In this document: in pieces, positions 1 through 64,000 of the stretch
Position numbering within the stretch: position 1 is the stretch's first letter
Layout of the letters: the number at the start of each line of letters is the position of its first letter
Made by a program: the position numbers and the translations under genes
DNA from: Pseudoxanthomonas sp. SE1
GTDB taxonomy: Bacteria > Pseudomonadota > Gammaproteobacteria > Xanthomonadales > Xanthomonadaceae
Length of the DNA: 64,000 nucleotides
NCBI RefSeq assembly: GCF_029542205.1
Contig: NZ_CP113783.1
Location: 3,401,001 to 3,465,000 of the forward strand
Direction: 5' to 3'
The notes under the pieces: generated by a model
Databases searched by the model: none
Told to the model about the DNA's origin: nothing
Seen by the model: the letters and a program-made list of their open reading frames with translations, nothing else

Positions 1-579
1 CGCGGCGAGTTCCGCATGACGGCGAACCAGAACCTCGTCATCGCCGGCGTGCCGGCCAGCGAGCGCGAGCGCATCGACACGCTGGTGAAGACGCACGGGC
101 TGGACGCCGGCGAGCGCCTCGGCACGGCCCTTCAGCGCGCGGCGGTAGCCTGCGTGGCCCTGCCCACCTGCGGACTGGCAATGGCAGAGGCCGAGCGCTA
201 CCTGCCCGACTTCACCGCCCGCCTGCAACCGCTGCTTGAGAAGCATGGCCTGCGCGATGCGCCGATCCTGCTGCGCATCTCCGGCTGCCCCAATGGCTGC
301 TCGCGTCCTTACCTCGCCGAGATCGCCCTCGTGGGCAAGGCGCCGGGCCGCTACAACCTGATGCTCGGCGGCGATGCGCGGGGCCAACGGCTCAATACCT
401 TGTACCGCGAGAACATCGACGAGGCCGCCATCCTCGCCACGCTGGACGCGCTGTTCGCGCGATATGCCGGCGAACGCACCGATGGCGAAGGCTTCGGCGA
501 CTTCCTGCACCGCAGTGGCGTGGTCGCCCTGCCCGCCTACCCCACCCACCGACAGATCGCACCGGACCTTTACGCATGA
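1..579 (+). CDS. cysI: Sulfite reductase (NADPH) hemoprotein subunit, 3' part
   Basis: C-terminal 192 residues of the beta subunit that reduces sulfite to sulfide in assimilatory sulfate reduction; the gene runs in from the left edge. The four cysteines that hold the 4Fe-4S cluster and bridge it to siroheme are present: C-x5-C in CVALPTC and C-x3-C in CPNGC, with the two pairs 39 residues apart, the spacing found in E. coli CysI. The reading frame is open from base 1, so the internal ATG at 16 is not the start. The stop overlaps the cysH start (ATGA), so the two are translationally coupled. cysJ is probably just upstream, outside the window. Confidence 0.95.
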
Positions 580-1289
580 GCGCCCTCGCCCTTTCCCTGG
601 ACACCGACCGGATCGCCGAGCACAACGCGTGGCTGGAAACGCAGACGGCGGAGCAGCGCGTCACCTGGGCGCTCAAGCACGGCCCCGCGGAAGCCGCGAT
701 GTCCTCCAGCTTCGGCGCGCAGGCGGCCGTGCTGCTGCACATGGTTACCCGGCAGAAGCCGGACATCCCCGTGGTGCTGATCGACACTGGCTACCTGTTC
801 CCCGAGACCTACCGCTTCGCCGACGAACTGACCGAACGCCTGCAGCTCAACCTGCAGGTGTTCCGTCCGCTGGTCAGCCGCGCCTGGATGGAAGCGCGCC
901 ACGGCCGCCTGTGGGAACAGGGCCTGGTCGGCATCGAGCAGTACAACAGCCTGCGCAAGGTCGAACCGATGAAGCGTGCCCTGAAGGAACTGGGCGTGGG
1001 CACCTGGTTCACCGGCCTGCGTCGCAGCCAGGCCACCAGCCGGGCCAACGCACCCGTGCTGCAGCAGCGCGAGGACCGTTGGAAGATCAACCCGATCGTC
1101 GACTGGACCGACCGCGACATCTGGCAGTACATGAAGCAGCACGGCCTGCCCTACCATCCGCTGTGGGAGCAGGGGTACGTGTCGATCGGCGACTTCCACA
1201 CCACGCGCCGCTGGGAGCCCGGCATGCGCGAGGAGGACACCCGCTTCAACGGCCTCAAGCGCGAGTGCGGCATCCACATCGACGTCTGA
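576..1289 (+). CDS. cysH: Phosphoadenosine phosphosulfate (PAPS) reductase
   Basis: Thioredoxin-dependent reduction of PAPS to sulfite, the step before CysI. The 237-residue protein has the PP-loop start SSSFGAQ, the GLRRSQ segment and the catalytic C-terminal ECGIH motif (Cys231). The two extra cysteine pairs that bind a 4Fe-4S cluster in plant/APS-type reductases are absent, so PAPS rather than APS is the expected substrate. Overlaps cysI by 4 bp. The next gene on this strand begins 131 bp downstream and is unrelated in function. Confidence 0.95.
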
Positions 1290-1420
1290 TGGCAGCCCCG
1301 GCAGCCTGAGGCATTCGCGTCGGGCCAGCCCGGTTTCGTCGCCGCATCGCGGGGTCCGTCGCGCGCCCTCTTCCCTCCCGGGACTGGCGGGCTATCCTCC
1401 ACGGCACTCCCGAAGCCGCG

Positions 1421-2692
1421 GTGCCCGACGTGTTCCCCAGCCTGCTCCTGATCATCCGCATCCTCGTCGCCTGGTTCGGCGCGATCCTGATGGCGGGCTT
1501 CGTGTGGAACGGCCTCTTCGAGCACACGTTCCTGTCCGGCGGCGCCAGTTGGCTGTTCAACCTGGCAGCGACGCTGGTGATGATCTCGGTACTGATCGGC
1601 ACGATCAGCCACCTGCGCCGGATCTGGCTGATCACGGGGCGCCTGGACAGCACCACGCTGTCGAGCCGCCAGCGCCGGCAGATCGAAGTGCCGCTGGATA
1701 CGGCCGCCGCCTTCGACCTGATCGAAGGCGCGCTGCGCGAACTGCCGCGCGCCGAGGACGCAGAGAGCGCACCCGACAGCCTGCAGGTGCGGGTCAAGGT
1801 GCGCCGCGTGGACAGCTTCGACGGCCCCAGCCAGCCGTCGCGCTTCAACATCATGGCCCGCTTCGCGGTGAAGCGTGACCTTGTGCAGGCGACCGTCACG
1901 CCCGGCAATGGCACCAGCAGCATCACCCTGATGCTGGGGCCCGACGCCAGCGCGTGGCTCGACCTGTTCGTGCTGGACGACGGCGTCAATGTGGAAAACG
2001 CGGAAGCCGTCACCCGCGCCATCACCCGCCGCGTCGCCGACCAGCGCCGCCAGGAGCAGGCCGATGTCGAGAAGACCGTCAGCGAGAAGGAGCTGACCGT
2101 GGCGCGCCTGAACCTGCTCAACGCGCAGGTGGAGCCGCACTTCCTCTACAACACGCTGGCCAGCGCACAGGTGCTGACCCGCACCGATCCGCCGCGCGCC
2201 GACATCATGCTCGGCCACCTGATCCACTACCTGCGCAGCTCGCTGCCGCGCACCGACGACGCCCTGTCCACGCTGGGCGAGGAACTGGAGCGCACCCGGG
2301 CCTACCTGGAGATCCTGAAGATCCGCATGGGCACACGGCTCAACGTGCAGGTGGAAGTGCCGGATACGCTGAAGGCGGTGCCGATGCCGTCGATGATGCT
2401 GCAGACGCTGGTGGAGAACGCGATCAAGCACGGGCTGGAGCCCAAGACCGGCGGCGGCACCATCTGGATCCTGGCGCGGCAGCACGACGATCATGCGACG
2501 CTGACCGTCGCCGACGACGGCCAGGGCTTCGGCGGCCAGAGCACCGGTACCGGCATCGGCCTGAAGAACCTGCGCGAACGCCTGCGCCTGACCTTCGGCA
2601 GCGAGGCTTCGTTCGCCATCGTGTCCAACTTCCCCAGTGGCGTCGCCGCCACGCTGACGCTGCCGCTGGCCGGCAAGGCAGGTGCCGCATGA
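1421..2692 (+). CDS. LytS-type sensor histidine kinase
   Basis: Membrane sensor kinase of 423 residues. Two hydrophobic segments lie at about residues 8-31 and 43-63 with a very short external loop, then a cytoplasmic region of about 150 residues with no recognisable sensor domain, a coiled stretch near 190-230, and a His_kinase domain of the LytS/YehU type with phospho-acceptor His240 in EPHFLYN. The N box (VENAIKHG) and G box (DDGQGFGG, TGIGLKNLRERL) of the ATPase domain are present. Start taken at the GTG, the first plausible start after the cysH gap; no strong Shine-Dalgarno is visible. Overlaps the response regulator by 4 bp. Signal and target genes cannot be read from the sequence. Confidence 0.88.
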   Translation: MPDVFPSLLLIIRILVAWFGAILMAGFVWNGLFEHTFLSGGASWLFNLAATLVMISVLIGTISHLRRIWLITGRLDSTTLSSRQRRQIEVPLDTAAAFDLIEGALRELPRAEDAESAPDSLQVRVKVRRVDSFDGPSQPSRFNIMARFAVKRDLVQATVTPGNGTSSITLMLGPDASAWLDLFVLDDGVNVENAEAVTRAITRRVADQRRQEQADVEKTVSEKELTVARLNLLNAQVEPHFLYNTLASAQVLTRTDPPRADIMLGHLIHYLRSSLPRTDDALSTLGEELERTRAYLEILKIRMGTRLNVQVEVPDTLKAVPMPSMMLQTLVENAIKHGLEPKTGGGTIWILARQHDDHATLTVADDGQGFGGQSTGTGIGLKNLRERLRLTFGSEASFAIVSNFPSGVAATLTLPLAGKAGAA

Positions 2693-3459
2693 ACTTCCGG
2701 GGCGTGATCGCCGAAGACGAGGAACTGCTGCGCACAGCGCTGTCCTCGCTGCTGAAGGAGGCCTGGCCGCAGTTGGACATCGTGGCCGAATGCGAGGACG
2801 GCGCCAGCGCGCTGGAATCCATCGCCGAACTGCAGCCGGACGTGGCCTTCCTCGACATCCGCATGCCCGGCCTGACCGGGATTGAGGTCGCGCGCGGCCT
2901 GGCCGATGCGAGCCCGCGCACGCAGGTGGTGTTCGTCACCGCCTACGACCAGTATGCGATCGATGCGTTCGAACAGGGCGCGATCGACTACCTGCTCAAG
3001 CCGATCACGCGCGAACGGCTGCTGGCCACCGTGCAGCGCATCCAGGCACGCGCGGCGGCGGGGCATCCCGATGGCGCCACGCTGGAAGCGCTGCTGCGCC
3101 ACCTGTCGGCACGGGAAGTCACGTCGTCGAAGCCGCCGCTGGTGTGGATCACCGCCAGCGCGGGCAAGGACACCCGGCTGATCATGGTGGATGACGTGGC
3201 CTACTTCCAGGCCGACAACAAGTACACCACCGTGATGACCGCCGAAGGCGAATCGCTGTTGCGCACTCCGCTGCGCGAGTTGCTCGATTCGCTGGACGCC
3301 AACACGTTCAAGCAGATCCACCGCTCCACCATCGTCAACATGAAGGCAGTGGCATCGGTCAGTCGCGATGACGCGGGCCGTGGCCGGCTGAAGCTGAAGA
3401 CGCGGCCGGAAACGCTGACCGTCAGCCAGCCCTTCATGAGCCTGTTCCGCAACATGTAG
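2689..3459 (+). CDS. LytTR-family response regulator
   Basis: DNA-binding partner of the upstream kinase, 256 residues. The N-terminal receiver domain has the acidic pocket near residues 9-11, phospho-acceptor Asp56 in FLDIRMPG and the conserved Lys in LLKPI. The C-terminal LytTR domain (about residues 150-256) carries the DVAYFQADNKYT and HRSTIVN signatures. The ATG overlaps the kinase TGA (ATGA), so stoichiometric co-expression is expected. The same kinase/regulator architecture is called AlgZ/AlgR in pseudomonads, but orthology is not shown here. Confidence 0.9.
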   Translation: MNFRGVIAEDEELLRTALSSLLKEAWPQLDIVAECEDGASALESIAELQPDVAFLDIRMPGLTGIEVARGLADASPRTQVVFVTAYDQYAIDAFEQGAIDYLLKPITRERLLATVQRIQARAAAGHPDGATLEALLRHLSAREVTSSKPPLVWITASAGKDTRLIMVDDVAYFQADNKYTTVMTAEGESLLRTPLRELLDSLDANTFKQIHRSTIVNMKAVASVSRDDAGRGRLKLKTRPETLTVSQPFMSLFRNM

Positions 3460-3572
3460 TCGCCGCTCTAAACCCGCCCGCTCCGCGCGGCATCCAACGT
3501 GGCATCACCGGCACGGCGCATCTGCGTCGTGGATGGCTTGCCTTTGCCCATCGAAACACCAGAGGAAACGCC

Positions 3573-3941
3573 ATGCGCATCGTCACCTCCCTGCTGTCCT
3601 GCCTGATGGCCCTGGCAGGATGCAACGAGAAGCCCAGCGTCACCACCATCCACCACAGCAGCGCCAACGGCGTGGACACGCTTTTCAGCAAGACCACGCT
3701 GCGCGAGGGCGTGGCCACGTTCGAATGCTTCGCCAGCGAAAGCGGGCAGTGCCATTACCGCGTTTATGCCGAACGCTGCCCCGCGCCCGCGGCCGGCGAG
3801 AACCCGGCGACCTGCGCCCGCACGCCGCTGGAGGACTTCAGCCTGGCGCCCGGCAAGACGCATGAGATCCGTGGCCTGCCGCAGGATTTCCGGGAATGCG
3901 TATCCCAGGACGCCGACAAAGACGCCGTCTGCGGCGCCTGA
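3573..3941 (+). CDS. Small putative lipoprotein, function unknown
   Basis: 122 residues with a signal peptide and lipobox (LAGC, Cys at about residue 17), so probably a lipid-anchored periplasmic protein. The mature part has six further cysteines, which suggests disulfide bonding. Start supported by an AGAGGAAA Shine-Dalgarno 6 bp upstream. No family recognised. It is convergent with the toxin-antitoxin pair, 6 bp from the toxin stop codon. Confidence 0.65.
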   Translation: MRIVTSLLSCLMALAGCNEKPSVTTIHHSSANGVDTLFSKTTLREGVATFECFASESGQCHYRVYAERCPAPAAGENPATCARTPLEDFSLAPGKTHEIRGLPQDFRECVSQDADKDAVCGA

Positions 3942-3947
3942 GGGCTT

Positions 3948-4268
3948 TCAGCGTGGTTTGATGGGCCTGCGTGCTTGCAACATGCCGGGCCGGAGCAGTC
4001 GCTCACTGCGCATGACATGCAGGAGGAGCACGCGCCCCGGCTCTGATCGATAGAACACGCGGCACGGCGGTTCGACGATCTGGCGGTAGCGGCCGCGCTT
4101 CAGCTCCGGAGGTCGGCTGCCGCTGTCGGGATGATCCGCCAGATGGTCCACATGCGCGAATACGCGCCGGACCAGCTCGACGGCGGCCGCACGATTGTCC
4201 AGGGCGATGTAGTCGGCGATGGCGTCGAGGTCGGCCAGCGCCGGCTCCGACCAGACTATTTCAACCAT
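3948..4268 (-). CDS. RelE/ParE-family toxin
   Basis: 106-residue protein with the ParE/RelE fold pattern: an N-terminal beta strand (VEIVWSEPAL), the helical DLDAIADYIA segment, a central basic PELKRGRYRQIV stretch and a C-terminal strand RVLLLHVMRSER. The family includes ribosome-dependent mRNA nucleases and gyrase inhibitors; the sequence looks more ParE-like, but the target is not decidable from it. Its start lies 13 bp inside the antitoxin gene, typical of coupled toxin-antitoxin operons with the antitoxin first. Confidence 0.85.
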   Translation of the reverse strand: MVEIVWSEPALADLDAIADYIALDNRAAAVELVRRVFAHVDHLADHPDSGSRPPELKRGRYRQIVEPPCRVFYRSEPGRVLLLHVMRSERLLRPGMLQARRPIKPR

Positions 4269-4513
4269 CTGGCAAGCCGGTCCTTGGCTTGACGATGGGT
4301 GACCGCCCGACCTTCAGCGACGGCCTGTTCGCCGCGCGCGATGCCTTCCAGCACGGCCATGCGCGACAACAGCGTCTCGTAGGTTTCCACGTCGACAAGA
4401 TACGCGCTGGGCAATCCGTGCTGCGTGATCAGGATCGGCTCGCGATCCCGTTCGACATCGGCCAGCAGATCGGTGGCCTGGCGCTTCAGCGTGGTGACGA
4501 GTTCGGTGCGCAT
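4256..4513 (-). CDS. Phd/YefM-family antitoxin
   Basis: 85-residue antitoxin: the N-terminal DNA-binding part contains the family pattern (TTLKRQATDLLADV, then PILITQHGLPSAYLV), and the C-terminal tail expected to wrap the toxin is rich in charged residues. First gene of a two-gene operon with the ParE-like toxin. No Shine-Dalgarno precedes the ATG; the bases immediately upstream form a palindrome that is the likely autoregulatory operator. Confidence 0.85.
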   Translation of the reverse strand: MRTELVTTLKRQATDLLADVERDREPILITQHGLPSAYLVDVETYETLLSRMAVLEGIARGEQAVAEGRAVTHRQAKDRLARWLK

Positions 4514-4515
4514 GA

Positions 4516-4537
4516 AAGTGACACTACAGTATCACTT
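4516..4537. promoter_or_regulatory. Candidate toxin-antitoxin operator
   Basis: Inverted repeat AAGTGA-N10-TCACTT beginning 3 bp upstream of the antitoxin ATG. On the minus strand a GATACT element in its upstream half could be a -10 box, which would give a leader only a few bases long. Phd/YefM antitoxins repress their own promoters through such palindromes. It also spans the stop codon of the upstream VanZ-like gene (4532-4534). Confidence 0.5.
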
Positions 4538-4909
4538 GCTGCCCGGCAAGCGCCGTTCCAGCAGGCACGCCAATACGAACCCGATCAGATAGGCGACCAC
4601 GTCAAGCCAGTCCGGCGTGCTGCCCAGCACGATGCGCAGGACCGGTGATGCGACCTGCCAGCCCGTCAGCTGGCTGACGTACTGCGCTGCCTCGACACCA
4701 AGTCCGAGGGCGAGCGCCAGCAGCGGACGCATCGGCGGACGCAGCCACAAGACGCTGGCAAGCACGCAGTGCACCCAGACGACGGCGATGACGTCGCCTA
4801 CGAAACTGCGTATCCACCCCCAACCGTCACCCACCGTGGCGAGCAGGACGAGCACCACGAACACGCCGACCGCCCACGCCGCCGCGACGGCGTCGAACCG
4901 CCACCTCAT
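4532..4909 (-). CDS. VanZ-like / DUF2809-type small membrane protein
   Basis: 125 residues with about four hydrophobic segments (near residues 8-25, 38-55, 61-75 and 100-117). Its GVEAAQYVSQLTGW and GSTPDWLDVVAYLIG pattern is typical of the VanZ/DUF2809 group of small integral membrane proteins. Biochemical role unknown; the VanZ name derives from low-level teicoplanin resistance in enterococci. A longer upstream open frame exists but has no membrane or family character; the ATG at 4909 overlaps the previous stop (ATGA) and fits the conserved length. Confidence 0.7.
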   Translation of the reverse strand: MRWRFDAVAAAWAVGVFVVLVLLATVGDGWGWIRSFVGDVIAVVWVHCVLASVLWLRPPMRPLLALALGLGVEAAQYVSQLTGWQVASPVLRIVLGSTPDWLDVVAYLIGFVLACLLERRLPGSK

Positions 4910-5253
4910 GCGCTGCCGCAATGCGCACCTTCCAGCGTCTTGCCCCCACAGGCCAGGCACTTGCGGTACTTCTGCCGCTGCCGGTTGTAGCGCACGCGCG
5001 ACATCATGCCGCCGCAGGCGCAGCGCAGCTCGCGGCCGCGCGCCCAGCGATACAGGCGCCAACTGGAATGCAATGCCCACGCCGTTCCGAGCAGGATGGC
5101 CAACAGGAACGACAACGAAGCCAACCGCTGCGGCGTGATGTCGCCGAGCGCGCGTCCGGTGCGCGTCACCACTTCCGCCGTGGCAAAGCCGCCGACCGCG
5201 AGCACCGCGGCCGGGGCATACATGCGGGCGACCATCCGGGAGATGCGGTTCAT
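4906..5253 (-). CDS. Small membrane protein with C-terminal zinc-ribbon-like cysteines
   Basis: 115 residues. Two hydrophobic stretches (about residues 10-28 and 44-64) are followed by a basic region with two CxC/CxxC-type clusters, CACGG and CLACGG, and a last Cys near the C-terminus, which looks like a metal-binding ribbon on the cytoplasmic side. Overlaps the VanZ-like gene by 4 bp, so the two are probably co-transcribed. No named family recognised. Confidence 0.6.
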   Translation of the reverse strand: MNRISRMVARMYAPAAVLAVGGFATAEVVTRTGRALGDITPQRLASLSFLLAILLGTAWALHSSWRLYRWARGRELRCACGGMMSRVRYNRQRQKYRKCLACGGKTLEGAHCGSA

Positions 5254-5331
5254 GGCGGATCAGGCGGGGGCGATGGTGTGCAGACTCGCTCCCGCGGGCA
5301 GGCCGCGTCAATCACGCGATCGGGGGAACCA

Positions 5332-6315
5332 TCAGCTCGTGATCGTCTGCGTCAACGACTGCCAGGTGGGCGGCTCCGGCCAGTCGGGGTCCTGGTTGCC
5401 GTCGATCACCCGCCGCAGGTCGCGGCGGTCGATCTGCGGCGCCAGCGCGCGCACCAGGTCCAGCGCGTAGTCGCGCAGCACCCGCTCGCGTGGCAGCACG
5501 GCCCAGGCGATGCACTCCTTCACCTCGGGCGGTGCCGGCCAGGCGCGCAGGTCGGTGTCGGTGGCATTCACCGCCATCTCGGCCAGCAGGCCCACGCCGA
5601 GGCCGGCGCGGACGTAGGTCTTGATGAGGTCGGCATCGAGCGCCGTCAGGGCGATGTTCGGCTCCAGCCCCACCTTGGCGAAAGCACGCTGCAAGGACGA
5701 CCCCGGACGGGTGGACGACTCGTAGCTGATCAACGGCTGATCGGCGAGGTCGGCCATCGCAGGCACGCGACCGAGCTGCTCCAGCGCATGGCCACGAGGC
5801 ACAAGCACCAGCCTTCGCCAGCGGTACAGCGGCACGGCGATGCCCGCCTGTGGCGGATCGCCGGCGGTACTGACCACGGCCATGTCGGCATCACCCTGGG
5901 TCAGCAGGTCCAGCGCCGTGCTTTCCGGAGCCTGCTGAAGATGCACGCTGACCTGCGGGAAGTCGCGCTTGATCTGCGCAATGGCCGGCGGCAGCACGAA
6001 GCGCGCCTGCGTATGGGTGGTGACCAGTACCAGCTGGCCCTGGCTCTCGCGGCGCTGGTTGGCGGCATAGGTGCGGATGTTGTTGGCCTCGCCCAGCACC
6101 AGACGGGCCCGGTCGATCACTTCGTGGCCGGCGGGCGTCACGGATTCCAGGCTGCGACCCTTGCGCACGAACAGCAGGAAGCCCAGCTCGTCTTCCAGCT
6201 GCTTCAACTGCTTGGACAGGCCGGGTTGGGTGGCATGCACCCGCGCCGCCGCCAGCGTGATGTTGAGGTCGGCGTCGGCGATGGCCACCAGGTAACGAAG
6301 TTGGGTCAGCGTCAT
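5332..6315 (-). CDS. cysB: LysR-type regulator, CysB-like
   Basis: 327-residue LysR-type regulator: N-terminal winged helix (LTQLRYLVAIADADLNIT, then the ATQPGLSKQLKQLE recognition helix) and a periplasmic-binding-protein-like effector domain. In enteric bacteria CysB activates sulfate assimilation genes with N-acetylserine as inducer and sulfide/thiosulfate as anti-inducers. CysB identity rests on the CysB-like N-terminus and effector domain, and on its position divergent from cysG-cysK and close to cysI-cysH. The related Cbl is the main alternative. Confidence 0.85.
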   Translation of the reverse strand: MTLTQLRYLVAIADADLNITLAAARVHATQPGLSKQLKQLEDELGFLLFVRKGRSLESVTPAGHEVIDRARLVLGEANNIRTYAANQRRESQGQLVLVTTHTQARFVLPPAIAQIKRDFPQVSVHLQQAPESTALDLLTQGDADMAVVSTAGDPPQAGIAVPLYRWRRLVLVPRGHALEQLGRVPAMADLADQPLISYESSTRPGSSLQRAFAKVGLEPNIALTALDADLIKTYVRAGLGVGLLAEMAVNATDTDLRAWPAPPEVKECIAWAVLPRERVLRDYALDLVRALAPQIDRRDLRRVIDGNQDPDWPEPPTWQSLTQTITS

Positions 6316-6391
6316 CGGCGTGGGGGCACGGCGGCCCGCCGGGAGGGGGCCTTGGACTGTAGAGGATTTGCCCGGACCGTAGCCGTCGGAG

Positions 6392-6416
6392 CTTATAACC
6401 GCAAGCTATATGGTTT
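6392..6416. promoter_or_regulatory. AT-rich segment in the cysB-cysG divergent region
   Basis: The 169-bp gap between the divergent cysB-like gene and cysG is GC-rich except for this 25-bp AT-rich stretch (TTATAACC ... ATGGTTTT). It has the AT-rich, weakly dyad look of a LysR-type site and could also supply a -10 for cysG. Assignment is inference from position and composition. Confidence 0.25.
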
Positions 6417-6484
6417 TGGTGGGATGTCATTTCCGACCATCCTGGCGCGGCAGTACGGTCAGCAGCCCAGTCGCCATCCATCCG

Positions 6485-7945
6485 ATGCCCGTGAGCGTTC
6501 CGTTGTTTCCCCTGTTCGCCGACCTGAAAGACCGCCGGGTACTGGTCGTGGGCGGCGGGCCGGTGGCGGAGCGGAAGACCGAAGCGCTGCTGCATGCCGG
6601 CGCGCGTCCGCGTGTCGGCGCGCCGGACCTGACCCCGCGCCTGCGCGCCTGGCACGGGGAAGGCCGGATCGACTGGATCCCCGGCCACTTCGATGCCCAT
6701 TGGCTTGCCGGTGCGTGGCTGGTGGTCGCCGCGACCGACGACACGGCGGTCAACCGCGCGGTCGCCACCGCCGCCGAAGCGCGTCATGTATTCGCCAATG
6801 TCGTGGACGACGGTGAACTTTCCAGCTTCCACGTGCCCGCCATCGTCGAACGCGGACCGCTGCAGATCGCCATCTCCAGCGGCGGCGGTGCGCCGATGCT
6901 GGCGCGCCACCTGCGTCGCCAACTGGAAACGCTGCTGGATGATTCCTGGGCCTCGCTGGCCAACCTGTTCACCCGCCAGCGCCAGCGCATCCGCCAACGC
7001 TTCCCGCAGCCCGGCGAGCGGCGCCGCTTCTTCGAGGCCCTGCTGGCGGGTCCCTTGCCCCGCCTGTTCCGCCAGCAGTTGCACGCGCAGGCCGAACAGC
7101 ATTTCCAGGCCATGCTGGATGAGCGCGCGGCCGCCACGCACGCCGGTTCCGTGGCGGTGGTCGGCGCCGGCCCCGGCGATGCCGGACTGCTGACGCTCAA
7201 CGCATTGCGGGCGATGAACGAGGCCGACGTCATCCTGCACGACCGCCTGGTCAGCGAGGATGTGCTGCGCCTCGGCCGTCGCGACGCGACCTACATCGAA
7301 GTGGGCAAGTCGGCGACGGGACACAGCACCCGCCAGGACGACATCCATGCGCTGATGCTGGAACACGCGCGCAAGGGCAAGCGCGTGGTGCGGCTGAAGG
7401 GCGGCGATCCGTTCGTGTTCGGCCGGGGCGGCGAAGAACTGGAATTCCTGCGCGCGCACGGCATTCCCTACGAAGTGGTGCCCGGCATCACCGCCGCCGT
7501 CGCCTGCGCCGCCTACGCCGGCATTCCACTGACCCATCGCGACCACGCGCAAGCGGTCAGGCTGGTGACCGCGCATTGCAAGGACTCGTTCGACACGCTG
7601 GACTGGCATGCGCTGGCGCAGGAGCGGCAGACACTCGCCGTCTACATGGGCGTGGCCGGGCTGGAGGGACTGCGCGACCGGCTCGTCGCCCATGGCCGCG
7701 CACCGTCCACGCCGTTCGCCCTGGTCGAAAACGGCTCGCGGCGCGACCAGCGGGTGGTCACCGGCACGCTGGCCGATCTGCCGGAGATCGCGCGTTCCCA
7801 TCAGGTGCGCTCGCCCGCCCTGCTGATCCTGGGCGAAGTCGCCGCCCTCGCCGGCACGCTGCACTGGTTCGGTGCGCCACCCGTCGATGCGGCCGTCCCC
7901 ACACAATCCCGCAACCTTCCGGCGCCCACACTGCAGGCCGCCTGA
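6485..7945 (+). CDS. cysG: Siroheme synthase (trifunctional CysG)
   Basis: Makes siroheme, the cofactor of the sulfite reductase encoded upstream. The N-terminal CysG(A) half (residues about 1-150) has the NAD-binding [11 protein letters not shown] motif, a DD pair in AATDDTAVN and the ISSGGGAP loop that is the phosphoserine site in Salmonella/E. coli CysG. The C-terminal uroporphyrinogen III methyltransferase half (about 215-455) has [28 protein letters not shown] and the PGITAA motif. The frame is open to 6410, but the ATG at 6485 gives the usual N-terminus just before FPLFADL; GTG at 6491 is an alternative. cysK follows after 25 bp. Confidence 0.93.
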
Positions 7946-7970
7946 TCCACCGCTTACCCACGGAGACCCC

Positions 7971-8945
7971 ATGGCCGTTTACGACAGCATCCTGGACACC
8001 ATCGGCCGCACCCCGGTCGTCAAACTGCACCGCATCGCGCCCGAGCACGTCACGCTGTACGCCAAAGTCGAATCGTTCAACCCCGGTGGCTCGGTGAAGG
8101 ACCGCCTGGCACTGGCCATCATCCTCGACGCCGAAGCCAAGGGCCTGCTGAAGCCGGGCGACACTATCGTGGAGGCGACCTCCGGCAACACCGGCGTCGC
8201 GCTCGCCATGGTCGCCGCCGCGCGCGGCTACAAGTTCGTCGCCACGATGGTGGAAACCTTCTCCATCGAACGCCGCAAGCTGATGCGCGCCTATGGCGCC
8301 AAGGTCATCCTGACGCCGGCCGCCGAGCGCGGCAGCGGCATGGTCCGCCGCGCCGAGGAACTGGCGAAGCAGCACGGCTGGTTCCTCGCCCGCCAGTTCG
8401 CCAATCCCGCCAACCCCGCCTACCATCGCCAGACCACGGCAGCGGAAATCCTGCGCGATTTCGCCGGCCAGCGACTCGATCACTTCGTCACGGGCTGGGG
8501 CACGGGCGGCACGCTCACCGGCGTCGGCGAAGTGCTGAAGGTCGCGCGTCCGGAAGTACGCATCACCGCCTCCGAACCGGCCGGCGCCTCGCTGTTGCAG
8601 GGCAAGGAGTGGCAGCCGCACAAGATCCAGGGCTGGACCCCGGACTTCGTGCCGGACGTACTGAACCGCGAGGTGGCCGACGAGATCCTGCCGGTCACCG
8701 ACGTGGAGTCCATCGCCACCGCGCGCCGCCTGGCGGCCGAAGAAGGCATCTTCGTCGGCATCTCCGGCGGCGCCACCGTCGCGGCCGCGTTGCAGGTCGC
8801 ACAGAAGGCCAAGCCGGGCGACGTGCTGCTGGCGATGCTGCCGGATACCGGCGAGCGCTACTTCTCCACGCCCCTGTTCGAAGGCGTCAACGAAGGCTCG
8901 GACGACGACTGGCTGGCCTCGCTGGGCGAGGCCGCGCTGCCGTAA
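7971..8945 (+). CDS. cysK: Cysteine synthase (O-acetylserine sulfhydrylase)
   Basis: PLP-dependent synthesis of cysteine from O-acetylserine and sulfide, the end of the pathway encoded here. 324 residues; PLP Lys43 in GSVKDR, the substrate loop TSGNTG near 69-74, the glycine loop GTGGTLTG and the C-terminal GISGGA segment are intact. The closely related CysM cannot be excluded by motif alone. Start at ATG 7971 behind GGAGA; open frame upstream of it overlaps cysG and lacks family character. Convergent with the next gene, 3 bp between stops. Confidence 0.92.
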   Translation: MAVYDSILDTIGRTPVVKLHRIAPEHVTLYAKVESFNPGGSVKDRLALAIILDAEAKGLLKPGDTIVEATSGNTGVALAMVAAARGYKFVATMVETFSIERRKLMRAYGAKVILTPAAERGSGMVRRAEELAKQHGWFLARQFANPANPAYHRQTTAAEILRDFAGQRLDHFVTGWGTGGTLTGVGEVLKVARPEVRITASEPAGASLLQGKEWQPHKIQGWTPDFVPDVLNREVADEILPVTDVESIATARRLAAEEGIFVGISGGATVAAALQVAQKAKPGDVLLAMLPDTGERYFSTPLFEGVNEGSDDDWLASLGEAALP

Positions 8946-8948
8946 GGT

Positions 8949-9413
8949 TCAATCGGCCGGCGGCGCGTCGCAGTCGCGCCGCCACGTCCATTCCAGCGCC
9001 TTGCCGTCATCGCGGCCATCGTCCACGCGGGCATGCAGCGTGTCGACGTCCCGCCGCTGGTAGATCACACGACGCGGAAAGTCGTGCGCGGGATTGGCGA
9101 ACACGACACGATCCTTCTCCACGCTGGCCGCCGGGAACGCGGTGACCGCGCCGCCGCCCGGCTGCGCCAGGAACACCCATCGCCCGTCCTGCTGCGCGAT
9201 GCGCATGAACTCGAAGCCCGTCGCCTTGCCATCGCGCGAGTCGCGGTGCATGCCGACGAGAAGGCCCCCGCGCGGCGCCATCCAGGTTTCCTCGCTGAAG
9301 GTCTTGCCGCGCAGGCCGCACCAGTGGCCGGCCAGCCAATCCAGTTCTCCGGCATGTGCGCCGGATGCCACCGACAACAGCAGGCCGGTCATGCACAGGA
9401 CGGTTGGCTTCAT
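8949..9413 (-). CDS. DUF6265-type secreted protein
   Basis: 154 residues with a signal peptide (hydrophobic core about residues 5-18, cleavage near SGAHA). The mature protein carries LDWLAGHWCG near its start and the WMAPRGGLLVGMHR segment that I associate with the DUF6265 family, which looks like a small lipocalin-like beta-barrel. Function unknown. The ATG at 9413 gives a signal peptide; open frame further upstream belongs to the neighbouring gene region. Confidence 0.75.
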   Translation of the reverse strand: MKPTVLCMTGLLLSVASGAHAGELDWLAGHWCGLRGKTFSEETWMAPRGGLLVGMHRDSRDGKATGFEFMRIAQQDGRWVFLAQPGGGAVTAFPAASVEKDRVVFANPAHDFPRRVIYQRRDVDTLHARVDDGRDDGKALEWTWRRDCDAPPAD

Positions 9414-9439
9414 GGCATTTCCCTCATCGACGTGACGCC

Positions 9440-9757
9440 TCAATACATCGGCTTGCCGTCGCTGTCGACGGTGACGGTACATATCTCCACGATCGTCCAG
9501 ATGTACATCGGCAACCAGAGCAGCCAGCACGAAAGCACGCTGACCAGCAGCTGGATCAACCCCTTCTGGCTGTAGCCGGCGTAGAAATTGTGCACCCCCG
9601 GCACGCCGATCAACCCCAGCAACGCACCGAACAGGATGAAGTTGGTGCGGCTTTTTCCCTGCGCCACGGCCTGCGGGAAGTACCCCGTCGCCACGCCGCA
9701 TTGCGGGCACGCGACCGCCTCGTCGACCAGTTGCTGGCCGCATTGCCTGCAGAACAT
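9440..9757 (-). CDS. TM2-domain protein with N-terminal zinc ribbon
   Basis: 105 residues. The N-terminus has a two-knuckle zinc ribbon (CRQCG ... CPQCG), followed by two hydrophobic helices joined by a short polar turn containing GVHNFYAGY, the TM2 family signature. Such proteins occur widely in bacteria with no established function. Same strand as the DUF6265 gene, 26 bp apart, so possibly co-transcribed. Confidence 0.75.
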   Translation of the reverse strand: MFCRQCGQQLVDEAVACPQCGVATGYFPQAVAQGKSRTNFILFGALLGLIGVPGVHNFYAGYSQKGLIQLLVSVLSCWLLWLPMYIWTIVEICTVTVDSDGKPMY

Positions 9758-9829
9758 CCGACATCCCCCGAGTGAACGGCACGCACGTTAGCAGGCCGAG
9801 GCGGGCGAATCCACGTTTGTACGGAGTCC

Positions 9830-9966
9830 TGCAGGAGCGACGTCAGTCGCGACCGCCTGTCGTCGGCCACACATATCCTTGGTCAAGCCGGGCGCGGCAA
9901 GACGATGCGCTGTCCGCGAGATCCCAACATGGATGGCACGCGGTCGCGACTCAGGTCGCTCCTACA
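9830..9966. repeat. REP pair (REPIN), GGAGCGAC-type
   Basis: Two 27-bp arms in inverted orientation (9830-9856 and 9940-9966), about 24 of 27 positions complementary. The right arm, read on the minus strand, starts with the GTAG head typical of RAYT-linked REP sequences and each arm can fold alone (GCGAC-N4-GTCGC). The left arm has GCAG instead. Spacer 83 bp with no gene. It lies between convergent-side 3' ends and the VOC gene. Confidence 0.7.
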
Positions 9967-9981
9967 GCAAGCCACTGCGGA

Positions 9982-10368
9982 TCACTGCTCGTACAGCTCC
10001 AGCGGCAGATCGTCCGGATCGGCGAAGAAGGTGAAGCGGCGACCCGTGTACTCGTCCACGCGGACCGGCTCGCATTCCACGCCATGCCTGTAAAGATGCG
10101 CGACGGCGACATCGAGGTCCGTGACGCGCAGGGCGAGGTGGCGAAGGCCACACGCTTCCGGACGCGACACCCGCGGCGGTGGCGAGGGAAAGGAGAACAG
10201 CTCGACCTGCGTGCCATCAGGCAGCGCGAGATCGAGCTTCCAGGAGTCACGTCCTGCACGATAGTGCTCGGCGACCACGCGTAGTCCGAGCACGTCGGCG
10301 TAGAAGCGCTTCGAGCGCGCGTAGTCCGACGCGATGATCGCAACGTGGTGCAGGCCTTCTATCTTCAT
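9982..10368 (-). CDS. VOC (glyoxalase/bleomycin-resistance fold) family protein
   Basis: 128-residue vicinal-oxygen-chelate protein. Metal-ligand positions fit the YaeR/GloA2-like group: His in LHHVAIIA at the start, Glu in QVELFSF, His in LRHLALRV and Glu in LPLELYE. Substrate unknown. A TACAAT element at 10375-10380 on the minus strand lies only 6 bp upstream of the ATG and there is no Shine-Dalgarno, so the mRNA may be leaderless. Confidence 0.8.
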   Translation of the reverse strand: MKIEGLHHVAIIASDYARSKRFYADVLGLRVVAEHYRAGRDSWKLDLALPDGTQVELFSFPSPPPRVSRPEACGLRHLALRVTDLDVAVAHLYRHGVECEPVRVDEYTGRRFTFFADPDDLPLELYEQ

Positions 10369-10423
10369 GCGGGCATTGTAGGCGCAGGTACCGCAGTCTC
10401 TGCAGGCGGGCCTGACCCGCCAT

Positions 10424-11980
10424 TCAATGCGCCGCAGCCGCGTCCGCACTGGCGTTTCCACCCGACGGCGCCCTGCCGCCACGCATCAACAGCACCAGCG
10501 GCATCGACACCAGCGTCAGCAGCATCATCAGCTTGAAGTCGTTGAGGTAGCCGATCGCCGCCGCCTGCCGGTTGACCTCGGCGTTGAGCAATGCGAGGCC
10601 GGTCGCCGTGGACGGATCCATCGCCGCGGGCAGCAGCGTCGTCTCCGCACCGAACGCGGGAATACGCGCACCGATCTCGGCATGGTTCACCTGCATCGCA
10701 CGCGACAGCATCGTCATCACCACCGAGATGCCGACCGACGAGCCGATGTTGCGCACCAGGCTGAAGAGGCCGGCGGCTTCGGTGCGCTGGTGCGGTTCCA
10801 GGGTTGCGTAGGCGACCGTCGAGATCGGCACGAACACCAGGCCCAGCCCCATGCCCTGCACCACGCCCAGCCAGACAATGGATTCCATCGACGCATTTGG
10901 CCCGAACTGGGTCATGCCGTGCAGCGAGAACACCATCAGCCCCATGCCGACCAGGATCGGCCAGCGCGCGTCGATGCGGCCCAGCAGGCGACCGACCACC
11001 ATCATGCTGAACATCGTGCCGACGCCACGTGGCGCCAGCACCAGGCCGATGGTCAGCACCGGGTAGTTCATCAGCGTGCTGAGGTACGGCGGAAGCAGCG
11101 CCAGCGTGGCGAACAGCACGATGCCCACGACGAAGATCAGCGCGCAGCCGACGGCGAAGTTGGCGTTCTTCAACAGGCCCAGGTCGAGCAGCGCGTGCTC
11201 GCGCTTGCGCCACCACCACAGGCCGTACATGTAGAGCGCGAGGAAGGCGAGCGCGGCTTCGATCTGGATCTCGACGCTGCCGAACCAATCCTCGCTCTGT
11301 CCACGATCGAGGAACAGCTGCAGCGCGCCAATGCCCAGCGCCAGCAGGCCCAGCCCGACACCGTCGAGCTTGCGCTCCTGCACCACGTCCTTCTTCACGC
11401 TGGCCATGATGCCGACCAGCGCGAGGATGCCGATCGGCAGGTTGATCAGGAACACCCAGTGCCAGCTGTAGTTCTGGGTCAGGAAGCCACCGAGGGGCGG
11501 ACCGAGGATGGGCCCGACCATGATGCCCATGCCCCACATCGCCATCGCGGCGCCGTGTTTTTCCTTCGGGAAGGCATCGAGCAGCAGCGACTGCGAAATC
11601 GGCACCAGCGACGCGCCGAACACGCCCTGCAGGATGCGGAACATCACCATCTCGCCAATGCCGCTGGCGATGCCGCACAGCAGCGAGGCGACGGTGAAGC
11701 CGCTGACCGCGATGATCAGCAGGCGACGGCGCCCGAGGCGGCCCGCCAGCCAGCCGGTGACCGGCGTGAGGATCGCAGCGGCGACGATGTAGCTGGTCAG
11801 CACCCACGACACCTGGTCCTGGGTAGCCGACAGCGAACCCTGCATGTCGGGCAGCGCGACGTTGGCGATAGTGGTGTCCAGCGCCTGCATCAGCGTGGCC
11901 AGCATCACCGAGCCGACCAGCAGCGTGCGCTTGCCGGTGTCGTCGTGCGCAGGTGCAGGGGAGACGGCAGTCGTGCTCAT
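10424..11980 (-). CDS. emrB: DHA2-family MFS multidrug efflux pump (EmrB-like)
   Basis: 518 residues with about 14 predicted membrane helices, as in the DHA2 (14-TMS) drug:H+ antiporters. DHA2 signatures present: LDTTIANVALP in helix 1, GRLGRRR in the first cytoplasmic loop and GPILGPPLGG (motif C of antiporters). Third gene of a MarR-EmrA-EmrB set; the pump is expected to work with the EmrA adaptor and a TolC-type outer membrane channel, which is not encoded in this window. 140 bp separates it from emrA. Confidence 0.9.
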   Translation of the reverse strand: MSTTAVSPAPAHDDTGKRTLLVGSVMLATLMQALDTTIANVALPDMQGSLSATQDQVSWVLTSYIVAAAILTPVTGWLAGRLGRRRLLIIAVSGFTVASLLCGIASGIGEMVMFRILQGVFGASLVPISQSLLLDAFPKEKHGAAMAMWGMGIMVGPILGPPLGGFLTQNYSWHWVFLINLPIGILALVGIMASVKKDVVQERKLDGVGLGLLALGIGALQLFLDRGQSEDWFGSVEIQIEAALAFLALYMYGLWWWRKREHALLDLGLLKNANFAVGCALIFVVGIVLFATLALLPPYLSTLMNYPVLTIGLVLAPRGVGTMFSMMVVGRLLGRIDARWPILVGMGLMVFSLHGMTQFGPNASMESIVWLGVVQGMGLGLVFVPISTVAYATLEPHQRTEAAGLFSLVRNIGSSVGISVVMTMLSRAMQVNHAEIGARIPAFGAETTLLPAAMDPSTATGLALLNAEVNRQAAAIGYLNDFKLMMLLTLVSMPLVLLMRGGRAPSGGNASADAAAAH

Positions 11981-12120
11981 GGAGAAATCCGGAAGGGATC
12001 GACGCCCGCGGTGCGCGACGATCCAGAGGTCACCCGGGGCGCGGCGTCAGCGGGGCCGGGCCCCACCACAGTGCCCTCACCCGCGTCCGCACACGCCCGG
12101 GATGACATGGAAACAGGAAC

Positions 12121-13212
12121 TCAGCGCGCGGCGGTGGCGCGGCTGGAGGCGGTACCGCCGTCGCGCAGCTCGACATGCACGTCGGCGCTCATGCCGGCGC
12201 GCAGTTGCGGGGCATCCGCGGCGGCGCTGTCGATCTCGAGGCGCACCGGGATGCGCTGCACGATCTTCACCCAGTTGCCGGTGGCGTTCTGCGGCGGCAG
12301 GACGCTGAACTCGGCGCCCGAGGCGGGTGCGATGGAAGCGACATGCGCCTTCCATGTCACACCGGGATACGAGTCGACCTCGATGGTCGCCGGCTGGCCG
12401 ACCTGCATCTTCGTCAGCTCGGTTTCCTTGAAGTTGGCTTCCACCCAGATCGGCGAGGTGGCGACCAGCGGCATGGCGGACTGGCCGACGTTGATGTACT
12501 CGCCCACCTGCAGGTCGTGCAGGCCGACGATGCCGTCCACGGGCGCGCGCACTTCGGCATGCGCCAGGTCGAGCCGCGCCTTCGCCAGCATCGCCATCGC
12601 GGCGCGGTACTCGGGCAGGTCCTGCGTCGGCGTGCCCGGGCTGCCGCTGAGCGAGGCGGTGGCTTCGGATTGGGTGGCGATGGCGTCGCCCAGATCGGTG
12701 CGCGCTTCGGCGACCGCGTGGCGCGCGTCGTCCAGCATCTTGCGCGAGACGAGCTGCTGGCCGGCGAGCTGCTGCATGCGCTGGAGATCGCGCTGCGCCC
12801 ACGCCAGCGTTTCTCGCGCGGCCTGGATCGAAGTGCCGGTACCGACCACCTTTGCACGGCTGGCACTGGCCGTATTGGCCATGCGTGCGACCAGCGCTTC
12901 GTTCTGCGCCACCGCGATCGTCAGCGGATCGGCATCGATGCGGAACAGCAGGTCGCCCTTCTTCACCGGCTGGTTCTGCTGCACGGCCACTTCGACCACG
13001 CGGCCACCGACCTGCGGCGCGATCAGGATGCGTTCGGCCTTGATATAGGCGTTGTCGGTGCTCACTTCGCGCTGCGAGGCGACGTATTCCCAGCCGAAGA
13101 AGCCGGCGACCGCCAGCGGGCCGGCGACCCACAGCCACACCGGCACGCGGCGGCGCTTGGGAGCGGAGGGTTTGGCCGCGCTTTCGCCGGCTTCATTGAT
13201 CTTGCTGGTCAT
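12121..13212 (-). CDS. emrA: HlyD/EmrA-type membrane fusion protein
   Basis: Periplasmic adaptor linking EmrB to an outer membrane channel. 363 residues: short basic cytoplasmic N-terminus, one membrane helix (about residues 26-46), the TDNAYIKAE start of the lipoyl/barrel-sandwich domain, an alpha-helical hairpin in the middle (about 100-190) and the second lipoyl half (VRAPVDGIVG) with a beta-barrel domain. Start at the ATG 8 bp after the marR stop codon; the longer open frame runs back through marR. Confidence 0.9.
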   Translation of the reverse strand: MTSKINEAGESAAKPSAPKRRRVPVWLWVAGPLAVAGFFGWEYVASQREVSTDNAYIKAERILIAPQVGGRVVEVAVQQNQPVKKGDLLFRIDADPLTIAVAQNEALVARMANTASASRAKVVGTGTSIQAARETLAWAQRDLQRMQQLAGQQLVSRKMLDDARHAVAEARTDLGDAIATQSEATASLSGSPGTPTQDLPEYRAAMAMLAKARLDLAHAEVRAPVDGIVGLHDLQVGEYINVGQSAMPLVATSPIWVEANFKETELTKMQVGQPATIEVDSYPGVTWKAHVASIAPASGAEFSVLPPQNATGNWVKIVQRIPVRLEIDSAAADAPQLRAGMSADVHVELRDGGTASSRATAAR

Positions 13213-13220
13213 GGTCGGAG

Positions 13221-13694
13221 TCAGCTCTTGCGGAGGGAGGACTCGCCGCGGCTTGCGCGGTCGAGCAGGGAGAGGTTTTCGCGGATCTGGCCGAGCACCT
13301 TCAGCGTCGTCGCCAGTTCGTCGGCGTCGACGCCGGCCAGGCAGTCCTCGCGCACGGACACGGACACGGCTTCGATGTCGTGCATCACCGCGTCGGATTG
13401 CGGGAGCAGGTGCAGGCGCCATACGCGGCGGTCGTCCGGATCGCTGCGGCGCTCGATGAAGCCGGCCTTCTGCAGGCGGTCCAGCACGCGGCCGACGGCG
13501 ATCGGCTCCATGTCGAGCAGGTCGGCCAGCTCGGACTGGGTGATGCCTTCGCTCTGGTGGATCCGCTTGAGCGCACGCCACTGCACGCGGGTCAGGCCCA
13601 GGTGCGCGGCGCGCCGGTCGAACACGCGGCCGAACAAACGGCTGAGGTCCGCGATCAGGTAACCGATGGTGCTCTTGCCGTTTGCATTGCTCAT
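13221..13694 (-). CDS. MarR-family repressor of the emrAB operon
   Basis: 157 residues with the MarR winged-helix layout: dimer helix, HTH containing ITQSELADLL, recognition helix (AVGRVLDRLQKAGFI) and the basic wing ERRSDPDDRRVW. First gene of the emrAB operon, 8 bp before emrA, so it is expected to be an autorepressor relieved by pump substrates. The ATG is directly preceded by an operator-like palindrome and no ribosome binding site. Confidence 0.9.
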   Translation of the reverse strand: MSNANGKSTIGYLIADLSRLFGRVFDRRAAHLGLTRVQWRALKRIHQSEGITQSELADLLDMEPIAVGRVLDRLQKAGFIERRSDPDDRRVWRLHLLPQSDAVMHDIEAVSVSVREDCLAGVDADELATTLKVLGQIRENLSLLDRASRGESSLRKS

Positions 13695-13697
13695 GGG

Positions 13698-13733
13698 TGC
13701 CTATGATATAGCTGCTTAGGCAATAATGTTCAA
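13698..13733 (-). promoter_or_regulatory. emr operon promoter with MarR operator
   Basis: On the minus strand TTGAAC (13728-13733) and TATATC (13705-13710) are separated by 17 bp. Between and across them lies TTGCCTAAGCAG ... TAGGCA, with TGCCTA/TAGGCA arms at 13698-13703 and 13717-13722. The palindrome covers the spacer, the -10 and the predicted transcription start, as expected for repression by steric block. The predicted start falls 3-5 bp before the marR ATG (13694), implying a leaderless or nearly leaderless mRNA. Confidence 0.65.
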
Positions 13734-13956
13734 GGCAGAGAACTCTGTTCAGCCGCGCTTTCGGCAAAGGTCCCGTCTTGAAGGTTGAACAGGCCGATCG
13801 CCTGGTTGACGAAGCTGCCCTTGCTCACGCGTCAGGCCGAAGTGCGCCCCGGCCCGGGACGATGGAAGGGACGTCGTCATCCCCGCGCAGGCGGGAATGA
13901 CGGTTCGAGGGGACGGTTGCGCTCCTTGATTCCGGATTCCGCCCCCCGGAAACGAC
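13734..13956. other. Non-coding stretch between marR promoter and fba terminator
   Basis: Together with the flanking sites this makes a gene-free gap of 312 bp (13695-14006). Apart from the marR promoter, the hairpin repeat at 13875-13902 and the fba terminator, I see no convincing gene or RNA in it. Confidence 0.5.
13875..13902. repeat. Palindromic intergenic repeat (CGTCATCCCCGC-type)
   Basis: Imperfect hairpin with 12-bp arms: CGTCATCCCCGC, a GCAG loop, then GCGGGAATGACG. Dispersed palindromes of this form (CGTCATTCCCGC/GCGGGAATGACG) are common in intergenic DNA of many proteobacteria. It lacks the GTAG head of the other repeats in the window and so is a different family. Confidence 0.6.
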
Positions 13957-13979
13957 GACGCCGGCACGAGGCCGGCGTC
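13957..13979 (-). terminator. Hairpin terminator after fba
   Basis: Perfect 9-bp stem (GACGCCGGC / GCCGGCGTC) with a 5-base loop, 27 bp beyond the fba stop codon. On the minus strand it is followed by GTCGTTTCC, so the U-tract is weak. Confidence 0.6.
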
Positions 13980-14006
13980 GAAATTACTTCCAGGTGGCGC
14001 AGGCGA

Positions 14007-15011
14007 TCAGCCTTCCCATTTGCCCTGCGCAGCCAGGCCATTTTCCTTGGCACGCTCGTACACCACGGCCTGCGCCTTGGCGAAGTTGCCCACCAGGTCC
14101 TGCGACCACAGCTTCAGCGCGGCCTGCTGCATGGCGCGGCCATAGGAGAAGCTCAGCGGCCACGGCAGGTTGCCCAACTGGTTCATCGCATTAAGGTGGG
14201 CAGTCGACTGCTCGTCGGTCTGGCCGCCGGACAGGAACACCACGCCCGGCAGGATCGCCGGCACGGTGCTCTTCAGGCACATCACGGTGGACTCGGCCAC
14301 TTCGTCGACATCGGCCTGCTCTTCGCAGTCCTTGCCGGCGATGACCATCGAGGCCTTCAGGATGGTGCCTTCCAGCAACACGTTCTGCTCGTACAGCGCG
14401 CCGAACAGCGAGCGCAGCACGGCCTCGGTCACTTCATAGCAGACCTCGATGTTGTGGTCGCCGTCCATCAGCACTTCCGGCTCCACCATCGGCACCAGGC
14501 CGCATTCCTGGCACAGCGCCGCATAGCGTGCCAGCGCGTGGGCGTTGGCCTCGATGCAGGTGCCCGAGGGGATGTCTTCGCCGATGGTGATGACCGCACG
14601 CCACTTGGCGAAGCGCGCGCCGAGCTTGTAGTACTCCTTCAGACGGTCGCGCAGGCCGTCGAGGCCTTCGGTGACCACCTCGCCCGGGCAGCCGGCCAGA
14701 GCATGCGTGCCCTTGTCGACCTTGATGCCGGGGATGATCCCGTTGTCGCTCATGTACTTGGCGAAAGGCACGCCGTCCTTGGTGGACTGGCGCAAGGTCT
14801 CGTCGAACAGGATCGCGCCGGAAATGTAGTCCGACAGCTTCGGCGTGGTTAGCAGCAGCTCGCGGTAGGCGCGCCGGTTCTCTTCGGTGTTCTCGATGCC
14901 CACGCCCTGGAACCGCTTGGCGATGGTGGTGGTGGACTCGTCGATCGCGATGATGCCCTTGCCCGCGGCCACCATGGCCTGGGCGGTTTCGGCAAGCTGT
15001 TCGATGCTCAT
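14007..15011 (-). CDS. fba: Class I fructose-bisphosphate aldolase
   Basis: 334-residue Schiff-base aldolase cleaving fructose 1,6-bisphosphate in glycolysis (reverse in gluconeogenesis). The Schiff-base lysine lies in LLEGTILKASMV (Lys219), with the IAIDEST and VEPEVLMDGDH segments around the active site and SGGQTDEQS binding the phosphate. Class I is the usual form in Xanthomonadaceae. Start at the ATG behind AGGA; an upstream in-frame extension has no similarity to the family. Downstream of pyk on the same strand, 136 bp away. Confidence 0.94.
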   Translation of the reverse strand: MSIEQLAETAQAMVAAGKGIIAIDESTTTIAKRFQGVGIENTEENRRAYRELLLTTPKLSDYISGAILFDETLRQSTKDGVPFAKYMSDNGIIPGIKVDKGTHALAGCPGEVVTEGLDGLRDRLKEYYKLGARFAKWRAVITIGEDIPSGTCIEANAHALARYAALCQECGLVPMVEPEVLMDGDHNIEVCYEVTEAVLRSLFGALYEQNVLLEGTILKASMVIAGKDCEEQADVDEVAESTVMCLKSTVPAILPGVVFLSGGQTDEQSTAHLNAMNQLGNLPWPLSFSYGRAMQQAALKLWSQDLVGNFAKAQAVVYERAKENGLAAQGKWEG

Positions 15012-15044
15012 GGGGTTCCTGGGGAAGCGGCGGGAAAGATACCA

Positions 15045-15050
15045 ATTGTA
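15045..15050 (-). promoter_or_regulatory. Candidate -10 box of fba
   Basis: TACAAT on the minus strand, 34 bp upstream of the fba ATG, five of six matches to the sigma70 -10. No good -35 at the expected distance. Confidence 0.4.
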
Positions 15051-15147
15051 GCCCGCGTCACGCCGGCAGCGGGCGACATCGGGCCATGAGCACGCCGGGG
15101 CGCATCCGGGGACGGTCGCGGGGCGCACAAGCCCCGAGCGAAACCGG

Positions 15148-16617
15148 TTACAGCTCGCCCAGTCCCTCGGCCTTGCCGCGCTCGCCCATCTGCAGCAGGC
15201 GCAGGGTGTTGGTGGCGCCGTGCTTTTCCATGTGGTCGCCGCTGGTGAAGATCACGCGGTCGCCCTCGGCCAGCAGTTCACGGTCGTGAAGCACGCGCAT
15301 CGCATCGCGCGCGGCCTCGCGCGGGGCCAAGCCGCGGCTGTCGAAGGCGATGGGGAACACGTCGCGGATCATCGCCATCTTGCGACGGGCGCCGTCGTGG
15401 CGTGAGAACGCATAGATGGGCGCATTGGAACGGAAGCGCGAAAGGAAGCGCGCGGTGCCGCCGGATTCGGTCATCGCCACGATCGCGCGCACGCCGATGT
15501 GCTCGGACAGGAACATGGTCGCCATGGCGATGGCCTGGTCGGCACGCTCCAGGTTGCGCGGCGCCTTCTCGAAGTCGGTGTCCATCTCGAACTGCTTCTC
15601 GGCACCCAGGCAGATGCGTGCCATCGCCTCGACCGCGCGCACGGGATAGCTGCCCGCGGCTGTTTCCGCCGACAGCATCACCGCGTCGGTGCCGTCGATG
15701 ACGGCGTTCGCCACGTCCAGCACTTCGGCGCGCGTGGGGATCGGGCTGTCCACCATCGACTGCAGCATCTGGGTGGCGGTGATCACCACCTTGTTGCGCG
15801 CCAGCGACTCGCGGATGATCTTCTTCTGCAGGCCGGGCAGTTCGGCATCGCCGATCTCAACGCCCAGGTCGCCGCGCGCCACCATCACCACGTCGCTGGC
15901 ATCGACGATCTCGGCCAGGTTCTCGATGGCCTCGGTGCGTTCGATCTTGGAGACCAGCGCGGCGTCGCAGCCGTGTTCGCGCGCGATGCGGCGCGCCTCG
16001 TTCATGTCGTCGGCATTGCGGCAGAACGACACGGCGATGAAGTCCACGCCGATGTTCTCGGCCACGTAGGCGATCAGCTCGCGGTCGCGCTCGGTCAACG
16101 CACCCAGCGACAGGCCACCGCCCTGCTTGTTCAGGCCCTTGCGGTCGGACAGCACGCCGTCGTTGAGCACGGTGCAGACGATGCGCTCGCCGTCGACCTT
16201 CACCACCTGGAGCTGCATCAAGCCATCGTCGAGCAGCAGCACGTCACCGGCTTCCACGTCGCCCGGCAGGCCGAGGTAGCTGACGCCCACCTGCGAGGCA
16301 TCGCCCGGAGGCGCGTCGACACTGGCCACCAGGTCGAAGCGGTCGCCGGTCTTCAGCACCACCTTGCCTTCGGCGAACCGCTCCACGCGGATCTTCGGCC
16401 CTGGCAGGTCGGCGAGGATGCCGACCTCCGCGCCCACGCGCTGTGCCGCCAGACGCACCGCCGCGGCGCGCTTGGCCTGGCCCGACGGATCACCGTGAGA
16501 GAAGTTCAGGCGCACCACGTTGACGCCGGCACGGAACAATTCTTCGAGCACGCCGGGCGGGTCCGTCGCCGGTCCGAGGGTGGCGAGGATCTTGGTGCGG
16601 CGCTGGCGTTCGGTCAT
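15148..16617 (-). CDS. pyk: Pyruvate kinase
   Basis: Last step of glycolysis, phosphoenolpyruvate + ADP to pyruvate + ATP. 489 residues with TKILATLGPAT at the N-terminus, RLNFSHG, the catalytic-lysine region ALVSKIERTEAIEN, the VMVARGDLGVEI motif and TATQMLQSM. A C-terminal allosteric domain (about 355-489) is present. The ATG at 16617 gives the canonical N-terminus; an ATG 36 bp upstream is in frame but adds non-conserved residues. Confidence 0.94.
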   Translation of the reverse strand: MTERQRRTKILATLGPATDPPGVLEELFRAGVNVVRLNFSHGDPSGQAKRAAAVRLAAQRVGAEVGILADLPGPKIRVERFAEGKVVLKTGDRFDLVASVDAPPGDASQVGVSYLGLPGDVEAGDVLLLDDGLMQLQVVKVDGERIVCTVLNDGVLSDRKGLNKQGGGLSLGALTERDRELIAYVAENIGVDFIAVSFCRNADDMNEARRIAREHGCDAALVSKIERTEAIENLAEIVDASDVVMVARGDLGVEIGDAELPGLQKKIIRESLARNKVVITATQMLQSMVDSPIPTRAEVLDVANAVIDGTDAVMLSAETAAGSYPVRAVEAMARICLGAEKQFEMDTDFEKAPRNLERADQAIAMATMFLSEHIGVRAIVAMTESGGTARFLSRFRSNAPIYAFSRHDGARRKMAMIRDVFPIAFDSRGLAPREAARDAMRVLHDRELLAEGDRVIFTSGDHMEKHGATNTLRLLQMGERGKAEGLGEL

Positions 16618-16737
16618 GGTGCGGATTCCCTGTGATCGCGCAAACGCTACCACAGCGAAACTTCTTCGGAACGACTGACATTCCCAACGTCATGCCGCTG
16701 TCCCGGGACAGCCCTCCGCGCACAGGGTACGGCGCGG

Positions 16738-16764
16738 GGAAAGCGCTGTTTCAAAGCGCTTTCC
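16738..16764. promoter_or_regulatory. LacI-type palindrome upstream of pyk
   Basis: Perfect 10-bp inverted repeat GGAAAGCGCT-N7-AGCGCTTTCC centred about 134 bp upstream of the pyk ATG. The core AAAGCGCTTT is itself a perfect palindrome in the right half and matches the GAAAGCGCTTTC type of site bound by LacI-family regulators (including CcpA cre sites in Firmicutes). Either one long dyad or two adjacent operators. The binding protein is not encoded in the window. Confidence 0.5.
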
Positions 16765-16847
16765 TGATGATCCACGCACCCGCGCGACTGGTATTTTTTT
16801 GGTCTCTGCGCACAGGCAGCATGCTGCGCACGCACACCCGAGTGCGC

Positions 16848-16885
16848 AAAAAAAGGCGATGAAACGCGCGTTTGATCGCGCGCTT
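16848..16885 (-). terminator. Weak candidate terminator after pgk-gph
   Basis: On the minus strand a CGCGCG stem with a 6-base loop (16865-16882) is followed after about 10 bases by seven Ts (16848-16854). The distance between stem and T-run makes it a poor intrinsic terminator. Confidence 0.35.
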
Positions 16886-16889
16886 GACC

Positions 16890-17531
16890 TCAGGCGAACA
16901 GTGGCCGCAACTGGTCGGGCGTGCCCGCGAGATGGTGCGCGCCTGCATCGCGCAGCTCCTGTTCGTCGCCGAATCCCCACAGTACGCCCACGCTGCGCAT
17001 GCCATGATGGCGCGCGCCGTCGATGTCCATGTGCCGGTCGCCGATCATGACGCATGCCTCCGGCGCCAACGACAGGCGCTGAAGCGCTTCGCCAATCAGG
17101 TCCTTCTTGTGGCTCAACCGGCCATCCGCGGTGGCACCGATGATGTCTTCGAAGCGATCACCGAACGGCAGGTGGGCGAGGATCTTCCGCGAGTGCGGTT
17201 CGTTCTTGGCGGTGACGACGGCAAGCCGGTGGCCATCCGCGTGCAGCACTTCGATGGCTTCGCCGATGCCGGCGTACACCTGGTGCTCCAGCCAGCCGTG
17301 CGACTCGAAGCGCTCGAGATAGAGCTCCACCGCCGCTTCGACCCTGACCGGGTCGCCCAGCAGCGGCATGAAGCTGGTCCGCAGCGACGGGCCGATCCAG
17401 CCACGCAGTTCGGCGTCGGTCGGTACCGGATGCTCCAGCTGCGTCAGGGCATGCGTGATGCAGCGCGTGATCCCGATGGCCGAATCGATCAGCGTTCCGT
17501 CGAGATCGAAGAACAGCGTGGCGCGGCTCAC
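16890..17531 (-). CDS. HAD-superfamily hydrolase, phosphoglycolate phosphatase-like
   Basis: 213-residue HAD hydrolase: catalytic motif [11 protein letters not shown] at the N-terminus (nucleophile Asp9 and acid Asp11), a helical cap, VVTAKN for motif II, a Lys near HKKDLI and [12 protein letters not shown] for motif IV. Resembles Gph/PgmB-type phosphatases; substrate not decidable. GTG start overlapping the pgk TGA (GTGA), so translation is coupled to pgk, which suggests a housekeeping role for phosphorylated metabolites made around glycolysis. Confidence 0.8.
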
Positions 17532-18703
17532 TGGCCGCGCGCTTCCAGCGCGGCCACGGCCGGCAGCGTCTTGCCTTCCAGGAATTCCAGGAACGCCCCG
17601 CCGCCTGTGGAGATGTAGCTGACGTCGCCGGCGATGCCGTATTTGTCCACGGCCGCGAGCGTGTCGCCACCACCGGCGATGGAGAACGCCTTCGACTGCG
17701 CGATGGCGCGCGCCAGCGTCTCGGTACCCTTGCCGAACGCATCGAACTCGAACACGCCCACCGGCCCGTTCCACACCACCGTGCCGGCGGACTTGATGAG
17801 ATCGGCATAGCGCTGCGCGGTCTGCGGGCCGATGTCGAGGATCAGTTCGTCTTCCGCGACGGCATCGACGGCCTTCACCGTCGCCGGTGCGTCGGCGGCG
17901 AACGCGGTGGCGACCACAACGTCGGTCGGCAGCGGGATCTCGGCGCCGCGCGCCTTCGCATCGGCGTCGATCTTCTTCGCCGTGTCGATCAGGTCCGCTT
18001 CGTACAGCGACTTGCCCACGGCATGGCCTTCCGCTGCGATGAACGTGTTGGCGATGCCGCCGCCGACGATCAACTGGTCGACCTTGCCGACCAGGCTGGT
18101 CAGCAGTTCCAGCTTGGTGGACACCTTGCTGCCGGCGACGATGGCCAGCAGCGGGCGGGCCGGATTGGCCAGCGCCTTGTCCAGCGCATCCAGTTCGGCC
18201 ATCAGCAGCGGTCCGCCGGCCGCGACCGGCGCGAAGCGGATCACGCCATGCGTGGAGGCCTGCGCGCGGTGCGCGGTACCGAAGGCATCCATGACGAACA
18301 CGTCGCACAGCGCGGCGTACTTCTTCGACAGGGCATCGTCATCCTTGCCCTCGCCGACGTTCATGCGGCAGTTCTCGAGCAGGACGATCTGGCCCGGCGC
18401 CACATCGACACCCTCCACCCAGTCCTTCACCAGCGGCACGTCGACACCGAGCAGTTCCGACAGGCGGGCAGCGACCGGCGCCAGCGAATCGGCCTCGCTC
18501 CAGACGCCTTCCTTCGGACGCCCGAGGTGCGAGGTCACCATGACCGCCGCGCCCTTCTGCAGCGCCAGCTTCAGCGTCGGCAGGGACGCGGTGATGCGCT
18601 GCTCGGAGGTGATGCGGCCACCGTCGATCGGCACGTTCAGGTCCTGGCGGATCAGCACGCGCTTGCCGGCGAGGTCGAGGTCGGTCATGCGGACGATGGG
18701 CAT
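17528..18703 (-). CDS. pgk: Phosphoglycerate kinase
   Basis: Makes ATP from 1,3-bisphosphoglycerate. 391 residues: N-terminal [13 protein letters not shown] and SHLGRPKEG substrate loops, [12 protein letters not shown] in the centre, the hinge, and C-terminal [13 protein letters not shown] and [11 protein letters not shown] nucleotide-binding loops. Unlike enterobacterial order it is not adjacent to gap: the DUF3999/DUF2339 pair lies between, while a HAD phosphatase is coupled downstream. Confidence 0.95.
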
Positions 18704-18733
18704 GGGAGGTCCTGGGCAGCGGGAAAGACCGCT

Positions 18734-18739
18734 ATTGTC
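18734..18739 (-). promoter_or_regulatory. Candidate -10 box of pgk
   Basis: GACAAT on the minus strand, 31 bp upstream of the pgk ATG, in the context GGGACAATA. The same GGGACAAT appears upstream of tkt. No clear -35. Confidence 0.35.
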
Positions 18740-18773
18740 CCGCCTGCCCCCGCATGCCGCAAACGACGATGGC

Positions 18774-20126
18774 CTATGCCGGCGGCCGGCTGCGCAACAG
18801 GCTGAAGGCGAAGGCCGCCACCAGCGCGGCGCCAGCGATCAACAGGCCCCACAGCAACCAGGTCTTCCAGTCGCGCGGCGTGGGCGGTGCGACCAGCGCC
18901 GCGTCGCCGGCCAGGACCGCGGACGCGGACAGGTAGGCGGGCGCGGGCTGCCATTCCTCGCCACGGTCGCGGCGCAGTGCATCGACCAGTGCCGGCATCG
19001 GTACGGCGGCGCGGCGCGCGCTCGCGCTGCCCGCGACCAGGGCGTAAGGCGGCGTGCCCTGCGCAACAAACACCATCACCTCCGGCCGGTAGCCGAGCCG
19101 CAACGTGGGCGCCTGGTCCGGCAAGGCCCCCCGGTTGCGCAGCCGCCAGTAACGGTCGCGCGCCGGCCCGCTCGACAACGGTTGTGCCGGCGAGGCGCTG
19201 GGCTGTTCGCCGGCCACGCGATACGCCACCCAGGGTCCTGCGCGGAGCCGCCATGGAGCGTCCGTGCTGTCGCGACTCTCCAGCGTCCACTCACCAACGG
19301 CGTAGTCGTCCATCGCCAGATCGGCGAATGCCACGGGATACCGTCCATCGCTTTCATAGGTGTAGCTGTCCACGCCCTGTGCGGAAACGCGACGCCCCTG
19401 CAGTTCCGACCACTGCACTTCCTGCCGCTGGTGCACGGCGTCCAGGCGCACGCGCACTTCGCGGATCGGCAATGCAGGCGAGGCATCGAGCGGCACGAAG
19501 CGGATGTAGCGAAGTCCGCCGCGGATCGGCGCCTCGTCGCGCACCAGGCGCTGAGAGCCGCGCTGCAAGTCCACCAGGGTCACGCGATCCTGCACCACCT
19601 CCCAGTTCTGCAGGTCGGGACTGCCGTCGATCCGGTAGCGCGATTCGCGCGGCGTGCCGGTGTCCCAGGTGAATTCCAGCGCTTCGGCGTTGTCGCGGAT
19701 GCCGCTCAGGTCGATCAGGAAGGCGCGTGCGGGGCCCGATGCGCCCGCGCCGCCCCCATCCGCCTCGATGCGGACGATGCGGCCGTTCTCACCGAACTGC
19801 GCCGACACGCGCGACGGAGTCGCGGCGTCCTGCGCCTGGGCCGGCAGCGGGAACCACGGCACCACGATGCGCCGCGCCGGCAATGCCGTCGGCTGCTCGG
19901 GACCGAACAACGCCGCCGCCACCGGCTTGCCGTGCGCGTCCAGTACATCGACATCGCGCAGGTCTGGCCAGGCGGTGGTGGTATAGACATCCCGATCCAG
20001 CACCACCCGATACGCACCAGCCTGTTCGGCCGACAACACCAGCGGCCAACGCTTCGCGTACGGCGCAGGCGCCTGTGCGGCCGCGATCGCGGGCAGCAGG
20101 CAAAGGACGATCAACCACTTCTTCAT
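18774..20126 (-). CDS. DUF3999 membrane-anchored protein
   Basis: 450 residues: a cleavable-looking signal peptide (about 1-19), a long periplasmic beta-rich region and one C-terminal membrane helix (about residues 421-443) followed by a short basic tail. This fits DUF3999, whose function is unknown. Its ATG overlaps the stop of the upstream DUF2339 gene (ATGA). DUF2339 and DUF3999 genes are commonly paired, so the products probably act together in the envelope. Confidence 0.8.
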
Positions 20127-22864
20127 GCGGGCGCCTCCTCGTTATCGACACGGCGCGGCGGTGCCGGCGCCAGATAACCCACCACGGTGCACAGCAGACC
20201 GTAGGCGATGAACGAACCGATACCAAGCAGGTTGCCCAGATGCTGGCGATCGACGAACACCAGTTTGGCCAGCACCACGCCCATCAGCACAGCACCGCCC
20301 AGCCACAACATGCGCTGGCCGCGACGCGAACCGATCACCCATCCCAGCACGCCCAGTACGCTCCAGGTGACCGTCAGGCTGGTCTGCGCCAGGCTGGCGG
20401 ACACCAGGCTGTCGTTCCACGGCACGCCACCCCAGTGATGCACGGCGTGCAGCACGACCGAGGTGATCCAGAGAAAAGCCAACGACGACAGCAGCACGAT
20501 GCGTGCCGGCGGCAGCACGCGCGTATCCGGCATCCACCAGCGCAACAGCAGGACGAGCGTGGCGAGTTGCGCCAGTTCCAGCGGATTCAGCGCGGGGATC
20601 CAGGGCAGCGGCCTGGCATGACCCGCCAGGAACAACGAAACGAGCCACCACAGACCCAGCGCGGTGAACAGGACACCCAGGAGCGGCGTGCGCCAGCCAT
20701 CGAAGCGCTCGCCGAGCGGTGCCGCCAGCCAACGCCAGCGGAACAGCGCCAGCGCCACGACGACCAGCCACGGCAATGCGATGAGACCCGCTTGCCAGCC
20801 GTCGCCCATGCCTTCGACGTGGCCTGGCAACCACGCCAGCAGCAGGCTGGCGACCAGTGGCCACACCAGCCACCACACGAACTGGGCCGCACCGGCAAGT
20901 CGATGCTCGCTGTCGCGTAGGCACATCAGGCTGCGTACGCCCAGCACCGCATAGGCCAGCCACGCCCATGCGCCATGACCGGCGAACGGCTGCTGGTGCG
21001 CGTCGGTTTGCCACAGCGCCAGGGGTGCGGCCGAGGCCAGCGCGACCAGCGTGGTCCACGCCAGCGCGGTGGCCGGACGCCGGCGATGGACCTCTGCCGC
21101 CAGCCAGCCAGTCAGCGCGACAAAGGCCAGCATCGCGTCGGGTTCATCGCGTCGGCCAAGGTAGGCATCGATCTCGACCATGCCGTTGCCGAGCCACCAG
21201 GCGAGCGCCCACAGGTAGTACACCAGCGCCACGCCACGACCGCGCATCCGATAAGCCCAGGCGCTGGCGAAACCGGCGACGGCGATCAGCAGCGCGCTCA
21301 TGAAGGCCGCGTTGGCGAACATCGGTGCGACCGCCGTCGTCCCATGCCACGACGCTGCATCGGCGCGCGAGATGAAGAACGCCGCTGCTGCAGCAAGTTG
21401 CAGGCCTGCGCCGGTCAGTTGCGGCAGAAGCCGCGACTGCCGCAGGCCCAGCCAGGCGAGCGCCGCGCCTTCCAGCGCGAACACGCAGGCCGTCGCCTGC
21501 GCCGACAGCGCCAGCGGCACCGACAGCGTGGCGAAGCCGACCGCCAGCAGCGCGTACGATTGCGCGAGCGCGTCGTAGTTCGTACGGCGGCGCAAGGTCC
21601 ACGACAGTGCGGCATACAGGACGCCGAGTCCCAGCGCGCAGAAGGCCAGCGGCAGGCGGCTGTCTTCGAATGTTCCGCCCTGCATCAGGCCCGCCTGCAG
21701 CGAGAACGCCACCAGCGGCATGCCGAACACGAGGCAGCCATCGATGAAGTCGCGGCGGCTGGCCGGCTGGCGACGCGCGAACAGCAGCGGGATCAGCAGG
21801 TAGAAGGCGAAGAACAGCGCCAGGAACGGCTGCGTCGTCGCGTACTTTTCCGGCGCGTAGTCGAACAGCCCCCACAGGGTACCGATACCGAAGGTGAAGA
21901 CGAACCCAAGCAGGTTCAGCACGCGCCACGACTTGTACCAGGCGATGCCGACGATGGCGGCATTGAGCACGGCGTAGTACGAGAACAGCGCGACATGGTT
22001 GCCACTGCCGGTCGACAGCCAGATCGGCGCGAGGAAGCCCGCCAGCAGCGCGAAGACGGCGAGCGACTTCGCGTCCTGCAGGACCGCGAGCATGCCCGCA
22101 CCGGCGACCAGTGCGATGCTCAGCGCGAACGCCGCACCGGCCGGCATCACGGTGAAGACCTTGAACGCGGCGAACACCACCAGCAGCAGAATGCCGATGG
22201 CACCCCCTTGCAGGCTGAGCGCGAAGGTGCGGTTGCTTTCGCGCTTGCGCCACGCGAACACCAGCGCCCCCAGCGCCGCCGCCGCGATACCGGCCAGGCG
22301 CAGCTCAGGCGGCAGGGTGAACCAGCCCTGGTCGGCGCCGTACTTCAACAGCGCGGCGACGCCGGCGAACAGCACCAGCACGCCGATCTTGACCGGCACG
22401 TTGCCGACCGTGAACCAGCGTTGCACCGCGCGGACTGCAACGGTGAAGACATCGGGCGTAGCGGGTCGCGACGGTGCTTCGGGACGTGGCGGACGTGGCG
22501 GACGCGGCGGCAGCGTGGGCGCGGGCTCCGCAGACGTTGCCGCAGGCTCGGAGCGCTGCGGGGGAATCGGTGGCGGTGTCGCGGCCGGTGGCACAGGGCG
22601 CGATGTCTCGACGCGCGCCGGTGGCGACCGCACGAGTTCGGCCAAGGTCGGCTCGGCATCGGCTCGCGTGGACGTTGCGACATCGACCGGCGCCTGCGAC
22701 GTTGCGGGCGCCACCGGTGTGCTGCGCAGCTGCGCCACCTGCCGCTCCAGCTCGCCCACCCGGCGTTTCAGTCCGCTGATCGCGACCAGCGCCACGATCA
22801 GCAATACCGGCACGGCCAGCACCGCCAGGCCGAGCAACACCAACACTCCCGCCAGATCATCCAT
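20123..22864 (-). CDS. DUF2339 polytopic membrane protein
   Basis: 913 residues. An N-terminal membrane helix (about 5-27) is followed by a short coiled coil (KRRVGELERQVAQL) and a long Pro/Ala/Thr-rich linker with a PPRPPRPPRP run encoded by a 9-bp repeat near 22481-22510. The rest, from about residue 160, is a very hydrophobic block of 20 or more predicted helices. DUF2339 has no assigned function. Start at the ATG giving MDDLAG; the frame stays open upstream but loses the hydrophobic N-terminus. Confidence 0.8.
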   Translation of the reverse strand: MDDLAGVLVLLGLAVLAVPVLLIVALVAISGLKRRVGELERQVAQLRSTPVAPATSQAPVDVATSTRADAEPTLAELVRSPPARVETSRPVPPAATPPPIPPQRSEPAATSAEPAPTLPPRPPRPPRPEAPSRPATPDVFTVAVRAVQRWFTVGNVPVKIGVLVLFAGVAALLKYGADQGWFTLPPELRLAGIAAAALGALVFAWRKRESNRTFALSLQGGAIGILLLVVFAAFKVFTVMPAGAAFALSIALVAGAGMLAVLQDAKSLAVFALLAGFLAPIWLSTGSGNHVALFSYYAVLNAAIVGIAWYKSWRVLNLLGFVFTFGIGTLWGLFDYAPEKYATTQPFLALFFAFYLLIPLLFARRQPASRRDFIDGCLVFGMPLVAFSLQAGLMQGGTFEDSRLPLAFCALGLGVLYAALSWTLRRRTNYDALAQSYALLAVGFATLSVPLALSAQATACVFALEGAALAWLGLRQSRLLPQLTGAGLQLAAAAAFFISRADAASWHGTTAVAPMFANAAFMSALLIAVAGFASAWAYRMRGRGVALVYYLWALAWWLGNGMVEIDAYLGRRDEPDAMLAFVALTGWLAAEVHRRRPATALAWTTLVALASAAPLALWQTDAHQQPFAGHGAWAWLAYAVLGVRSLMCLRDSEHRLAGAAQFVWWLVWPLVASLLLAWLPGHVEGMGDGWQAGLIALPWLVVVALALFRWRWLAAPLGERFDGWRTPLLGVLFTALGLWWLVSLFLAGHARPLPWIPALNPLELAQLATLVLLLRWWMPDTRVLPPARIVLLSSLAFLWITSVVLHAVHHWGGVPWNDSLVSASLAQTSLTVTWSVLGVLGWVIGSRRGQRMLWLGGAVLMGVVLAKLVFVDRQHLGNLLGIGSFIAYGLLCTVVGYLAPAPPRRVDNEEAPA

Positions 22865-23031
22865 CGCCCAACCCGCCTTTGCGTATTCGGTGCAGGAACG
22901 GACTGGCCCGTTCCCCGGCCGTCCATTCAGCCTCGGGGCAGCCTCGGGCAAGGCGGCAGGATTTGCAAGATTCGATGCGCAGGTGGCGTGATCCCGGCCG
23001 CCCCGTATCACTTCGCGATACCTGGAAACGA

Positions 23032-23057
23032 CACGGGCGCCCCGTGGGACGCCCGTG
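23032..23057 (-). terminator. Hairpin terminator after gap
   Basis: 8-bp GC stem (CACGGGCG / CGCCCGTG) with a 10-base loop, 23 bp after the gap stop codon. Followed on the minus strand by TCGTTTCC, a weak U-tract like that after fba. Confidence 0.55.
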
Positions 23058-23080
23058 CGGTACAGCAGAAGCAGCGCGGC

Positions 23081-24088
<1,008 letters not shown>

Positions 24089-24178
24089 TCAGGACTCCTG
24101 CGGCCACGCGCGCGGCGCGGCGGGGTTGACGGGGCCGCCATTCTAACAGGCCGCCCCCGCGGCGCCGCCGCACGGGCA

Positions 24179-24192
24179 TTGATCAGGATCAA
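24179..24192. promoter_or_regulatory. FNR/Anr-type binding site upstream of ompW
   Basis: TTGATCAGGATCAA is a perfect match to the FNR/Anr consensus TTGAT-N4-ATCAA. Its centre is about 64 bp upstream of the ompW ATG and about 100 bp upstream of the divergent gap ATG. E. coli ompW is known to respond to oxygen through FNR, which supports ompW as the target. Confidence 0.75.
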
Positions 24193-24249
24193 GGCGGCGC
24201 CGGGTACGCGGGCAGAGACTGGCGCCACATTCCAACGAGCGTCACCATC

Positions 24250-24870
24250 ATGAAGAAGACCCTGATCCCGATTGCCATCGCCCTCGCCCTGGGCGCCGCC
24301 GTTCCCGCCTTCGCCCAGTCCAAGGGCGAGTGGACGCTGGGCGTGGGTGCGCACCAGGTGAACCCGAAGTCCGACAACGGCGCGTTGGCCGGCGGCACGC
24401 TGCCGCTGGACATCGACAGCGACGTCAAGCCGACCATCACCTTCGAATACTTCCTGCGCGACAACCTGGGCCTTGAAGTGCTGGCTGCGCTGCCGTTCAA
24501 GCACGACATCGCCGTCGACGGCGTCGGTACGGTGGGGAGCACCAAGCACCTGCCGCCGACCGTGTCGCTGCAGTACCACTTCAACAGCAAGGGCAAGGTG
24601 TCGCCGTTCCTCGGCGCCGGCCTGAACTACACCACGTTCTTCAGCGAGGACACGAAGGGTGCGCTGGACGGCACCAAGCTGGAACTGGACGACTCCTGGG
24701 GCCTGGCCGCGCACGCGGGCATCGACATCAAGGTCAGCGAGCGCGGCGCGGTGCGCGTGGATGCGCGCTGGATCGACATCGATACCGACGTCAAGGTCGA
24801 TGGCGCCAAGCTGGGCACCGCCAATATCGACCCGCTGGTCTACGGCGTGGCGTATGTCGTGAAGTTCTGA
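24250..24870 (+). CDS. ompW: OmpW-family outer membrane protein
   Basis: 206 residues with a signal peptide (cleavage after AFA, about residue 22) and an eight-stranded barrel pattern ending in aromatic Phe (VVKF), the outer membrane insertion signature. Family hallmarks include TFEYFLRDNLGLEVLAA and VSLQYHFNSKGKVSPFLGAGLNYT (shown in part). OmpW forms a small hydrophobic channel for uptake of nonpolar compounds; the exact substrate is unknown. A perfect FNR-type site lies upstream. Confidence 0.9.
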   Translation: MKKTLIPIAIALALGAAVPAFAQSKGEWTLGVGAHQVNPKSDNGALAGGTLPLDIDSDVKPTITFEYFLRDNLGLEVLAALPFKHDIAVDGVGTVGSTKHLPPTVSLQYHFNSKGKVSPFLGAGLNYTTFFSEDTKGALDGTKLELDDSWGLAAHAGIDIKVSERGAVRVDARWIDIDTDVKVDGAKLGTANIDPLVYGVAYVVKF

Positions 24871-24933
24871 GCAGATAGCCGCATCGCCTGACGAGGTCAA
24901 ATGGGGACGGCCCGTGTCGGTTAAAGTACCGGC

Positions 24934-25749
24934 ATGGTCCGTCCTCTCTTTTTCGCCGTCTCCCTCGCCCTCTCCCTTGCTCTCGCGCTGCTTCCCATGC
25001 CTGCGCGTGCGTGGGGACCCCTCGGCCACCGCCTGGTGGCGCTGCTGGCATGGGATGACCTGGCGCCGGATGCGCGACACCAGGTCGAAGCCCTGCTGCA
25101 GGGCGAACCGGACCCGACGCTGGCCGGCGTCGCCAGCTGGGCCGACGACCTGCGCGAGAACGATCCTGTGCTGGGCCGCAAGACCGCACGCTGGCACTTC
25201 GTCAACCTCGGTGAGCACGACTGCGTCTACGTGCAGCCGCGCGACTGCCCGGGCGGCAACTGCGTGGTGGAAGCGATAAGGGCGCAGACCGCGATCCTCG
25301 CGGACACCCGGCGCACACGCGCCGAACGCGTGCAGGCGCTGAAGTTCGTCGTGCATTTCGTCGGCGACGTGCACCAGCCGCTGCATGCAGGCTACGCGCA
25401 CGACAAGGGCGGCAATGATGTGCAGGTGAACTGGAACGGACGCGGCACCAACCTGCACACCTTGTGGGACAGCCGCATGCTCGTGTCCACCGGCCGCAGC
25501 GAAGCCGACTACCTGCGCCACCTTCGCGCGCTGCCGAAGCCCTCCCTGGGCGCCATCGCGCTGTCCCCTCCCTCGTCCGCCTGGGCCGAGCAATCGTGTC
25601 GCGTGGCCACCCAGCCGGACTTCTATCCACGTCGCGCGAAACTCGAGCAGCGCTACGTCGACAGGCACCTGCCGGTGGCCGAGCGCCAGCTCAGGGCGGG
25701 AGGCGCGGCATTGGCGGCCGTGTTGAACGAGGCACTTGATCGCCACTGA
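24934..25749 (+). CDS. Secreted S1/P1-type nuclease
   Basis: 271 residues. The signal peptide ends at ARA, leaving Trp27 as the mature N-terminal residue, which is the first zinc ligand in P1 nuclease. Other trinuclear zinc ligands follow: His in GPLGHR, Asp in ASWADD, His in RWHFVN, the [10 protein letters not shown] cluster, and the His/Asp in LHTLWDS. The family cleaves single-stranded DNA and RNA and 3'-nucleotides, here probably in the periplasm or medium, for phosphate or nucleoside scavenging. Stands alone between ompW and modA. Confidence 0.88.
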
Positions 25750-25817
25750 CCTGCCGGCATCCGCATTCCCGCTCCGCGCCAAAGATCATCGAATCGCCCG
25801 TTCCACCAGGAGTTCGC

Positions 25818-26606
25818 ATGAACCTGCCCAGGCCGCTCCGTCGCGTGTTCGCCGCACTGGCCCTGCTCACGGCCACCTTCGCTTCCAACGCCTCCCGGGC
25901 GCAGGACGAAGCGCCACTCACTGTCTTCGCCGCCGCCAGCCTGAAGGAATCGCTGGACGAAGCCGCAGCGGCCTACCAGAGGCAGACGGGGGTATCGGTC
26001 CGCGTGTCCTACGCTGCCAGTTCCGCGCTCGCGCGCCAGATCGAACAGGGTGCGCCGGCAGACGTGTTCTTCTCCGCCGACCGGGAATGGATGGACTACC
26101 TGCAGCAGCGCGGCAAGCTGCAGGCCGCGACGCGGCGGGACTTGCTGGGCAACCAGCTGGTGCTGGTCGCACCGAAAGCCCGCCAGGCAAGCGTGGACCT
26201 GAAGCGCCCGGCGACCCTGCTGGCCGCACTGGGCCAGGGCCGCCTCGCCGTGGGGCAGACCGCGACGGTCCCGGCAGGCAAATACGCCCGCGCATCACTG
26301 GAGTCGCTGTCGCTGTGGAATGGCGTCAAAGCGCGCCTGGCCGAGTCGGAAAGCGTGCGTGCGGCATTGATGCTGGTGGCGCGCGGCGAAACGCCCCTCG
26401 GCATCGTGTATGCCTCCGATGCGAAGGCCGAGCCGGCTGTGCGCGTGCTGGCGACATTTCCGGCGGATTCGCATCCCCCCATCGTGTATCCCGTGGCTGC
26501 GCTGCGGGGACCGCGCACGGCACAGGCGACGCCATTCGTGCAATGGCTGGCGTCACCCGCTGCCGACATCATCTTCGCGCGGCATGGCTTCACGGTGAAG
26601 GACTGA
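25818..26606 (+). CDS. modA: Molybdate ABC transporter substrate-binding protein
   Basis: 262 residues with signal peptide (about 1-28, ending SRAQ) and the ModA signatures [14 protein letters not shown] and [24 protein letters not shown], which shape the oxyanion pocket. First gene of modABC with a good AGGAG site; modB begins 7 bp downstream. No molybdate-responsive ModE gene is in the window. Confidence 0.92.
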
Positions 26607-26613
26607 CGCCGCC

Positions 26614-27315
26614 GTGTTCGACGCCTTCAGCCCGGAAGAACTCACCGCGATCCGGCTCAGCCTGAAGGTGGCGCTGGTGGCAGCGCTCGCGAGCCTGCCC
26701 TTCGGCGTCCTCGTCGGCTGGCTGCTGGCACGCACGCGCTTTCCGGGCAAGTCACTGCTGGACGCCATCGTGCACCTTCCGCTGGTGCTGCCACCGGTGG
26801 TGATGGGTTACGCGCTGCTGGTGACGCTGGGCACCCAAGGGACGGTCGGCGGCTTCCTGCAGGAACAGTTCGGCATCGTGCTTGCGTTCCGGTGGACCGG
26901 CGCCGCGCTGGCATGCGCGGTGATGGGATTTCCGTTGATGGTGAGGTCGATCCGACTCTCGCTGGAAGCCACCGACCGCCGGCTGGAACAGGCGGCCTCC
27001 ACGCTGGGCGCAGGGCCATGGCGTGTGTTCTTCACCATCACCCTCCCGCTGGCCTGGCCCGGCCTTGTCGCCGGCAGCGTGCTGGCCTTCGCCAAGGCGC
27101 TGGGGGAATTCGGCGCCACCATCACCTTCGTGTCGAACATCCCCGGCGAAACACAGACGCTGTCCTCCGCCATCTACGGCCTGATGCAGGTCCCCGGCGG
27201 CGAAGCCGGCATCTGGCGCCTGGCAGCCGTGGCCGTAGTGATCTCGCTGGCCGCGCTGCTGTCGTCCGAATGGCTGGTACGACGCCACCACACGCGGCAG
27301 GGGGAGGACGGCTGA
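26614..27315 (+). CDS. modB: Molybdate ABC transporter permease
   Basis: 233 residues with five predicted helices and the EAA-type cytoplasmic loop (EQAASTLGAGPWRVFFTI) that contacts ModC; ends in a basic tail. GTG start, chosen because it follows modA by 7 bp and gives the usual N-terminus. Its TGA overlaps the modC ATG by one base. Confidence 0.92.
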   Translation: MFDAFSPEELTAIRLSLKVALVAALASLPFGVLVGWLLARTRFPGKSLLDAIVHLPLVLPPVVMGYALLVTLGTQGTVGGFLQEQFGIVLAFRWTGAALACAVMGFPLMVRSIRLSLEATDRRLEQAASTLGAGPWRVFFTITLPLAWPGLVAGSVLAFAKALGEFGATITFVSNIPGETQTLSSAIYGLMQVPGGEAGIWRLAAVAVVISLAALLSSEWLVRRHHTRQGEDG

Positions 27316-27932
27316 TGCTCAGGCTGGACATCGAACTGCGTCGCGGCCATTTCCACCGTCGCATCCATATCGACGACGACGCGCGCGTGATCGCACTGGT
27401 CGGTCCGTCGGGTGCGGGCAAGACGTCGGTACTCAATGCCATCGCCGGACTCCTCACGCCGGTGGCGGGCCGCATCGACGTGGACGACCATTGCCTGTTC
27501 GACAGCGCGCGGCACATCGACGAGCCCGTGCATCGCCGCCGCGTGGGCTACGTGTTCCAGGATGCGCGCCTGTTCCCGCACCTCGATGTCCGCCGGAACC
27601 TGCAGTACGGCCGTCACGGCGGCCGGGGCACGCCACAGTTCGGCTTCGACGCCGTCGTGGACCTGCTCGGCATCGCGCCACTGCTCTCCCGCCGCACGCG
27701 CAACCTGTCCGGCGGCGAAGCGCAGCGCGTCGCGATCGGCCGTGCCCTGCTCTCGCAACCGTCGCTGCTGTTGTTCGACGAGCCGCTGTCCGCGCTGGAC
27801 CAGGCGCGACGAGAGGAACTGATCCCCTACCTGCAGCGCGTGCGCGACGAGATCCGCCTGCCCATCGTCTATGTCAGCCACCACCCGGACGAAGTGCGGC
27901 GCGTCGCCGACGCCATACACGTTCTCGACTGA
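27315..27932 (+). CDS. modC: Molybdate ABC transporter ATPase, short form
   Basis: 205-residue ABC ATPase: Walker A GPSGAGKTS (about 30-38), Q-loop FQDARLF, signature LSGGEAQRVAIGRALL, Walker B LLLFDEPLSALD and the switch histidine in SHHPDEV. It ends directly after the ATPase core, whereas classical ModC has about 350 residues with a C-terminal TOBE domain that senses molybdate. The stop codon is clean and no TOBE-like reading frame follows, so this looks like a true short form. Together with ModAB it should import molybdate. Confidence 0.9.
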   Translation: MLRLDIELRRGHFHRRIHIDDDARVIALVGPSGAGKTSVLNAIAGLLTPVAGRIDVDDHCLFDSARHIDEPVHRRRVGYVFQDARLFPHLDVRRNLQYGRHGGRGTPQFGFDAVVDLLGIAPLLSRRTRNLSGGEAQRVAIGRALLSQPSLLLFDEPLSALDQARREELIPYLQRVRDEIRLPIVYVSHHPDEVRRVADAIHVLD

Positions 27933-27971
27933 GCCACGCGTATCCTGCCGCCATCCCAAGGGAGCGGCGTC

Positions 27972-28532
27972 ATGACCAGACAGAAGCACTGGAAGGACCT
28001 GCCGGTGGACCAGGTGCGGCGCTACCTGGAACCCGGTCCCGTCGTGCTGCTCAGCACGGCGCACAAGAGCGAACGCGCCATCATGACGCTGGGCTGGCAC
28101 ATGATGCTGGGCTACGACCTGGTGGGCACCTACATCTGGGATGCCAACCGCAGCCACGCGCTGGCACGCGCCAGCCGCGAGTGCGTGATCAACCTGCCGA
28201 CCGAAGACCTGCTGGACACCGTCGTGCGCATCGGCAACTGCAGCAGCGCCGAGCAGGACAAGTTCGACCGCTTCGGCCTGACCGCCCTGCCCTCGCGCAA
28301 GGTGGATGCGCCACGGATCGCCGAATGCCACGCGCAGTTCGAATGCCGACTGCACGAGACCCGGATCACCGCCGACTATCCGCTGTTCGTGTGGCGCGTG
28401 GTGCATGCGCGTGTCGCCCCCTCGCCGCGCGTCCCCCGCACCGTGCACTACCGTGGCGAAGGCCGTTTCATGGTGTCCGGCCGCGAGGTGTCTCGGCGAC
28501 GCCGGTTCCGTCCGGACATGCTGGAGCAATGA
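27972..28532 (+). CDS. Flavin reductase-like (split-barrel FMN-binding) protein
   Basis: 186 residues with the flavin reductase-like fold pattern: GPVVLLSTAHKSERAIMTLGWHMMLGYD at the start of the barrel (shown in part), then a CVINLPTEDLLDTVVRIGNCS segment where FMN binding is expected. Family members reduce flavins or have unknown oxidoreductase roles. Downstream of modABC by 39 bp on the same strand and upstream of the acetyl-CoA hydrolase by 40 bp, so an extended operon is possible. Confidence 0.75.
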   Translation: MTRQKHWKDLPVDQVRRYLEPGPVVLLSTAHKSERAIMTLGWHMMLGYDLVGTYIWDANRSHALARASRECVINLPTEDLLDTVVRIGNCSSAEQDKFDRFGLTALPSRKVDAPRIAECHAQFECRLHETRITADYPLFVWRVVHARVAPSPRVPRTVHYRGEGRFMVSGREVSRRRRFRPDMLEQ

Positions 28533-28572
28533 AGCCATAGCCGATCAACGCGGGGCTCGTTACGCTGGCACC

Positions 28573-30513
28573 ATGACACAGCACCTCACTACGCTCGACG
28601 AAGCCGTCGACCTGATCCTGTCCCGGACGCCGGGCCCGCTGCGCATGGGGGCCCCCCTGGGGATCGGCAAGCCGCACCGCCTGTTGAATGCCCTGTACGC
28701 GCGCATCGCACGTGACCCGGCACGTCCGTGGTCGCTGTACACCGCGCTGTCACTGGACCCGCCCGCTGGCGGCAAGGGCCTGGAGGGCCGGTTCGTGGGG
28801 CCGTTCGCCGCGCGTCATTTCGGCGGGGACTTCCCGCGCCTGGACTACGTGCAGGCGATGAAGCGCGATGCGCTGCCGCCGAACATCGAGGTGGAAGAGT
28901 TCTACATGCAGGGCGGCGCGCTGCTGCGTTCGAGCACCGCGCAACGCCATTACGCCAGCCTCAACTACACGCACGTCGCACGCGCCCTAGCCGACCGCGC
29001 GCTCAACGTGATCGTGCAGAAGGTCGCGCGCGAACCCGACGGCACGCGACTGTCGATGTCGTGCAACAACGACCTGACCCAGGACACCGTGGATGCCGTC
29101 ATGGCGCGCGGTCTGCCGCGCCCGCTGCTGGTGGCCGAAGTGGATCCGCTGTTGCCCTGGATCGGCGGAACGGCGGCGGTGGACGAAGACTACTTCGACA
29201 TCGTGGTCACTCCACCGGGGCCCTATCCGATGCTGTTCGGCCTGCCGCGCCAGCCGGTGTCGGATGCGGACTACGCCATCGGCCTGTATGCCAGCACGCT
29301 GGTGCGCGACGGCGGCACGCTGCAGATCGGCATCGGCGCGCTGGCCGACGCACTGAGCCATGCCCTGGTGCTGCGCCACACCGACAACGCCACGTACCGG
29401 CGTGTGCTGGCGGCCCTGGATCCGGAACTGGAACGGCACCCCGCCGTCCTCGCCAGCGGAGGACTCGAGCCTTTCGCCATCGGCCTGTACGGCTGCAGCG
29501 AGATGGTCAACGAAGGCTTCAAGCGGCTGGTGGAAACCGGCGTGATCCGGCGCAAGGTGGTGGATGACGAGGCGCTGATGCGGCGCATCGCTGACGGCAC
29601 CGCCAACCTCGGCGACCACGCGCGGCTGGAACGCGATGGCGAATATCTGCACGGCGCGTTCTACCTCGGCTCGCCCGCGTTCTACGACTGGTTGCGCGAA
29701 CTGTCGGACGACCAGCGCCGCGCTATCGGCATGCGCCGGATTAGCATGATCAACGAACTGCAGCGGGACCATGAGGCGTTGGCGCGGCTCCAGCGGCGGG
29801 ACGCGCGCTTCTTCAACTCCTGCATGATGGCCACGGTATTGGGCGCGGCCGTCTCCGACGGTCTCGACGACGGGCGCGTGGTGTCCGGCGTAGGCGGGCA
29901 GTACAACTTCGTCGACATGTCGAATGCGCTGGACGGCGCACGCAGCGTGCTGATGTTTCGCGCCGTGCGCGACGATGCAGGCAAGGCCGCCTCCAACGTG
30001 CGCTGGAACTACGGCCACACCACCATCCCCCGCCACCTGCGCGACCTGTACGTCAACGAGTACGGCATCGCCGACCTGCGCGGCAAGAACGATGAGGACT
30101 GCATCATCGCCATGGGCGGCATCACCGACACGCGTTTCCAGCAGCCACTGATGGAACAGGCGCAGCGCGCGGGCAAGCTGCGCACCGGCTTCCACCCGCC
30201 TGCGCACTGGATCGACAACACGCCGGTGCACCTGTCGGCGCGCCTGCGCGCATTCCGCCACGACGGCACGCTGCCGGACTATCCGCTGGGCAGCGACTTC
30301 ACCGGGGTGGAGCAGCGGATCGTCAAGGCGCTGGGATGGCTGAAGACGAATACCGCCACGCCATGGAAGAAGATCGGCACCGTGCTGCGTGCGCTGGGCG
30401 TGCAGCCGGACGATGCCGAGGCGATGGTGCGCATGGATCTCGCCGCGCCGGGCAACCTGGGCGAACGCCTGGAAGCGAAGCTGCTGGCGCTGGGTTTGCG
30501 GGAAACGGGGTAA
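28573..30513 (+). CDS. Acetyl-CoA hydrolase/transferase family protein
   Basis: 646 residues of the class I CoA-transferase type. The N-terminal half has MGAPLGIGKPH near the start and GTLQIGIGALADAL in the middle; the C-terminal AcH/CoA-transferase domain carries GLYGCSEMVNEGF and GVGGQYNFVDMS. The length exceeds the roughly 500-550 residues of typical acetate:CoA transferases, with extra sequence at the C-terminus (about 560-646). Start at ATG 28573; the frame is open further upstream but runs through the flavin-reductase gene. Likely role: CoA transfer or hydrolysis of acyl-CoA; substrate unknown. A REP palindrome starts 3 bp after the stop. Confidence 0.82.
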   Translation: MTQHLTTLDEAVDLILSRTPGPLRMGAPLGIGKPHRLLNALYARIARDPARPWSLYTALSLDPPAGGKGLEGRFVGPFAARHFGGDFPRLDYVQAMKRDALPPNIEVEEFYMQGGALLRSSTAQRHYASLNYTHVARALADRALNVIVQKVAREPDGTRLSMSCNNDLTQDTVDAVMARGLPRPLLVAEVDPLLPWIGGTAAVDEDYFDIVVTPPGPYPMLFGLPRQPVSDADYAIGLYASTLVRDGGTLQIGIGALADALSHALVLRHTDNATYRRVLAALDPELERHPAVLASGGLEPFAIGLYGCSEMVNEGFKRLVETGVIRRKVVDDEALMRRIADGTANLGDHARLERDGEYLHGAFYLGSPAFYDWLRELSDDQRRAIGMRRISMINELQRDHEALARLQRRDARFFNSCMMATVLGAAVSDGLDDGRVVSGVGGQYNFVDMSNALDGARSVLMFRAVRDDAGKAASNVRWNYGHTTIPRHLRDLYVNEYGIADLRGKNDEDCIIAMGGITDTRFQQPLMEQAQRAGKLRTGFHPPAHWIDNTPVHLSARLRAFRHDGTLPDYPLGSDFTGVEQRIVKALGWLKTNTATPWKKIGTVLRALGVQPDDAEAMVRMDLAAPGNLGERLEAKLLALGLRETG

Positions 30514-30516
30514 ATC

Positions 30517-30578
30517 AGTCGGGGCTAAAGCCCCTCCTACAAGAAATTCTCTCTGTAGGAGGGGCTTTAGCCCCGACT
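30517..30578. repeat. REP pair (REPIN), GGAGGGGCTTTAGCCCC-type
   Basis: Perfect 24-bp inverted repeat (30517-30540 and 30555-30578) with a 14-base spacer. Each arm, read outward from its GTAG head, is GTAGGAGGGG-CTTTAG-CCCCGACT and can fold alone. It starts 3 bp after the acetyl-CoA hydrolase stop, and the right arm contains the stop codon of the RAYT gene. It may also act as a bidirectional terminator. Confidence 0.9.
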
Positions 30579-31064
30579 GCCTCCGGCACTATCGCCCAAC
30601 CAAACCGCATCCCAGTAAGGATAGCCACCGATTCGACTAGCGATACCGGCCCGTGTAGGGTTGGCGATGATGTAGCGGGCCGCGACCAGCACATCGTCGT
30701 CCCGTCGCAATGCACGATCATGGAAACCTTGCGCCCATACTCGCCTTGGGGCCAGTACGTCGCGCACCGCATGCGCCGATCGCCCTTTCGCGGTACCCAC
30801 CACGTGCGCAAGCGTGGCCGCACTGGTCAAGCGCATCAGTCCATGCCAATGGTCGGGCATCAACACCCAGCAAAGCAGTTCTGCGTGCGGCGACCATGTG
30901 CTGCTACAGGCAAGCACCTCCGACATCCTGCTGGCCGCCTCCCATCGACTGAAATGAGGCTCGCGCCGGTAAGTCGTAATGGTCACCAGATAGATGCGAC
31001 CAGGCTCGGACCAACGTCCTCGTCGCAACGCCTGGTGACCAGAGCCCGGATGTGGAAAAGCCAT
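30567..31064 (-). CDS. REP-associated tyrosine transposase (RAYT)
   Basis: 165-residue Y1 transposase of the IS200-like/RAYT group. The metal-binding HUH-type motif is H-W-H (His72, His74 in MPDHWHGLM). The conserved downstream block is ARYIIANPTRAGI, in which Tyr131 or a neighbouring tyrosine is the candidate nucleophile, and GRIYLVTIT lies at the start of the domain. RAYTs are single-copy domesticated transposases that process REP hairpins with a GTAG/GGAG head. REP copies of one family lie directly on both sides. The stop codon is inside one REP arm and the start codon inside a 12-bp hairpin. Confidence 0.9.
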   Translation of the reverse strand: MAFPHPGSGHQALRRGRWSEPGRIYLVTITTYRREPHFSRWEAASRMSEVLACSSTWSPHAELLCWVLMPDHWHGLMRLTSAATLAHVVGTAKGRSAHAVRDVLAPRRVWAQGFHDRALRRDDDVLVAARYIIANPTRAGIASRIGGYPYWDAVWLGDSAGGSRG

Positions 31065-31088
31065 GGCGCAGGGTCATGCGCCATGGCT
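31059..31088 (-). promoter_or_regulatory. Perfect 12-bp hairpin over the RAYT start codon
   Basis: AGCCATGGCGCA-N6-TGCGCCATGGCT. In the RAYT mRNA the start codon (31062-31064) would be in the 3' arm of the stem, with the region where a ribosome binding site should be in the loop and 5' arm. Two further ATGs in the stem and loop are out of frame. No Shine-Dalgarno is visible. Confidence 0.6.
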
Positions 31089-31140
31089 CCAGCAACTATC
31101 GGTGAAACCCTTTCAGTGAGCGGCCAGAATTCCGATGCGG

Positions 31141-31162
31141 TCGGGGCTGAAGCCCCTCCTAC
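31141..31162. repeat. Single REP, same family as 30517-30578
   Basis: Read on the minus strand: GTAGGAGGGGCTTCAGCCCCGA. It differs from the 30517-30578 copies by one base in the loop. It lies between the RAYT 5' end and the tkt stop codon (31181), so the RAYT gene is bracketed by REPs of one family. Confidence 0.85.
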
Positions 31163-31180
31163 AGCGGCAGACGGACCACC

Positions 31181-33178
31181 TCAGAGCGACTTCGCCGCCT
31201 CGACCACCGCCTCCGCGGTGATACCGAAATGCTTGTACAGTGCGTCGGCGGGGGCGGACGCACCGAAGCCCGTCATGCCGATGACGGCGCCATCCAAGCC
31301 CACGTACTTGCGCCAGAAGTCGCTGATCGCGGCCTCGATAGCGACGCGCTTGCGCACGGCCTTCGGCAGCACGGCCTCGCGGTAGGCGGCGTCCTGGCGG
31401 TCGAACACGTCGGTCGACGGCATCGACACCACGCGCGTCTTCAACCCCTGCGCGTCCAGCGTGGCCTTCGCCTGCGTCGCCAGGCCCACTTCCGAACCGG
31501 TGGCGATCAGGATGACGTCCGGCGTGCCATCGGCATCGGCCAGCACGTAACCGCCGCGCGCGATGTCGGCGACCTGCGCTTCGGTGCGCGGCTGGTGCGG
31601 CAGGTTCTGGCGCGAGAACACCAGGCAGCTCGGGCCGTCCTGGCGGACGATGGCCTGCTTCCACGCCACCGCCGATTCCACCGCGTCGCACGGACGCCAC
31701 ACGTCGTTGTTCGGGATGTAGCGCAGCGAGGCCAAGTGCTCGACCGGCTGGTGGGTGGGACCGTCTTCGCCCAGGCCGATGGAATCGTGCGTGTACACGT
31801 GGATGGCGTGCGCCGGGATCAGCGCGCTCATGCGCACGCCATTGCGCGCGTAGTCGCTGAACACCAGGAACGTCGCATCGAACGGCACGAAGCCGCCGTG
31901 CAGCGCCAGGCCGTTCGCGATCGCGGTCATGCCGAACTCGCGCACGCCGTAGTACACGTAGTTCGCGTTCGGATCGGTGGTGGAGACCGACTTGCTGGCC
32001 TTCCACAGCGTGAGGTTGGAATGCGCCAGATCGGCCGAGCCGCCGACCAGTTCCGGCAGCAGCGGCGCGAAGGCTTCGATGGCGTTCTGCGAGGCCTTGC
32101 GCGAAGCGATGACCGGGCCTTCGGCCTGCACCTTGGCGATGTAGGCATCGGCCTGCGCGACGAAGTCGGTGGGCAGCTCGCCCGACGCACGGCGCTTCAG
32201 TTCCGCGGCCTGCTCCGGATACTGCGCGGCGTAGGCATCGAGCAGTGCATTCCAGTCGGCCTCCAGCGCCTTGCCGGCCTCGACCTTGTTCCAGCCGGCG
32301 TAGATGTCGGCGGGCACTTCGAATGGACCGTACGGCCATTCCAGCGCGGCGCGCGTGGCCTCCAGCTCGTCCTTGCCCAGCGGGGCGCCGTGGCTGGATT
32401 CCTTGCCGGCCTTGTTCGGCGAACCGAAGCCGATCGTCGTGCGGCAGCAGATCAGCGTCGGCTTGTCGGCAGCTTTCAGCGCGGTGTCGATGGCGGTCTT
32501 GATCTCGACCGGGTCATGGCCATTGACGTTGCGCACGACCTGCCAGCCGTAGGCTTCGAAGCGCGCCGGCGTGTCGTCGGTGAACCAGCCGTCGGTATTG
32601 CCGTCGATGGAGATCTTGTTGTCGTCCCAGAAGCAGACCAGCTTGCCCAGGCCCCAGGTGCCGGCGAGCGAGGCGGCTTCGTGCGACACGCCTTCCATCA
32701 GGCAGCCGTCGCCCATGAACACGAAGGTGCGGTGGTCGACGATGGCGTGGCCGTCGCGATTGAAGCGCTGCGCCAGCAGCTTCTCGGCGAGCGCGAAACC
32801 GACCGCGTTGGCGAAGCCCTGGCCCAGCGGGCCGGTGGTGGTCTCCACGCCTGGGGTCTCGTGGCGCTCCGGGTGGCCGGCGGTCTTGCTGTGCAGCTGG
32901 CGGAAGTTCTTCAGCTCCTGCAGCGGCAGGTCGTAGCCGGCCAGGTGCAGCAGCGCGTACTGCAGCATCGAACCGTGGCCGTTGGACAGGATGAAACGGT
33001 CGCGGTTGAACCAGTGCGGGTTCGACGGGCTGTGGCGGTAGTAGTCGTTCCACAGCACTTCGGCGATGTCGGCCATGCCCATGGGCATGCCGGGATGGCC
33101 GGAATTGGCGGCCTGCACCGCGTCGGCGGCGAGGAAACGGATGGCGTTGGCGAGCTGGCGGCGGGTGGGCGTCGTCAT
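31181..33178 (-). CDS. tkt: Transketolase
   Basis: ThDP-dependent two-carbon transfer in the pentose phosphate pathway. 665 residues: [12 protein letters not shown], the ThDP/Mg motif from [10 protein letters not shown] to DDNKIS, the central [16 protein letters not shown] pyrimidine domain (here [11 protein letters not shown]) and a C-terminal domain starting near residue 540. ATG at 33178 gives the standard N-terminus. Belongs to the minus-strand set of central carbon genes. Confidence 0.95.
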
Positions 33179-33226
33179 GGGAGTCGGAGCACAGAGGGGC
33201 GGCGCCCGGCGGGCTGCGGGCCGCCC

Positions 33227-33232
33227 ATTGTC
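33227..33232 (-). promoter_or_regulatory. Candidate -10 box of tkt
   Basis: GACAAT on the minus strand, 49 bp before the tkt ATG, in a GGGACAAT context shared with the pgk upstream region. No clear -35. Confidence 0.3.
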
Positions 33233-33279
33233 CCACCCCCCGCCCGCCCTGTCGCGGTTGCGGGCCGCTTTCCGGGGTG

Positions 33280-34614
33280 TTAGCCCGGCTGGCCCGGCAG
33301 CTTCACGTCGGCGCGTTCGCCCTTGGCCACCAGCGAGGCCAGGGTCAGGTCGCCGGTGACGTTCAGCGTGGTCCGGCACATGTCGAGGAAGTGATTCACG
33401 CCCAGGATCAGGCCTATGCCGATGGGGTTCACCCCCACCATCGCGCAGATCAGCGCCACCACCGGCAGCGAGCCGGACGGCACGCCGGCCGTGCCGATGC
33501 CGCCCAGGATGCACACCAGCATCACCATGAACTGCTGGCCCAGCGACAGGTCCACGCCGAAGAACTGGGCCAGGAAGATCACCGTCACGCCCTCGAACAG
33601 CGCGGTGCCGTTCTGGTTGGCGGTGGCGCCCACGGTCAGCACGAAGCGCGACACCGTGCGCGGCAGGCCCAGCTTCTCGTCGGCCACGCGCAGCGCGGTG
33701 GGCAGGGTCGCGTTGCTCGACGCGGTGGAGAACGCCATCACCATCGCTTCCTGCGCACCGCGGAAGAACGTGAGGGGCGAGTAGCCGGCCAGCTTCAACG
33801 CCACCGAGTAGCTGACCAGCAGGTGCAGCGCGAGCGCCAGCACCACCACGCCGACGTAGGCGCCCAGGCGCACGAGCAGGTCGAAACCGAAGATCGCGGC
33901 CAGGTTGAACATGAAGCAGGCCACCGCGTACGGCGCCAGGCGGATGACCAGGCCGATCAGCGTCATCGAGATCTCGAACACGCCCTCGATGCCGCGCTTC
34001 AGGATGCCGGTATTCTCCGACGGCGTGAGCACCAGCCCGACGCCGAACATCACCGCGAAGAACATCAGCGACAGGATGGCAGCATTGCTCGACGCCGCGC
34101 CGATCACGTTGTCCGGCACGATGGACAGCAGCATGTCCATGCCGGTCGGCTGGCTGCCGACACTGGCGACGATTTCCTTCGTGCGTTCGGCATTCTCCGC
34201 GATCAGTTGCTGTGCCAGCGCTGGATCCACGCCCACGCCCGGCTTGAACAGGTTGACCAGCAGCAGGCCCAGCAGCACCGCCACCGCGGACAGCAGCACG
34301 GTATAGGCCAGCGTCTTCCAGCCGATCCGGCCCAGCGCGCGGATGTCGCCCATCTCGGCGATGCCGCAGACCAACGCCGAGAACAGCAGCGGCACGATCA
34401 GCATGAAGATGAGATTGAGGAAGATCTTGCTGAACGGCGTGGTGACGTACTTGGTGACGTCCTGCACCCAGCCCGCATCGCCCTGGCCGGAGGCATGCAC
34501 GATGAGCCCGATGACCAGACCGACACCGAAGCCGATGGCCATCTTCCAGTGCAACGGCAGCTTGGCGCGGGTGGCGGGCGAGGCGTCGGTCATCAGCGGG
34601 TCCTGCAGCGACAA
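33280..34614 (-). CDS. Dicarboxylate/amino acid:cation symporter (DAACS/SLC1 family)
   Basis: 444 residues with the glutamate-transporter fold: about eight membrane helices plus two re-entrant hairpins. Signatures are the serine-rich [13 protein letters not shown] (HP1) and [17 protein letters not shown] (the TM7 NMDGT-type motif, here NQNGT), followed by [11 protein letters not shown] (HP2). The changed motif is seen in some dicarboxylate and neutral amino acid members, so DctA-, GltP- or SstT-like specificity stays open. MSLQ at 34614 or MTDA seven codons later could be the start. 51 bp downstream of batD. Confidence 0.85.
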
Positions 34615-34665
34615 AGTCGGGAGCTTAGCAAACCCGGCATCGGGAGCCGGTGCGGTCAGGCCCCC

Positions 34666-36342
34666 TCACTGTGGATACAGCGGCGGCAGCGGTTCCTTCG
34701 TGGCCGCTGCGTCGGAAGACCGCCATCGCGGCCCACCACGGAAGGCTTCGCGCAACGCAAGCCGCGCCTTCGCGGGATCGCCGCCCGCCCAGCGGGCACG
34801 ACGCAATGCCTCTACCGCGATCCGCTGCGTCGGTGCCGCAAGGCGTCGCTGCAGGTCGTCGAGATCGATGGCCGGTGGGCGTGCCATCCCGCACAGCACG
34901 AGTTCGATGTCGTCGAGGTCGCCAGCGTCCAACACACGCTTCAGATCTGCCGCCGTATGCGTGGCCGGTCCCACTGCCTCCTGTTCTGTTCCTGACGACC
35001 GCTCACGGACGCGCGTCGCCGCCGTGCCGCCCTGCCGCCGCGAAAGCCCCCACAGCAGGGTCAGCAACCAGAGCATGGCGAATCCCGCCGCCAGCCAGGG
35101 CCACACGCGGGCAGGCACGCGCCGCTCACCTGCCAGCGCAATGACGCCGTCGTCAGCAGCACCCTGCGATACGGGTGAACGGTCGCCGGGCGCCAAAGCG
35201 GTTGTCGATTGTCCGTCGCCGGCGACGACAGGCAACGAGAGGTCAGGCAGTGCCGCACGCTTGGCAGCGCCGGCACGCACATCCCACCAGGCCATCGCCA
35301 CGCCGGGAATCGTCAACGTACCCACGGCGGAAGGCACGATGGAGTAGCGCCGCGTCAGCTTCACCTGTGGCGTGCCGCCATTGAACGTCTCGTCGTATTG
35401 CGGTGGTTCCGCGAACACCTGCGCACCCGGAATCGAAGGCACGGGCATGTCGGGCAGTTGGGCCTGCGTTGCGCCTGTAACGGTGGTCTCGATGGCGAGC
35501 GTGGCCGCTTCACCCGTGCGCAGTTGGTCCGGCACTGCGGTGTAGCGCAGGCGCAGGTCGCGCACCGGCAACCAGGGCTGGGGGGCGTTCACAGGCTGCG
35601 CGCGCACCTGCAGCGTGCGCGGTGCCCCGGTGATGTTCACCTCGCGACTGTTGCCACCAAGCAGGTCGTCCATCCAGCCACCTGCTCCACGGCCGCTGAA
35701 ACGGGGACCCGGCAACGTCAACGCGCCGCTGCGCTCCGGCACCAGCAGGAAGCGGCGCTCGGCGGTGCTGTAACGCCGTCCGTCGATCTCGCGGCTGGAC
35801 TGCACGATGTCGCCGACGCGCTGCAGCAACGCGCCATCCGGTGGATCCAGGTCGAGTTGGCCGGAGACCAATGGCGTGGCGTAGTAGAGCCGTACGGTGA
35901 CACCCACCGACTGCTGCACGTAGGGGCTTGGATCGTCGATCTCGGTTTCCACGAATACGAGTCCGTTCGATGCCGCGCTGGCGGTCGGAGTCGCGGTGAC
36001 CTCCAGCACCAGCGGCGCAGTACGCTCGCCGCCGACCTGCAACGCGGGGATCGCCAGCGTTCCCGCGCGCCGCGGACGCAGCGTCAGCGCGAATGTCGTG
36101 CTGCCGCGCACGCGCCCGTTCACCAGTCCCACGCTGCGGCTGTCGGATTGGCCCTCCACTTCAAAATCGCGCATCAGAGGGGTCAGGTCGGGCGTCGCGG
36201 ACACCGCGTCGGTTTCCACGTTCAGCGTGACCGCCTGACCCAGCGTGACCGAAGGTTGCTCCAGCCATGCACGCGTAGCCGCCAGCAGCGAGAACGGCCA
36301 TACCGACAGCACGCACAACAGGATCAATACCCGATGTTTCAT
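34666..36342 (-). CDS. batD: BatD-like protein
   Basis: 558 residues: a signal peptide (1-21), beta-sandwich repeats (WLEQPSVTLGQAVTLNVET at the mature start, GRVRGSTTFALTLRPRRAG) typical of BatD/oxygen-tolerance proteins, one membrane helix (about residues 416-435) and a cytoplasmic tail of about 120 residues. Last gene of the MoxR-Bat operon, overlapping batB/C by 4 bp. Bat proteins were first linked to aerotolerance in Bacteroides; the actual activity is unknown. Confidence 0.85.
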   Translation of the reverse strand: MKHRVLILLCVLSVWPFSLLAATRAWLEQPSVTLGQAVTLNVETDAVSATPDLTPLMRDFEVEGQSDSRSVGLVNGRVRGSTTFALTLRPRRAGTLAIPALQVGGERTAPLVLEVTATPTASAASNGLVFVETEIDDPSPYVQQSVGVTVRLYYATPLVSGQLDLDPPDGALLQRVGDIVQSSREIDGRRYSTAERRFLLVPERSGALTLPGPRFSGRGAGGWMDDLLGGNSREVNITGAPRTLQVRAQPVNAPQPWLPVRDLRLRYTAVPDQLRTGEAATLAIETTVTGATQAQLPDMPVPSIPGAQVFAEPPQYDETFNGGTPQVKLTRRYSIVPSAVGTLTIPGVAMAWWDVRAGAAKRAALPDLSLPVVAGDGQSTTALAPGDRSPVSQGAADDGVIALAGERRVPARVWPWLAAGFAMLWLLTLLWGLSRRQGGTAATRVRERSSGTEQEAVGPATHTAADLKRVLDAGDLDDIELVLCGMARPPAIDLDDLQRRLAAPTQRIAVEALRRARWAGGDPAKARLALREAFRGGPRWRSSDAAATKEPLPPLYPQ

Positions 36343-38099
36343 CGCCCTTCCCTCTGCCGGCGTTCGTGTTCAAGCCGGAACTTCGCCTTCAGCAGCGAAC
36401 CGGGCTCGTCCGGCACGCGTTTCAGCCAGGCATCGACGGCCTGCCGGCGTTCGCGCTGCTCCGCCGTTTCGGCCTGTACCGCAGGCTTGTTTTCCGTCGC
36501 ACCCTTGGCGCCTTCGGGTTCGCGCGCCATCGCCGCGCGCATGCGTTCACGCTGTGCGGCATCGGCGGCCGCCTGCGTGGCGGCGTCCGGCGGGGACGAT
36601 GGTGGCGGACCGCCGCGCGCTGGATCCGCATCGGGCGACGGCTTGCGCGCATCGCCCGATGCCGACGGGTCGGAAGGCTGCCCCGCAGGCGATGGCGATG
36701 CATTCTTCTGTGCCTCCGGATCGGGCTTGGCCTGGTCCTGCGACGCTCCGGATGCATTGCCGCCGTCGCCCTGCTGTCCCGGCTTGCCTTGCCCCTCTCC
36801 CGGCGACGGCGGGCGCTTGCGTGCTGCGTCCACGGCCGCGCGGTTAGCCAGTGCATCGGCCATGCCCGGCTGCGCGCGCAGCGCGCGGTCGTACGCCGCG
36901 ATGGCATCGTCGTAACGCTGCTGCTTTGCCAGCGCGTTGCCGAGGTTGTACCAGCCTTCGGCAGTGTCGATGCCCGTGAACGCCTGTTCGGCGGTCGCAA
37001 AGTCGCCCTGCCGATACGCATCCACGCCCTCGGCGATGCGCGCATGTTCGGCCTGGTCCGCACGCTGCCACCACTCGATGCCAGCCGCATGCGCGGGCTG
37101 GGCGAGCGGGAGCCAGAGCGCGCCCGCCAGTACCAGCGCCGCGCCACGGCGGAACCACAGCAATGCGAGCAGCAGAATCGGAATCAGCAACCAGTAGCCT
37201 TCGTCACGCCACGCCTTGCCGCCACCGGGCATCGTCGTGCCCACGGTCTCCAGACCCGGCGATGCCACGCCGAGCGCAGCAAGATCGCCGTTGTCGGTCG
37301 TGGTCGACTCGTAACGTCCGCCGCCGGCTGCGGCCAAGGTGCGCAGCGATGAAGCGTCCAGCGCCGCATGGCCGATCGTCCCGTCGTTGCCGCGATACGC
37401 CGCGCCTGCGGCTGTGCCCAGCCCGAGCACCGAGACCACGTAGCCTTGCGCGCGCGTGGCGGCGGCGGCTTTCGCTGCGCCAGCGTCCGCGTGATCGGTG
37501 AGCACCAGGATGTCGCCGTTGCGGAAATCCGCCTGGGCCAACAGACGCGCCGCCCAGGCGATGCCGCGATCGGTGCGCTGCCCGTCCACCGGCATGATCT
37601 CCGGCGCCAGCTCATCGAGGTACAGCCGGATGTTGGCCGTGTCGTCGGTCATCGGCGCGACAGTGAATGCGTCGTCCGCGAAGGCGACCAATGCGACCGG
37701 ACTGCCGGCGCGTGCGTCGAGCAGGCGCGCCAGCTTCGCCCGCGCCTGCAGCAGGCGCGAAGGCGGCAGGTCAGTCGTCGTGATGCGACTGGAAAGATCC
37801 AGCACCACCACCAGCGGACGCTGGGCTTGCCACAACGGTTGGTCGCCCTGTCGCCAGCTCGGCCCTGCGAGCGCGAGCACCGCGAGCGCGTACGCCAACG
37901 CGGCCACGATCATGCCCGCGCGCGCCGCGCCACCACCCCGCACCAGCAGATGCCGCAGCAGATGCGCGTCCACATGGCCCTGCCAGGCATTCAGGCGGTG
38001 CCGCTGCACGCGCCACCACCACGCCAGCAACGGCAGCGCGAGCAGGGCCCACAGCCAGTGCGGGCGCAGGAAATGCAGTGCGCTCCAGAAAGCACTCAT
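36339..38099 (-). CDS. BatB-BatC fusion: VWA domain plus TPR and low-complexity tail
   Basis: 586 residues: two N-terminal membrane helices, a von Willebrand A domain (about 85-290), a membrane helix (about 300-330), then TPR repeats (about 345-420, EGWYNLGNALAKQQRYDDAI) and a Gly/Pro/Ala/Lys-rich tail. In Bacteroides BatB (VWA) and BatC (TPR) are separate. The VWA metal site reads DLSSR where the canonical MIDAS is DxSxS, so one serine ligand is replaced by Arg; the partner BatA keeps an intact DLSGS. ATG at 38099 overlaps the batA stop (ATGA). Confidence 0.85.
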   Translation of the reverse strand: MSAFWSALHFLRPHWLWALLALPLLAWWWRVQRHRLNAWQGHVDAHLLRHLLVRGGGAARAGMIVAALAYALAVLALAGPSWRQGDQPLWQAQRPLVVVLDLSSRITTTDLPPSRLLQARAKLARLLDARAGSPVALVAFADDAFTVAPMTDDTANIRLYLDELAPEIMPVDGQRTDRGIAWAARLLAQADFRNGDILVLTDHADAGAAKAAAATRAQGYVVSVLGLGTAAGAAYRGNDGTIGHAALDASSLRTLAAAGGGRYESTTTDNGDLAALGVASPGLETVGTTMPGGGKAWRDEGYWLLIPILLLALLWFRRGAALVLAGALWLPLAQPAHAAGIEWWQRADQAEHARIAEGVDAYRQGDFATAEQAFTGIDTAEGWYNLGNALAKQQRYDDAIAAYDRALRAQPGMADALANRAAVDAARKRPPSPGEGQGKPGQQGDGGNASGASQDQAKPDPEAQKNASPSPAGQPSDPSASGDARKPSPDADPARGGPPPSSPPDAATQAAADAAQRERMRAAMAREPEGAKGATENKPAVQAETAEQRERRQAVDAWLKRVPDEPGSLLKAKFRLEHERRQREGR

Positions 38100-39118
38100 G
38101 CGCGCCTCCGCGGCCACAGGAACGTCAGCAGCGCGAAACCCAGTGCCGCAGCCAAGGGCCAGTGATAGCGCTCGATGCGCGGCCGCACGGCCTTGCCCGC
38201 CTGCTGCACCGGTTCGAGGCGATCCAGTTCGGCGTAGATGCCGGCCAGTTCGTTGGTATCGCGCGCGCGGTAGAACCGTCCGCCGGTCTGCGCGGCGACA
38301 TCGCGCAGGGTCGCCTCGTCGATGTCTTCCGGCGAACTGGCGGGCATCGGCAACGGAATGCCGAACAGGCTCATCGCACCGTCACTGCCGAACGCGATGG
38401 TGTGGATGCGCACGCGCTCCTCCTTCGCCAGTTCGGCTGCCTTCTGTGGCGTCAATACCCCGGCGGAGTTCACGCCATCGGTGAGCAGGATCAGCACCCG
38501 CTGGCCCTCCTCCTGCGTGCGCAGGCGACGCACGGCCAGCGCGATGGCATCCCCGATCGCGGTCTCCCGGCCGGCCAGGCCGGCCACGGCATCGCGCAAC
38601 TGCTCGCGGACGGTCTGCAGGTCGCGCGTCAGCGGCGTCATCGCATAGGCGCGCTGACCGAATACCAGCAGGCCGACGCGATCGCCGTCCCGGCGGTCGA
38701 GGAAGTCGGCGAGCACGGCTTTCGCTGCGGTCAGGCGATCGACGACGGCACCGCCCAGTTCCATATCGGGCTCGGTCATGCTGCCGGACAGATCGACCGC
38801 CAGCATCAGGTCGCGCCCGCTCACCGGCGGCGTGACGGCATCGCCAAACTGTTGCGGACGCGCGGCGGCAGCGCAGAGCAGGAACCACACGAGCCACGCC
38901 AGCGCGGCGCCACGCCCCTGCATGCCGCGCCCGCCGTGTTGCGCGATGGCTTGCACCGAGCGGCCGTAGGGCACCCTCAGCGCGTCGGCCTGGGTACGGC
39001 GCGCGGGCAGCAGCCAGCGCACCAACCAGGGCAAGGGAAACGCCAGCCAGAACCATGGCCACGCGAAGCCCGCATAGCCATCCTGCAGGACCTGCAGCAC
39101 GGGCAGTGACCCACTCAT
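38096..39118 (-). CDS. batA: BatA-like VWA-domain membrane protein
   Basis: 340 residues: membrane helices near 18-36 and 70-85, a VWA domain (about 98-290) with intact MIDAS DLSGSM, and a C-terminal helix (about 315-335). The VWA domain is expected to sit in the periplasm between the helices and bind a partner through its metal ion. Start at the ATG overlapping the DUF4381 stop. Confidence 0.88.
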   Translation of the reverse strand: MSGSLPVLQVLQDGYAGFAWPWFWLAFPLPWLVRWLLPARRTQADALRVPYGRSVQAIAQHGGRGMQGRGAALAWLVWFLLCAAAARPQQFGDAVTPPVSGRDLMLAVDLSGSMTEPDMELGGAVVDRLTAAKAVLADFLDRRDGDRVGLLVFGQRAYAMTPLTRDLQTVREQLRDAVAGLAGRETAIGDAIALAVRRLRTQEEGQRVLILLTDGVNSAGVLTPQKAAELAKEERVRIHTIAFGSDGAMSLFGIPLPMPASSPEDIDEATLRDVAAQTGGRFYRARDTNELAGIYAELDRLEPVQQAGKAVRPRIERYHWPLAAALGFALLTFLWPRRRA

Positions 39119-39567
39119 CGCGAACCCGCCATCAGTTCGAGGAAGCGCGCACGCGCGACGACGCGCGCTGCGGCCAATTCGGCCGCATCCACCTGTCGAC
39201 GATATCCGCCATCCATCAGCAGTCGGCCGGGCCCTTGCGTGAACGCATGGCCATGCCCACCATCGAGGAACCGCAGCCACGCTTCGCCTTCCAGCCGGTC
39301 AGCGGATGCATCCCGCTGTCGCGCAGCACGGCGCAACAGTTCCGACATCGCGGCCACCTGTCCGGCAGGCGATGTTGCCTCGCTCGTCGCATCGAACCAG
39401 CGTTGCCATGCCTGGCGTCGTCGGTGGCGACGCAGTCGCCATGCCATCACGCCGACGATGAGCAGCAGGACGACAGTGATCAGCAACCACCAGCCGGGCG
39501 CCAGCGGCCACCACGATGGCGACGGCGGAACATGCACGTCGCGCAGCACCAGCGTCGCCAGGCTCAT
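39115..39567 (-). CDS. DUF4381 single-pass membrane protein
   Basis: 150 residues: an N-terminal helix near 25-43 followed by a very basic RLRRHRRRQ stretch and an alpha-helical cytoplasmic part. DUF4381 genes stand between the DUF58 and VWA genes in gammaproteobacterial MoxR-Bat operons, as here. Function unknown. Confidence 0.82.
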   Translation of the reverse strand: MSLATLVLRDVHVPPSPSWWPLAPGWWLLITVVLLLIVGVMAWRLRRHRRRQAWQRWFDATSEATSPAGQVAAMSELLRRAARQRDASADRLEGEAWLRFLDGGHGHAFTQGPGRLLMDGGYRRQVDAAELAAARVVARARFLELMAGSR

Positions 39568-39569
39568 GC

Positions 39570-40472
39570 TCAGGCCACCTGCGGCTGCGCACGGCCCAGC
39601 GCGACCAGCCACGCATCGCTGTCCGCATCCGTGGACAAGGTGCGGACTTCCACGCCGCGCGCAGGCAGCCGATCGAGCGCGCGATCGAGGGGTTGCTGGA
39701 ACTCGGCACGCCACGCCTCGCGTTGCGCGGGGCTGGCGAGATCGAGTTCCACGCGCTGGCTTCCAACGGAGAAAGGAAGGCGCTGGGTCGGTGGATCCGT
39801 CTCCAGCGGATCCGTCAACAAGAGCACGACCACATCATGATGCGCGGCCAGTGCCGGCCACCGCGTCTCCGGGATGGTGGCCAGGCTGTGGGGATCGGCG
39901 AGCACCAGCAGGCGCGACCCGGGGCGCAGCAGCCGTGCTGCGTGGTCGAGCGCGAACGCCAACCCCAGATCCTCCGGTGGTGGCGCCGTATACCAGCGCA
40001 CCAGCGCATCGAGAACACGCAGTACCCCGCGGGTACCCGATGCGGGCGGAACAGGTGCTTCCGTCATGCTGCCACGCAGGATCGCCAGGCGATCGCCTTC
40101 ACGCACGGCCTGCCACGCCGCCACCGCGCCGGCACGCGCGGCCTGCACCGACTTGAACCGCACGCGCGTACCGAAGTACAGCAATGGCGACGTGTCGGCG
40201 ACCAGCAACGTCAGCCGTTCACGCTCAGCCTGGAACAGCTTGGTATGCGTGCGTCCGCTGCGCGCCGTCAACCGCCAATCGATGTGGCGGACATCATCGC
40301 CCGCCACGTATTCGCGGGATTCCGCGTACTCCATGCCGCGCCCGCGCAACGGCGAGGCGGACGGCCCGGTGACGGAATGCCGGCCGCGTCGCGCGGGTGG
40401 GCGCCGCTGGGCGCTCGCCCGCAAGGCGATCAGCTCGGTCAGGGTGGGTGCGATGCCTTCGCTCATGGGCAT
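39570..40472 (-). CDS. DUF58 protein
   Basis: 300 residues with the DUF58 signature (YVAGDDVRHIDWRLTAR) and a C-terminal VWA-like region. No membrane helix, unlike many DUF58 proteins. It lies 25 bp after moxR and 2 bp before DUF4381. Members are thought to work with the MoxR AAA+ ATPase in assembling or activating a membrane complex. Confidence 0.88.
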   Translation of the reverse strand: MPMSEGIAPTLTELIALRASAQRRPPARRGRHSVTGPSASPLRGRGMEYAESREYVAGDDVRHIDWRLTARSGRTHTKLFQAERERLTLLVADTSPLLYFGTRVRFKSVQAARAGAVAAWQAVREGDRLAILRGSMTEAPVPPASGTRGVLRVLDALVRWYTAPPPEDLGLAFALDHAARLLRPGSRLLVLADPHSLATIPETRWPALAAHHDVVVLLLTDPLETDPPTQRLPFSVGSQRVELDLASPAQREAWRAEFQQPLDRALDRLPARGVEVRTLSTDADSDAWLVALGRAQPQVA

Positions 40473-40497
40473 GCTGTGCGGACGTTCGCGCTGGCGC

Positions 40498-41490
40498 TCA
40501 GGGCAGCGGAACCACGTCGAGCAACGCCTTCACCAGACGATCGCCATCCCAGCCCTCGGCCGTGGCCTCGTAGCTGGGCAGCACGCGGTGGCGCAACACG
40601 TCGGGGGCGATGGCGCGGATGTCGTCGGGCGTCACGTAGTCGCGACCTGCCAGCCAGGCGCGCGCACGTGCGCAGCGCTCCAGGGCAATGGAACCGCGCG
40701 GGCTCGCCCCCCAGGCGATCCGCCGCGCCAGCGTCGCGTCGTAGCGCGCAGCGTCGCGCGAAGCGAGGACCAGCTCGATCAGATAGCGTTCCAGCGCCGG
40801 CGCGAGATGCAGGTCCAGCACCTGCGTGCGCGCACTGAAGACATCCTCCAACGGCATGCGCTCGACGGCCGCCGGGACGGACTGCATCTGTTCGCGGGCA
40901 CGATCACGCGCCAGCCGCAGGATGTCGGCTTCCGCCGCCGCCTCGGGGTAGCCGATCTTCACGTGCATGAGGAACCGGTCCAGCTGCGCTTCCGGCAACG
41001 GGAAGGTGCCTTCCTGTTCGATCGGATTCTGCGTGGCCATCACCAGGAACAAGGCCGGCAATGGATACGTATGCCGGCCTACCGTCACCTGGCGTTCGCC
41101 CATCGCTTCCAGCAACGCCGACTGCACCTTGGCGGGAGCCCGGTTGATTTCATCGGCCAGCAACAACGGGTGGAACACCGGTCCGGGCTGGAATTCGAAC
41201 CGGCCATCCTGCGGTCGCCAGACCTCGGTGCCGGTAAGGTCGGCAGGCAGCAGGTCCGGCGTGAACTGCACGCGTGCGAACTCCGCCTGCAGCCGCGACG
41301 CCAGCGCGCGGATCGCCGTGGTCTTCGCCAGCCCGGGCGCGCCTTCCACCAGAAGGTGGCCATCGGCCAGCAATGCGATCAGCAGCCGCTCGACCAGCGC
41401 GGACTGGCCGACGATGGTCCGGGAAAGGTCGTCGCGCAGCGCACTGAAGCGGTCAAACAGTGTTCGTGTGTTCAGTGGCGTGGAATCCAT
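40498..41490 (-). CDS. MoxR-family AAA+ ATPase
   Basis: 330 residues: Walker A EGAPGLAKTT (about 49-58), Walker B LLLADEINRAP, sensor 1 MATQNPIEQEGTFPLPEAQLDRF (MoxR signature, shown in part) and a C-terminal lid. MoxR ATPases are chaperone-like and help insert cofactors or remodel VWA-domain partners, here the DUF58/Bat proteins downstream. First gene of the six-gene operon; ATG at 41490. Confidence 0.92.
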   Translation of the reverse strand: MDSTPLNTRTLFDRFSALRDDLSRTIVGQSALVERLLIALLADGHLLVEGAPGLAKTTAIRALASRLQAEFARVQFTPDLLPADLTGTEVWRPQDGRFEFQPGPVFHPLLLADEINRAPAKVQSALLEAMGERQVTVGRHTYPLPALFLVMATQNPIEQEGTFPLPEAQLDRFLMHVKIGYPEAAAEADILRLARDRAREQMQSVPAAVERMPLEDVFSARTQVLDLHLAPALERYLIELVLASRDAARYDATLARRIAWGASPRGSIALERCARARAWLAGRDYVTPDDIRAIAPDVLRHRVLPSYEATAEGWDGDRLVKALLDVVPLP

Positions 41491-41595
41491 GGGCGCTCCG
41501 GAAGGCGTGGCGTGCCTGTGACCGCAGTTTGCCATGGCGGTTCCCGCGGGGAACGACGAATCCGAACCGGATTCAGCCCCAGGGTGAAGAAACGA

Positions 41596-41619
41596 AACGG
41601 GCCGCTGTCGCGGCCCGTT
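41596..41619 (-). terminator. Terminator after pilQ
   Basis: Perfect 10-bp stem AACGGGCCGC / GCGGCCCGTT with a 4-base loop, 24 bp after the pilQ stop codon. On the minus strand it is followed by TCGTTTC. It separates the pil operon from the moxR operon transcribed next on the same strand. Confidence 0.7.
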
Positions 41620-41643
41620 CGATGATGCACCTGGCGCTACACC

Positions 41644-43569
41644 TCAGCGCTTGGAGACCGACAGCACCTTCGGCGTGATGAAGATCAGCAGTTCGGCCTT
41701 TTCCTTGCTGCGTCCCTTCTTCTTGAACAGGTTGCCCAGGAAGGGGATGTCACCGAGGAAAGGCACCTTGGCCACACTGCTGCGATCGGCGAACTCGTAC
41801 ACGCCGCCAATCACGACGGTCTGACCATCATCGACCAGCACCGCGGTATTGATTTCACGCTTGTCGATGGTAGGCACGCTGCCATAGCCTTCCAGCGTGA
41901 TGAACTCCGCCACTTCGTCCTTCTTGACATTCAGGTTCAGGAATACCCGGTTGTCATTGGTGATCGTGGGCATCACCTTCAGTTCCAGCAGGGCTTCCTT
42001 GAACTGCACGTTGGGCGTCGCAACACCGCCCTGGCCTGCGGTGATGGTGACGTAACCGACTTCCTTGCCCTGCCGGATGACGCCTTCGCGCTGGTTGGCG
42101 GTGACAATGCGCGGATTGGAGATCACTTCGCCACGACCTTCTTCCTGCATGGCGGAAAGTTCGAGGTCGATCGCGAAATTGCGGCCCAGCAGCGTATAGG
42201 CAAGCGCGCCCGCCGCAGCGTCAGTGAAGCCGTCAGCTGGCAGGTTGACATTCAGGCCACCCGGGGTGATCGGCTGGGTCGGGTTGCTGATGTTGCCGGC
42301 GTTGCCGCCCAGCGAACCGCCGATGCCCTGGCTGCGGTCCCCGATACGACGCCCCTGGATGCCGAAGCGGGCACCGAGGTCGCGCGCAAAGGTATCGCTG
42401 GCGATCACGATGCGGCCTTCGATCAGCACCTGGTCGACGGGCCGGTCGATCATCGAGATCAGCTCGCGCATCTGCGCGACCTTCTTCGGGATGTCGCTGA
42501 TCATCAGCATGTTGGTGCGCTCGTCCGCAACCAGGCGTCCGCGCGGGGAGAGGAATCCGTTCTCCTGGTCCCGGCCACCACCACCGCCGCCACCGCCGCT
42601 GTTGTTCTGGTTGCCGATGCCCTTGGCCTCGGTCAGTGCCTTGAAGATCGCGGCGGCGCTGTGATAGTTGATCTGGACGTAGTCGGTGACCATGTCCTCG
42701 CGGTTCTCGATCGCGATGCGCGCGTCTTCCTTGTCCTGCTCGAACTTCGCCAGTTCGGGCTGCGGGGCGACCCAGACCACCGCACCATCGCGACGCTTGT
42801 CCAGGCCCTTGGCGCGCAGGACGATGTCCAGCGCCTGGTCCCACGGCACGTTGACCAGGCGCAACGTGACGTTGCCCTGCACCGTATCCGAGGCGACGAT
42901 GTTGAGATTCGACTCTTCCGCGATCAACTGCAGCACGGTGCGTACCGGCACGTCCTGGAAGTTGAAGGTCACCGGGCGGCCACTGTAACGGCGGGCCTCG
43001 GTGGCCACCTTCTGCGCTGCCGCCACCACGGCGGAGGCGCTGGTGCCGGAAGTCGCATTTGCTCCGCCCATCGCCTTCTGTCCGGCGCGCGGCACGATCT
43101 CCACCACGTATTCGTTGCCCGACTGGTACGCCAGCGATTCGAAATCGCCGCGGGTGCTCAGCACCAGTTGCGTCCCGCCGCCCTTGCTCTGCGCTTCGAC
43201 GCGCTGCACGGGCGTGGCGAAATCGACCACGTTGAGCGGACGCTGCAGCGAGGCGGGCAATGTCGCATTGCCGACACTCACCACCACACTGTCGCCCTGG
43301 TTGCGCAGGTCCGGAGCGGCGCCCTGCCCATCGAACTTGACGATCAACCGTCCCGAACCATCCTCACCGCGACGGAAGTCGATGTTCGACACCGAGACCG
43401 CAGACGCAGGCGTCGCGACGGTGGCGGGGGACGTGGCCGGTGGCGTTGGCGAGGCGGCGCCTGCGGCATTGGCCGCCGCAAGCAGGCCGATGGCCAGCCC
43501 AAGAGAGCAGACCCGGAAAGTAGCCAGGCGCCGGGACGGCCGCGGGCGGTGGGCATTCGTAGCGGTCAT
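41644..43569 (-). CDS. pilQ: Type IV pilus secretin
   Basis: Outer membrane channel for the type IV pilus. 641 residues: signal peptide (about 1-38), one AMIN domain (about 60-150) for peptidoglycan binding, the STN/secretin N0 region (about 185-260), N1 with a Gly8 run near 323-330, and the secretin domain (about 440-640) with VPFLGDIPFLGNLFKKK and the ELLIFITPKVL C-terminus. ATG at 43569 has a strong GGGGGA site; an ATG 18 bp upstream is in frame but less well placed. Confidence 0.95.
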   Translation of the reverse strand: MTATNAHRPRPSRRLATFRVCSLGLAIGLLAAANAAGAASPTPPATSPATVATPASAVSVSNIDFRRGEDGSGRLIVKFDGQGAAPDLRNQGDSVVVSVGNATLPASLQRPLNVVDFATPVQRVEAQSKGGGTQLVLSTRGDFESLAYQSGNEYVVEIVPRAGQKAMGGANATSGTSASAVVAAAQKVATEARRYSGRPVTFNFQDVPVRTVLQLIAEESNLNIVASDTVQGNVTLRLVNVPWDQALDIVLRAKGLDKRRDGAVVWVAPQPELAKFEQDKEDARIAIENREDMVTDYVQINYHSAAAIFKALTEAKGIGNQNNSGGGGGGGGRDQENGFLSPRGRLVADERTNMLMISDIPKKVAQMRELISMIDRPVDQVLIEGRIVIASDTFARDLGARFGIQGRRIGDRSQGIGGSLGGNAGNISNPTQPITPGGLNVNLPADGFTDAAAGALAYTLLGRNFAIDLELSAMQEEGRGEVISNPRIVTANQREGVIRQGKEVGYVTITAGQGGVATPNVQFKEALLELKVMPTITNDNRVFLNLNVKKDEVAEFITLEGYGSVPTIDKREINTAVLVDDGQTVVIGGVYEFADRSSVAKVPFLGDIPFLGNLFKKKGRSKEKAELLIFITPKVLSVSKR

Positions 43570-43583
43570 CGTGTATCCCCCAA

Positions 43584-44111
43584 TCATTGATCTTCAAGCG
43601 CAATCGACGCCGGCCGTTCCAGCCATCCGCCTGCGCCATCCGGCACTAGTTCGACAAGTTCCAAGCCATCTTCGCGGACCGAGGTGACCCGGCCATCGCT
43701 CTGCCCCAGGTAGTTCCCCGGACGTACCCGGTAGGTGACCTTGTCGGGTCCCATCACCAGTGCCACCAGACCTGCCCCCTTGCCGAGCGTACCGACCATG
43801 TCCAGGCTGTCCAGCGGGTACTGCTCCAGTGTTTCCTTGCGCCGGTCAGGATCCGGCCGCAGCCCGCCCCCGTCGGTATTGCTCCAGGCGTTGCTGAAAG
43901 GATCCCGCAGCGTCTGTGCCGCGTATTCGAAGGTTTCGAACTGCTGCATCACCGGCAGCGGTTCAAGTGGCGGCGCGGGGCGTGCGCGCACGTCTTCCAC
44001 CCAGGCGCGCAGGTTCGGCGCATCGCCCGGCGTACTGGTAATGCCGCGGGCGCAACCGGACGTCAGCACGACCGCGGCCAGGATCATAAAGTGCCAATTG
44101 CTGCGCATCAT
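43584..44111 (-). CDS. pilP: Type IV pilus lipoprotein PilP
   Basis: 175 residues with a lipobox (LTSGC, Cys at about 20), an extended Pro-rich linker and a C-terminal beta domain (about 80-165) that contacts PilQ. Two tandem ATGs (44111 and 44108) both fit; the first overlaps the pilO stop as ATGA. PilP tethers the inner-membrane PilN/PilO platform to the secretin. Confidence 0.92.
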   Translation of the reverse strand: MMRSNWHFMILAAVVLTSGCARGITSTPGDAPNLRAWVEDVRARPAPPLEPLPVMQQFETFEYAAQTLRDPFSNAWSNTDGGGLRPDPDRRKETLEQYPLDSLDMVGTLGKGAGLVALVMGPDKVTYRVRPGNYLGQSDGRVTSVREDGLELVELVPDGAGGWLERPASIALEDQ

Positions 44112-44797
44112 TGCTTCTCTCCCGACGCGGGCGCCTTGCCCTTGCCGCTCGCCTTGGCAGCTTCAGCCGCCGCAGCTTCCTGCTCCGCAACCTCGGTCTC
44201 GTCCAGGTAGCGATACGTCTTGACCGTGCCCGAAAGCTCCAGGGCGCCGCGATTGATGCCGCCCTTGCCTTCCTTCGGCTGCAGCGAGATGTCGTGCATG
44301 GTCAGGATCACCACCCGCGGCAGGGATGCAACGCCACTGACGAAGGCACCGAACTGGTGGTAGTTGCCCACCATGCGCAGCTGGATCGGCTTCTCGGCGT
44401 AGAACTCCTTCAGCGTTTCGGGCTCCGGCTGGAACAACTCGTTGGTCAGGCCGCTGGACAACGCGGTCTGCGAGATGTCGATGATCAGGTCGGGCATTTC
44501 CGTCTTGCTGGGCAGCTGGCGCAGCATCTGCTGGAGCACCTGCTCCATCTGGGCGAGCTGCTGCTTCAGGGGTTCGAGGTTGGCGGCCTTGGCCTGTTCC
44601 TTCTCGAAGTCCTGACGCAGGCGCACCTCTTCCTGCTCGAGCGAATCCAGTGTCTCCACCTTCCCCTTGACGAAGAGGAAGTAGGACAGGACCAGGATGA
44701 ACACGGCGAGCACGGCACAGAATCCGATCTTGGCGTTCTGCGGCCACGCGCCGATGTTGTTGATGTCCAGGTTCTTGAGCGACGTCTTCTGGCTCAT
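44108..44797 (-). CDS. pilO: Type IV pilus alignment protein PilO
   Basis: 229 residues: short cytoplasmic N-terminus, one membrane helix (about 23-43), a coiled coil (about 50-95) and a periplasmic ferredoxin-like domain. The C-terminal tail is Ala/Lys-rich. Forms heterodimers with PilN. Overlaps pilN and pilP by 4 bp each. Confidence 0.92.
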   Translation of the reverse strand: MSQKTSLKNLDINNIGAWPQNAKIGFCAVLAVFILVLSYFLFVKGKVETLDSLEQEEVRLRQDFEKEQAKAANLEPLKQQLAQMEQVLQQMLRQLPSKTEMPDLIIDISQTALSSGLTNELFQPEPETLKEFYAEKPIQLRMVGNYHQFGAFVSGVASLPRVVILTMHDISLQPKEGKGGINRGALELSGTVKTYRYLDETEVAEQEAAAAEAAKASGKGKAPASGEKQ

Positions 44798-45584
44798 GTG
44801 TTGCTCCCGGAAGCCTGGGGCGAACTGCCTGCGGGCGCCGCCGGTGTCGGGGTGGTGGGCGCGGGTGTGGCGGGTGCGGGTGCGGGTGCGGGTGCGGGTG
44901 CGGGCGCCGAAGGCTGACCTTCCAGCGGCGCTGCCGGGACAGGCGTGGTGGCCGGGGCGTTCGGATCGGCGGGCGTGGTGCCGGCGGCGGCCGTTTCCGC
45001 TTCCTGTTCCGCCGTGGGATTCGCCAGCCGCACCTGGAGCGTGAACACGTAGGGCAGCGCGCTGCCTGCACCGGTGTTGGTCAGCGTTTTGACCTCTTCC
45101 GGCTTGGCTTCGATGATCGACAGCTCAGGCTTGGTCATCCAGCCGGAGGTTTCCAGGTTGCGCATGTAGGTACTGACACGGGCGTTGGATTGCGCGCGCC
45201 CCTGCAGCGTCAGCACTTCGCCTTCCTGCTTGATGTTGGCCAGCATCACGCCGTCCGGAATGGTCCGCACCAGCGAGTCGAACAGGTGCACCATCTGCGA
45301 ACGGTTGGCCTGCAGTTTCTCGATCACGTCCTTGCGCGCCAGCAGGCGGCGCTTCTGCTCGTCGAGGCGCTCGATTTCCTTGTTCTGTGCCTGGACCTTG
45401 GCGATTTCATCCTTGAGGAAGTCGTTGCGCTCGGTCTGGCCGGACACCTGGCCGTCATAGTGGAACCACAGCAGGAAGGACAGCAGCAGGCCCGCGATCG
45501 CCGCTGCACCCAGCATCACGTAGAACTCGCGCTGTCGCTGGACGCGGCGTTCGGCACGCCACGGGAGTAGGTTGATTCTTGCCA

Positions 45585-45585
<1 letters not shown>
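44794..45585 (-). CDS. pilN: Type IV pilus alignment protein PilN
   Basis: 263 residues: the conserved N-terminus INLLPWR that binds PilM, one membrane helix (about 22-42), a coiled coil (about 50-85), a periplasmic domain to about residue 190, then a C-terminal tail of about 65 residues rich in Ala, Pro and Thr that is absent from most PilN proteins. Part of the tail is an (Ala-Pro)n run coded by a hexanucleotide repeat. Shares one base with the pilM stop (TGATG). Confidence 0.93.
44870..44905. repeat. Hexanucleotide tandem repeat in pilN
   Basis: Five exact copies of gcgggt (44870-44899) plus a sixth with one change. On the coding strand it encodes alternating Ala-Pro. Because the period is 6 bp, changes in copy number keep the frame and only change tail length. 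Confidence 0.9.
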
Positions 45586-46745
<1,160 letters not shown>

Positions 46746-46818
46746 TCACGTTTCACGAGGGTTGTTCCCCAAGTCCCTGTTCCCCTTGGGATCACCTGTG
46801 GCGATCCCGGCGGTCATC

Positions 46819-46824
46819 TATACT
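46819..46824 (+). promoter_or_regulatory. Candidate -10 box of the PBP1A gene
   Basis: TATACT, five of six matches to the sigma70 -10, 36 bp upstream of the ATG; no good -35 at 16-18 bp. Confidence 0.4.
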
Positions 46825-46859
46825 CTGCCGTTACGAATTCTGCAATCGGAAAGCACTGG

Positions 46860-49286
46860 ATGTCCCGTTTCCGTCGTCTTCTCCGTTGGACCCTCATCAC
46901 GTTCCTGATACTTGCCCTCGCCGGCCTGGTCGGCCTGGGGGTCCTGTACTACACGGTTTCGTCCAAGGTCCCGGACGTCCAGTCCCTGCGGAGCGTGGAG
47001 CTGCAGGAACCCCTCTACATCTATGCCAGCGACGGCCGGCTGATGGGGCTCTACGGCGAAATCCGGCGCTATCCCGTCCAGATCGAGAAGGTCCCGGCCC
47101 GGGTCAAGCAGGCCTTCGTCGCAGCCGAGGACAGCAAGTTCTACGAACACAACGGCATCGACCCCACGGGTATCGCCCGCGCCGTCTGGCAGATCGTCAG
47201 CCGCAAGGAAGGCCGCGTGGCCGGCGGCAGTACCATCACCCAGCAGGTGGCCCGGCAGTGGTTCCTCAGCTCCGAGTACAGCTACACCCGCAAGCTGGTG
47301 GAGATGATGCTGGCCATCCGCATCGAGAAGATGCTGACCAAGGACGAGATCCTGGAGCTGTACCTCAACAAGAGCTTCTTCGGGAACCGCTCCTATGGCG
47401 TGGCCGCCGCCGCCGAGTATTACTACGGCAAGACGCTGGACCAGCTGACCCTGGCCGAGACCGCCACCCTGGTCAGTGCGCTGAAATTCCCCTCCAGCGG
47501 CAATCCGATCAGCAATCCCGGCCGCAACCAGCAGCGCAGCGCCTATGTCGTCGAGCGCATGCGCGAGGATGGTTACGTCAGCGCTGCCGATGCCGCCCAG
47601 GCCAAGGCCGAGCCCATGCACGCCAAACCGCATGAGCGCCCGATCGAGGTGCATGCGCCCTATGTGACCGAGATGGTGCGCCAGGAGATGATCGCGCGCT
47701 TCGGGCCCGAGGCGCTGACCAAGGGCTACCACGTGACCACCACGCTGGATGCCACGCTGCAGACCGCGGCCAACGACGCGGTACGCGACGGCCTGGGCCT
47801 GTACGACCACCGCCATGGCTGGAACGGGATTGAACAGCATTTCGACGTGGGCGCAGACGCGGATGCGACCGCACTGGCCGCGCACCTGCGGGGCGTGCCC
47901 GCGCAGAACGGCCTGGTCCCCGTGGTGGTGGCGCGTACCGCCGCTGACGGCAGTGCGACGGTGGTGATGGCGGATGGCAAGGAACTCATCCTGCCTGCCG
48001 CCGCCAGCAAATGGACCGGCCGCACGCCCGCAAAGCTGTTCAAGCGCGGCGACATGGCCCGCATCAAGGCGGGCAAGGAAGAAGGCACGTATGTGGTCGA
48101 CCAGATCCCGCGCGCACAGGCCGCGCTGGTATCGCTGGACGCGAACAACGGCGCCCTGCGCGCGCTGGTCGGCGGCTACAGCTTCGCCGGCAACAAATTC
48201 AACCGCGCCACCCAGGCGCGACGCCAGCCGGGCTCCAGCTTCAAGCCGTTCGTGTATGCGGCGGCGTTCGAAAAGGGCTTCAACCCCGCATCGATCGTGC
48301 TGGACGCGCCCGTCGTCTTCCGCGACCGCCGTGGCCACATGTGGCGCCCGCAGAACGATGGCGGCGGCTTCCGCGGCCCGATGCGCCTGCGCGAAGCACT
48401 CGTGCAGTCGCGCAACCTGGTGTCGGTACGCCTGCTGGACGGCATGGGCGTGCCGTTCGCGCGCACCTATATCAGCCAGTTCGGTTTCGAGGAAGCCGAA
48501 TTGCCGCCCAATCTGTCGATGTCGCTGGGTACCGCCTCGCTGACTCCGCTCTCCGTGGCTCGCGGGTATGCCGTGTTCGCCAATGGCGGTTCGCGGGTGA
48601 CGCCGTGGTTCATCGATGAAGTGAAGGACCGCGAAGGCAACGTGGTGTTCAAGGAGAACCCCACCGTCGCCTGTCGCAGTTGCGGCCAGGGTCAGCACGG
48701 CAGCAGTACACCGGCCAGCCAGGTGGTGGACGGCTTCAACTTCGGTCCTGCCGATGCCGCCAAGCCCGTCGCTGCCGCCAGTCCACAGAAGCCCAGGGAA
48801 GAAGAAAAGCCCGCCGACCCGAATGCCCTCACCGCGCCGCGCGCCATCGACGAGCGCACCGCGTACCAGCTGGTGTCGATGATGCGCGATGTGGTCCAGC
48901 GTGGCACTGGCACCGCTGCCAAGGTACTGGGACGCGAGGACGTGGGCGGCAAGACCGGGTCCACCAACGACCACCGGGATGCGTGGTTCGGCGGGTTCGG
49001 CGGCACGTACGCCACCGTGGTCTGGGTGGGTCGCGACAACTTCCAGTCGTTGGGCTATCGCGAGTACGGCGGCAAGGCCGCCCTGCCGATCTGGATCGAC
49101 TACATGCGCGCGGCCCTCAAGGACAAGCCGGTCGCGCTCAACGATCCGCCCGACGGCATGGTGCAGGCCACGTTGAACGGTGTGACCGAATGGGTGAAGG
49201 TCGAAGACATGGATCGCATCCAGGACTACGACCTGTACGGCCCCGAAGACGCGGTGCCGGACGAGGAAGCGTTCGACATCTTCTGA
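46860..49286 (+). CDS. mrcA: Class A penicillin-binding protein 1A
   Basis: Bifunctional peptidoglycan synthase of 808 residues. N-terminal membrane helix (about 10-35), glycosyltransferase domain (about 60-235) with the catalytic Glu in [10 protein letters not shown] and [10 protein letters not shown], an OB-like insertion (about 330-420) and a transpeptidase domain with SxxK (GSSFKPF), SRN and KTGS motifs. A linker with two cysteines (ACRSCG) and a charged stretch interrupts the transpeptidase domain near 600-650. The gene is divergent from pilM, a conserved arrangement in gammaproteobacteria. Confidence 0.95.
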
Positions 49287-49312
49287 CGGCCCGCCGGATC
49301 GATGAAGACCGC

Positions 49313-49336
49313 ATGACGGCGCCGAGGCGCCGTCAT
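49313..49336 (+). terminator. Stem-loop after the PBP1A gene
   Basis: Perfect 10-bp stem ATGACGGCGC / GCGCCGTCAT with a CGAG loop, 26 bp past the stop. No T-run follows, so termination may be Rho-assisted or inefficient. Confidence 0.5.
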
Positions 49337-49392
49337 GGACAGGTCGGGCGCATGGTGTACATTCGCGGTCAGTTTCGACGCGGAGGCTCTCC

Positions 49393-50049
49393 ATGCACCA
49401 CGCCCGTCAGCACGCCGAAACACGCACCCGCGAACGCCGCCAGCGGCTCGCCCACGAGGCCGCCCGGCTGATGGCCGAAGGCGGCATCCGCGACTTCCAC
49501 CAGGCCAAACTCAAGGCGGCCAACCGGCTCGGCATCCACGATGACGCGTCGTTGCCCCGCAACCGCGAGATCGAGGACGCGCTGCGCGAGTACCAGCGCC
49601 TGTTCGTCGGCGAGGCGCATGCGGTGGGCCTGCGGCAACGCCGTGAAGCCGCGCTGCGCGCTATGGAATTCCTGGCGGGATTCTCGCCACGCCTGGTGGG
49701 CCCGGTGCTGGAAGGCACGGCCGATGCGAACACGCCCGTCCACCTGCACGTCCACAGCGACGACCCGGATGCCGTCACCCGCTTCCTCGAAGAGCATCGC
49801 ATTCCGGCGGAACCGCGCGAACGCCGTCTGCGCATCGACCGGGAACGCGTGGCGGACCTGCCGGTGTGGGTATTCAGCGCCGAGGAGCTGGGTTTCGACC
49901 TGACCGTCCTGCCGCACGACGCATTGCGCCAGGCGCCCCTCTCCAGCGTGGACGAGAGGCCGATGAAACGGGCCTCCGCCACCCAGTTGCGGCAGTTGCT
50001 TGCCAACGAGGAGATCGCCAGCTACGAATCCAGCACGCCCCAACGCTGA
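49393..50049 (+). CDS. Conserved protein of unknown function
   Basis: 218 residues, soluble, highly charged, no signal or membrane segment. The N-terminal half is helical and rich in Arg/Glu (ETRTRERRQRLAHEAARLM), with KLKAANRLGI and a glutamate-rich helix. The C-terminal half (about 110-190) alternates strands and helices, with HLHVHSDDPD followed by VTRFLEEH. This recalls the small nucleotidyltransferase-like proteins of unknown role seen in gammaproteobacteria. GGAGG site 8 bp before the ATG. Sits alone between the PBP1A gene and an aldo/keto reductase. Confidence 0.6.
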   Translation: MHHARQHAETRTRERRQRLAHEAARLMAEGGIRDFHQAKLKAANRLGIHDDASLPRNREIEDALREYQRLFVGEAHAVGLRQRREAALRAMEFLAGFSPRLVGPVLEGTADANTPVHLHVHSDDPDAVTRFLEEHRIPAEPRERRLRIDRERVADLPVWVFSAEELGFDLTVLPHDALRQAPLSSVDERPMKRASATQLRQLLANEEIASYESSTPQR

Positions 50050-50155
50050 GCCGGCAAAGCGCAACGCCGTGCAAGACGCCGCCACCTGACCGGCGTCCAC
50101 TTCCCGCATCGCAGGCCCGCAACTTGCTGGGGCGGCATCGTCGGGAGAAGGAAGC

Positions 50156-51190
50156 ATGCGCTACCGCGTCTTCGGCAACACCGGCCTGCGCGTTTCCGCG
50201 CTGGCGCTGGGCACCGGCAATTTCGGGAAAGGCTGGGGCTACGGCAGCGACCGCGACGAAGCCGCGGGCATCTACGCCCGCTATCGCGACGCCGGCGGCA
50301 ATTTCATCGATACCGCCGACCAGTACCAGTTCGGCCAGTCCGAAGAGATGGTCGGCGAGTTCATTGGCGGAGATCGCGACGCCGTGGTGCTCGCCACCAA
50401 GTTTTCGCTGGGTGCGCGTGCCGACGCCGGGCTGCAGGACACAGGCAATAGTCGCAAGGCAATGATCCAGTCGGTCGAGGGCAGCCTGCGTCGCCTGAAG
50501 ACCGACCGCATCGACCTGCTGTGGGTCCACATGCCGGACGGCCACACGCCGATCGAGGAGATCGCGCGCGGGCTGGATGCGTTGGTACGGGCCGGCAAGA
50601 TCGTCTACGCGGGGTTGTCCGACTTCCCCGCCTGGCGCGTGGCCACCGCCGCGACGCTCGCCGAGTTGCGCGGCTGGGCGCCCATCTCTGCGGTGCAGAT
50701 CGAATACAGCCTGGTCGAACGGACCGTGGAGCGCGAGTTGCTCCCGATGGCCCGCGCCTTCGGCCTGGGCACCGTGGGCTGGTCGCCGCTCGGCGGCGGA
50801 CTGCTGACAGGCAAATACCGCAAGGGTGAAACCGGACGCGCACAGGGCCTCGGCGTGGTGATCCACGGCGAGAGCGACGCCCGCAAGACGGCGACGGTCG
50901 ATGCGGTGCTGGCCGTCGCGGAAGAAACCGGACTTCCGCCTGGCCAGATCGCCATCGCATGGGTGATGGGCCGCGGCGTGTTGCCCATCATCGGGCCCCG
51001 CACGCCGGAACAGCTGGCGGACAATCTGTCGGCAACCACGATCACGCTGAGCCCCGCGCAGCGCGCACGCCTGGACGAAGCCAGCGCTATCCGGGCGGGC
51101 TTCCCGCATGACATCGTCGCCGTCAGCGCCCCACGCCTGCGAGGCGGCAAGCTGGCGCTGCTGGACCTGCCGGAGGTGCCGGTGCGCTGA
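50156..51190 (+). CDS. Aldo/keto reductase
   Basis: 344 residues, NADPH-dependent TIM barrel. The catalytic tetrad is visible: Asp and Tyr in DTADQYQFG, Lys in LATKFS and His in WVHMPD. The C-terminal cofactor region contains GPRTPEQLADNL. Groups with the YajO/YghZ-like reductases; substrate unknown. Strong GGGAGAAGGA site upstream. Convergent with gltA. Confidence 0.85.
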   Translation: MRYRVFGNTGLRVSALALGTGNFGKGWGYGSDRDEAAGIYARYRDAGGNFIDTADQYQFGQSEEMVGEFIGGDRDAVVLATKFSLGARADAGLQDTGNSRKAMIQSVEGSLRRLKTDRIDLLWVHMPDGHTPIEEIARGLDALVRAGKIVYAGLSDFPAWRVATAATLAELRGWAPISAVQIEYSLVERTVERELLPMARAFGLGTVGWSPLGGGLLTGKYRKGETGRAQGLGVVIHGESDARKTATVDAVLAVAEETGLPPGQIAIAWVMGRGVLPIIGPRTPEQLADNLSATTITLSPAQRARLDEASAIRAGFPHDIVAVSAPRLRGGKLALLDLPEVPVR

Positions 51191-51224
51191 CCCGGGGGGG
51201 GCCGCGCCGGGCGCGCAAAGAAAA

Positions 51225-51242
51225 AGGCCCCTCGCGGGGCCC
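51225..51242 (-). terminator. Intrinsic terminator of gltA
   Basis: On the minus strand AGGGCCCC-GCGA-GGGGCCT followed by TTTTCTTT: 7-bp GC stem, tight loop and T-run, 24 bp after the gltA stop. Since the aldo/keto reductase is convergent it may serve both sides, though the plus-strand T-run is poor. Confidence 0.88.
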
Positions 51243-51265
51243 TCTTCGTTGCATGGCGGGAAGCC

Positions 51266-52555
51266 TCAGCGCTTGTCGGGCGACACGTAATCGCGCGGCG
51301 CGTAGCCGGTGTAGATCTGGCGCGGACGGCCGATCTTCGCTTCCGGATCGACCTGCTGTTCCAGCCAGTGCGACACCCAGCCGGCGGTGCGGCCGATGGC
51401 GAACATGACGGTGAACATTTCGGTGGGGATCTTCAGCGCCTTGTAGATGATGCCGCTGTAGAAATCGACATTGGGATACAGCTTGCGCTGGATGAAGTAC
51501 TCGTCCTTCAGCGCCGCCTCTTCCAGCCTCATCGCCACTTCCAGCAGCGGATCGTCCACGCCCAGTTCGCCCAGCACCTTGTGGGTCATCTCGCGGATGA
51601 TCTTGGCGCGCGGATCGAAGTTCTTGTACACCCGGTGGCCGAAGCCCATCAGGCGGAAACCCGATTCCTTGTCCTTGGCCTTGTCGACGGCGGACGCGAC
51701 GTTCTTCGCATCGCCGATTTCCTCCAGCATCTTCAGCACGGCCTCGTTGGCCCCGCCATGCGCGGGGCCCCACAGCGCGGTGATGCCGGCGGCAACCGAG
51801 GCGTACGGATTCGCACCGGTCGAACCGACCAGGCGCACGGTCGAGGTGGAGGCATTCTGCTCGTGGTCGGCGTGCAGGATGAACAGCAGGTCCAGCGCCT
51901 TGGCGACCACGGGATTGAGTTCCAGCGGCTCGCTCGGCACTTCGAACATCATGTGCAGGAAGCGGTCGACGTACTCGAGGTTGTTGCGCGGATAGCGGAT
52001 CGGCCAGCCGATCGAATAGCGATAGGCCGCGGCAGCCAGGGTCGGCATCTTCGCCAGCAGGCGGATGGCGGCCAGGCGGCGCTGCTCGGGATCTTCCAGG
52101 TCCAGCGTGTCGTGGTAGAACGCCGACAGCGAGGCGACCGTGCCGGCCAGCATGGCCATCGGGTGCGCGTCGTAGTGGAAGCCGTGCAGGAAGTTCTTCA
52201 GCGACTCATGCATCATCGTGTGATGCGTGACTTCGTGCTCGAAGCCGGCGAACTCTTCCTTGGTCGGCAGTTCGCCGTTCATCAGCAGGTACGACACTTC
52301 CAGGAAGCTGGAATGCTGCGCCAGTTGCTCGATGGGGTAGCCGCGGTAAAGCAGCACGCCATTGTCGCCATCGATGTAGGTGATGGCCGATTTGCAACTG
52401 GCGGTGGCGGTGAATCCGGAGTCGTAGGTGAAAAGACCCGTTTCCTTGGTCAGCTTGGAAATGTTGACGCAGTCGTTGCCAAGCGTGGGTTTCAGGACTG
52501 GCAGGACGACGGATTTGTCGCCGGCATTCAGCGTGACCTGGTCAAGTTCGGACAC
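51266..52555 (-). CDS. gltA: Citrate synthase (type II)
   Basis: Condenses oxaloacetate and acetyl-CoA in the TCA cycle. 429 residues; catalytic residues visible as His in [11 protein letters not shown], His in GFGHRVYKN and Asp in NVDFYSG. The length and N-terminal beta domain (about 1-50) fit the hexameric, NADH-regulated type II enzyme of Gram-negatives. Leader of about 80 bp with a GATAAT element upstream; intrinsic terminator downstream. Confidence 0.96.
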
Positions 52556-52641
52556 AGTGTGCGCTCCTTCGTGGGGTAACGCCGGCCGGTAGCCGGGCGG
52601 CGCGGGACGGGAGTCCAGGGAGTGAACCTTGGATGACCCGA

Positions 52642-52647
52642 ATTATC
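52642..52647 (-). promoter_or_regulatory. Candidate -10 box of gltA
   Basis: GATAAT on the minus strand, 87 bp before the gltA ATG, the only good -10 match in the gap; no matching -35. Confidence 0.35.
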
Positions 52648-52764
52648 GCACAGCGGGTTTGGAGCCGTCGCTCGATACAGCACCAGCGTCAGACCAAAGA
52701 ATGAGGCCGCTCGCGCAACCGTGCGTTCCGTTGCGACGCATGATCTGGGACGCGCAAACGCGAA

Positions 52765-52787
52765 CGGCCGCGCACTAGGCGCGGCCG
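52765..52787 (-). terminator. Hairpin terminator after rpmE2
   Basis: Perfect 9-bp stem CGGCCGCGC / GCGCGGCCG with a 5-base loop, 28 bp after the rpmE2 stop; followed on the minus strand by TTCGCGTTTG, a weak U-tract. Confidence 0.55.
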
Positions 52788-52815
52788 CAGGCGGATCAGG
52801 CAAACGACGGTTCGA

Positions 52816-53058
52816 TCAGCGCGCGTAGCGCTTCTGGAACTTGTCGATGCGGCCGCTGGTGTCGATGACCTTGTGCTTGCCCGTGTAGAACGGGTGCGAA
52901 GCCGAGGAGATTTCGACCTTGATCAGCGGGTAGTCGTTGCCGTCTTCCCACTTCGTCGTTTCCTTGCTGCCCAGCGTGGAGCGAGTCAGGAACTTGAAAT
53001 CGGAGGTCACGTCGTGGAAGACGACTTCGCGGTAATTGGGATGGATGTCGGCCTTCAT
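52816..53058 (-). CDS. rpmE2: Ribosomal protein L31 type B (cysteine-free)
   Basis: 80-residue L31 with the family start MKADIHPNY and the [11 protein letters not shown] motif. It has no cysteine at all, so it is the C-minus paralogue that does not need zinc and is often induced by Zur under zinc shortage. No convincing Zur box is visible upstream. A TACAAT element (53095-53100, minus strand) is a good -10 candidate about 37 bp before the ATG. Confidence 0.95.
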
Positions 53059-53132
53059 GGCGGGCACACCGTGTCGCGGGAATGGAAGAGCGGCATTGTA
53101 GACCGCCCTCCCGGTCCGGCGCAACCCGCGTG

Positions 53133-54071
53133 TCAGGCCGCCGCCAGGGCGGCCTGGATCAACGCCTCGAACCGCTGCTGGTCGTAGCGCAGCAGGATGT
53201 TGGCGCTGTCCGGCCGGCCGCCTTCCCGGCGCCAGTCCACGATGGACGCGCCACGGGCGTGGGCCCCCGCCAGCTCGATGGCCAGCGGCCGTTCGGCCAG
53301 TTCCAGCGCCCCTTCCGGCGCCAGCACGAAGGCCATGGCCAGGGCGTCGGCCGCGTACCAGTGGTCGCCGCGACGATCGGCGGACCACAGGCGGGTCTTC
53401 TCGGAGATGCGGTCGTAGAAGCGGGCGCGGTCGGAATCCGCCCGCAGCCATTCCGTCACCCGCTCATGATGGAGACCGTGGGCGATGGTGGCCTCCCAGT
53501 CGGCCAGGTCGTAGCGCTCGAACGCTTCCAGCACCAGGTGCGCGGCCTCCGGGTCGAAGTAGAAATTGAACTCGGCCGCCGGCGTGATGTTGCCGTGGCA
53601 GGTCACCGCACCGCCCATCACCACGAAGCGCGCGATCCGCTGCGGCAGCGTCGGGTCCAGCTTGAGCGCCAGCGCGATGTTGGTCAGTGGCCCCAGTGCG
53701 ACCAGCACCAGCCGGCCCGCGTGCTCATGCGACAGGCGCAGGATGGCCAGCGCCGCGTGCTCGGCTTCCGCCTGGCGTGCGGCCGGCGGGTAGCCGACAT
53801 CGCCGAAGCCATCCTGCCCGTGCACATAGCCCGCATCCGGCGACGGATGCAGCAGCGGCGCGGGTGCGCCGGCGAACACGGGAATGTCATCACGGCCCGC
53901 GACTTCGCACAGTTTCAGCGCATTGCGCACGGTGTGCTGCAGGCCCACGTTGCCGGCCGCGATGGTCAGGCCGACGATGTCGTGGCGCGCATCGTTGAAC
54001 GCCATCAGCAATGCCAGCGCATCGTCGACGCCGGGATCGGTATCGATCAGCAAGGGAATCCTGTCCGTCAT
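53133..54071 (-). CDS. Inosine/uridine-preferring nucleoside hydrolase
   Basis: 312-residue N-ribohydrolase. The calcium-binding [12 protein letters not shown] motif sits at residues 10-21, [21 protein letters not shown] forms the central loop (shown in part) and a C-terminal Asp (ADALAM) completes the metal site. Hydrolyses ribonucleosides for base salvage; substrate preference unknown. No signal peptide. Single gene, with a REP pair 5' of it. Confidence 0.9.
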
Positions 54072-54141
54072 CTTCTTCTCTTCGTCTTTTCGGCCACCGA
54101 GTCTCGCACCGCCGGCGGCGCCATGGAAGCATGCGCGTCAT

Positions 54142-54224
54142 GCAGGAGGGGCTTCAGCCCCGAGGCTCTTCGGTCAGCCGACTGAAGCCTGATCGAAAGG
54201 CATCGGGGCTGAAACCCCTCCTAC
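54142..54224. repeat. REP pair (REPIN), same family as the RAYT-flanking repeats
   Basis: Inverted arms 54142-54163 and 54203-54224 with a 39-bp spacer. The right arm carries the GTAG head on the minus strand and differs from the RAYT-side REP by one base; the left arm has GCAG. It fills the gap between the nucleoside hydrolase 5' end and the recG stop codon, 10 bp before that stop. Confidence 0.85.
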
Positions 54225-54234
54225 AAGAAGCAAC

Positions 54235-56340
54235 CTACGCGGACGCGTACCGCGCTGCACCGCCCACCCAGCGATGGATCACGCGGTCCGCCACCACCGG
54301 TGCGTCGACGAGCAACTGCTCCGCCAGTGCGTGCACCTGCGGCAGCAGGCCGGCATCGCGCGCCAGGTCGGCGACGCGGAAGGCCGCCAGTCCCGTCTGC
54401 CGCGTGCCGAGCAGTTCGCCCGGGCCACGCAGTTCCAGATCCTTCTCGGCGATGACGAAACCGTCGTTGGTCTCGCGCATCGTCGCCAGGCGATGCTTGG
54501 CCATCATCGACAGCGGCGGCTGGTACATCAGCACGCAGGTCGACGCGGTGGCGCCACGGCCGACCCGCCCACGCAGCTGATGCAACTGCGCCAGGCCCAG
54601 CCGCTCCGCGTTCTCGATGATCATCAGCGAGGCATTGGGCACGTCCACGCCGACTTCGATCACCGTGGTCGCCACCAGCAGATCGACCTCACCCTGCTTG
54701 AAGCGGCGCATCGTGGCCTGCTTGTCTGCCGCCTTCATGCGTCCGTGCACCAGCGCGACGCGGGCTTCCGACAATGATGCGGAGAGGGCTTCGAACGTTG
54801 TCTGTGCCGCCTGTGCGACCACCTCGTCGCTGTCGTCGATCAGCGTGCAGACCCAGTACGCCTGCCGCCCTTCCGCACAGGCCGTGCGGATGCGTTCGAC
54901 CAGCTCCGGCCGTCGCTCCGCGCTCAGCGCGACGGTCTGCACCGGTGTGCGGCCCGGCGGCAGCTCGTCGATGGCCGATACATCCAGGTCCGCATAGGCC
55001 GCCATCGCCAGCGTGCGCGGAATCGGCGTGGCGGTCATGACCAACTGGTGCGGCACACGGTCGCTCCCTGCTCCCTTGTCGCGCAGCGCCAATCGCTGGT
55101 GCACGCCGAAGCGGTGCTGCTCGTCGACGATGGCCAGGCCGAGATCATGGAACGTCACCGCCTCCTGCATCAGCGCATGGGTGCCGACCACCACCTGCGC
55201 TTCGCCCGACGCCACCTGTGCCAGTACGGTCGCGCGGGCTTTGCCGGTGACCTTGCCGGCCAGCCACGCGACGCGCACGCCCAGGGGTTCGAGCCACGCG
55301 CGCAGGTTGACGAGGTGCTGCTCGGCCAGCAACTCGGTCGGGGCCGCCAGCGCCACCTGCTTGCCGGCTTCGACTGCCAGCATGCCCGCCAGCGCGGCCA
55401 CCACTGTCTTGCCGCTGCCGACGTCGCCCTGTACCAGCCGCAGCATCGGCGACGGCTTGGCGATGTCCTCGCGGATCTGCGCGAACACGCGTTGCTGCGC
55501 GCCCGTCAACGTGAACGGCAACGCCTTGACCAGCGCCTTCACCAGCGCGCCCTTTCCCTTCAGCGCGGGCGCGCGGTGCTGCTGCAAGGCCAGTCGTTGC
55601 CGACGCAGGCTCAGGTGATGGGCCAGCAGTTCTTCGATCGCCAGCCGGCGCTGCGCGGGGTGCGTGCCCAGTGCGAGTGCAGCGACATCCGCATCGCGCG
55701 GCGGACGATGCATGGTCAGCAGGGCCTGCCGCAGTGAAGGCAGGCCCAACCCGTCCAGCAGGGAGGCCGGCAGCAGTTCCAGGCGGTCATCGTCCGGCAG
55801 CCGCTCAAGCGCCTGGCCGACCAGCTTGCGGATGCTCGCAGGCCCCAGCCCCTCGATCGCGGGATAGACCGGATCCAGCGCCTCGCCCAGGGCCGCGTCG
55901 TCGTCTTCGCCCAATATGCGGTAGCTGGGATGGACGATCTCCAGGCCATGCTGCCCCGGCTTCGGCGTGCCGTAGCAGCGGATGCGCGCACCCACGGCGA
56001 ACTGCGCCACCTGCGCCGCGCGGAAATGGAAGAAACGCAACACCAGCGTGCCATGCGATTCGTCGCCCACGGCCACGCGTAGTACGGGCCGGTAGCGGAA
56101 GCCGCGCTCCACGGCCTCGACCCGACCTTCGACCTGCGCGGGCACGCCGGGCTGCAATTGCCTGATCGGCGTGAGCGCGGTGCGGTCTTCGTAGCGCAGC
56201 GGCAGGTGCAGCCACAGATCCTGCATGGTCAGCAGGCCGCGGGCGGCGAGCTTCTCCGCCACGCGCGGACCCACGCCCGGCAGGCGGCTCAACGGTTCGG
56301 CGGAAAGTTCGATGGGCGGCGTGTCGCGACGTGCAGGCAT
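54235..56340 (-). CDS. recG: ATP-dependent DNA helicase RecG
   Basis: Remodels stalled replication forks and Holliday junctions. 701 residues: wedge/OB domain at the N-terminus (about 50-150), helicase motif I GDVGSGKT, motif II DEQHRFG (the RecG form of DEAD), TATPIPRTL (motif III), ATTVIEVGVDVPNA and QLRGRVGRG (motifs V and VI). In related genomes recG commonly follows the rpoZ-spoT-ridA block; here the TonB/cytochrome cassette lies between. Confidence 0.95.
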   Translation of the reverse strand: MPARRDTPPIELSAEPLSRLPGVGPRVAEKLAARGLLTMQDLWLHLPLRYEDRTALTPIRQLQPGVPAQVEGRVEAVERGFRYRPVLRVAVGDESHGTLVLRFFHFRAAQVAQFAVGARIRCYGTPKPGQHGLEIVHPSYRILGEDDDAALGEALDPVYPAIEGLGPASIRKLVGQALERLPDDDRLELLPASLLDGLGLPSLRQALLTMHRPPRDADVAALALGTHPAQRRLAIEELLAHHLSLRRQRLALQQHRAPALKGKGALVKALVKALPFTLTGAQQRVFAQIREDIAKPSPMLRLVQGDVGSGKTVVAALAGMLAVEAGKQVALAAPTELLAEQHLVNLRAWLEPLGVRVAWLAGKVTGKARATVLAQVASGEAQVVVGTHALMQEAVTFHDLGLAIVDEQHRFGVHQRLALRDKGAGSDRVPHQLVMTATPIPRTLAMAAYADLDVSAIDELPPGRTPVQTVALSAERRPELVERIRTACAEGRQAYWVCTLIDDSDEVVAQAAQTTFEALSASLSEARVALVHGRMKAADKQATMRRFKQGEVDLLVATTVIEVGVDVPNASLMIIENAERLGLAQLHQLRGRVGRGATASTCVLMYQPPLSMMAKHRLATMRETNDGFVIAEKDLELRGPGELLGTRQTGLAAFRVADLARDAGLLPQVHALAEQLLVDAPVVADRVIHRWVGGAARYASA

Positions 56341-56375
56341 CGCACAAGGATGCCGGGAACGGCCCGAAACAAAAA

Positions 56376-56399
56376 CCCCGGCACCTCACGATGCCGGGG
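56376..56399 (-). terminator. Intrinsic terminator of the TonB-receptor operon
   Basis: On the minus strand CCCCGGCA-N8-TGCCGGGG followed at once by TTTTTGTTT: strong 8-bp stem and T-run, 27 bp after the receptor stop codon. It insulates the operon from recG, which starts 35 bp downstream. Confidence 0.92.
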
Positions 56400-56426
56400 C
56401 CCACGTCCAGCGCGTCTCCGCGCGGC

Positions 56427-58880
56427 TCAGAACTTCACGACCACTTCCATGCCGTAGGTGCGCGGCTCGCTGATGGTGGCGCCCACCACGCCCAGCGGTC
56501 CGCGCCCGTAGGTGTTCAGGCCTTTCACGTACTGGTTGTCGAACACGTTGTTGCCATAGATCGCCCAGCTCCAATGGCCGTTCGGCGCCGTCCAGCCGAT
56601 CCGCATGTCGGTGCGGTCGCGCGCCTCGCCGATGTCGAGCAGCGCGTTGACGCCGCAGTCGCCCTGCAGGTCCGACCCGGCATTGCAGCGGCTGCGCCCG
56701 CGGTAGGCATGGCGTGCGGAGAAGCGCAGATCGCCGTGACCGGCCAGGTCCACGCGATACGCCGCACCGATCGAGGCAGTGAACCGCGGCTCACCGGTCG
56801 GCTCGCCATCCAGATCGATGCCTTCCGGCGTCACGTAGTCCTTGTACTTGGAATCGATCCATTCGGCCTGCGCATCCAGCGAGAATGCATCCGTCACCTT
56901 CCAGCGCATGTCGAAGTCGATGCCGGTCGCCTCGAGGTCGCCGGTATCGAACACGAAGCGCGGGATGTCGACCGGGTTGTTCGGGTCGGGATCGATCAAT
57001 CGGATCGACTGGCGGTTGTCGTAGCGGTAGTGGAACAGCGACGCGTTGTAGGAGAAGCGACCGAAGGACTGCTTGATGCCTGCCTCCAGGTTCCATACGT
57101 CCTCGTTCTCGAACGCAGGCCCGATCTGCAGCGCATTGAAGCCACCGGCCTTGTAGCCCTTGGCCAGCGAACCGAACACCATCGTCCTGTCGTTGAGGTG
57201 GTAGTCCACGACGAAGCGCGGACTGACATCGCTCCAACTGCGCTTGTCGCGCACCAGCACGCCCTTGTTCACCATCGCCGGCGGATCGATGAAGGCCATG
57301 TCGAAGGTCAGCAGTTCACGCGTGATCGGGATCCCCATCTGCTCCAGCGCCGCGAAGAACCCGAGCGACTCCAGCAGGTCCAGCTTGCCTTCCAGTTCAG
57401 GCGCATTGCGCGGCGTGTTGAGCCAGGTGAAGTCCTTCTCGTCGCGCGTGTAACGCAGTCCGAAGGTCAGGTTGAGCTTGTCGGACGCGCGCCAGATCAC
57501 GTCACCGAAGGCCGCGTACGCGGTGGTCGACAAGGTATTGGTGAAACGCTCGTTCCAGCGGTCGCCCACCAGCGACACCGGGATACCCACGCTCTGCGCC
57601 AGGAACGAGGTGAATCCGAACAGGCTGCCATCCGGCGTCGGCGCGATGCCGAGGTTGCGCACGATGTTGTCCACCGCCTCGGTATTCGTGTTGACCTCGC
57701 TGGTCTGGTCGGCGTCCTCCTTGAAGAAGCTGGCACCGGCCACCCAGTCCAGGCGCGCGTTGCTGCCGGCGAACTTGAACTCCTGGTAGAACGTTTCGTT
57801 GCTTTCGGTATTCACCGAATCGATGTACAGGTCGGCCCGGTTGGTGCCGTCCTCCTCGGTCTGGTTCAGCGAATCGTACTGCCGCCACGACGAGGTCGAC
57901 GTCAGGTTGCCCCAGGTGAACGCGTGGTCGACGATCAGGGTGACGCCGTCGAACGTGCGCCACTCGGCGTTCTCCGCATCGCTGTAGGTCGGAACCTCGC
58001 GCGGATCGAAGTAGTCGTCCGGATCCACGGGCACCGGAGGGCGCTGCGGGTAGGCCGGCAACGGCACGATGCCGGTGGTCACCCGGCCGTTCTGGTCAAG
58101 GCTCTCGTGGTCCCAGCTGACCAGCGCGGTGGTGTTCTCGCCCATGCGGACCTGCCAGGCTGCGCGCGCCGCCCATACGTTCTCTCCCCCCAGGTCCTTG
58201 CCCGTCGCGCCATCCTGGAACCAGCCATCGCTGTGGTTGAACAGCGCGTTGACGCGCAACGCGGACGTCTCGCTGGTGGGAATGTTCCACATCGCATCGG
58301 CGTACTGCTTGCCGTAGTTCCCCAGTCGCAACCGCAGGCGCGCTTCGGTTTCGTCCTGCGGCCGGCGCGTCACCAGCGAGATCGCACCCGCTGCTGTGTT
58401 GCGGCCGAACAGCGTGCCTTGCGGGCCCTTCAGCACCTCGATGCGCTCGACGTCGAGGAACGGCAGCAGCACGCCACCGCCTCGGCCGCCGTACACGCCA
58501 TCCACGAATATCCCCACCGCCGGGTCGGTCCCGATGCCGAAGTCGCTGGTCTCCACGCCACGCAGCCGGAACGAAGGTTGCGTGGGCTGCACGGCATCCA
58601 CCACCAGGCCGGGCACGAAGGCGTCGATGTCGCCGAGGTTCTCGGCCGCCACGTCGTCGAGCAGTTGCTGATCCACCACCTGCAGCGCGATCGGCACGTC
58701 CTGGAGTTCCTGCGAACGGCTCTGCGCGGTCACGGTGATGGTGTCCAGATCGGTCGCCTGCTGCTCACCCTCGGGCGTGGCCTGCGCCCAGGCCGTGCCG
58801 CCCGTACCCAGCACCACGCAGCCGCCGAACAGCGCGCGACGCAGCCCCACGACCAGATTCCGTTGCATCACTTTCATCAC
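56427..58880 (-). CDS. TonB-dependent outer membrane receptor
   Basis: 817 residues: signal peptide (about 1-32), TonB box ITVTA at 48-52, plug domain (about 60-170, with SFRLRGVETSDFG and RIEVLKGPQGTLFGRNTAAGAI, shown in part) and a 22-strand barrel ending in Phe (MEVVVKF). The QELQDVPIALQV plug start is typical of the sphingomonad/Caulobacter type of receptor for organic nutrients rather than siderophores. Third gene of a minus-strand operon; 33 bp after the cytochrome gene. Substrate unknown. Confidence 0.88.
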   Translation of the reverse strand: MMKVMQRNLVVGLRRALFGGCVVLGTGGTAWAQATPEGEQQATDLDTITVTAQSRSQELQDVPIALQVVDQQLLDDVAAENLGDIDAFVPGLVVDAVQPTQPSFRLRGVETSDFGIGTDPAVGIFVDGVYGGRGGGVLLPFLDVERIEVLKGPQGTLFGRNTAAGAISLVTRRPQDETEARLRLRLGNYGKQYADAMWNIPTSETSALRVNALFNHSDGWFQDGATGKDLGGENVWAARAAWQVRMGENTTALVSWDHESLDQNGRVTTGIVPLPAYPQRPPVPVDPDDYFDPREVPTYSDAENAEWRTFDGVTLIVDHAFTWGNLTSTSSWRQYDSLNQTEEDGTNRADLYIDSVNTESNETFYQEFKFAGSNARLDWVAGASFFKEDADQTSEVNTNTEAVDNIVRNLGIAPTPDGSLFGFTSFLAQSVGIPVSLVGDRWNERFTNTLSTTAYAAFGDVIWRASDKLNLTFGLRYTRDEKDFTWLNTPRNAPELEGKLDLLESLGFFAALEQMGIPITRELLTFDMAFIDPPAMVNKGVLVRDKRSWSDVSPRFVVDYHLNDRTMVFGSLAKGYKAGGFNALQIGPAFENEDVWNLEAGIKQSFGRFSYNASLFHYRYDNRQSIRLIDPDPNNPVDIPRFVFDTGDLEATGIDFDMRWKVTDAFSLDAQAEWIDSKYKDYVTPEGIDLDGEPTGEPRFTASIGAAYRVDLAGHGDLRFSARHAYRGRSRCNAGSDLQGDCGVNALLDIGEARDRTDMRIGWTAPNGHWSWAIYGNNVFDNQYVKGLNTYGRGPLGVVGATISEPRTYGMEVVVKF

Positions 58881-58913
58881 TCCCTCCCGAGAAGCGTTGT
58901 GCGGATACCGGCT

Positions 58914-60089
58914 TCAGACGGCCGGCGGCGGTTGAATGTCTGTTTCATTCCCTGCATCGCAGCTTCCCGGCTGCGCATTGATCCACGCGCGGATCAGTTC
59001 GACACCCTCGCGATGGACGACCGACCGGCCCAGCTCGGGCATCATGATCGCGGGATCGTCGCTGTCCATGCGGAAATCGAAGATGGACGCCTCCGCGCTG
59101 CCCGGCACGATGTCGTGCAGCCGGTTGCCCGTGCCCTTGCCCGCGGCGATGGGCTGCTTGCAGAAACCCAGCTTCAGGCGGTCCTGCGTACCCGCATCCA
59201 GCCACAAGCCGGACGTGATGGCCGGACCGGTGGCGCTGTGGCAATGCCCGCAGTTGATGTCGAGGTAGGCACGCGCGCGCGCATCGAGGGATGCACGGGG
59301 ATCGGCCGCGTCTGCCAGCCGCGGCGGTTGCGCGGGTACGCCACTCAGATAGCCGACGCGCGCGAGGTGGGCCAACTGGTTGTCGCGACCGGCCGCATAC
59401 TCGAAGTCGCGATTGAGGTGGCGCGCCTTCAGCCCAATCGGCAGCAGTTTGCGCGACTTGTTGTCGGTGATGTGGCAGCCGCCGCACTGGTTCTGGTCGG
59501 GCACCTGGTAATTCGCGGCTTCACGGCCGCCATGCGCATCGACCAGGTCGAGCGTGACCAGTTCGCCGGTGCGCCTCAGTGTGGCTCCGGTCTGGGCGTC
59601 GTTCCATACGTAGGGAAGCGCGACCCAGCCTTCCGCACGGTGCACCAGCAGGCGCGTTTCGATCAGGCGGACCTTCGCCAGGTCCAGCGCTTCGCCTTCG
59701 AGCGAAGACGATGACGGCGGCGTGCGCGCGACCGATGCCCCATCCCATGCCTTGCCTGCGGGCAACGGGTAGTAGAACGTCTTGCTGAGGATCGTGCCCA
59801 CCGGGAAGTCGAAACTCCGGTCCGGCTGATACGTGGCTGCCATGCCCACCGGCATCCAGACGGTGCGCAGCTTGTGCGCGTAGTCGCTGAACAACGGCGT
59901 GTTGAGGTCGTAGGGCACCACGCCCTCATTGAGCCGCAACCAGCCGTCCTCGACCCGCAACACGCCCCACTCCGCCAGCGTTGCCGGCTGCCCTTCGGCA
60001 ATGAAATGCACACGGGATGCAGGCTGGCAGGCCACCAGCACCAGGCCCGCTGCCAGCAGCAGGAGGAACGCCGTGCACCGATGCCGCAT
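58914..60089 (-). CDS. Diheme c-type cytochrome lipoprotein (SO2930-like)
   Basis: 391 residues: signal peptide with lipobox LVAC (Cys21), a beta-rich N-terminal half with the ETRLLVHRAEGWVALPYVW block, and two heme sites, CGGCH (Cys202-His206) and CGHCH (Cys280-His284). A Met pair in DDPAIMMPELG could supply an axial ligand. The layout matches the SO2930 family described from Shewanella, which is paired with a beta-helix protein as here. Expected to be anchored in the envelope and to carry electrons. A Ser-rich insertion (PPSSSSLEGE, about 124-133) looks unconserved. Function unknown. Confidence 0.85.
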   Translation of the reverse strand: MRHRCTAFLLLLAAGLVLVACQPASRVHFIAEGQPATLAEWGVLRVEDGWLRLNEGVVPYDLNTPLFSDYAHKLRTVWMPVGMAATYQPDRSFDFPVGTILSKTFYYPLPAGKAWDGASVARTPPSSSSLEGEALDLAKVRLIETRLLVHRAEGWVALPYVWNDAQTGATLRRTGELVTLDLVDAHGGREAANYQVPDQNQCGGCHITDNKSRKLLPIGLKARHLNRDFEYAAGRDNQLAHLARVGYLSGVPAQPPRLADAADPRASLDARARAYLDINCGHCHSATGPAITSGLWLDAGTQDRLKLGFCKQPIAAGKGTGNRLHDIVPGSAEASIFDFRMDSDDPAIMMPELGRSVVHREGVELIRAWINAQPGSCDAGNETDIQPPPAV

Positions 60090-60098
60090 GCGTCGTCC

Positions 60099-61334
60099 TC
60101 AACCGCGCTTCAGATCGACCGCCGGCAGGCGCGGCAGTTCGCAATCGTGCGACTTCATGTCCTTGCCGGGGCTCTTGTAGCCCCCGGGCCCGTCGGCATT
60201 GACCACGCCGCTGACATCGCGCAGGCAGATCTGCGGGCCGATCTTCCTGCCGTCCACCAGGCGATCCTTGTTGAAGTAGCCGTCCCAGAGCACGTCGGGA
60301 AAGCTGCCGCGCAGGCCGTAGACCGCCACCTTCAGCGCCTTCAGGTCGAAGCCGTCGGGCGAATCCCCGCCGCCGGACAGGGTGTTGCCATGGATGAAGA
60401 TGCGCTCGGGGTAAGGATCGAAGTTCGGCGAGGCGCTGCTGTCCTTGTACCCCGTGGAGTACACGCTGGACACGATGATGTTGGCCGTCGCGTTGTCGCG
60501 GATCTCGTTGGCGAAGACCTCGATGTCGTCGTTGGAGTTGATGACGATGCCCGAGCCCGCCGGCACGCTGGCCACAGGCGTGCCCTTGGCGCCGAAGTTC
60601 TCGTGGTTGTTGGCGATCACCTTGTTGTTGTAAACGCGGATGTTGCCGCCCTGCTGTGACAGGCCGGGCATGTTGAATACCAGGATGCCGCCGGTGTTGC
60701 CGGTGGCCACGTTCTCGTAGACGTCCGCGTTGATCGTGTTCTCGACCTCGATGCCGGCGACATTCTGTTCGGCGCGGCTGCGGCGCACGATCACCCCGTC
60801 GGACTGGCCCACGTAGATCCCCGCATCGGACGCGCCGATGGACACCGTGTCCTCGATCAGCACGTTCTTCGTCAGCACCGGATAGATGCCGTAGGCACCG
60901 TTCTTCGTGCTCGGGCCACCGGTCCATTGCACTTTCACGCCCCGGATGGTGATGTTCGACGACTCGCTGATCTTGAGGCCGTCGCCCTTGGAATCCTCGA
61001 TGGTGAGGTTCTCGATGGTGAAGTCGTTGCCGTTCACCAGCAGGCCTTCCGCGCCCGCCTTCTGCCCCTTGAAGCTCAGCACGCTCTTGTCCATGCCGGC
61101 GCCCCGGATCGTCACACCGTCGGCACGCAGGCTGAGGCTGCGGTCGAAGCTGTGGCGGCCGGCCGGGATCTCGATGACATCGCCCGGCTTGGCGTCCAGC
61201 AGGCGCTCCTGCAGGGTGGCGGCGAAACCTGCATCGGCGGCCGCGACGGTATCGGTCGCGGGTGTCCCTGGCTGGCAGCCCGCCGCCAGCAACGCCAATG
61301 CGCCGGCCATCGCCAAGGAAATGTTGCGTTGCAT
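60099..61334 (-). CDS. Parallel beta-helix lipoprotein (partner of SO2930-type cytochromes)
   Basis: 411 residues with lipobox AAGC (Cys20). From about residue 45 it shows repeated short strands of the right-handed beta-helix: GDVIEIPAGRHSF, FTIENLTIEDSKGDGLKI, GIYVGQSDGVIVRRSRAEQN (each shown in part), a pattern also found in pectate lyases and other carbohydrate- or surface-acting proteins. No lyase catalytic set identified. ATG at 61334 gives the lipoprotein signal; upstream frame is not signal-like. First gene of the operon, 9 bp before the cytochrome gene. Confidence 0.85.
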   Translation of the reverse strand: MQRNISLAMAGALALLAAGCQPGTPATDTVAAADAGFAATLQERLLDAKPGDVIEIPAGRHSFDRSLSLRADGVTIRGAGMDKSVLSFKGQKAGAEGLLVNGNDFTIENLTIEDSKGDGLKISESSNITIRGVKVQWTGGPSTKNGAYGIYPVLTKNVLIEDTVSIGASDAGIYVGQSDGVIVRRSRAEQNVAGIEVENTINADVYENVATGNTGGILVFNMPGLSQQGGNIRVYNNKVIANNHENFGAKGTPVASVPAGSGIVINSNDDIEVFANEIRDNATANIIVSSVYSTGYKDSSASPNFDPYPERIFIHGNTLSGGGDSPDGFDLKALKVAVYGLRGSFPDVLWDGYFNKDRLVDGRKIGPQICLRDVSGVVNADGPGGYKSPGKDMKSHDCELPRLPAVDLKRG

Positions 61335-61390
61335 GAGTCTCCCCTCCCATACGCCTGCGTAGTGCAGGCCAGTCTGGTGGGCGGGCATGT

Positions 61391-61418
61391 GTGACACGGA
61401 GGGCGGGAGCGGCATACT
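61391..61418 (+). promoter_or_regulatory. Candidate promoter of the AraC-type regulator
   Basis: GTGACA (61391-61396), 16-bp spacer, CATACT (61413-61418); five and four matches to sigma70 boxes. It lies in the 119-bp divergent region between the regulator and the beta-helix operon, so the regulator could act on both. Confidence 0.4.
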
Positions 61419-61453
61419 AAGGGGGGGAAAGCGGACAAGCTGGAGGGGCTTCG

Positions 61454-62491
61454 ATGCGCTGGAAAACCGGACTGGGCAATCCCCTGTCGATCGCCAATCT
61501 GCCTACCAACATGCTCTGCGGGCTGGTGCTGCTTGCCGGCGAATTCGGCGTGAATGCCGAGAGCTGGTTCGCGGGCATGCGCCTGAACGTGCAGGAGATC
61601 CACGACCCGCAGGCCCGCGTGTCCTACCGCCAGGCCAGCGAGATCATCCGCCGCGCCCTGCCCACCTTGCCCATCGATGGCGTCGGCCTGGCCATGGGCG
61701 GAAAGCAGAACGGCGGCAACTTCGGCCTGCTCGGGCTGGCGATGAAGACGGCGCCCACGTTCGGCGATGCGGTGCAGATCGGCCTCGAATACCAGCGCAA
61801 CCTGGGGCCGCTGATGGACCTGGAACTGGAGGATCGCGATGAAGGCGCGTTGGCCGTGATCGCGACGGCGCCGGAGGAGGCCAACGACCTGCTGCCGTTC
61901 CTTTGCGAGGAAATGTTCGCCAGCACGCTGATGCTGGCGCGCGAACTGGCGGGCCCGGAATTCCGCCCGCTACGGCTGGAACTCGGCTATCCCGCACCCC
62001 GCTACGCTGCCCGCTACGACGACCTGTTCGGTTGCGAAGTCCGTTTCAACCAGCCGCGGCACGCCATGGTGGTGGACCGTCGCTGGCTGGAACTGCCGTT
62101 CGCCAGCTACAACCCGGTGACGTCACGGCAGGCGCTCGCGTTGTGCCAGGCACAGCTGACGGCGATGTCGTTGCGTGGCGAGACCACCGCGGCGGTGGAG
62201 CGGCAGTTGCGCCCGCGCCTGCGCGAGAACCCGCAGATGACCGACGTGGCCACCGCACTGCACCTCAGTGAGCGCACGCTGCGCCGCCAGCTCGCCGAGG
62301 AAGGCACCAGCTTCAGCGCAGTGCACGACCGCGTGCGCACGGAACGCGCGCTGGAGCTGTTGCACGACGAAGAAACGACCATTGCCACCGTCGGCAGCCA
62401 GATAGGCTTCAACGACGTGCGTGAATTCCGCCGCGCGTTCAAGCGCTGGACCGGGCACACGCCCAGCGACACGCGACGACGCCCCACGTAG
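61454..62491 (+). CDS. AraC-family regulator with arabinose-binding-like N-domain
   Basis: 345 residues: an N-terminal domain of the Arabinose_bd type (about 15-210) and a C-terminal double helix-turn-helix (about 245-340) with DVATALHLSERTLRRQL and the signature ending FNDVREFRRAFKRWTGHTPS (shown in part). Regulators of this subclass (OruR-like) control catabolism of amino acids, lipids or aromatics. Divergent from the beta-helix/cytochrome/receptor operon, 119 bp away, and so its likely activator. Its TAG stop codon is the GTAG head of a REP element. Confidence 0.88.
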   Translation: MRWKTGLGNPLSIANLPTNMLCGLVLLAGEFGVNAESWFAGMRLNVQEIHDPQARVSYRQASEIIRRALPTLPIDGVGLAMGGKQNGGNFGLLGLAMKTAPTFGDAVQIGLEYQRNLGPLMDLELEDRDEGALAVIATAPEEANDLLPFLCEEMFASTLMLARELAGPEFRPLRLELGYPAPRYAARYDDLFGCEVRFNQPRHAMVVDRRWLELPFASYNPVTSRQALALCQAQLTAMSLRGETTAAVERQLRPRLRENPQMTDVATALHLSERTLRRQLAEEGTSFSAVHDRVRTERALELLHDEETTIATVGSQIGFNDVREFRRAFKRWTGHTPSDTRRRPT

Positions 62492-62570
62492 AGCGGAGCT
62501 TGCTCCGCCGCCTTTCGTTCTCGCGCAAACCTGCCGGATGGCATCCGGCGCCGGGCAAGCCCGGCGCTAC
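62488..62570. repeat. Composite GTAG REP element
   Basis: Starts with GTAG (62488-62491) and GCGGAGC-TT-GCTCCGC, and ends with GCGCCGGGC-AA-GCCCGGCGCTAC, i.e. a second GTAG-headed hairpin on the opposite strand (GTAGCGCCGGGC). The two hairpins have different stem sequences, so two REP subfamilies are joined head-out. The first GTAG supplies the araC-type gene's stop codon. Confidence 0.8.
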
Positions 62571-62583
62571 GGGGTCTCCACGA

Positions 62584-62967
62584 TCACTCCAGCACCATCA
62601 CCGCATCGACTTCGAAAGCGGCGCCCTTCGGCAGGCCGGAGACTTCGATCGTCGAACGTGCGGGGTAAGGCGCGGCGAAATATTCCTGCATTACCGCATT
62701 GACCGCCGCGAACTGCGACAGGTCGGTCAGGTACAGACCCAGGCGCACGATGCGGTCCAGCGAGCCGCCCGCCGCTTCGGCGACGGCCTTGAGGTTGTCG
62801 AAAGCACGGCGGGCCTGCGCGCCGATGTCGCCTTCCACCAGATTGCCGGTGGCCGGATCCAGCGGGATCTGCCCCGAGAAGTACACGGTATTGCCCGCGC
62901 GCACGGCCTGCGAATACGGACCGATGGCGGCCGGCGCCTGGTCGGTTTGGATGATCTGTTTGGTCAT
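62584..62967 (-). CDS. ridA: Enamine/imine deaminase RidA
   Basis: 127-residue YjgF/YER057c/UK114 protein that hydrolyses reactive enamines/imines made by PLP enzymes. Conserved [17 protein letters not shown], the Arg in PARSTIEV and Glu in FEVDAV are present. It follows spoT on the same strand, as in the common spoT-ridA arrangement, but the two are separated by a 133-bp REP pair. Confidence 0.93.
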
Positions 62968-62996
62968 GGGCGACTCCTCAGTGGATAGCCGATTCT

Positions 62997-63129
62997 ACGT
63001 AGGGCGGGCCCAGGCCCGCCATCGCGCGCGACCCGATCACCTTCGCATTGATGGAAACAGGCAACCCAAGCGGATCGCCGCCATTGCGAACATGGGCGCC
63101 ACGACGGCGGGCCTGGGCCCGCCCTACGT
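62997..63129. repeat. REP pair (REPIN), GGGCGGGCCCAGGCCCGCC-type
   Basis: Perfect 24-bp inverted arms (62997-63020 and 63106-63129), each with a GTAG head and its own GGCGGGCC-N2-GGCCCGCC hairpin; spacer 85 bp. The right arm ends on the first base of the spoT stop codon. Its stem differs from the other REP families in the window. Confidence 0.9.
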
Positions 63130-64000
63130 CACTGCCGGCGCACGCCGTGCACGACGTTGAGGCGCCGCAGCCGTCGCATCACTTCCGCCAGGTGGTTGCG
63201 GTCGCGTACCTGGATCGAGAAGCGCAGCACGGCGACGTTGATGTCGCGCTCCAGGTATTCGACCCGCTCGATGTTGGACTGGCTCTTCGCGACCGCCGCC
63301 GCGACCTGCGCCAGCACGCCGGGGCGATTCTCCACGTCGATCAGCAGGGCGGCGTCGTAGTCGCCGGTGACCCGTGCGTCCCAGGCGATCGGCACCCAGC
63401 GCTCGGGCGATTTGCGGAATTCGGTAACGTTGGGACAATCCAGCCGATGTACCACGATGCCCTTGCCGGCCGTGTGGTAACCCATGATCTCGTCGCCCGG
63501 GATGGGCTGGCAGCACTGCGCGAAGCTGACCACGCCGCGCTCGCCACCGGTGATCAGGATCTTCTCCTGCGAGTGCTTGGAGTGGCCGCCGGCACGCAGT
63601 TCGGCGAACGCGGTCAGCGCCTGCGCCGCCTGTGCCGGCATCCAGTTGCCCAGCGCCACGTCCGCCAGGAAGGCTTCCAGGCGCGGATACTTGTGCTCGG
63701 TGAGGAAGGCCTCCAGACGCTGCTGCGGCAGCCGCTCGAGCGAACTGTCCAGGTCCTCCAGCGCACGGTCCAGCATGCGGTGGCCCAGTTGTACGGCATC
63801 CTCGTGCTCCAGTTGCTTGAGCTGGTGCCGGATCGCGGTACGCGCCTTGCTGGTGACCACGAACTCCAGCCACTGCGGCTTGGGCGCGGCCGACTTGGCG
63901 GTGATGATCTCCACGCTCTGCCCGCTGGCGAGCTTGGTGCGCAGCGGCACCAGCTTCTTGTCCACGCGCGAGGCCACGGCCTGGTTGCCCACGTCCGTGT
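63129..64000 (-). CDS. spoT: Bifunctional (p)ppGpp synthetase/hydrolase SpoT, 3' part
   Basis: C-terminal 290 residues; the gene continues beyond the right edge, so the catalytic hydrolase and synthetase domains are not in view. Visible are the end of the TGS domain (DVGNQAVASRVDKK, PLRTKLASGQSVEI), the helical domain, the conserved cysteine pair FAQCCQPIPGD of the zinc-finger/RIS region, and a C-terminal ACT domain (about the last 80 residues, VENRPGVLAQV). Orientation and ridA downstream fit the rpoZ-spoT-ridA block of gammaproteobacteria; SpoT rather than RelA is inferred from this context. Confidence 0.93.
   Translation of the reverse strand, partial: TDVGNQAVASRVDKKLVPLRTKLASGQSVEIITAKSAAPKPQWLEFVVTSKARTAIRHQLKQLEHEDAVQLGHRMLDRALEDLDSSLERLPQQRLEAFLTEHKYPRLEAFLADVALGNWMPAQAAQALTAFAELRAGGHSKHSQEKILITGGERGVVSFAQCCQPIPGDEIMGYHTAGKGIVVHRLDCPNVTEFRKSPERWVPIAWDARVTGDYDAALLIDVENRPGVLAQVAAAVAKSQSNIERVEYLERDINVAVLRFSIQVRDRNHLAEVMRRLRRLNVVHGVRRQ

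Follow-up and report, generated by a model that had tools for sequence, protein, structure and literature searches.

The locus between ridA and recG in Pseudoxanthomonas sp. SE1 raises the question of what its four genes do and whether they work as one system. The window, a 64,000-nucleotide stretch of a complete 4.23-Mb genome (contig NZ_CP113783.1), has just these four cassette genes called between ridA and recG (Table 1). A preliminary description had proposed a TonB receptor, a diheme cytochrome lipoprotein, a beta-helix lipoprotein, and a divergent AraC regulator, and profile scans bear out all four. The receptor matched PF07715 (plug, 64 bits) and PF00593 (barrel, 108 bits), the cytochrome TIGR03806 (378 bits; cut-off, 313.3), the beta-helix protein TIGR03805 (427 bits; cut-off, 141.5), and the regulator, on the plus strand, PF12625 (Arabinose_bd, 145 bits) and HTH_18 (75 bits). 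The cytochrome has two CxxCH sites, and lipoprotein signal peptides were seen by eye in both the cytochrome and the beta-helix protein. The proposed gaps of 9 bp (beta-helix/cytochrome) and 33 bp (cytochrome/TonB) are correct in the ORF coordinates. The strong terminator proposed for the operon was found just past the last gene, and terminator-like sites in the region (3, versus 3.7 in shuffles) are not above chance. The beta-helix start, MQRN at 61334, was picked by eye with a purine-rich stretch before it (ORF list start, 61415); the AraC gene starts 119 bp away on the opposite strand.

Table 1. Cassette genes, their DNA elements, and the site flanks, in window positions
Feature	Position	Strand	Remark
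recG	54235-56340	-	site flank, ORF list
Terminator-like hairpin, TonB gene/recG interval	56373-56402	-	13 pairs, loop 4, T-rich tail (TTGTTT)
TonB-dependent receptor, third gene, 816 aa	56427-58877	-	plug + barrel; alternative GTG start 58880
SO2930-family diheme c-type cytochrome lipoprotein, second gene, 391 aa	58914-60089	-	TIGR03806
Second heme site C280-G-H-C-H284, C-terminal cytochrome c-like domain	59238-59252	-	
P460/c'-beta-like heme domain, residues about 32-245	59355-59996	-	
First heme site C202-G-G-C-H206, P460-type position	59472-59486	-	
Codon of Lys103, position of P460 heme cross-linking Lys	59781-59783	-	
Parallel beta-helix lipoprotein, first operon gene, 411 aa	60099-61334	-	TIGR03805
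Operator-like box TTGTCCGCTTTCCCCCCC, upstream of operon	61421-61438	-	sole exact genome match of TTGTCCGCTTTNCCCCCC
AraC-family regulator, divergent	61454-62491	+	PF12625 + HTH_18
ridA	62584-62967	-	site flank, ORF list
spoT end	63129-63992	-	ORF list

Across 149 genomes of the bacterial family, TIGR03806 and TIGR03805 exceeded their cut-offs in the same 33 genomes and were adjacent in each; all six same-genus genomes in the sample have the pair. Four more family genomes gave a weaker TIGR03806 match (160 to 183 bits) and no TIGR03805 match over the cut-off. All four genes were present in 20 of 20 20-kb carrier stretches, where ridA and recG enclose them in 18, and in 12 of 12 further carrier stretches, all at that site; at locus L194 the recG and TonB genes are broken by frame breaks. 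In two Pseudoxanthomonas loci (L103 and L104) the cassette proteins are 95 to 100% identical to those of the window. Among 80 named Lysobacterales loci, which are the best 80 of 455 confirmed matches and so a selection of close relatives only, the pair was found in 80, TonB in 78, and AraC in 75 (stretches of up to 10 kb on each side). Missing genes are explained by contig ends at L108, L157, and L158; in full stretches, L136, L139, and L171 are without AraC and L155 is without TonB. At 37 of these 80 loci AraC lies on the operon strand with no RidA, RecG, or SpoT match. Some Dyella loci have TonB (L160, L178, and L179) or AraC (e.g., L153 and L179) several kilobases off, so the link is looser there.

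Using the cassette profiles at 20 loci outside the family, we detected TonB at L086, L087 (weak, 47.6 bits), L093, L098, and L099, AraC at L083, L084, L093, and L102 (111 bits), and FadL at L102. The other 12 loci gave no TonB, AraC, or FadL match with these profiles, although one of them, L097, has another TonB-barrel gene beside the cytochrome. Receptor and regulator thus recur beyond Lysobacterales and are not obligatory. The pair itself is uncommon, given that TIGR03805 was found in 5 of 274 genomes of a broad class sample and TIGR03806 exceeded its cut-off in 37 of 398 genomes of a phylum sample. The earlier idea that receptor and regulator form a system with the pair is supported by the named loci and by the family carriers (33 of 33), other chromosomal sites included. 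Comparison among genomes shows the four genes to be a conserved unit whose members stay together.

The cassette's place in the spoT-ridA-recG block had been taken to suggest insertion. It lies at the ridA-recG site in 31 of 33 family carriers, window included, and elsewhere in G008 and G010. The ridA-recG distance was taken in the 143 genomes with both genes, leaving out of the 149 three with RidA only (G014, G030, and G084), two with neither gene (G007 and G023), and one with a broken recG (G101). Non-carriers have the two genes within 200 bp in 109 of 111 cases; the exceptions measure 375 bp (partial ridA match) and 6.1 kb (antiporter-like genes, by eye). Carriers span 6.2 to 6.9 kb in 30 of 32 cases, with 64 bp in G010 and 1.8 kb (aldehyde dehydrogenase) in G008. 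The closed site in nearly all non-carriers means that the cassette either was inserted long ago or is ancestral and was often lost. A recent mobile island was rejected, since most carriers share a common site, where the window has no called genes beyond these four. The insertion idea thus holds in part, in the sense of an old site common to carriers, with repeated loss or exchange. In a RecG tree of 32 carrier and 58 non-carrier rows (58 of the 116 non-carriers), carriers were scattered, with at least 11 changes, and 0 of 500 shuffles gave a count as low. Cassette and RecG distances agreed moderately (Mantel r, 0.36 to 0.47); for cytochrome and beta-helix, r was 0.88. These trees are ambiguous; a cassette that was there early and was later lost in places and exchanged to some extent is a plausible reading.

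The regulator had been called OruR-like. Its closest NCBIfam equivalogs, QhpR (139 bits), GliR (127 bits), and CypR (114 bits), all score below cut-off, so that subclass is not confirmed and the class is AraC/PF12625. Upstream of the beta-helix gene sits the box TG[GT]CCGnTTTnCCC[CT]CC, which with at most one mismatch occurs in 50 of 62 upstream regions (L063-L082, L093, L103-L130, L188-L199, and the window), and in 46 of 52 others (L131-L182), whereas none of 570 dinucleotide-shuffled regions has it; because box-bearing regions are related by descent, these counts are not probabilities. After removal of repeated genomes, it is found in 51 of 63 regions where AraC lies opposite to the operon, in 36 of 39 where AraC shares the operon strand, and in 4 of 5 that lack AraC. 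It is therefore kept in both AraC arrangements and survives the AraC flip. A similar GCCCT half was seen by eye about 16 nt after the box, and AraC operators often have two half-sites. A whole-genome search with TTGTCCGCTTTNCCCCCC returned one exact match, upstream of the operon, together with 1 site with two mismatches and 11 with three. The two-mismatch site (L295) was rejected as a regulator target, lying inside long reading frames. Comparison marks the conserved box as operator-like, and this common element appears to tie the AraC gene to the operon.

At L083, L084, and L102 the beta-helix protein and the cytochrome are encoded in one frame of 881 to 909 amino acids. Among the 120 of 1,879 matches that were listed, long fusion relatives occur in Shewanella, Ferrimonas, Paraferrimonas, and Endozoicomonas, as well as in Vibrio hangzhouensis, Pelagibaculum, and Halioglobus. 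Fusion in several genera suggests that the two separate proteins very likely act as one complex. Within the first 100 residues, with provisional start sites, a lipobox pattern was found in 108 of 132 locus beta-helix proteins and 93 of 132 locus cytochromes. A PDB sequence search yielded nothing useful for either protein. The fold of a fused homologue of the beta-helix protein is closest to AlgE-type epimerases/lyases. One alternative reading is polysaccharide processing, with the beta-helix protein as an active epimerase or lyase and the cytochrome as its oxidative partner. The AlgE catalytic motif is YG-x-DPH, and the TIGR03805 family carries an invariant YG-x-YPV in which that motif is apparently replaced. 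We regard this alternative as improbable.

The cytochrome had been described as an electron carrier. Its two heme sites stand; the role is probably too weak, since the first heme domain resembles P460/c'-beta and is likely ligand binding or catalytic. Against the P460 profile, hhalign scored the cytochrome at 41.6, compared with a maximum of 21.9 in 100 shuffles, 14.0 for reversed P460, and at most 18.3 for five unrelated profiles. In 133 of 133 aligned cytochromes, Lys103 and both CxxCH sites (C202-H206 and C280-H284) are invariant; Met350, in the C-terminal cytochrome c-like domain, is also invariant in the alignment. The AF2 model has a pLDDT of 90.9. In the Pfam scan, the window cytochrome was not listed for PF16694 (cytochrome P460), and the best relative reached 20.6 bits against a cut-off of 27; Foldseek against pdb gave no match for the cytochrome. 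Set A1 comprised 71 rows; of the 34 reduced locus rows, 7 with long N-extensions were dropped, as were 10 of the 27 reduced P rows and 8 of the 34 reduced fused rows. Sets A2, A3, and A4 comprised 41 of 120 listed fused proteins, 30 of 34 listed loci plus the window, and 18 of 24 P460 loci, respectively. Profile and sequence comparison, with some evidence from the fold, identify a divergent P460/c'-beta domain around the first heme of the SO2930-family cytochrome, with a c-type heme site after it. From the residue position, Lys103 is perhaps cross-linked to heme. This link to P460/c'-beta is new here; the words diheme, fused, and Shewanella are absent from the main text of a 2025 P460 review (PMC11928373).

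These results suggest that the cassette encodes an outer-membrane redox enzyme complex that couples surface oxidation to TonB uptake under its own AraC switch, a reading to which we give an even chance. The beta-helix protein and the cytochrome would form one lipid-anchored complex in which the AlgE-like beta-helix binds the substrate or offers it to the heme. The chemistry would take place at the P460-type heme, which would have an open site and perhaps a cross-link to Lys103, and would be the oxidation of a substrate that is of N-O or peroxide type or is another small or organic molecule; N-O, peroxide, and aldehyde chemistry are candidates. The second heme would pass electrons into the periplasmic cytochrome pool or draw them from it, the receptor would take up substrate or product, and AraC would sense one or the other. 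In relatives, an aldehyde dehydrogenase may handle a product. The alternatives differ in part only in the substrate that they assign to this scheme, so the probabilities overlap.

One of these choices is a surface defense against nitrogen oxides, hydroxylamine, or peroxide, in which NO, NH2OH, or peroxide is bound or converted at the P460/c'-beta-type heme and the Lysobacterales TonB linkage is secondary. Cytochrome P460 oxidizes NH2OH, and c'-beta proteins have a proposed gas-binding role (PMC11928373). The fused gene at L102 neighbors norR, which scored 735 bits against a cut-off of 476, and a gene for a NO-inducible flavohemoprotein, which scored 560 bits against a cut-off of 432. However, this context was seen in one locus only, with the neighbors of other outside loci scanned in part, and three other sigma-54 activators scored highest on NtrC rather than NorR. 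A TonB receptor, a PF12625 AraC, and an aldehyde dehydrogenase would also be unexpected for a detoxifier, and we consider a defense role rather unlikely.

Neighboring genes offer substrate hints, and the aldehyde dehydrogenase and FadL neighbors in relatives lend indirect support to the earlier proposal that an organic ligand is taken up. An aldehyde dehydrogenase cluster is present at 39 of the 80 named loci (one representative scanned, PF00171); it directly follows TonB at 10 of 11 listed Rhodanobacteraceae loci and at Stenotrophomonas L163 and L177. A FadL/TodX-type cluster lies near 29 of the 80 (one representative scanned), with the opposite strand used at L135. At L102 just 27 bp separate the fusion from a FadL-like gene upstream of it, and a Lipase_bact_N protein is about 4 kb from a Shewanella-type fusion. 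In Thalassolituus, a TonB receptor and FadL were raised on a long-chain alkane (PMC6304351). The cassette might accordingly take up a hydrophobic compound, be it lipid, alkane, or aromatic, and oxidize it to an aldehyde. The aldehyde dehydrogenase representative, however, scored best on MdlD, below all cut-offs, and its family is widespread (122 of 149 family genomes) and not found at the window locus. In Rhodanobacteraceae the FadL gene has the opposite orientation, and its presence may simply reflect synteny; 20 neighbors scanned at outside loci were mostly unrelated genes. A Pfam scan of 30 neighbors at outside or relocated loci revealed no consistent enzyme. We consider uptake and oxidation of a hydrophobic compound rather unlikely, on a par with the defense role.

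The receptor itself is closest to siderophore receptors: it scored 145 bits on the generic profile TIGR01783, and its best PDB match was "Pesticin receptor" (E, 3.6e-14; residues 38 to 231), followed by ferripyoverdine receptors. Reductive iron or siderophore uptake would have the receptor import a chelate and the diheme cytochrome reduce or release the metal. The TIGR01783 score is below its cut-off of 223.5, the matches are otherwise mostly to the plug, and the local AraC/PF12625 control and aldehyde dehydrogenase partner point elsewhere; we judge this unlikely. With 65.4 bits on NF053590 (cut-off, 645), the receptor is also no member of the TOL_0244-type alkane receptors.

Locus L083, of Shewanella type, has the fusion, a second family copy, and an AraC gene that scored 319 bits on the cassette AraC profile; its 20-kb stretch gave no match for a cassette-type TonB receptor. 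From this gene order we infer that SO_2931 is the second TIGR03806-family copy. SO_2931 has been listed as an outer-membrane cytochrome of Shewanella oneidensis, once as a diheme lipoprotein (PMC5357785; also PMC12175506, PMC10986466, and PMC5829830), and placed under Fe/Mn-oxide reduction (PMC5955497). Passages of the literature that mention SO_2931 yielded no functional test of it alone, and no functional study of the cytochrome/beta-helix pair was found in the open-licence literature. A bolder and doubtful proposal is that the SO2930 family is an unrecognized diheme branch of P460, consisting of surface- or outer-membrane-anchored, Lys-cross-linked heme oxidases built on, and often fused to, an inactive AlgE-like beta-helix that presents substrate. 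The second heme would wire these oxidases, and Lysobacterales would have added TonB import and a dedicated AraC switch. If true, this would be a new way for cells to oxidize a compound at the outer membrane ahead of its import, and P460-type chemistry, so far a matter of single-heme proteins, would extend to an enzyme of the outer membrane. The P460 fold, the beta-helix partner, and the Lysobacterales receptor and regulator give a first concrete testable mechanism for the SO2930 family.

Among known systems, the Shewanella SO_2930/SO_2931 cytochromes share the TIGR03806 family with the window cytochrome by name; at L083 the beta-helix and cytochrome are fused, whereas the window has separate genes and a receptor. 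Unlike AlgE-type mannuronan C5-epimerases/alginate lyases, the beta-helix protein here has a heme-protein partner. For OmpS/TOL_0244 alkane uptake (PMC6304351), too, a hydrophobic substrate has been proposed to enter by way of a TonB receptor and FadL, but the four genes of the cassette come without a hydroxylase. With P460/c'-beta proteins (PF16694), the cytochrome shares the position of the cross-linking Lys, an F-P-x-G-T-x-x-x-K motif followed by CxxCH, and probably the fold of the N-terminal beta domain; it differs in scoring below the Pfam cut-off, in a domain of about 210 residues against a 125-position profile, in its second heme site after that domain, and in being a lipoprotein.

In five Pseudoxanthomonas loci (L112, L116, L117, L120 and L122), the TonB receptor shares just 49 to 51% identity with the receptor of the window, whereas the cytochrome and the beta-helix lipoprotein are 68 to 86% identical to the window proteins. 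On the basis of these sequence identities, the receptor seems to have been exchanged inside the cassette in these loci. Frame breaks interrupt recG as well as the TonB gene in another genome, G101, and possibly represent an assembly error.

The gap between ridA and recG is filled in G054 by genes resembling a multi-subunit Na+/H+ antiporter. This site has received inserts other than the cassette. A single aldehyde dehydrogenase gene lies between ridA and recG in G008, the cassette of which is located elsewhere.

Positions of the features described, within each locus stretch or contig
Feature	Genome	Locus	Positions
Antiporter-like genes	G054	L183	2824-8166
Aldehyde dehydrogenase gene	G008	L185	2453-3877
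Interrupted recG and TonB genes	G101	L194	1273-5977
Single-heme cytochrome P460	G000 (C1)	L273	651204-651575
norR and flavohemoprotein gene (beside the fusion)		L102	11397-14441
Second SO2930-like cytochrome (after the fusion)		L083	10318-11565

The genome of the window also encodes a usual single-heme cytochrome P460 (133 bits). Where the beta-helix and cytochrome are fused in one reading frame, the gene is adjoined in one genome by norR and a gene for an NO-inducible flavohemoprotein, and at the Shewanella-type locus it is followed by a second SO2930-like cytochrome.
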